Below are positions 1-21,092 of a stretch of DNA of 21,092 nucleotides, one piece after another. Position 1 is the first letter of the stretch. The number at the start of each line of letters is the position of its first letter. Source of the stretch: a virus; the IMG/VR virus record IMGVR_UViG_3300042691_056001, positions 1 to 21,092 of that record, one strand, 5' to 3'. A program made the position numbers and the translations under genes. The notes below the pieces were generated by a model. That model searched no databases and was not told the origin of the DNA. It saw nothing but the letters and a program-made list of their open reading frames with translations.

Positions 1-228
1 TTCTCCTCTGCAGGCGATGTGCTCCTGGCGGACCTGTCGTACTACCAGACCATCACCAAGGCGGGTGGGATGCAGACGGCCACTTCCATGCACCTGTACT
101 TCGATGCGGACCTCACGGCATTCCGCACCACGTTCCGCATGGATGGCCAATCCAAGATCGCCGCGCCGATCACCCCCGCCAAGGGCAACACGACCATGTC
201 GCCCTTTGTCCAACTGGGCGCTCGCTGA
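1..228 (+). CDS. Major capsid protein, HK97 fold, C-terminal fragment
   Basis: This is the last 75 codons of an open frame that enters from the left edge and stops with TGA at 226-228. The residues around the ADLSYYQTITKAGG stretch, the aromatic-rich HLYFDADLTAFR strand and the ending with MSPFVQLGAR resemble the C-terminal P/A-domain end of HK97-type major capsid proteins. The protein assembles the icosahedral shell. The call rests on family resemblance plus context, because the next genes are the usual connector and head-closure genes. The N-terminal arm, any protease or scaffold region and the start codon are outside the window. No stop or frameshift is visible in the part present. Confidence 0.8.
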   Translation, partial: FSSAGDVLLADLSYYQTITKAGGMQTATSMHLYFDADLTAFRTTFRMDGQSKIAAPITPAKGNTTMSPFVQLGAR

Positions 229-258
229 TCAGGCGCCTGACCATCAAGGAGAAATCAC

Positions 259-708
259 ATGTTTCCCAATGCAAAAGGCAGCGAGCTGTTCTCGGTTCTG
301 GCCACCATCGACCCGGCCAGCCAGGCCGTCGGCACCACCTCGACCGGCTGGATCTCGGCCGGTAACCACCACAACCTGCTGGCGCTCATCCAAAGCGGCG
401 CTCTGGGCACCAACGCCACGCTGGATGCCAAGCTCCAGCAGGCCCAGGATGCTTCGGGCACCGGTGCCAAGGACCTGACAGGCAAGGCCATCTCGCAGCT
501 CACCCAGGCTGCCAGTGGCTCGGCCAAGCAGGCGCTTATCAACCTGCGCCCGGATGACCTGGATGTGTCCAACGGCTATGCCTTCGTGCGCCTGTCGGTG
601 ACCGTGGGCGTGGCCGCCAGCCTGACGGCAGCCCAGGTGCTTGGCGTCAATCCCCGGTTTGCGCCGGGCGACGCCAATAACCAGACCGCTGTGGTCCAGG
701 TGGTCTAA
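259..708 (+). CDS. Uncharacterised phage head-region protein
   Basis: This 149-residue protein is unrecognised. It is rich in Ala, Gly, Ser and Thr, has no cysteine, no membrane segment and no signal peptide. The middle (about residues 50-90) looks helical and Gln/Ala-rich, and the C-terminal third (about 100-149) looks beta-forming and ends in VVQVV. The start is ATG 259 with an AAGGAG ribosome site at 246-251, seven bases upstream. It sits between the capsid gene and the connector gene, a place where siphophages often carry a head decoration or head-fibre protein, so a capsid-associated role is plausible. No motif shows that, and a chaperone or other accessory role cannot be excluded. Confidence 0.75.
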   Translation: MFPNAKGSELFSVLATIDPASQAVGTTSTGWISAGNHHNLLALIQSGALGTNATLDAKLQQAQDASGTGAKDLTGKAISQLTQAASGSAKQALINLRPDDLDVSNGYAFVRLSVTVGVAASLTAAQVLGVNPRFAPGDANNQTAVVQVV

Positions 709-728
709 GAAATCGGGGAGAGCAATGC

Positions 729-1352
729 ATGCCTATGCAGTTGATCACCCCGCCTGCAGGAGAGCCGGTTTCGCTTGCCGAGGCCAAGCTCCACCTGCGG
801 GTGGATTTCGATGACGACGACAGCCTGATTCAAGTCCTCATCTCGGCAGCCCGACAGGCGGCCGAGACGTTGACCAATCGGCAACTTGTCACGGCGCGCT
901 GGCGGATGGTGCTCGACAGCTTTCCCGGACCGAGCCTCATGGGCGTGCCCGCAGGGCAGACATTCTCCCTGCCCGGGCATGCCATCCTTATCCCTAAGTC
1001 GCCCCTGCAATCGGTTGTGGAAATCCGCTACCTGGACATGGCGGGTGCTTGGCAGGCCATGCCAGCAGCGAACTACACCGTCGACAGTGCCTGCGAGCCT
1101 GCCCGCATCACCCCAGTGTTTGGGCAGATCTGGCCCGTATCTCTCCCGCAAATCGGAGCCGTCTCGGTGGTCTTTGATGCCGGGTATGGCGGCGCAGAGC
1201 AAGTGCCCGAAGGCCTCAAAAGCTGGATCAAGCTGCGCCTGGGCAGCCTCTACGCCCATCGCGAGGAAGTGGCGTCGATGGCTCGAGGTCGCATTGATCC
1301 CTTGCCTTTTGTCGACGGCTTGCTCGATCCCTACAAGGTACCCCTGATATGA
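729..1352 (+). CDS. gp6-like head-tail connector protein
   Basis: This 207-residue protein opens with the pattern ITPPAGEPVSLAEAKLHLRV followed by an acidic DDDDSLI run and a helix, ISAARQAAETLTNRQL. That is characteristic of gp6/gp15-like head-tail connectors, which form a ring under the portal that extends the DNA channel. The helical N-terminal half (to about residue 60) is followed by a beta-rich middle and a C-terminal helix near 160-190, as expected. The start is ATG 729 with GGGGAG at 715-720; another ATG at 735 would remove two residues, and an out-of-frame ATG lies at 725. The length is typical of the longer members of the family. It is followed after seven bases by the head-closure gene, the standard order. 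Confidence 0.85.
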   Translation: MPMQLITPPAGEPVSLAEAKLHLRVDFDDDDSLIQVLISAARQAAETLTNRQLVTARWRMVLDSFPGPSLMGVPAGQTFSLPGHAILIPKSPLQSVVEIRYLDMAGAWQAMPAANYTVDSACEPARITPVFGQIWPVSLPQIGAVSVVFDAGYGGAEQVPEGLKSWIKLRLGSLYAHREEVASMARGRIDPLPFVDGLLDPYKVPLI

Positions 1353-1359
1353 GGCCCCT

Positions 1360-1710
1360 ATGAACCCGATCGGAGCTGGCGCATTGACGCGCCGCATCCA
1401 AGTCCAGCGCCCCAGCACCACCAAAGATCGCCTGGGCGGCCCCTGCCGAACCTGGCACGATGTGGCGACCATCTGGGCCGATATCCAGCCTCTGTCTGGG
1501 CGTGAAGCGGTGATTGCTGGGCGCATCTCGGCAGAACTCACGCATCAAATCACGGTGCGTAACCAGGGACTTTTTGACAACCCCCAGCAAGTGGCCCAGA
1601 TGCGCGTGCTCTACAAAGCCCGGGTGTTCAACATCCATTCGGCTCTTCATGAAGACGAACGTCGGGTCAAACTCATCTTGTTGGCTTCGGAGGGGCTTGA
1701 CGATGGCTAA
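1360..1710 (+). CDS. Head-closure / head-tail adaptor protein (SPP1 gp16-like)
   Basis: This 116-residue protein starts with GALTRRIQVQRPS and has a WHDVATIWADIQPLSGRE segment, then short beta strands ending KLILLASEG. The pattern (a positively charged first strand, the W-x-x-I/V-W motif, then SGRE) matches the phage head-tail joining family that includes SPP1 gp16 and HK97 gp7-type adaptors. The protein closes the DNA exit channel below the connector ring and receives the tail. The size is typical. Start ATG 1360 follows the upstream stop after seven bases. The 3' end overlaps the next gene by eight bases, suggesting coupled translation. Confidence 0.85.
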   Translation: MNPIGAGALTRRIQVQRPSTTKDRLGGPCRTWHDVATIWADIQPLSGREAVIAGRISAELTHQITVRNQGLFDNPQQVAQMRVLYKARVFNIHSALHEDERRVKLILLASEGLDDG

Positions 1711-2191
1711 ACGTGAAACCTTCAAGATCGAGGGCCTGGCCGAATTGGGCAAAGCCCTGCGTGAATTGCCAGAACGAGTCGCCAGAAACGGCCTGCGTGT
1801 CTCCGTGTACGCAGGGGCCAAGGTTGTCCGGGACGAAGCCCGTGCCCGGGCACCCAAGGCAGAGCAGCCCTTGGGGCCGAACCAGCCACCACCGGGCACC
1901 CTCAAGCGCTCGGTGATCATGAAGCACATCCCAGAGCTCTCCAGCCTCACGCGTCAGACCTTCTTTGTGACGGTGCGCCACGGCAAGAAGTACCGCAAGC
2001 AGGGCAAAAAGGGCAACCTTTCGCAGGATGCCTGGTACTGGCGTTTCGTGGAGTTTGGCACCCGAAAAATGCGCGCACGGCCATTCCTGAGACCCGCTCT
2101 GGAAGCCAAGCGGCGCGAAGCGGGGCAGGCCATGAAGGACCGTTTGAGCGAGCGCATCGAGATGGAAGCCAGCAAGCTCTCCCGGAAATAG
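1703..2191 (+). CDS. HK97 gp10-like tail-joining protein
   Basis: A 162-residue basic protein. Residues 1-35 read as an amphipathic helix with ELGKALRELPERVA, followed by a VVRDEARARAP segment and, near the end, the hallmark WRFVEFGTRKMRARPFLRPAL with two aromatic residues before the Gly-Thr. That pair of signatures identifies the HK97 gp10 family, which acts at the head-tail interface between closure protein and tail terminator. The frame is open upstream to 1514, but ATG 1703 is preferred because it carries GGAGGGG at 1689-1695 and lies eight bases inside the preceding gene. The C-terminal helix is Lys/Glu-rich. Family placement is confident; the exact interface role is known only from homologues. 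Confidence 0.88.
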   Translation: MAKRETFKIEGLAELGKALRELPERVARNGLRVSVYAGAKVVRDEARARAPKAEQPLGPNQPPPGTLKRSVIMKHIPELSSLTRQTFFVTVRHGKKYRKQGKKGNLSQDAWYWRFVEFGTRKMRARPFLRPALEAKRREAGQAMKDRLSERIEMEASKLSRK

Positions 2192-2193
2192 CC

Positions 2194-2553
2194 GTGCAGG
2201 ATTTCTTTGATGCCATCAAGGATCTGGCCGCAGGTGAGGTCTACGCGCTTGTCGCTGCAGAGAACACCCAGTACCCGGCCATTGTCTACACGCCTATCGG
2301 CCAGGAGCACATCTTCGGCATCGATGGGCCGAATGTGTCACGAAGCCTGCAGCGCGTGCGCGTGCAGGTCGACACCTACGCTAGAACGTACCAGGAGGCC
2401 TTGAACCTGCAAGACCAGGTCCTGGCGGCGCTTTTGGCGGACAAGAGCACCGTTGCCGATGTGCGCATGGGACTCAGTGAATTTGAAGATCAGGCCCGGC
2501 TGTACCGGGTGAGCGTGGACTACACCTACTACCGACAGGGCAGTTCACCATGA
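2194..2553 (+). CDS. Tail completion/terminator protein, DUF3168 family
   Basis: A 119-residue protein that starts at GTG 2194, two bases after the previous TAG, so re-initiation by the same ribosome is likely. The N-terminus is a helix (FFDAIKDLAAGEVYALV), followed by strands with YPAIVYTPIG, the RVRVQVDTYARTYQEA motif with a helix behind it, and a final strand VSVDYTYY. This alpha-beta arrangement, with a polar strand of alternating R/V/Q/V/D and a closing DYTYY strand, fits the DUF3168 tail-completion family, which contains the SPP1 gp17-like and lambda gpU-like tail terminators that cap the tail tube and set its length. The stop overlaps an ATG at 2550, which is not the favoured start of the next gene. 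Confidence 0.8.
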   Translation: MQDFFDAIKDLAAGEVYALVAAENTQYPAIVYTPIGQEHIFGIDGPNVSRSLQRVRVQVDTYARTYQEALNLQDQVLAALLADKSTVADVRMGLSEFEDQARLYRVSVDYTYYRQGSSP

Positions 2554-2569
2554 AACAAGGAGCATGTGC

Positions 2570-2980
2570 ATGAGCAGCACCGCCATCACCGCCCAGGGCA
2601 TCGCCATTGCCCGCTTTGGCACCACCACCTTTGAAACCATCCCCAACGTGGTCTCGTTTCAGGGCCCCGGGGGCCAGGCCTCGGTCATCGATGTGACCAA
2701 TCTGGCCTCCACGGCCAAAGAAAAACGAGTGGGCCTGCGCGACGAAGGGCAGCTCTCGCTCAGCCTGCACTACAACCCTGAAGACGCAGTGCACCAGGGA
2801 TTGCGCACCGACCGCGCCAACCGCATCCGTCGACAGTTTCGGATCACCTTCACCGATGTGGCAGCTGCCACTTGGACTTTTTACGGCTATGTCACGCAGT
2901 TCAGCGTGCAAGGCGGCGTGGACGCGGTGGTCGAGGCCAGTGTGACCATTGAAATCGACGGCGACATCACAGAAAGTTAA
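2570..2980 (+). CDS. Major tail tube protein
   Basis: This 136-residue protein is the tail tube subunit by position and pattern. The N-terminus MSSTAITAQGIAIARFG and the FETIPNVVSFQGPGG segment, the EKRVGLRDEGQLSLSLHYN centre and the final strands (TWTFYGYVTQFSVQ, ASVTIEIDGDI) form the compact beta-sandwich expected for lambda gpV-N-type tail tube proteins. There is no C-terminal Ig-like domain such as lambda gpV has. Start choice: ATG 2570 is seven bases after AAGGAG (2557-2562). ATG 2564 would add only two residues and would leave one base between ribosome site and start, so it is disfavoured. The protein polymerises around the tape measure and is followed by the chaperone pair. Confidence 0.85.
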   Translation: MSSTAITAQGIAIARFGTTTFETIPNVVSFQGPGGQASVIDVTNLASTAKEKRVGLRDEGQLSLSLHYNPEDAVHQGLRTDRANRIRRQFRITFTDVAAATWTFYGYVTQFSVQGGVDAVVEASVTIEIDGDITES

Positions 2981-2984
2981 AACC

Positions 2985-3350
2985 ATGAATCTCCTGTCCA
3001 AAGAGGCCATCCTGGCCGCCGATGATTTGCCGCGTGAAGTCGTGAGCGTTCCCGAGTGGGGCGGTGTGGTGCATGTGCGCACCATGACCGGTACCGACCG
3101 CGACGCCTTCGAAGCCAGCCTGATCACAAAAGAATCCGTCCCGTCGTCCAAAGACCAACGCATGCACAACGTCCGCGCGCGTCTGGTTGCGCTCACCTTG
3201 TGTGATGAGTCGGGCGAGCGTTTGTTCCTGGATGGTGAGATCGACGCTCTGGGCCGTAAAAGTGCCCGGGCGCTTGACCGGGTGTTTGCCGTGGCCCAGC
3301 GCCTGAACGGCATCGGCACCGATGAGGCACAAGCCGCAAAAAACGCCTGA
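2985..3350 (+). CDS. Tail assembly chaperone (lambda gpG-like)
   Basis: A 121-residue acidic protein (MNLLSKEAILAADDLPRE...) between tail tube and tape measure, the conserved place of the short tail chaperone. The visible pattern is a short strand at the start, VVSVPEWGGVVHVRTMTG, then helices (DRDAFEASLI, LDRVFAVAQRLNG). This pattern recurs in tail assembly chaperone families of proteobacterial siphophages. The frame is open from 2949, but ATG 2985 is preferred because it starts just after the tail tube stop. Its last codons contain A AAA AAC (3338-3344), then GCC TGA. Ribosomes that slip back one base there read on into the following frame and make the long G-T form of about 240 residues. 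Chaperone function is inferred from position and frameshift. Confidence 0.82.
   Translation: MNLLSKEAILAADDLPREVVSVPEWGGVVHVRTMTGTDRDAFEASLITKESVPSSKDQRMHNVRARLVALTLCDESGERLFLDGEIDALGRKSARALDRVFAVAQRLNGIGTDEAQAAKNA
3338..3344 (+). other. Programmed -1 ribosomal frameshift site (A AAA AAC)
   Basis: The heptamer AAAAAAC is in exactly the zero-frame phase (A AAA AAC) needed for tandem -1 slippage, two codons before the TGA of the G-like chaperone. After slippage the frame has no stop until 3704-3706 and encodes the DUF4035 region. Eight bases downstream a hairpin is possible, pairing gccagc (3353-3358) with gctggc (3388-3393), which could stimulate slippage; its stability was not computed. Lambda G/GT and many other long-tailed phages use this arrangement. 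Seen in sequence: heptamer, phase, and open downstream frame. Inferred: efficiency and hairpin. Confidence 0.85.
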
Positions 3351-3373
3351 TCGCCAGCCCCGCCCGGCGCTTT

Positions 3374-3706
3374 GTGTTTCGCCTGGCGCTGGCTTTGGGC
3401 ACGCCGGTGCGGGAGTTACTGGCGCGCATGGGCTCGGATGAGCTCACCGAGTGGATGGCGTTTTATCAACTGGAGCCCTTTGGCGACTTTCGGGCGGACT
3501 TGCGCTCGGCCATCGTGGCGTCCACCTTGGCCAACGCCCACCGCAGCAAAGAGGGCAAGCCCTTCACCCCCGAGGACTTCATGCCCTTTGTGCATAAGCA
3601 CCACAAAGAGCACCGCTCAGATCAGCCCACGGCCTCTGAAGCAGATGCATCACGCCTGAACATCGCCCGCTTCAAGGCCATGTTCGCGCACCGCATTAAA
3701 AGATAA
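3374..3706 (+). CDS. Tail assembly chaperone T domain (DUF4035), frameshift-expressed
   Basis: The coordinates give the longest separately startable frame, from GTG 3374, but there is no ribosome site before it. The open frame reaches back through the slippery site, so the likely product is the C-terminal half (about 120 residues from 3344) of a G-T fusion. The motif MGSDELTEWMAFYQLEPFG is the signature of the DUF4035/gpT-like family, in which an aromatic-rich W-x-x-x-Y/L-x-x-EP segment follows a helix. A Lys/His-rich region near residues 70-80 precedes the C-terminal basic tail MFAHRIKR. In lambda the G-T protein binds the tape measure and recruits tube subunits; the same role is inferred here. 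Stop TAA 3704-3706 lies nine bases before the tape measure gene. Confidence 0.8.
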   Translation: MFRLALALGTPVRELLARMGSDELTEWMAFYQLEPFGDFRADLRSAIVASTLANAHRSKEGKPFTPEDFMPFVHKHHKEHRSDQPTASEADASRLNIARFKAMFAHRIKR

Positions 3707-3715
3707 GGCGACTCC

Positions 3716-6205
3716 ATGGCTGATATCGGCTCACTGGTCATCAAACTTGCTGCCGATACTGCCGAGTTTCAGGCCGATCTCGGGCGCAGTGCGCGTTTGC
3801 TGGACAAGCACGCCTCGGAGATGAAAGCTTCGCTGCAGCAAGTGGCGAGCGTTGCCCGTACCGCTTTTGCTGTCGTCATTGGAACCACCTCGGTGGCAGC
3901 TTTGCGGGACTTTGTGGCCCAGACCCTGGAGACCTCGGCTGCGCTGCAGGGCCTGGCTGAGCAAACGGGGGCGAGTGCCATGGCACTGTCAGGCTTTGCG
4001 CCGGTGGCCACCATTTCGGGCACCGCCATGGACGCCATTGGCGGGAGCCTTGCCAAACTCTCCAAGGGCCTGGCAGGCGTTGACGACGAAACGGCCGGTG
4101 CCACCAAGGCGCTCCAGTTTCTGGGTATCCGGGCCAAGGATGCCAGCGGCAACCTGCGCGATCCGGCTGAGGTCATGAACGATGTGGCCTTGAAGCTGTC
4201 CGAATTTGAGGACGGCGCAGGCAAGACGGCCCTGGCCATGGAGCTTTTTGGCAAGTCGGGCGCGTCCATGCTGCCCTTTCTCAAAGACCTCGCAGAAAAC
4301 CAGGACCTCAATATCCGCCTCACGGCCCAGCAGATCGAGGAAGCGGACAACGCCTCCAAAGCGCTGGCCCGCATGAAAGCCGAGTCGGGTTTTGTAGCGC
4401 AGACCCTGGTCACGGCCGCCATTCCGTCCATGACCGTGCTGGCGCAGGAGCTCAAACAGGTGCTGTTTGGCACTGACGATGCAGTGGGCGGTATCCAGCG
4501 TCTGCGCACCGATGGTTCACTCACCACCTGGGCGCAGAACACGGCGTACGCCATCGCCGTGGTCATCGACGCCCTGCGCGGCATCGGTCAGACCATCAAG
4601 TCGGTGATTGGCAGTTTCCAGGCGGTGTGGGCAGACATCGAACTGGCCGGGACATTTTTAGCGGGAGGCGAGGGACTCAATCCGTTCTCTGAAGAGAACC
4701 GTGCACGCCTCAAGGCAGCGCTGGACAAGCGCAACACGATCGTCGAGCAGGCAAATCAGAACTACGTCGAGCTGTGGGACATGCCACTCTTGGCCGATGC
4801 GGTCACCAAGCGCTTTGATGACATCCGCAAAGCCACTGACGCGAGCAGTACCGAAACGACTGCACCGGCTCCCCGCAAGCGCCTGAACTACAGCACCGCC
4901 ACCACGAGCGTCACAGCTACGGCCATGGCAGGCATCGACAGTGAGCTCAAGCGCCTGCAAGCCTTGGTGGATGTGGAGTCCGGCATCCTCAAGGATCGCC
5001 AACGCATCATCGACCTTTATGAAAACCAGGGCTACCTGAGTTTCAAGGAAGCCAGTGAGGCCCGCCTGGCGGCACAGCAGGACTTCACGCAAAAGCTCTC
5101 TGCCTTGTCTTCGGATGAGGAAGCCGTTTTGCGCCGAGGCCTCGAGACGGTCGCTAAAACCAGCCAGGACAAACTGAGGCTCCAGGACAAACTTGCGGAA
5201 ATCGCCCTCAAACGCCAAAAGCTCGAGCGCGACGCCCAGCAGTCAGACCTGGAGCGTCAGATCCGGCTGCCTGGCGAATCCCTCAAAGACCTGCAAGAGC
5301 AGGCCTCGCGTGGTCAGGCCCAGTTGCGTGCCAGCGAAGAGCAGATCAAGACGCTGCGCGAGACCGGCTCCATCAGCGAGCTCGAGTCCCTCCGCCGCTT
5401 GGGCGAAGCCCGTCAGGAAAGCGCCAGTCAGCTGGCCAGTCTGGCCCAACAAGCTCGTGCCCTTGCTGACGCCGCCCCCGGCAATGAAAAACTTGCCGAA
5501 GCCCTTCGCAAAATCGAGGAAGCTGCGCGCCAGGCAGCTGATGGCGCACAGCTGTTGACGCAGCGGGCCAAGGAACTCTCGGACCCCGAGGCGGGGTTTT
5601 CCAAAGGCCTGCGCGCTGTGGCCGAGGAAGCCGAGCAAATCGGCAAGCAGATGGAAGCGGCCACCGTTCGCGCCTTCAATGGCATGACGGATGCGCTGGT
5701 GGGCTTTGTGATGACGGGCAAGCTCGACTTCAGGTCGCTGGCGAACTCCATCATCTCGGATTTGATCCGCATCCAGATCCAGCGCACCATCACCTTGCCC
5801 CTGGCCAAAGCCATGAGCAGCTTCTTTGGTTTTGCCGATGGCGGGGTCATGACGGCACAGGGACCACTGCCATTGTCAGTACCGTTGCGGGGCTACGCCA
5901 GCGGAGGGATTGCCAATTCGCCGCAACTGGCGGTGTTTGGCGAAGGCTCGAGGCCAGAGGCCTATGTGCCGTTGCCCGATGGGCGGACCATTCCCGTGAC
6001 CATGAGCGGTGGCGCTGCGGGTGCCGGCTTGGGGTCGGGCACCGTCTTCAACATTTCCGTGAACGTCTCGGACTCGGGTACATCAACACGGGGTGACAAC
6101 GCGGGTGGTCGTGACCTGGGTCAGGCGGTGGCCAATGCAGTGCGCCAGGAGTTGCTCGCGCAAAAGCGGGCCGGAGGTTTGCTCGATAGCAGGAGGGCTT
6201 TGTAA
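3716..6205 (+). CDS. Tail tape measure protein
   Basis: At 829 residues this is the second-longest gene and has the layout of a tape measure protein. The N-terminus is the family opening (IGSLVIKLAADTAEFQADL) with a hydrophobic segment near residues 47-65. The middle has the FGKSGASMLPFLKDL pattern near 180-195 and a hydrophobic stretch around 275-305. Residues about 405-645 are a long Lys/Glu/Gln/Ala-rich coiled coil. The C-terminus contains FADGGVMT, GYASGGIANSP and FGEGSRPEAYVPL, the conserved end of lambda gpH-like proteins. It fixes tail length, and its hydrophobic segments may help DNA cross the inner membrane. By the usual tape measure ruler rule, 829 residues would give a tail of roughly lambda scale. 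Start ATG 3716 has only a weak AAGGCG upstream. Confidence 0.95.
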   Translation: MADIGSLVIKLAADTAEFQADLGRSARLLDKHASEMKASLQQVASVARTAFAVVIGTTSVAALRDFVAQTLETSAALQGLAEQTGASAMALSGFAPVATISGTAMDAIGGSLAKLSKGLAGVDDETAGATKALQFLGIRAKDASGNLRDPAEVMNDVALKLSEFEDGAGKTALAMELFGKSGASMLPFLKDLAENQDLNIRLTAQQIEEADNASKALARMKAESGFVAQTLVTAAIPSMTVLAQELKQVLFGTDDAVGGIQRLRTDGSLTTWAQNTAYAIAVVIDALRGIGQTIKSVIGSFQAVWADIELAGTFLAGGEGLNPFSEENRARLKAALDKRNTIVEQANQNYVELWDMPLLADAVTKRFDDIRKATDASSTETTAPAPRKRLNYSTATTSVTATAMAGIDSELKRLQALVDVESGILKDRQRIIDLYENQGYLSFKEASEARLAAQQDFTQKLSALSSDEEAVLRRGLETVAKTSQDKLRLQDKLAEIALKRQKLERDAQQSDLERQIRLPGESLKDLQEQASRGQAQLRASEEQIKTLRETGSISELESLRRLGEARQESASQLASLAQQARALADAAPGNEKLAEALRKIEEAARQAADGAQLLTQRAKELSDPEAGFSKGLRAVAEEAEQIGKQMEAATVRAFNGMTDALVGFVMTGKLDFRSLANSIISDLIRIQIQRTITLPLAKAMSSFFGFADGGVMTAQGPLPLSVPLRGYASGGIANSPQLAVFGEGSRPEAYVPLPDGRTIPVTMSGGAAGAGLGSGTVFNISVNVSDSGTSTRGDNAGGRDLGQAVANAVRQELLAQKRAGGLLDSRRAL

Positions 6206-6544
6206 ATGGCTGTTTTTACATGGATCCCTTCCTTGGGTGCCAGTATGGCCATGCGGCCCAATGTGCGCCGTGTGGCTTTTGGGGATGGCTATGAGCAGCG
6301 CCTGACCTTTGGCATCCACACCCAAGCCGAGGTCTGGACGCTGGAGTTTCGTGGACGCACCACGCAGGATGCCGGTGCCATGGATTCGTTCTTGCGCGCT
6401 CGCGGGGGTGTGCAGGCCTTTGAGTGGACCACCCCGGGAGGCACTGCGGCCAAGTTCACCTGCGAAGAGTGGAGCCGCTCAGTGGATGAGCCCAACGTCG
6501 AGACGGTGCGGGCCACGTTCAAACAGGTGTTTGATTTGTCATGA
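6206..6544 (+). CDS. Minor tail protein M (lambda gpM-like)
   Basis: A 112-residue protein beginning directly after the tape measure stop, with AGGAGGG at 6191-6197 before ATG 6206. The visible pattern is MAVFTWIP at the start, the FGDGYEQRLTFGIHT motif (in the family an F/L-G-D/N-G-Y segment), an EVWTLEFRGRT strand, and the AFEWTTPGG and FTCEEW strands. That is the phage minor tail family containing lambda gpM, a tail-tip component just distal to the tube. The length agrees with lambda gpM (about 109). It overlaps the next gene by four bases (ATGA at 6541), so translation is coupled. Confidence 0.92.
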   Translation: MAVFTWIPSLGASMAMRPNVRRVAFGDGYEQRLTFGIHTQAEVWTLEFRGRTTQDAGAMDSFLRARGGVQAFEWTTPGGTAAKFTCEEWSRSVDEPNVETVRATFKQVFDLS

Positions 6545-7260
6545 CCGAGTCCATTCAAACCAGTGAAGCGATCACCGCAGAAATCCAGAAACTTGCGCCC
6601 AGTGCTGTGATCGAGCTCTTTGTGCTGGATCTGTCGCTATTTGGGCAGGGACCCGTGCGCTTTCATGCAGGCACCAACGCCCTCCTGCAGCGTGTGGTCT
6701 GGCAAGGCTACGCCTATGAGGCGTTTCCGATCCAGGTAGAGGGCTTTGAGTTCAACGGTGGCGGGCAGGTGCCTCGTCCCCGGCTGCGAGTGGCCAATGT
6801 CACGGGCTCGATCACCGCTCTGGTGCTGAGCTACCAAGACCTGGTGGGTGCCAGGATCACCCGCAAGCGAACCCTGGCCAAGTACCTCGATGCGGTCAAT
6901 TTTGAGGGCAGCGTGAACCCGACGGCAGACCCTTTGGCCGAGTTTGCCGACGATGTGTACAGCGTTGACCGCAAGTCGCGTGAAACGCGCGAGGTGGTCG
7001 AGTTTGAGTTGGCCGCATCCTTTGATCTGGAAGGCGTCAGCTTGCCGCGCCGTCAGATTGTGCAAAACGTCTGCCCTTGGTCCTACCGGGGTGCCGAGTG
7101 TGGTTACACGGGCAGTGCGTATTTCAACGCCAGCGATGAGTTGGTGAGCAGCAGGGCGCAGGACACCTGCGGCAAACGCCTGGCATCTTGCCAGAGGCGT
7201 TTTGGGACGAACGCTGAGCTGCCCTTCGGGGGCTTTCCTGCCGCTGGCTTGTTTCGATGA
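6541..7260 (+). CDS. Minor tail protein L (lambda gpL-like, Fe-S tail tip protein)
   Basis: A 239-residue homologue of lambda gpL. The body has APSAVIELFVLDLSLFG, FEFNGGGQVPRPRLRVANV and the PRRQIVQNVCPWSYRG segment. Four cysteines at about 178, 187, 210 and 217 keep the spacing C-x8-C-x22-C-x6-C. In lambda gpL the four C-terminal cysteines are known to bind a [4Fe-4S] cluster, so a cluster is expected here. The protein forms a ring at the distal tail tip with M, I and J. Length is close to lambda gpL (232). The start overlaps gpM's stop. The next start lies about 33 bases downstream, after a short near-duplicated stretch. Confidence 0.93.
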   Translation: MTESIQTSEAITAEIQKLAPSAVIELFVLDLSLFGQGPVRFHAGTNALLQRVVWQGYAYEAFPIQVEGFEFNGGGQVPRPRLRVANVTGSITALVLSYQDLVGARITRKRTLAKYLDAVNFEGSVNPTADPLAEFADDVYSVDRKSRETREVVEFELAASFDLEGVSLPRRQIVQNVCPWSYRGAECGYTGSAYFNASDELVSSRAQDTCGKRLASCQRRFGTNAELPFGGFPAAGLFR

Positions 7261-7277
7261 GGGCTCAAGGCAATCCT

Positions 7278-7309
7278 TGAATGAAATCAATCCATGAATG
7301 AAGTCAATC
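7278..7309 (+). repeat. Short near-perfect direct repeat over the gpK start
   Basis: TGAATGAAATCAATC at 7278-7292 recurs as TGAATGAAGTCAATC at 7295-7309, with 14 of 15 bases the same and a 17-base offset. The second copy covers the start of the gpK-like gene. The result is three ATG codons (7281, 7294, 7298) in three different frames. ATG 7281 gives a six-codon reading that stops at 7299-7301, overlapping the real start. This may be a recent small duplication; whether it affects translation is unknown. Confidence 0.75.
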
Positions 7310-8070
7310 AGTCTTTGGCATTGGCCCACGCCGCGCGCGAGTATCCCCGGGAAGCCTGTGGCTTGGTGATTGTTCAAAAGGGCAGGCAGGTGTACTGCCC
7401 CTGCCGCAACATTGGCTTGGGGACCGACCAATTCGTGATTCACCCTGAAGACTATGTGCAGGCCCATCATCAGGGTGAGATCGTGGGTGTCTTTCACTCA
7501 CATCCGAATTTGCCTGCGCAGCCCAGCCAGGCCGATCGTGTGGCTTGCGAGGCCACAGGCTTGCCGTGGTTCATCGTTTCCTTTCCCGCCGGTCAGTGGG
7601 CGCAGATCAAGCCTGAGGGGTACGTTGCGCCCCTGGTAGGTCGTCAATGGGCACATGGTGTGCTCGACTGCTACGCCCTGGTTCGCGATTGGTACGGTCA
7701 GGAGCGGGGCATTGAGCTGCCGAACTTCGAGCGCTTTGACGAATGGTGGAAGCGCGGCATGAACCTGTACCTGGACAACTTTGGTTCGGCTGGGTTTGAA
7801 GTTGCTGATCTGACCGATCTCAAAGTAGGCGATGTGCTTTTGATGCAGGTGGCTTCACCGGTACCCAACCATGCATCTGTGTATCTGGGCGATGGTTTGA
7901 TCCTGCACCATTTACAAGGCAGGCTCTCCAGCCGGGACGTGTACGGCGGCTACTGGCAAAAGGTCACCACCCACGCTTTGAGGCACCCACACTTGCACAC
8001 ACACCACCACCTACAAGCACACCGCTCTGATAGCGAGTCACGCGATGGCCACAATCCTTCTTCTTGGTGA
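7294..8070 (+). CDS. Tail protein K: JAB-like plus NlpC/P60 peptidase domains
   Basis: A 258-residue lambda gpK-like protein with two hydrolase domains. The N-terminal JAB/MPN-type domain (about 5-110) carries Glu20 in REACGLV and the metal motif HSHP at 68-71 with S78 and D81. The C-terminal NlpC/P60 domain (about 118-225) has the nucleophile Cys126 in GVLDCYALVRDWY, His193 in NHASVYLG and a third polar residue near His205/206. Such tail-tip proteins cleave peptidoglycan during DNA entry. Start ATG 7294 is the only start in frame after a stop at 7282-7284, and its ribosome site is poor. The last 25 residues are unusually His-rich (ALRHPHLHTHHHLQAH) and overlap the gpI gene by 26 bases. Confidence 0.93.
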   Translation: MNEVNQSLALAHAAREYPREACGLVIVQKGRQVYCPCRNIGLGTDQFVIHPEDYVQAHHQGEIVGVFHSHPNLPAQPSQADRVACEATGLPWFIVSFPAGQWAQIKPEGYVAPLVGRQWAHGVLDCYALVRDWYGQERGIELPNFERFDEWWKRGMNLYLDNFGSAGFEVADLTDLKVGDVLLMQVASPVPNHASVYLGDGLILHHLQGRLSSRDVYGGYWQKVTTHALRHPHLHTHHHLQAHRSDSESRDGHNPSSW

Positions 8071-8668
8071 ACTGGGCAGGCGCTTTGGCCGTCGCCATCA
8101 GATGGCAGTGGCTTCGGCCGCAGAGGCTGTGCGCGCCCTGTGCGCCAATTTCCCGCAATTCGAGCGCGAGTTGGTGTCCTCTGGCGAGCGGGGGGTGGGC
8201 TACCGTGTTCTGGTGGAGCGCGACGCCTTGTCGCTCGAGCGCCTGCATGAACCCACCGGTCAGCAGCGCATCACCATCGCACCCGTGGTCTCCGGGGCAG
8301 GAGGCAACGGCTTGGGTCAGATCCTTCTGGGGGCGGCGCTGATCGCCGTGTCGTGGTGGAACCCAATGGGCTGGGCAGCAGCGGGTTCATTCCTGTCCCA
8401 AGCCACCCTGTATTCGGTGGGCACATCCATGATTTTGGGCGGCGTGGCCCAGATGATCGCACCCACCGCTAAAGCCACCGACCCTTCTGAGCGACCAGAA
8501 AACCGCCCAAGCTACGTCTTCAACGGGGCTGTGAATACCACCGCCCAAGGCCATCCCGTGCCTGTGGGTTATGGCCGCATGATCGTGGGCTCGGCCGTGA
8601 TCAGCGCGGGCATAGATGTTGATGAAATACCTGTCGATGAAATACCCGTTGACGAGAGTCCTGTATGA
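8045..8668 (+). CDS. Tail assembly protein I (lambda gpI-like)
   Basis: A 207-residue lambda gpI homologue. The first 80 residues form a ubiquitin-like half (MATILLLGELGRRFGRRH, then AAEAVRALCANFP and YRVLVERDAL). A Gly/Ala-rich hydrophobic part follows at about 88-140 with GNGLGQILLGAALIAVSWW, and then a polar C-terminus with GHPVPVGYGRMIVGSAVISAG. This is the typical build of Lambda_tail_I proteins, which sit at the tail tip with J. Start ATG 8045 lies inside the end of gpK with little ribosome site, so coupled translation is likely. The end has a short tandem repeat (VDEIP, VDEIP, VDESP) before the overlap with J (ATGA at 8665). Confidence 0.9.
   Translation: MATILLLGELGRRFGRRHQMAVASAAEAVRALCANFPQFERELVSSGERGVGYRVLVERDALSLERLHEPTGQQRITIAPVVSGAGGNGLGQILLGAALIAVSWWNPMGWAAAGSFLSQATLYSVGTSMILGGVAQMIAPTAKATDPSERPENRPSYVFNGAVNTTAQGHPVPVGYGRMIVGSAVISAGIDVDEIPVDEIPVDESPV
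8618..8662 (+). repeat. 15-base tandem repeat, three copies, in the gpI C-terminus
   Basis: Three 15-base units at 8618-8632, 8633-8647 and 8648-8662 encode VDEIP, VDEIP and VDESP. The first two units differ at two bases (gttgatgaaatacct versus gtcgatgaaataccc) and the third is more divergent. The unit is a multiple of three, so copy change would keep the frame. It gives gpI an acidic proline-containing tail just before the stop. Confidence 0.85.
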
Positions 8669-11600
8669 CGACGCCTTTGACAGATTCCAGGCCTTTGATC
8701 ATCGGTGCGGGTGGTGGTGGCAAGTCCGGTGGTGGCAGCGCCCGTGTGGCGCAAGAAGCGGCCGACAGCTTGCGCTCCAAAGCCTACGCGCGCGTGGTCG
8801 ACCTGGTGTGCGAAGGAGAAATCGAAGGCTTGGTCCAGGGCCTGCAGTCGGTGTTTCTGGACGACACGCCTATCCAGAATGCCGATGGCAGCTACAACTT
8901 CTCCGGAGTCACACTCGAGAGCCGCCCGGGCACTCAGCAGCAGGGCTACATCCCCGGCTTTGCCTCGGTAGAAAACGAGGTCTCGGTCGGCGTGGAGTGC
9001 AAGTTTGATCAGCCGGTCGTGCGCTCCATCACGGACCCCGATGTCGACGCTGTGCGCCTGAAGGTCAGCATGCCCGCACTGACCTTGCAGGACACCACCA
9101 ACGGCGATTTGAATGGCACATCGGTCAGCTATGCGATCGATGTGCAGTCGGCGGGCTCCGGTTTTGTACAGGTGATCACCGATACGGTCTCGGGCAAAAC
9201 CACCTCGCGCTACCAGCGCAGCTATTACGTGCCGCTGCCTGGCACTGGCCCCTGGGATGTGCGATTGCGCAGGCTCACCGAAGACGCGACCCAGAGCAGC
9301 CTGCAAAACAAAACCTTTCTGGACGCGTACACCGAGGTCATCGAGAGCAAGCTGCGCTATCCCAACAGCGCCTTGATGGCCCTGCGGGTGGATGCCTCTC
9401 AGTTCAACGCCATCCCCCGGCGCAGCTATGACTTGAAGCTCCTGCGCGTGCGGGTACCGAACAACTACGCCCCTGAAACCCGGTCATACACCGGAATCTG
9501 GGATGGCACGTTCAAGGTGGCCTGGACCGACAACCCGGCATGGTGCTTTTACGATTTGGTGACCAACACCCGCTACGGTCTTGGCAACTACATCCCAGAG
9601 TCTCAAGTGGACAAATGGGCGCTGTACCGGGTAGCGCGTTACTGTGACGATCTGGTGCCCGATGGTCTGGGTGGGTATGAGCCCCGCTTCACCTGTAACC
9701 TGTACCTGCAAACCCGTGAGCAGGCCTATAAGGTCGTGCAGGACATGGCCTCGGTGTTTCGGGGCATGGCCTACTGGTCGGGCGGTGCCATCACGGTCAC
9801 GCAGGATGCACCGCAAGACCCGGTCTACCAGTTCACCGCTGCCAACGTCATCGACGGGGAGTTCGCCTACCAGGGCTCATCTGCCAAGGCTCGCCACACG
9901 GTGGCCCTGGTCAGTTGGATCGATCCGGAGGATTTTTATCGGCAGAAGGTGGAATACGTCGAGGATGTGGCGGGCATCGCGCGCTACGGCGTGGTGCAAG
10001 CCGATGTGGTGGCCATGGGTTGCACCTCGCGTGGTCAGGCCAATCGGGTGGGCAAATGGCTGCTTTACTCCGAGCAGTCCGAGTCGGAAATCATCACCTT
10101 TCGCACAGGCCTGGAAGGGGCTGTGGTGCGCCCAGGAGATGTCATTCAGGTGGCTGATCCGGGTCGCGGTGGCATGCGCCTGGGTGGACGCATCGCTGCA
10201 GCTACTACCACCAGCGTCACGCTGGATCAGGATTTACCGGCCGATTTGCCCTGGAGGATCTCGGTCATCTTGCCCGACGGCAATGTGCAAGAGCGGCAGG
10301 TGGGGGCCAACTTCAATGGAGTGAGCGGACGAACGCTCACGGTGACCATTCCCTTTAGCGTAGCTCCACAAACCGATGCCATCTGGGGGCTGGCTTCGAC
10401 CATCATCGAGCCTCAGTTGTTTCGGGTGGTGTCAGTGGCCGAACGAGAGCCCGGTGTGCACGAAGTCACGGCCCTGGCCCACAACCCGGGCAAGTACGCC
10501 GCCATCGAAGAAGGCCTGGCGCTGCAGCCGCGCGCCATCACGGTACTGTCGGACATGCCCGCAGTGCCCACGGGGTTGAGCATGCAAGAGAGCCTGTACC
10601 GGGTCAAAGACCGGGCGCAGGTGTTGGTGCAGCTGTCCTGGGCTGAAGTGCCAACGGCCATTGCCTATCGACTGTCCTACAGGGTAGGGGGTGGCAACTT
10701 CGTGAGCCTGCCGCTGACCAGTGCCAATTACATTGAAATTCGCGATGCCCAGGAGGGCGATTACGAGTTCAGTCTGAGAGCCATCGGTATCACCCGCAAG
10801 GAAAGCGCACCCGCCACACTCAGCGCTACGGTGCTGGGCAAGACACTGCCCCCGTCGGATGTCACCGGATTCACGGTCCAGCGCCGCATGTCCGATCTGT
10901 TGCTGAGCTGGGACGAACTGTCCGATGCCGATCTGGCGGGCTACGAGGTGAGGGTGGGGCCCGGCTGGGACGACGCCCAAGGGGTGGCCTCCACCTCGGG
11001 CACGCAGATGGTCCACGACCAGGATGCGGCCGGGCAGTACCCGTATCACATCCGTGCCTACGACACCTCGGGCCAGTACAGCGCGCATGTCACCACCTTC
11101 GTGCTGACATTGCTGGCCCCCGCCACGGTACGCCAGTTCGATGTGGTCCAGTCAGCCAACCGGCTGGAGTTTCGCTGGCAACCCAACCCCGAGCCCGAGG
11201 TGGTGGGCTATGAGCTGCGAGAGGGGGCAGCCTGGGATGCATCGCTTTTTGTGGCCGAGGTCAAATCCACGAGCTACACATTGCCTTCAGGCTTTGACGG
11301 CGAGCGCAAGTTCTGGATCAAGGCGATCGCCTCGCCCGGCATCTACAGCGACACGCCCACCTTCGTCTCGACCGTGGTGGCTCAGCCGCAAAACGCCAAC
11401 CTGATCCTCGCGCGAGATGAGCAGGCTGCTGGCTTTGCTGGCACCAAGCATTTCGCCTCGGTGGTCACGGTCAATGGCAAAAACGTGCTGCGCATGAACA
11501 CCGGTGCACAAGTGGCCGAATACCTCTTTGAGCTGGATCTGGTCTCGCCCATCCGGGCGCAGAACACCTTGCTCAGCAGTTTGGGGGCGTCGGTCGACGA

Positions 11601-12198
11601 CCGCACCACCTGGCAGGAAGCCAACTTTGTCTGGAGCGGTGACGCTGCCAGGCGGCAGTGGACCTATGACGGTGCCATCGCCAACGTGGATGCGCGGTTC
11701 CAGATGGCGCGCCAGGATGTCTTGCACCCAGGTGAGCTGTACGGCTGGCGGCTCAGTGGCACGGTGATGGGCATCGGCAACCTGCAAGCGAACCCCTCGG
11801 CGGGTGTGAGTTACGGCGATGGCCGCTATGGCGAGGGGCTCATGGTTAAGGACACCACACAGGTGGCCTGGGCTGTGAACATGCCTCAGGTGTTCCACAC
11901 CTCGTTCTGGTTCATCCCCCAAGAGGTCACGACCTGCGTGATTTGGAAAGCAACGGGCCTTGGAGGGGCATTGCTGCTGGGCTATGACGCCCAGACCCAA
12001 GACTTCTTTCTGGAAGACCACTTGTCCAGGCGTGTCACGTTGGCGTTCGAGCTGCTGGCATCCGATCGGGTCTGTCTGGGGGTGTGCCAGACCCAAACCG
12101 AGCGCCGCCTGTTTGCTTGCAGGATGGGCGGCCCTGTCCATGCGGCCAGCGCAGGGATGGAGCCCGTGGGTGGGTTCAGCAGTTTGCAGCTGTACTGA
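8665..12198 (+). CDS. Host specificity / central tail fibre protein J
   Basis: At 1177 residues this is the longest gene and a clear lambda gpJ homologue. It opens with a Gly-rich stretch (IIGAGGGGKSGGGSA) and SKAYARVVDLVCEGEIEGLV, the hub signature. SYTGIWDG and a TNTRYGLGNYI motif follow near 275-310. Fibronectin-type-III-like domains are visible at about 628-720, 730-815 and 819-905, each with a LLLSWDELSDADLAGYEVR-like strand pair. The last 130 residues (about 1046-1177) look like a concanavalin/LamG-type jelly roll (SFWFIP, LLLGYD), which is inferred and may be the receptor-binding head. ATG 8665 overlaps gpI's stop. The gene is followed by a strong terminator at 12266-12299. Confidence 0.95.
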   Translation: MTTPLTDSRPLIIGAGGGGKSGGGSARVAQEAADSLRSKAYARVVDLVCEGEIEGLVQGLQSVFLDDTPIQNADGSYNFSGVTLESRPGTQQQGYIPGFASVENEVSVGVECKFDQPVVRSITDPDVDAVRLKVSMPALTLQDTTNGDLNGTSVSYAIDVQSAGSGFVQVITDTVSGKTTSRYQRSYYVPLPGTGPWDVRLRRLTEDATQSSLQNKTFLDAYTEVIESKLRYPNSALMALRVDASQFNAIPRRSYDLKLLRVRVPNNYAPETRSYTGIWDGTFKVAWTDNPAWCFYDLVTNTRYGLGNYIPESQVDKWALYRVARYCDDLVPDGLGGYEPRFTCNLYLQTREQAYKVVQDMASVFRGMAYWSGGAITVTQDAPQDPVYQFTAANVIDGEFAYQGSSAKARHTVALVSWIDPEDFYRQKVEYVEDVAGIARYGVVQADVVAMGCTSRGQANRVGKWLLYSEQSESEIITFRTGLEGAVVRPGDVIQVADPGRGGMRLGGRIAAATTTSVTLDQDLPADLPWRISVILPDGNVQERQVGANFNGVSGRTLTVTIPFSVAPQTDAIWGLASTIIEPQLFRVVSVAEREPGVHEVTALAHNPGKYAAIEEGLALQPRAITVLSDMPAVPTGLSMQESLYRVKDRAQVLVQLSWAEVPTAIAYRLSYRVGGGNFVSLPLTSANYIEIRDAQEGDYEFSLRAIGITRKESAPATLSATVLGKTLPPSDVTGFTVQRRMSDLLLSWDELSDADLAGYEVRVGPGWDDAQGVASTSGTQMVHDQDAAGQYPYHIRAYDTSGQYSAHVTTFVLTLLAPATVRQFDVVQSANRLEFRWQPNPEPEVVGYELREGAAWDASLFVAEVKSTSYTLPSGFDGERKFWIKAIASPGIYSDTPTFVSTVVAQPQNANLILARDEQAAGFAGTKHFASVVTVNGKNVLRMNTGAQVAEYLFELDLVSPIRAQNTLLSSLGASVDDRTTWQEANFVWSGDAARRQWTYDGAIANVDARFQMARQDVLHPGELYGWRLSGTVMGIGNLQANPSAGVSYGDGRYGEGLMVKDTTQVAWAVNMPQVFHTSFWFIPQEVTTCVIWKATGLGGALLLGYDAQTQDFFLEDHLSRRVTLAFELLASDRVCLGVCQTQTERRLFACRMGGPVHAASAGMEPVGGFSSLQLY

Positions 12199-12265
12199 GC
12201 CGGGCCGTTCACAACGTCTGCATTTGCAGATTCAGCGCAGCCATCACAGGCAACGCGCTCGACAC

Positions 12266-12299
12266 AGGCGCTGCTCCCCAAAAGGGCAGCGCTTTTTTT
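12266..12299 (+). terminator. Intrinsic terminator after gpJ
   Basis: Perfect 7-base stem gcgctgc (12268-12274) pairs with gcagcgc (12286-12292), extended by a G-T and an A-T pair, with an 11-base loop, followed at once by seven T (12293-12299). It lies in the 139-base gap between J and the next gene, the longest non-coding stretch in the window. It would end or reduce transcription of the main tail operon. No convincing promoter was seen between it and the next start at 12338. Confidence 0.85.
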
Positions 12300-12337
12300 A
12301 AGCCATTCACATTCAGTGACTTTTACCAAGGCAACAC

Positions 12338-12784
12338 ATGATTGACGAAACCATGCAACTGCAGGGGGCGATGACCCTCATTGTTCGACGCGCCAGTGGC
12401 GACATCGAAACCGTTCACAAAGACAACATCATCGTGAACGTTGGCTTTGATTTCATCGCCGACGCCATCGGAAAATCAGCCAGCCGTCCCTCGGTCATGG
12501 GCTTCATCGCCTTGGGCACGGGCACCACGGCGGCTGCGGCCAGCCAGTCGGCGCTGGTCTCTGAGCTCGACCGAAACGCCGCCACTTACGCGCACACGGT
12601 GGGCACCAAGGCTTTTAGCTTCACGGCGGACTTTCCTGCGGGTGACGGAACGGGGGCGATCACGGAAGCGGGGGTGTTCAATGCCGCATCGGGCGGGATC
12701 ATGCTCGACAGGGTGGTGTTTCCGGTGGTCAACAAAGGTGCAGATGACAGCCTGACCGCAGTGTTCACCTTCACCATGAGCTGA
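12338..12784 (+). CDS. Small phage tail protein, probable fibre or tip component
   Basis: A 148-residue protein beginning MIDETMQLQGAMTLIVR with a small AAGG site at 12328-12331. The visible motifs (FIALGTGTTAAAASQSALVSE, then GTGAITEAGVFNAASGG and a final FTFTMS strand) recur in tail-associated proteins of phages, where the GTGT and ITEAG patterns lie in a compact beta-rich domain. There is no signal peptide or membrane segment. It is the first gene after the terminator and is followed five bases later by the repeat-containing fibre, so it is probably an attachment or tip protein of the fibre complex. The exact role is not shown by the sequence. Confidence 0.75.
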   Translation: MIDETMQLQGAMTLIVRRASGDIETVHKDNIIVNVGFDFIADAIGKSASRPSVMGFIALGTGTTAAAASQSALVSELDRNAATYAHTVGTKAFSFTADFPAGDGTGAITEAGVFNAASGGIMLDRVVFPVVNKGADDSLTAVFTFTMS

Positions 12785-12789
12785 TCGCC

Positions 12790-14142
12790 ATGGCTGAGAC
12801 GGTCACCGTGGGCGAATCTCAAGGCCCGCGCTACACCTGGGCCAATGCCAGTTTCATATGGACAAGCGCCAGTGCAGGCAAGTCCTGGCTCACCGCGTAC
12901 CCCGCTGTCTATGTGGTGGCCGTGGCTGCCACGCTGGCTTGGGGCGAGGCGACAGGCCGCCTCCATGGCAAGCGGCTCGCTGAAGGCGTGTCCCTCTCAG
13001 AAGAGCGGCGGCATCAAGCCGCACTAATGAAGACGGAGTCGATGGGGTTTGCCGACACCTATTACGACCTGATTGCCTATGTCTTGCGCTGGGTCGAATC
13101 TCTGGGTGTGGCCGAAAGCGTCTCCAAGGCTGGCCACAAGTCTGTGCATGAAAACCTCCAAACGCTGGACGACCTGGCCCGCTCTGTGACCAAAACCGTA
13201 CAAGAAGGTTTGCCCGTGAAGGAAAGCCTCTCGCGCCGGGTGCTCCAAAAGCATGGCGAGAGCCTGCCGATGGCGTCAGTTAGTGCACGGCTGGCCAGCA
13301 AAGCATTCGCTGAAGGGGTGGATTTGACCGATGGCCTGGATCAAGGCTTCAGCAAACGCGTTACCGAAGCCCTGAACTTTGCCGAGACCTATTACGACCT
13401 GATCGCTTTCATCCTGCGAATAGGCGAAGGATTGGCCCTGAGCGATCAGGCCTCGAGGAAGCTTCAAAAACCTGTCTCGGAGGCTTTGAGCACCAACGAT
13501 CAGCTCACCCGCCAATCTTTCAAACAGGTGACCGAGGGACTGGCGTTTGCAGAAAACTTGGGCCGCACGGTGGCGTACAAGCGATTCCTGCAAGAAGGGC
13601 TGGGGGTGTCAGATGCTCTGCGCCGGGCGATGCGCGTGGCGGCCCACGAAGCCCTGGCCCTTGCCGAGCAGTACCGCCGCCACGCCAATGGCGTGATCAG
13701 CGACATGATCGTGGCCAGCACCGAGATCACCGAGGCCGATTTTGCAAACATTGTGGAAGCTGGCCATCCGCCGGGCTACACGGATTTCCGGGATTTCATT
13801 CAGGGTGACTACACCTACCAGAAGGCCTTGTTTCGGGCCATCCTGAAGTCCAGAAACTCGGACAGAGGTTTCATCGATGCGCTGCGCGTCACGGTCGATG
13901 TGCCGGATGTCTTTGACCGGGGCTCTGTGCAGATCACCGACGCGCAGGCAGGCGCTGTGATTGGGTTTTCTCGAACTTTCAGGGTCCCGCCTGAAGTGAC
14001 CATGACCCACAAGGGCGGCACGGTGGTCGCCATTCCACGCCTGTCCAGTGCAGTCACGCGAACAGGGTTCACTGCTGTTTTAGAAAACACCGCTGGCACC
14101 CGCGTGACCGGCACCTTCACCTGGATCGCTCAGGGGTACTGA
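12790..14142 (+). CDS. Tail fibre with 18-residue repeat array and lectin-like C-terminus
   Basis: A 450-residue protein with three parts. Residues 1-60 form an entry domain (ESQGPRYTWANASFIW, then a hydrophobic AVYVVAVAATLAW). Residues 61-300 are about 13 copies of an 18-residue unit with the form K-x-x-x-E-x-L-x-x-x-D/E-x-L-x-R-x-x-x, two of them extended by an YYDLIA(Y/F) insert. Residues about 365-450 form a beta domain (FSRTFRVPPEVTMTHKGG, then SSAVTRTGFTAVLENTAG and the end TFTWIAQGY) that resembles H-type lectin domains at fibre tips. The helical repeats likely make a rod with the lectin-like domain as the tip. Start ATG 12790 is five bases after the previous gene. The fibre role is inferred from position and structure. 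Confidence 0.8.
   Translation: MAETVTVGESQGPRYTWANASFIWTSASAGKSWLTAYPAVYVVAVAATLAWGEATGRLHGKRLAEGVSLSEERRHQAALMKTESMGFADTYYDLIAYVLRWVESLGVAESVSKAGHKSVHENLQTLDDLARSVTKTVQEGLPVKESLSRRVLQKHGESLPMASVSARLASKAFAEGVDLTDGLDQGFSKRVTEALNFAETYYDLIAFILRIGEGLALSDQASRKLQKPVSEALSTNDQLTRQSFKQVTEGLAFAENLGRTVAYKRFLQEGLGVSDALRRAMRVAAHEALALAEQYRRHANGVISDMIVASTEITEADFANIVEAGHPPGYTDFRDFIQGDYTYQKALFRAILKSRNSDRGFIDALRVTVDVPDVFDRGSVQITDAQAGAVIGFSRTFRVPPEVTMTHKGGTVVAIPRLSSAVTRTGFTAVLENTAGTRVTGTFTWIAQGY
12970..13689 (+). repeat. Coding repeat array, about 13 units of 18 residues
   Basis: The 720 bases inside the fibre gene encode about 13 consecutive 18-residue units (units with inserts are 20-21). Each unit has a basic residue at position 1, Glu near position 5, a hydrophobic residue at 7 and Asp/Glu near 11. 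Two units, 330 bases apart (from 13048 and 13378), share a nearly identical 29-base stretch coding for YYDLIA, which suggests duplication of a block of about six units. Confidence 0.8.
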
Positions 14143-14182
14143 TAGCCCCTATGCAGCCGAGTCATTTGTCCATCCATTCAAC

Positions 14183-15130
14183 ATGCAAAACTTCACCGAC
14201 ATCCCGTCGTCGCGCACGCTCTCTGATTCTTTGATCGAGATCCTGAACAACGACAAGACAGCGATCTCCTGCAACAGCGGAACCACGTTCCCGACCACTA
14301 ACCAACAGGTGGGCATGCTGTGCTATCGCACCGACCAGCTCAAGCTCTATCAGTTGATCGGGACTAACCCAGACAACTGGCGCTTCATCATGGATTTGGC
14401 CAGTGGGATCGATGCCCAGTTCGCGGCCAAGCTCAACGTGGCAGCCTACACCGCAGCGGATGTGCTGGCCAAGCTGCTCACGGTGGATGGCTCTGGCTCG
14501 GGTCTGGACGCCGACCTGCTCGACGGACAACATGCCAGCGCTTTTGCTTCGGCGTCGCACAACCACAACGCGGCCTATCTGGGCATCAGTGCCAAAGCGA
14601 CGGATTCGGATCGCCTTGATGGCTATGACTCATCTGCCTTTGTCCGCTCGGTCAACGGGGGCGGCCCCGACGCCAACGGCAATGCAACGGTCAGCATCGA
14701 TCTGTCTGGCCGTGTCGCCCGCAGTGGTGACAGCATGAGCGGTCGGCTCACATTGCCCAGTCAAACTGTCCAGAGCACCTCGCCCACGATCGACTTTTAC
14801 GACACGGACCAGGGCAGCACCCGCTACTTGCATGTCAACAGCAACCTGATGGGGTTTTTGAAGACCGACGGCAACTGGGACATGTACATGAACAACGGCG
14901 GCTCGATGTGGACCGCCAACTATGGCTGGTTACACGATTACTTCTTCCGTTCAACAGCCAATTGCGCAAGCCAGCCTGGTACAGGCGATGTGGCCATCAA
15001 TTGTTATGGCAGCGGTAATGTCAACTCAGGCCGGATTCACGAACTGATAGATGAAGGCGGGCAAATCAGGCTGCGATCGGTCAGATATTTCACCAACTGC
15101 GACTGCAACTGCAATTGCTGCGGCTGCTGA
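14183..15130 (+). CDS. Tail fibre protein with six-cysteine C-terminus
   Basis: A 315-residue fibre. The N-terminus (FTDIPSSRTLSDSLIEILNN) resembles fibre-attachment domains. Residues 108-155 hold fibre motifs LDADLLDGQHASAF, a SHNHNAAYL His-x-His, and DRLDGYDSSAF. VRSVNGGGPDANGN follows at 154-167, then beta-rich trimeric-looking sequence (IDFYDTDQGSTRYLHV, NGGSMW) to about 255. The last 11 residues contain six cysteines, C306, C308, C310, C312, C313 and C315 (motif CxCxCxCCxC), with more at 261 and 274. ATG 14183 is the first start after an in-frame stop. It has a weak ribosome site. A free terminal Cys cluster is unusual for a fibre; it may be modified, metal-bound or disulfide-linked. Confidence 0.8.
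   Translation: MQNFTDIPSSRTLSDSLIEILNNDKTAISCNSGTTFPTTNQQVGMLCYRTDQLKLYQLIGTNPDNWRFIMDLASGIDAQFAAKLNVAAYTAADVLAKLLTVDGSGSGLDADLLDGQHASAFASASHNHNAAYLGISAKATDSDRLDGYDSSAFVRSVNGGGPDANGNATVSIDLSGRVARSGDSMSGRLTLPSQTVQSTSPTIDFYDTDQGSTRYLHVNSNLMGFLKTDGNWDMYMNNGGSMWTANYGWLHDYFFRSTANCASQPGTGDVAINCYGSGNVNSGRIHELIDEGGQIRLRSVRYFTNCDCNCNCCGC
15098..15127 (+). other. Cysteine-rich C-terminal tail of the fibre (CxCxCxCCxC)
   Basis: The codons run TGC GAC TGC AAC TGC AAT TGC TGC GGC TGC before TGA 15128-15130, so six of the last ten residues are Cys and the others are Asp, Asn, Asn and Gly. The DNA shows a near-repeat of the six-base unit (A/G)A(C/T)TGC four times, from 15095. All six Cys use TGC. The motif could be a substrate for the downstream enzymes or a metal site. 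No function is established by the sequence alone. Confidence 0.85.
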
Positions 15131-15145
15131 TGGGGTAGATCTGTC

Positions 15146-15940
15146 ATGAATACCATTCGTATGCCTTACCCCTTGCAAAGTCCTGCCAGTACCAACAACG
15201 CGCAAAGCATCAACAAAGTCCGCATCGAGCGGATCGATGGAGACTTCTACATCGAGCATCTTTTGCCAGCCTATGAAATGGCACTGGATGCATCTGGGCG
15301 TGTCATTGACGAAACCGCACAGCCCAGCCTGGCAGGCCATCAAAGCGCCTTCGTCCATACCCTGCGCCAAGCTGACTTGCAGCAGTTGGCTCAGGACCCA
15401 GGCAATGCCTATACCGTCTGGCTCTTTGCTTTGCGACAAGGGCAGAGCGAGCCGGTGTGGATCAACAAGTTCGCACAGACTGCACTTTCCAAAGAAGGGT
15501 TCCGGGAATACTGGAACCAGCAGCCCATGCTGGTCTTGGCCCAGCTTTGGATCCCGCCGCTCGGTCTGGAGCCCTCGCTGGTGCTCATGTGTTCGCCACA
15601 CGCAGACCAGACCGAAGTGACAGGTTTTGAGTTTGAGCACGCTTGGGAAACCAATTCTGTTGCCATGGTCATGGCGTTTCCGCTGTTTCGCATGGCCGAT
15701 GAAGGAGGCGATCCACGGCGCATCCGAATCATGGCGGTCAATGACCAAGGTGAGGCGATCCCGGCGTCCGGGCAGGTGCTCCTGAGCACCACGGCCGGAG
15801 CCTTGAGCAACAGCCGCCCAAGCCTAGAGAAAGGCCAAGCCCTGGTCACACTCTTTGGCGCAGATCCTGGTGCACTGGCCAAGATCAAGTTGGGTTTCAA
15901 GTGGTTCAGTGGCGTCGAAGAGCTGGAGGTGCGGGTGTGA
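15146..15940 (+). CDS. Unknown protein, C-terminal Ig-like domain
   Basis: A 264-residue protein, not recognised. Residues about 1-185 have no known motif; they contain Trp-rich stretches (VWLFALRQG, EPVWINKF, EYWNQQPMLVLAQLW). Residues about 192-264 look like an invasin/Big_1-type Ig domain (AVNDQGEAIPASGQVLLST, then GALSNSRPSLEKGQALVTL). No signal peptide or membrane segment is seen. ATG 15146 follows the Cys-rich fibre stop by 15 bases and its end overlaps the next gene by four bases (GTGA). Its place between the fibre and the enzymes suggests a fibre partner, a fibre chaperone or part of the modification machinery. These are inferences only. Confidence 0.7.
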   Translation: MNTIRMPYPLQSPASTNNAQSINKVRIERIDGDFYIEHLLPAYEMALDASGRVIDETAQPSLAGHQSAFVHTLRQADLQQLAQDPGNAYTVWLFALRQGQSEPVWINKFAQTALSKEGFREYWNQQPMLVLAQLWIPPLGLEPSLVLMCSPHADQTEVTGFEFEHAWETNSVAMVMAFPLFRMADEGGDPRRIRIMAVNDQGEAIPASGQVLLSTTAGALSNSRPSLEKGQALVTLFGADPGALAKIKLGFKWFSGVEELEVRV

Positions 15941-16926
15941 CCCTTGCTGAAAATGTCCGTGTGCGCTTCGTGCAGCGGGTCGATGAGTTCACACAGCCGC
16001 TGGCCGTAGAGGTTCTGGCCGAAGCTGATCGCCTGTCTTGGCGACTGTGGGAGCCATTGGAGATGTTGCGGCCAGAGGGTCCGGTCGGCAAGGTCACCCA
16101 GATGCAGTATCGGGTCCATCCTTCAGGTGCTTCAATGTCAGACCCTGATTCATTGCCGAGGCGGGGCCAGCCCAGTCCCTACACGTTGCCGGTTCGCTCG
16201 GACATGCCCGTCGGGCACACCGAGACCATTGATGGGCAGCCATGGGGCCTCGTCGATGAAATCGCCCTGGATCCACAGGCCATGCGCGCCAAACCACGCA
16301 TGTACGGGCAGCACCTCAGCGACTGGGCCGCGTGGATGTTTGTCCTGTGCATGGACACCTGGCGCTTCATGGCACCCTTTAACCGTCATGTTCTGACCCG
16401 CACCAGCCAGGTAGACAGCGAAGGCTTTACCGGCTTGTCCTTGCCGCTGACCAAGGCACGCCAGAAGCACTTGGTCGCCGGATCTTGCCTGGTGCCTTGG
16501 CATGAACAGCCGCTCAGTGCTCAGATGGTGCTTCGCATCAACGCCTACCCAGGGGGCGCGCTGTGGACCAATTTACCGGTGGATGAGCATGTGCGCTATG
16601 CCAAGACAAGTGATGCACTGCTTGGGCACGCGCACACCATTACCAGTCTGCACGCGCATTTGCCCACATTCAGTGTTCATGTTCCGCCAGTGGTTGGACC
16701 TGATCAGTGGGTCGAGCTCGAAATCCGGGCTTCCGAGCCTGTCGATGCCTGGCTGCATGTGCACGCTGTTTCGGGTTATGTCACGCACCGCCGTGTGCGC
16801 ATGCAAGCAGGTCGCGCCCAAGTTCGGGCACTGGCCTTGGGCTTGCGTGCTGGAGAAAACCTGCACCTTAAATTTGGATTAGGGGCCGTCACCGCACTGG
16901 CCCAAGGAGTGATTCATGTCATTTGA
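15937..16926 (+). CDS. Unknown protein coupled to the fibre and enzyme genes
   Basis: A 329-residue protein, not recognised. Start GTG 15937 is chosen because it overlaps the preceding stop as GTGA and has GGAGG at 15926-15930. The frame is open to 15901, but ATG 15901 would give the unlikely prefix MVQWRRRAGGAG inside the previous gene. Visible features are an Arg/Glu-rich N-terminus, a Trp/Phe segment (WAAWMFVLCMDTWRFMAPFN near 145-165), a SLHAHLPTFSVHVPP stretch and a final beta-rich region (about 235-325) with alternating hydrophobics. No catalytic motif or membrane segment is seen. Its 3' end overlaps the first oxygenase-like gene by 11 bases. It probably belongs to the fibre-modification group. 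Confidence 0.7.
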   Translation: MTLAENVRVRFVQRVDEFTQPLAVEVLAEADRLSWRLWEPLEMLRPEGPVGKVTQMQYRVHPSGASMSDPDSLPRRGQPSPYTLPVRSDMPVGHTETIDGQPWGLVDEIALDPQAMRAKPRMYGQHLSDWAAWMFVLCMDTWRFMAPFNRHVLTRTSQVDSEGFTGLSLPLTKARQKHLVAGSCLVPWHEQPLSAQMVLRINAYPGGALWTNLPVDEHVRYAKTSDALLGHAHTITSLHAHLPTFSVHVPPVVGPDQWVELEIRASEPVDAWLHVHAVSGYVTHRRVRMQAGRAQVRALALGLRAGENLHLKFGLGAVTALAQGVIHVI

Positions 16927-17635
16927 CACATCAGCGCACGCCCCACCACCCATCATGGCGGTGGCCACACAAGCCAGCCCGCACCCGGCCTCATCGGCCT
17001 TCGCCTCAGAAAACCACCCAACGCAATCCCAGCGTTGGGTTTTTTCTTTGTGGCCCAGCACCGTGCATGTTCAGCCGTCGGGCTTGTCACCCCTGCTGCT
17101 TGAGCGGTTGGCGCAAGCCGTCCTGCGGGAGGACGTCCACCACCGCTGGGGCCCCGAGGCCTGGCAGTGCCGCAGCCACGACTTGCTGCAGGCAGGCATA
17201 TCTCCGGCAGATGGTCTTGGTGACATGCTGGCGGGGGTCCGCGCGCACCTGCAATCCATCTGGGGCACATACCGCTATCGGCTGAGCGCCCACATCATGC
17301 GATGCCAGCCAGGATTCCATGTGGCAGAGCACGTTGCCAGCGCACGCGCTGGACTCAACACGGTGTTGTTTTTGCAAGGCGACTACGCCCTGACCGACAG
17401 CCCCAACGTTCGAACGTCCGGCTGCATGGTCATTGGCAATCCCGCCAAACGCGTCAATGAAAGTCTACTGCCCTGGGAGACGCCGGTGCATTTCCCGATC
17501 ACCCCGCAGCCTGGCCTGCTGGTGACCATGCCGCTGTGCACACCGCACGGTTACTTTCCGCTGCGCACCCAGTCGTGCGACACCTTGGCCATTGAGTTTC
17601 ACTCGGTGGCCGAACCGGAGGCTGATCATGCTTGA
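16916..17635 (+). CDS. Divergent 2OG-Fe(II)-oxygenase-like protein
   Basis: A 239-residue protein starting at ATG 16916, which has AAGGAG at 16904-16909, six bases upstream. Residues about 1-45 look unstructured and run over an intrinsic terminator (17017-17045). Residues about 115-230 fit a jelly-roll oxygenase pattern: RCQPGFHVAEH, a strand TVLFLQGDYA, GCMVIGNP, the PQPGLLVTMP turn, TPHGYFPL and a final DTLAIEFHS strand. Candidate iron ligands are H135 or H139 and H211. A clean HxD motif is absent, since the reading is H139-V-A141, so the site may be degenerate, may use other ligands or may have a different activity. The next gene starts eight bases before its stop. Fold assignment is uncertain. 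Confidence 0.55.
   Translation: MSFDTSAHAPPPIMAVATQASPHPASSAFASENHPTQSQRWVFSLWPSTVHVQPSGLSPLLLERLAQAVLREDVHHRWGPEAWQCRSHDLLQAGISPADGLGDMLAGVRAHLQSIWGTYRYRLSAHIMRCQPGFHVAEHVASARAGLNTVLFLQGDYALTDSPNVRTSGCMVIGNPAKRVNESLLPWETPVHFPITPQPGLLVTMPLCTPHGYFPLRTQSCDTLAIEFHSVAEPEADHA
17017..17045 (+). terminator. Intrinsic terminator inside an open reading frame
   Basis: Perfect 8-base stem cccaacgc (17017-17024) pairs with gcgttggg (17032-17039), with a 7-base loop and six T (17040-17045). It lies about 100 bases into the 16916 gene, whose frame reads through it as PTQSQRWVFSL. A strong, correctly oriented terminator inside a coding region is unexpected. It could act as an attenuator relieved by translation, or mark the old end of the tail operon before an enzyme cassette was joined on. 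No terminator assay or promoter is visible to decide. Confidence 0.8.
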
Positions 17636-18236
17636 TCTGCGCAGCCCGGTTTCATTTGCCGATGGTGTTTTGGATCAGTCGACCTCTCAGGCGCTCATCG
17701 ATTGGCTGCAGCACCTGCAGTACCGCTACTACCGCATCACCAACAAAAACGAGCCAGAGCCATTCCCGATCTGGCACCGTGAGCTGATGGGGCGGGATTG
17801 GCCCATCAACCAAGCCTCTGACTACAGCTGCACGCCGCAATTCCTACAGGACGAATCGAGCGTGCTGCCCCATGTCTGGGTGTCCTGCATGCGCGCACTG
17901 AAGTTACCCGTCATGACCCAGTGCCATGGCGTGTACGCCAATGCCAACACCCATGGCAACGAGGGCAATGTCCACATCGACAGCCAGCATCCACTGGACA
18001 GAACCCTTTTGATTTACGGCGTGCGGCAATGGCAAGCGGGGTGGGGCGGGGAGACAGTGTTCTACGACCAGGACGACCGCTTGCTCGGCTCTGTCATGCC
18101 CGCGCCTGCTCGGGCGGTGTTCTTTGCCGGGCACATCCGCCATGGCGTCAACCCCATCTCCCGCGCCTGCCGCGATCTGCGGCCAGTGCTGGTGTTCAAA
18201 ACGCGGCTTCAGGAGCCGCAAAAGGTCCTCTCATGA
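17628..18236 (+). CDS. 2OG-Fe(II) oxygenase (prolyl-4-hydroxylase-like fold)
   Basis: A 202-residue enzyme with the full iron and 2-oxoglutarate site of the jelly-roll dioxygenases. The HxD pair is H116-I-D118 in NVHIDSQ, the distal histidine is H172 in GHIRHGVNP and the cosubstrate-binding Arg is R182 or R185 in CRDLRPVLVFK. The strand pattern TLLIYG, WGGETVFYDQDD, then PAPARAVFF is typical of P4H-like oxygenases, which hydroxylate side chains using O2, Fe(II) and 2-oxoglutarate. ATG 17628 is chosen over an upstream ATG at 17592 because it has GGAGG at 17617-17621. Its stop overlaps the radical SAM start by four bases. The substrate is unknown; Asn, Asp, Pro or Lys in the fibre are candidates. 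Confidence 0.88.
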   Translation: MLDLRSPVSFADGVLDQSTSQALIDWLQHLQYRYYRITNKNEPEPFPIWHRELMGRDWPINQASDYSCTPQFLQDESSVLPHVWVSCMRALKLPVMTQCHGVYANANTHGNEGNVHIDSQHPLDRTLLIYGVRQWQAGWGGETVFYDQDDRLLGSVMPAPARAVFFAGHIRHGVNPISRACRDLRPVLVFKTRLQEPQKVLS

Positions 18237-19591
18237 AATTTGAAATTCATGCCTTGCACAAGGACGGTCATCAAGTCTTGCTTCACTACGACAACCAGCT
18301 GTCTGAGCTGACTTGGCAGAACGGCACGCCCGTGCTGCCTGTTCAACCTGGAACGTTTCGCGATGCCACGGTGGTTTCGGTCAACCAGCCTGGTCGCAAG
18401 GGGAATGTCCGCGTTCTCAAAATCAGCCTGGGTCTGTCCTGCAACTACGAATGCAGCTACTGCAACCAGCGCTTTGTGCCGCATGCGGATGCCAGCCATC
18501 CCGATGACATTGAGCCTTTCATCGGTCAACTGACGGACGCGCTGATTGAACCCCCAGAGCGCATCGAGTTCTGGGGCGGTGAGCCATTGGTCTATTGGAA
18601 GACGCTCAAACCGCTGGCTGAGCGCCTACGTGGCCTGTATCCACATGCCCAGTTCAGCTTGATCACCAACGGCAGCTTGCTCGATGCGCAAAAGATCGAG
18701 TGGATCGACCAGATGGGGTTCTCTGTGGGCTTGTCTCATGACGGCCCTGGCCAGTCCAGCAGAGGCCCAGATCCGCTCAGTGATCCTGAGCGGCACGCTG
18801 CCATCATGTCGCTCTATACCCGGCTTCATCCTCAAGGGCGCATCAGCATCAATGCCATGGTGCATGCGGGCAATCAGAGCCGCGCACAGATTCAGGCCTG
18901 GCTGCAGCAACGGTTTGGCCAGGATGTGCGCATCGGGGAGGGGGCTTTCATTGACCCCTATGACGAGGGTGGCTTGGCCGCAACCCTGCCAACCCCTCAG
19001 GACCATTTTCGCTTCAGGGCCCAGGCCTACAAAGAGCTACGGTTGGGTTTGGTTTCTCGCATGTCGGTTGCTCAGCAGCGCATCATGGATTTCGTGCAGT
19101 CCATCCGGACCGCGCGTCCGGCCTCCTCCTTGGGGCAAAAGTGCGGCATGGACCAGGCCAGCCATCTGGCCGTAGACCTGCACGGCAATGTGCTCACCTG
19201 CCAAAACGTGAGTGCTGCGGCTGTCTCTCCCAACGGACAGCCGCACAAGATCGGTCACCTCTCTGACTTGGCCAACGTACAAATGCGGACGTCTACCCAC
19301 TGGAGCCAAAGAGCCGACTGCCCCAGCTGTCCAGTCTTGCAGCTGTGCAAAGGCTCGTGCATGTTCCTGGATGGGCCGCTTTGGGAGGCCGGTTGTGGCG
19401 CAGCGTTTTCGGACAATGTGCCCTTTCTGGCCGCCGCCATCGAATACCTGACCGGCTGCATCCCGTACTACATCGACGGTGACTTCAGACAAGACCGAAA
19501 AGACATTTTTGGGCAAATCCACCGAGTGCCCCAGCAGCCCCGCAAACGCGTGATTCCCATCTTGGCGCACGACACATCTGTCGCCGCCTGA
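18233..19591 (+). CDS. Radical SAM/SPASM peptide-modifying enzyme
   Basis: A 452-residue enzyme. The radical SAM domain has C70-x3-C74-x2-C77 (SCNYECSYCNQ) for the S-adenosylmethionine-binding [4Fe-4S] cluster, then GGEP at 115-118 and TNGS at 145-148. The C-terminal SPASM region has C304-x13-G-x4-C323, then C363-x2-C366-x5-C372-x3-C376 and C388, the full set that binds two auxiliary clusters. Such enzymes mature peptides and proteins, for example sactipeptides, PQQ precursor or sulfatases. The first 60 residues are a separate small beta-rich region. ATG 18233 is preferred over the long open frame from 17921 because it forms ATGA with the previous stop and has AAAGG at 18221-18225. A terminator follows at 19618-19648. 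The substrate is inferred. Confidence 0.93.
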   Translation: MKFEIHALHKDGHQVLLHYDNQLSELTWQNGTPVLPVQPGTFRDATVVSVNQPGRKGNVRVLKISLGLSCNYECSYCNQRFVPHADASHPDDIEPFIGQLTDALIEPPERIEFWGGEPLVYWKTLKPLAERLRGLYPHAQFSLITNGSLLDAQKIEWIDQMGFSVGLSHDGPGQSSRGPDPLSDPERHAAIMSLYTRLHPQGRISINAMVHAGNQSRAQIQAWLQQRFGQDVRIGEGAFIDPYDEGGLAATLPTPQDHFRFRAQAYKELRLGLVSRMSVAQQRIMDFVQSIRTARPASSLGQKCGMDQASHLAVDLHGNVLTCQNVSAAAVSPNGQPHKIGHLSDLANVQMRTSTHWSQRADCPSCPVLQLCKGSCMFLDGPLWEAGCGAAFSDNVPFLAAAIEYLTGCIPYYIDGDFRQDRKDIFGQIHRVPQQPRKRVIPILAHDTSVAA

Positions 19592-19617
19592 TTCAACATC
19601 CATCCAACCCAACATTC

Positions 19618-19648
19618 GCCCGCCTGACCTGGTCAGTGCGGGCTTTTT
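19618..19648 (+). terminator. Intrinsic terminator after the radical SAM gene
   Basis: Stem gcccgc (19618-19623) pairs with gcgggc (19638-19643), with an inner stem ctgac (19624-19628) and gtcag (19632-19636), one bulged T and a 3-base loop, followed by five T (19644-19648). It ends the fibre/enzyme operon and separates it from the lysis genes, which start at 19664. With the terminator at 17017-17045 it brackets the enzyme block. Confidence 0.88.
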
Positions 19649-19663
19649 ACTTTGGAGACTCGT

Positions 19664-20047
19664 ATGCCTGAACCGACAAGCTCTGGCGTGGCAGGAGCGG
19701 CCGCTGCTTACAAGGCCTTTGGGGGTACTGCTGCGGCGGTGGCCAGTGGTGCCACGCTGGCCGCCGTGGTGGTAATGCTCATGACGCCGCCGCGCGACAA
19801 ACGTGAATGGGCCGTGGGGCTCATCAGCACCGTGGTCTCCAGCATTGGAGGTGGAGCGATGACTGTTGAGTATTTGCAGTTGCACCACTGGGCGTTTTCT
19901 ACCGTGGGTCTGTGTGCCTTGGGTGGGCTCATGTTCGCCTGCGGATTGCCCGGATGGGCCATGGTTCGCTGGGTGTTCAACTTCATTGGACAGCGTCGAG
20001 ACGCCTCCATTGACGAAGTGGCCAAGGATGTGAAGGAGATGCTGTGA
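19664..20047 (+). CDS. Putative holin, three membrane segments
   Basis: A 127-residue protein with three hydrophobic segments at about 20-41 (GTAAAVASGATLAAVVVML), 48-70 and 77-105. A short polar N-terminus (MPEPTSSG) and a charged C-terminus (GQRRDASIDEVAKDV) flank them. That layout, with the lysozyme-type gene right after it, points to a class I-like holin that makes holes in the inner membrane at a set time. The start is ATG 19664 with GGAG at 19654-19657. Its stop overlaps the endolysin start (GTGA), a common lysis-cassette arrangement. The family is not named with certainty, and the membrane topology is read by eye. Confidence 0.75.
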   Translation: MPEPTSSGVAGAAAAYKAFGGTAAAVASGATLAAVVVMLMTPPRDKREWAVGLISTVVSSIGGGAMTVEYLQLHHWAFSTVGLCALGGLMFACGLPGWAMVRWVFNFIGQRRDASIDEVAKDVKEML

Positions 20048-20514
20048 ACCCAACTGAATTCATCATGCGCCTGACGAAACCGGCGGTGGAGTCACAGCGC
20101 ACGTCTGGTGTACCCGCAAGTATCACGATCGCGCAGGCGGCGTTGGAGTCCGCCTGGGGTGATTCGGGCCTTGCAAAGGCCGGGAACAACCTCTTTGGCA
20201 TCAAGGCCGACAGCCGCTGGCGTGGCGAGACCCTCACCATGAATACACGTGAGTTCATCAAGGGGCAATGGCTTGTTGTGCCAGCCAAGTGGCGAAAGTA
20301 CGGCAGCTGGCAGGCCAGCATTGATGACCATGCCGCATTCCTCAGAGGCAATCCGCGCTATCGGCCATGCTTTCTGTGTCAGACCACGGAGGCATTTGCA
20401 CGTGCATTGCTCACAGCTGGGTATGCAACTGATCCTGGCTATGCCGATAAGTTGATCAACATGATCGACAAATACCAGCTCGCAATGCTGGATACGCCGT
20501 CGGAGGCCGCATGA
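20044..20514 (+). CDS. Endolysin, N-acetylglucosaminidase (GH73-like)
   Basis: A 156-residue protein with the glucosaminidase pattern TIAQAALESAWGDSGLA, in which Glu35 is the likely catalytic acid, followed by the GNNLFGIKA motif at 47-55 and a SWQASIDDHAAFLRGN segment. GH73-type enzymes cut the glycan strand of peptidoglycan. No signal peptide is seen, so export through the holin is expected. The start is GTG 20044, with AAGGAG at 20033-20038, overlapping the holin stop. Two cysteines (about 109 and 112) lie in a CFLC motif. The next gene overlaps its stop by four bases. The catalytic role rests on motif comparison only. Confidence 0.85.
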   Translation: MNPTEFIMRLTKPAVESQRTSGVPASITIAQAALESAWGDSGLAKAGNNLFGIKADSRWRGETLTMNTREFIKGQWLVVPAKWRKYGSWQASIDDHAAFLRGNPRYRPCFLCQTTEAFARALLTAGYATDPGYADKLINMIDKYQLAMLDTPSEAA

Positions 20515-21092
20515 GTACCTGGCTAATGCCCTGGCTCAGCGCCTTACCCCTGCGATGGATCATCTCAAGCCTATTGGCTGCGGGCCTGTTTTTGGCCGGC
20601 TACCGGCTGGGGCAGCAGGGCGTCCAACAGGCCTGGGAGGCTGAGCGCATGCAGCAGCAAACCGCCGCCTTGGCGCAATCCCTGCAGGTGGCCCAGGTTC
20701 AAACCCAACAAGAACAGATCAACCAGCGCATCAGCACCGATCATGACACCCGAAAAAACCAACTTCAGCACCTGTGGCGGCCCCAAAAATCGCCCATTTC
20801 GCCCATCTCGCAGGTTCCTGCTCCGCATGGGGCTAATGACCAGCGCACTGACGCTGAGCGCTTGCGCAAGTCAGCCTCCAGCCCCGACAGTCCCAGCACC
20901 GTGTCCGCCCATGCCGAGCCTGCCACCGGTGCTGATGCTGCCGCCTCCCACGCTGTATCTGATCCCGCCAGCGCTCAGATCCCCGTGACTTGTGAGCAAT
21001 TGGCCAGCGACGCCGCGCAGGCCACGCTCATGGTCTTGACTTTCCAGCGCTGGTTTGCGGAACAAGCCAGAGCCCTGGAGCAGAGCCGGTAG
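20511..21092 (+). CDS. Rz: Inner-membrane spanin (Rz-like)
   Basis: A 193-residue protein with one N-terminal membrane segment (about 13-31, WIISSLLAAGLFLAGY) and a Gln-rich coiled coil (about 35-75, LGQQGVQQAWEAERMQQQTA), the usual build of i-spanins, which tie the inner membrane to an outer-membrane partner and disrupt the outer membrane at lysis. It starts ATG 20511, overlapping the endolysin stop (ATGA), and ends at the right edge of the window. The middle (about 90-150) is Ser/Pro/Ala-rich, which is where another frame encodes the outer spanin. The C-terminus has TCEQLASDAAQATL. Function is by analogy to lambda Rz; sequence identity to it is not claimed. Confidence 0.85.
   Translation: MSTWLMPWLSALPLRWIISSLLAAGLFLAGYRLGQQGVQQAWEAERMQQQTAALAQSLQVAQVQTQQEQINQRISTDHDTRKNQLQHLWRPQKSPISPISQVPAPHGANDQRTDAERLRKSASSPDSPSTVSAHAEPATGADAAASHAVSDPASAQIPVTCEQLASDAAQATLMVLTFQRWFAEQARALEQSR
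20743..20988 (+). CDS. Rz1: Outer-membrane spanin lipoprotein (Rz1-like), embedded in Rz
   Basis: An 81-codon frame wholly inside the spanin gene in the +1 frame. It has a basic n-region (RRFLLRMG), a hydrophobic core (LMTSALTLSAC) and the lipobox L38-S39-A40-C41, followed by a Pro-rich mature part (SQPPAPTVPAPCPPMPSLPP). This is the signature of lambda-type Rz1, which is cleaved by signal peptidase II, lipidated, and paired with Rz across the periplasm. The start ATG 20743 gives a long signal region; a later start (ATG 20827 or 20836) would leave only a 9-12 residue signal. The mature protein would be about 41 residues. The embedded arrangement makes both reading frames constrained. Confidence 0.85.
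   Translation: MTPEKTNFSTCGGPKNRPFRPSRRFLLRMGLMTSALTLSACASQPPAPTVPAPCPPMPSLPPVLMLPPPTLYLIPPALRSP

Follow-up and report, generated by a model that had tools for sequence, protein, structure and literature searches.

Cys-rich peptides modified by radical SAM enzymes were known before, as were radical SAM genes of phages without a function. In the ranthipeptide and sactipeptide systems (PapB, CteB/SCIFF, SkfB, TigE) a Cys-rich core adjoins an enzyme with a CxxxCxxC motif and a SPASM domain, and the phage locus described here has the same layout, with an enzyme of the same class by profile and by fold. What sets it apart is a proposed substrate that forms the C-terminal end of a structural protein of a phage, built of alternating N-C repeats, and not a small exported peptide; moreover, neither an RRE domain nor an exporter was recognised, nor, in an unsystematic look, a leader peptide, and no curated family cut-off was reached. 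The anaerobic sulfatase maturase anSME has a similar fold, matches by profile over the full length and acts on a Cys of a protein substrate, however, the present locus has no sulfatase and no CxPxR-type motif, and the cut-off of that family is missed. Hint or hog-type autoprocessing domains, which keep Cys1 and the block-B His, stand directly after the cluster in relatives, whereas the fibre studied here is devoid of a Hint domain and ends at the cluster, with no downstream extein to splice. By profile (3e-56) the enzyme belongs to PHROG 1802, the "radical SAM domain-containing protein" of phages, as do the gut-phage enzymes encoded beside cluster proteins; the PHROGs entry names neither function nor substrate, and the link to a Cys-tailed fibre is added here. 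In Campylobacter phages, radical SAM genes have been read as metabolic (PMC2853527). A full-text search, with preprints and most subscription papers outside its scope, found no paper that connects radical SAM enzymes with the tails of phage fibres, which is weak evidence that a phage fibre tip as a radical SAM substrate is new.

The fibre gene and its Cys-rich end

The window, i.e. the whole stretch of 21,092 nucleotides analysed, comprises positions 1-21,092 of the IMG/VR record IMGVR_UViG_3300042691_056001, and all features described lie on its plus strand. The open frame 14183-15130 translates into 315 residues and terminates in YFTNCDCNCNCCGC, immediately before the stop codon. It is identified as a tail fibre by matches to tail-fibre families of PHROGs (phrog_7389, 1.1e-10) and by its place after the gene of the central tail fibre or tip protein J (8665-12198; phrog_31, E 0) and that of a fibre-like protein with a weak H-type lectin match (12790-14142; PF09458, 0.0034; present at 72 of the 151 loci that carry both the Cys cluster and the radical SAM gene). 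Against solved structures the fibre gave only a weak match, to a T4-type long fibre.

The C-terminal cluster NCDCNCNCCGC, the proposed substrate, occupies positions 15095-15127. The claim of an earlier note on this DNA that six Cys stand among the last ten residues of the fibre is exact, as both the translation and the codons at 15098-15127 (TGC GAC TGC AAC TGC AAT TGC TGC GGC TGC, then TGA) confirm, and the six-base near-repeat, which it suggested might grow or contract through slippage, is present as TGCGAC-TGCAAC-TGCAAT; its figure of 18 Cys at the tip presupposes a trimer. The remaining 304 residues include four Cys; the binomial probability of such a distribution (about 1e-9), together with the conservation in homologues, rules out a chance run of Cys.

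With the fibre as query, IMG/VR yielded 79 loci, 74 of which have the stop codon in view and were counted as complete. The same note had named homologues devoid of the Cys tail or of its spacing as evidence against its reading; all 74 complete homologues keep the alternating x-C-x-C pattern, with an (N/D/A-C)n cluster that is terminal in 73 and followed by a Hint-like domain in one (L035, which reads SVNCDCNCNCGTCCFPLDTMLTMANG...). The nearest relatives of the fibre share a single cluster length, NCxCNCNCCGC, and among relatives at large the length varies from 3 to 10 Cys with the alternation kept. In 92 distinct clusters the residue preceding Cys (n=496) is Asn in 313 cases, Asp in 62 and Ala in 57. 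As to hosts, close relatives reside as prophages in Limnohabitans and further Burkholderiales; in the lake bacterium Limnohabitans parvus II-B4 (contig NZ_NESN01000001.1, locus L270), for example, the tail is of the same kind and the enzyme is 82% identical. More remote relatives come from Alphaproteobacteria and from genomes with the labels Verrucomicrobiota and Bacteroidota (the latter being metagenome bins, perhaps misassigned).

The genes downstream of the fibre

Five genes follow, the first of them 15 bases after the fibre, and they are separated from one another by overlaps or short gaps, which suggests one expression unit. The first encodes a 264-aa protein (15146-15940) of a family without assigned function that occurs at 116 of the 151 loci. 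The second (15935-16926, with an uncertain start codon somewhere between 15901 and 15953) belongs to the same family, iterated profiles converging on the same genes; neither the 264-aa nor this 341-aa protein matched a family in Pfam, NCBIfam or PHROGs. Genes for a 239-aa 2OG-Fe(II)-oxygenase-like protein (16916-17635), a 202-aa 2OG-Fe(II) oxygenase (17628-18236) and a 452-aa radical SAM/SPASM enzyme (18233-19591) complete the run.

The 202-aa oxygenase contains the H-x-D...H...R motif and matches PF13640 at 2.1e-7 (32.2 bits against a cut-off of 27); its family is found at 33 of the 151 loci. The family of the 239-aa protein is more widespread (97 of 151 loci, about two thirds), its bridging members match PF13759 (8.5e-19), and the model of the 239-aa protein resembles in fold the prolyl-4-hydroxylases, enzymes that act on proteins. 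Two His are invariant in 29 sequences of this family, and the first metal motif of the window copy is H-V-A and not H-x-D/E. The same HxA is seen in 18 close relatives, and a second, canonical oxygenase adjoins in all 19 cases. The HxA copy is either a dead copy that has since been replaced or a protein of altered activity; halogenases of the 2OG superfamily likewise lack that carboxylate.

The open frame of the radical SAM/SPASM enzyme (17921-19591) exceeds the conserved protein, and relatives begin at the ATG at 18233, which overlaps the oxygenase stop codon. The Cys of the radical SAM motif CxxxCxxC (C70, C74 and C77) are invariant in 20 diverse relatives, and so are seven SPASM Cys (C304, C323, C363, C366, C372, C376 and C388), the pattern of two auxiliary clusters; the SPASM model TIGR04085 scores 30.3 bits, above its cut-off of 27. 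By profile, the PDB matches are TigE (7e-21), anSME (5e-15) and CteB (1e-12). The AlphaFold2 model (pLDDT 86, pTM 0.84), the N-terminal 60 residues of which form beta strands, retrieved with Foldseek ChlB (5e-12), anSME (7e-12) and CteB (1e-10) as well as TigE, SuiB and SkfB, and it has the fold of the peptide-modifying SPASM enzymes. The best NCBIfam profile relatives are mostly peptide maturases, with all equivalog models below cut-off; the PapB-type ranthipeptide maturase model NF047865, for instance, gives 53 bits against a curated cut-off of 340. By sequence and model, the enzyme belongs to the class whose members act on peptides and proteins, in many cases at Cys; the reaction is not readable from the class. 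A role in defence was considered and rejected, the weak viperin matches in PADLOC (2e-14) being explained by the common radical SAM core.

Association of the cluster with the enzyme

Linkage of cluster and enzyme was tested from three starting points, i.e. the enzyme, the cluster DNA and the fibre. Starting from the enzyme, 187 loci were drawn from viral, phage and bacterial collections, and 151 of them carry a cluster on the same strand, usually upstream, at a median distance of 1.4 kb. The other 36 are mostly contigs that begin too near the enzyme or are cut off upstream. The cluster is absent despite room upstream at a few loci (L306, L320, L327, L330-L332 and L288, the last with a disrupted fibre frame). 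Four of these (L327, L330, L331 and L332) are Bacteriovorax relatives of the enzyme (30-34% identity) with no Cys-tailed fibre nearby, and possibly represent a cellular branch of the enzyme family.

When viral contigs were searched with the cluster DNA alone, the enzyme being unused, the enzyme was found on 63 of 80, and in all 63 the motif lies in an open frame; on three (L152, L160 and L189) it is represented by a pair of more remote radical SAM genes (E about 1e-30). Among the 17 contigs without the enzyme, seven (L150, L167, L172, L186, L192, L226 and L227) have genuine tails and a contig end within 1.25 kb, while in the other ten the motif falls in a short, interrupted or simple-repeat frame that is not a plausible tail. 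A control pattern with Ser codons in place of Cys codons found the enzyme on one of 50 contigs, as a weak match (E 1.7e-5). The difference gives a Fisher P of 6e-20, which overstates the independence of the contigs since near relatives recur, and the number of dissimilar contexts is therefore a better guide. The sequences upstream of the cluster differ widely: judged by the 36 residues preceding it, there are 48 contexts with mutual identities below about 45%, i.e. at least 48 dissimilar proteins end in the cluster, among them short proteins of 72-156 residues, long fibres and, from gut phages, proteins that contain (CQ)n runs. This implies that the cluster travels with the enzyme and not with a fibre family. 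The enzyme may lie upstream or downstream of the cluster, 24 to about 5,900 bases away, and highly diverged enzymes (30-50% identity) are still paired with it. Such co-occurrence agrees with one mark of a RiPP system, a precursor with a modifiable core adjoining its maturase. In the gut phages L152 and L189, two radical SAM genes that match PHROG 1802 have as neighbours genes for several short proteins, which contain (CQ)n runs and end in NCNCDCNC.

From the fibre, the enzyme was found on 46 of 50 contigs. Three of the others (L017, L047 and L048) stop less than 1.6 kb further on; the fourth (L077) has a Cys-tailed fibre and no radical SAM gene in the 3.9 kb before the contig end; after this fibre, positions 4457-6021 of L077 encode proteins that by eye are hydroxylase-like and desaturase-like. 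At locus L033, on contig IMGVR_UViG_2799112299_000001, breaks divide the radical SAM gene into three frames, and one Cys is lost from the tail (NCNCDRNCGC), a possible case of joint decay of tail and enzyme.

Proposed maturation of the fibre tip and its Hint-bearing variants

From these sequence comparisons we infer, with good confidence, that the Cys tail is the substrate of the phage-encoded radical SAM/SPASM enzyme, and, by analogy with the modified peptides of bacteria, the process is probably a RiPP-like maturation of the receptor-binding fibre tip. We propose that the (N/D/A-C)n tail serves as a substrate sequence and would be modified after translation by the enzyme encoded at 18233-19591. 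Most likely, Cys sulfurs would be linked to carbons of neighbouring residues by thioether bonds, as in sactipeptides and ranthipeptides, or Cys and Asn would be otherwise altered; thioether cross-links in particular are a conjecture to which we give slightly less than an even chance. Further changes, hydroxylation for instance, may be made by one or two 2OG-oxygenase-like proteins encoded in the same run, and the product would be a modified tip, stiffened by its chemistry, at the extremity of the receptor-binding fibre, serving host adsorption. That Asp and Asn between the Cys could be hydroxylated, as the earlier note had suggested, is plausible and gains from the 2OG-oxygenase-like genes in the run and at about two thirds of the loci; hydroxylation of the tail itself is conjecture, and so is the role of the tip in adsorption. 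In a broader form, which we hold to be as probable as its opposite, phages of many lineages would rebuild their receptor-binding ends with RiPP-type enzymes (radical SAM/SPASM enzymes and oxygenases), the tip being cross-linked, hydroxylated or even halogenated and in some phages released through a Hint thioester, which could ligate it to another molecule. Against the proposed maturation it counts that co-occurrence is not catalysis, that the curated maturase cut-offs are missed, that a few enzyme loci with room upstream have no cluster, that L077 has a tail and no enzyme on what is left of its contig, and that the oxygen sensitivity of such enzymes sits oddly with lake-water hosts.

The earlier note had also offered a metal cluster or disulfides with a host receptor as uses for the Cys, and neither of these explains the linked radical enzyme, while its option of an enzyme substrate is strongly supported by the peptide-maturase-class radical SAM/SPASM gene that accompanies the cluster across many unrelated fibres. 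It is unlikely that the tail is a metal- or iron-sulfur-binding tip, its Cys alternating as in metallothioneins, and that the radical SAM gene serves another protein. Alternating CxCxC does resemble sites where thiolates bind a metal, HxH motifs bind iron at the tips of other phage spikes and fibres, and one relative (L128) has a long (KC)n run; however, metal binding gives no account of a radical SAM gene that follows the cluster through 48 dissimilar proteins and is found from the cluster alone, and the variable number and spacing of the Cys do not resemble those of a fixed metal site. Metal binding and modification of the tail could also occur together.

That the enzyme converts Cys to formylglycine, an aldehyde that would arm the tip against host amines, would agree with the profile and fold comparisons, in which anSME is one of the nearest relatives of known structure, and with the annotation of the enzyme copy of Achromobacter phage JWF as a sulfatase-maturating enzyme. 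The substrate motif of anSME-type enzymes is of the C-x-P-x-R type, yet no such motif occurs in the tails, and the anaerobic sulfatase maturase model TIGR03942 gives 42 bits against a cut-off of 349; we regard this conversion as quite improbable. Even less probable is a mere neighbourhood of cluster and enzyme, with no functional link, in a module of one phage lineage. Both are indeed part of the tail/lysis region, a unit that recombines as a whole, and many of the loci are from Burkholderiales phages, but cluster and enzyme persist while fibre bodies, gene order and distance change, the diverged enzymes keep their partner, and the gut phages L152 and L189 pair other members of PHROG 1802 with cluster proteins.

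Partnership with Cys-tailed tips gives the phage radical SAM family a candidate substrate and makes testable the question of whether RiPP chemistry takes part in building viral receptor-binding ends. If maturation of the tail takes place as proposed, host range would hinge on a chemical step invisible in sequence alone, fibres produced recombinantly in the absence of the enzyme might lack activity, and the enzymes would offer a new means of modifying the ends of proteins.

In Achromobacter phages JWF and 2-1 and in Burkholderia paludis the cluster is directly followed by a Hint domain (C-F-x-x-G-T...M-A-D-G), and Hint-fused clusters are also present in several Rhodospirillales, Halomonas and viral contigs. 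JWF, the Hint domain of which matches Hom_end_hint of Pfam (3e-12), is a cultivated temperate siphovirus (PMC3899368). Together with L035, the 12 distinct Hint-fused clusters make 13 cases; 76 other distinct clusters are C-terminal as encoded. On the enzyme tree, a quick tree with some long branches, a Hint domain after the cluster is found in 10 of 112 rows with at least 5 state changes, which suggests that the fusion arose repeatedly. The Hint domains are followed by no splice partner. The simplest reading of these sequences is that self-cleavage at Cys1 would restore a free C-terminus formed by the cluster, which supports the view that its position at the very end matters. By eye, a 136-aa protein of L152 and L189 is also Hint-like. 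In L119, L120, L121 and L130 the cluster stands mid-protein and is followed by a domain of about 175 residues without assigned function (SKIICxKL...IFAADQxYGxWL), the gene being downstream of the enzyme. In L123 a gene for a PanD-like aspartate decarboxylase (6359-6739; PF02261, 3.8e-25) lies between the Hint-fused fibre and the radical SAM gene.
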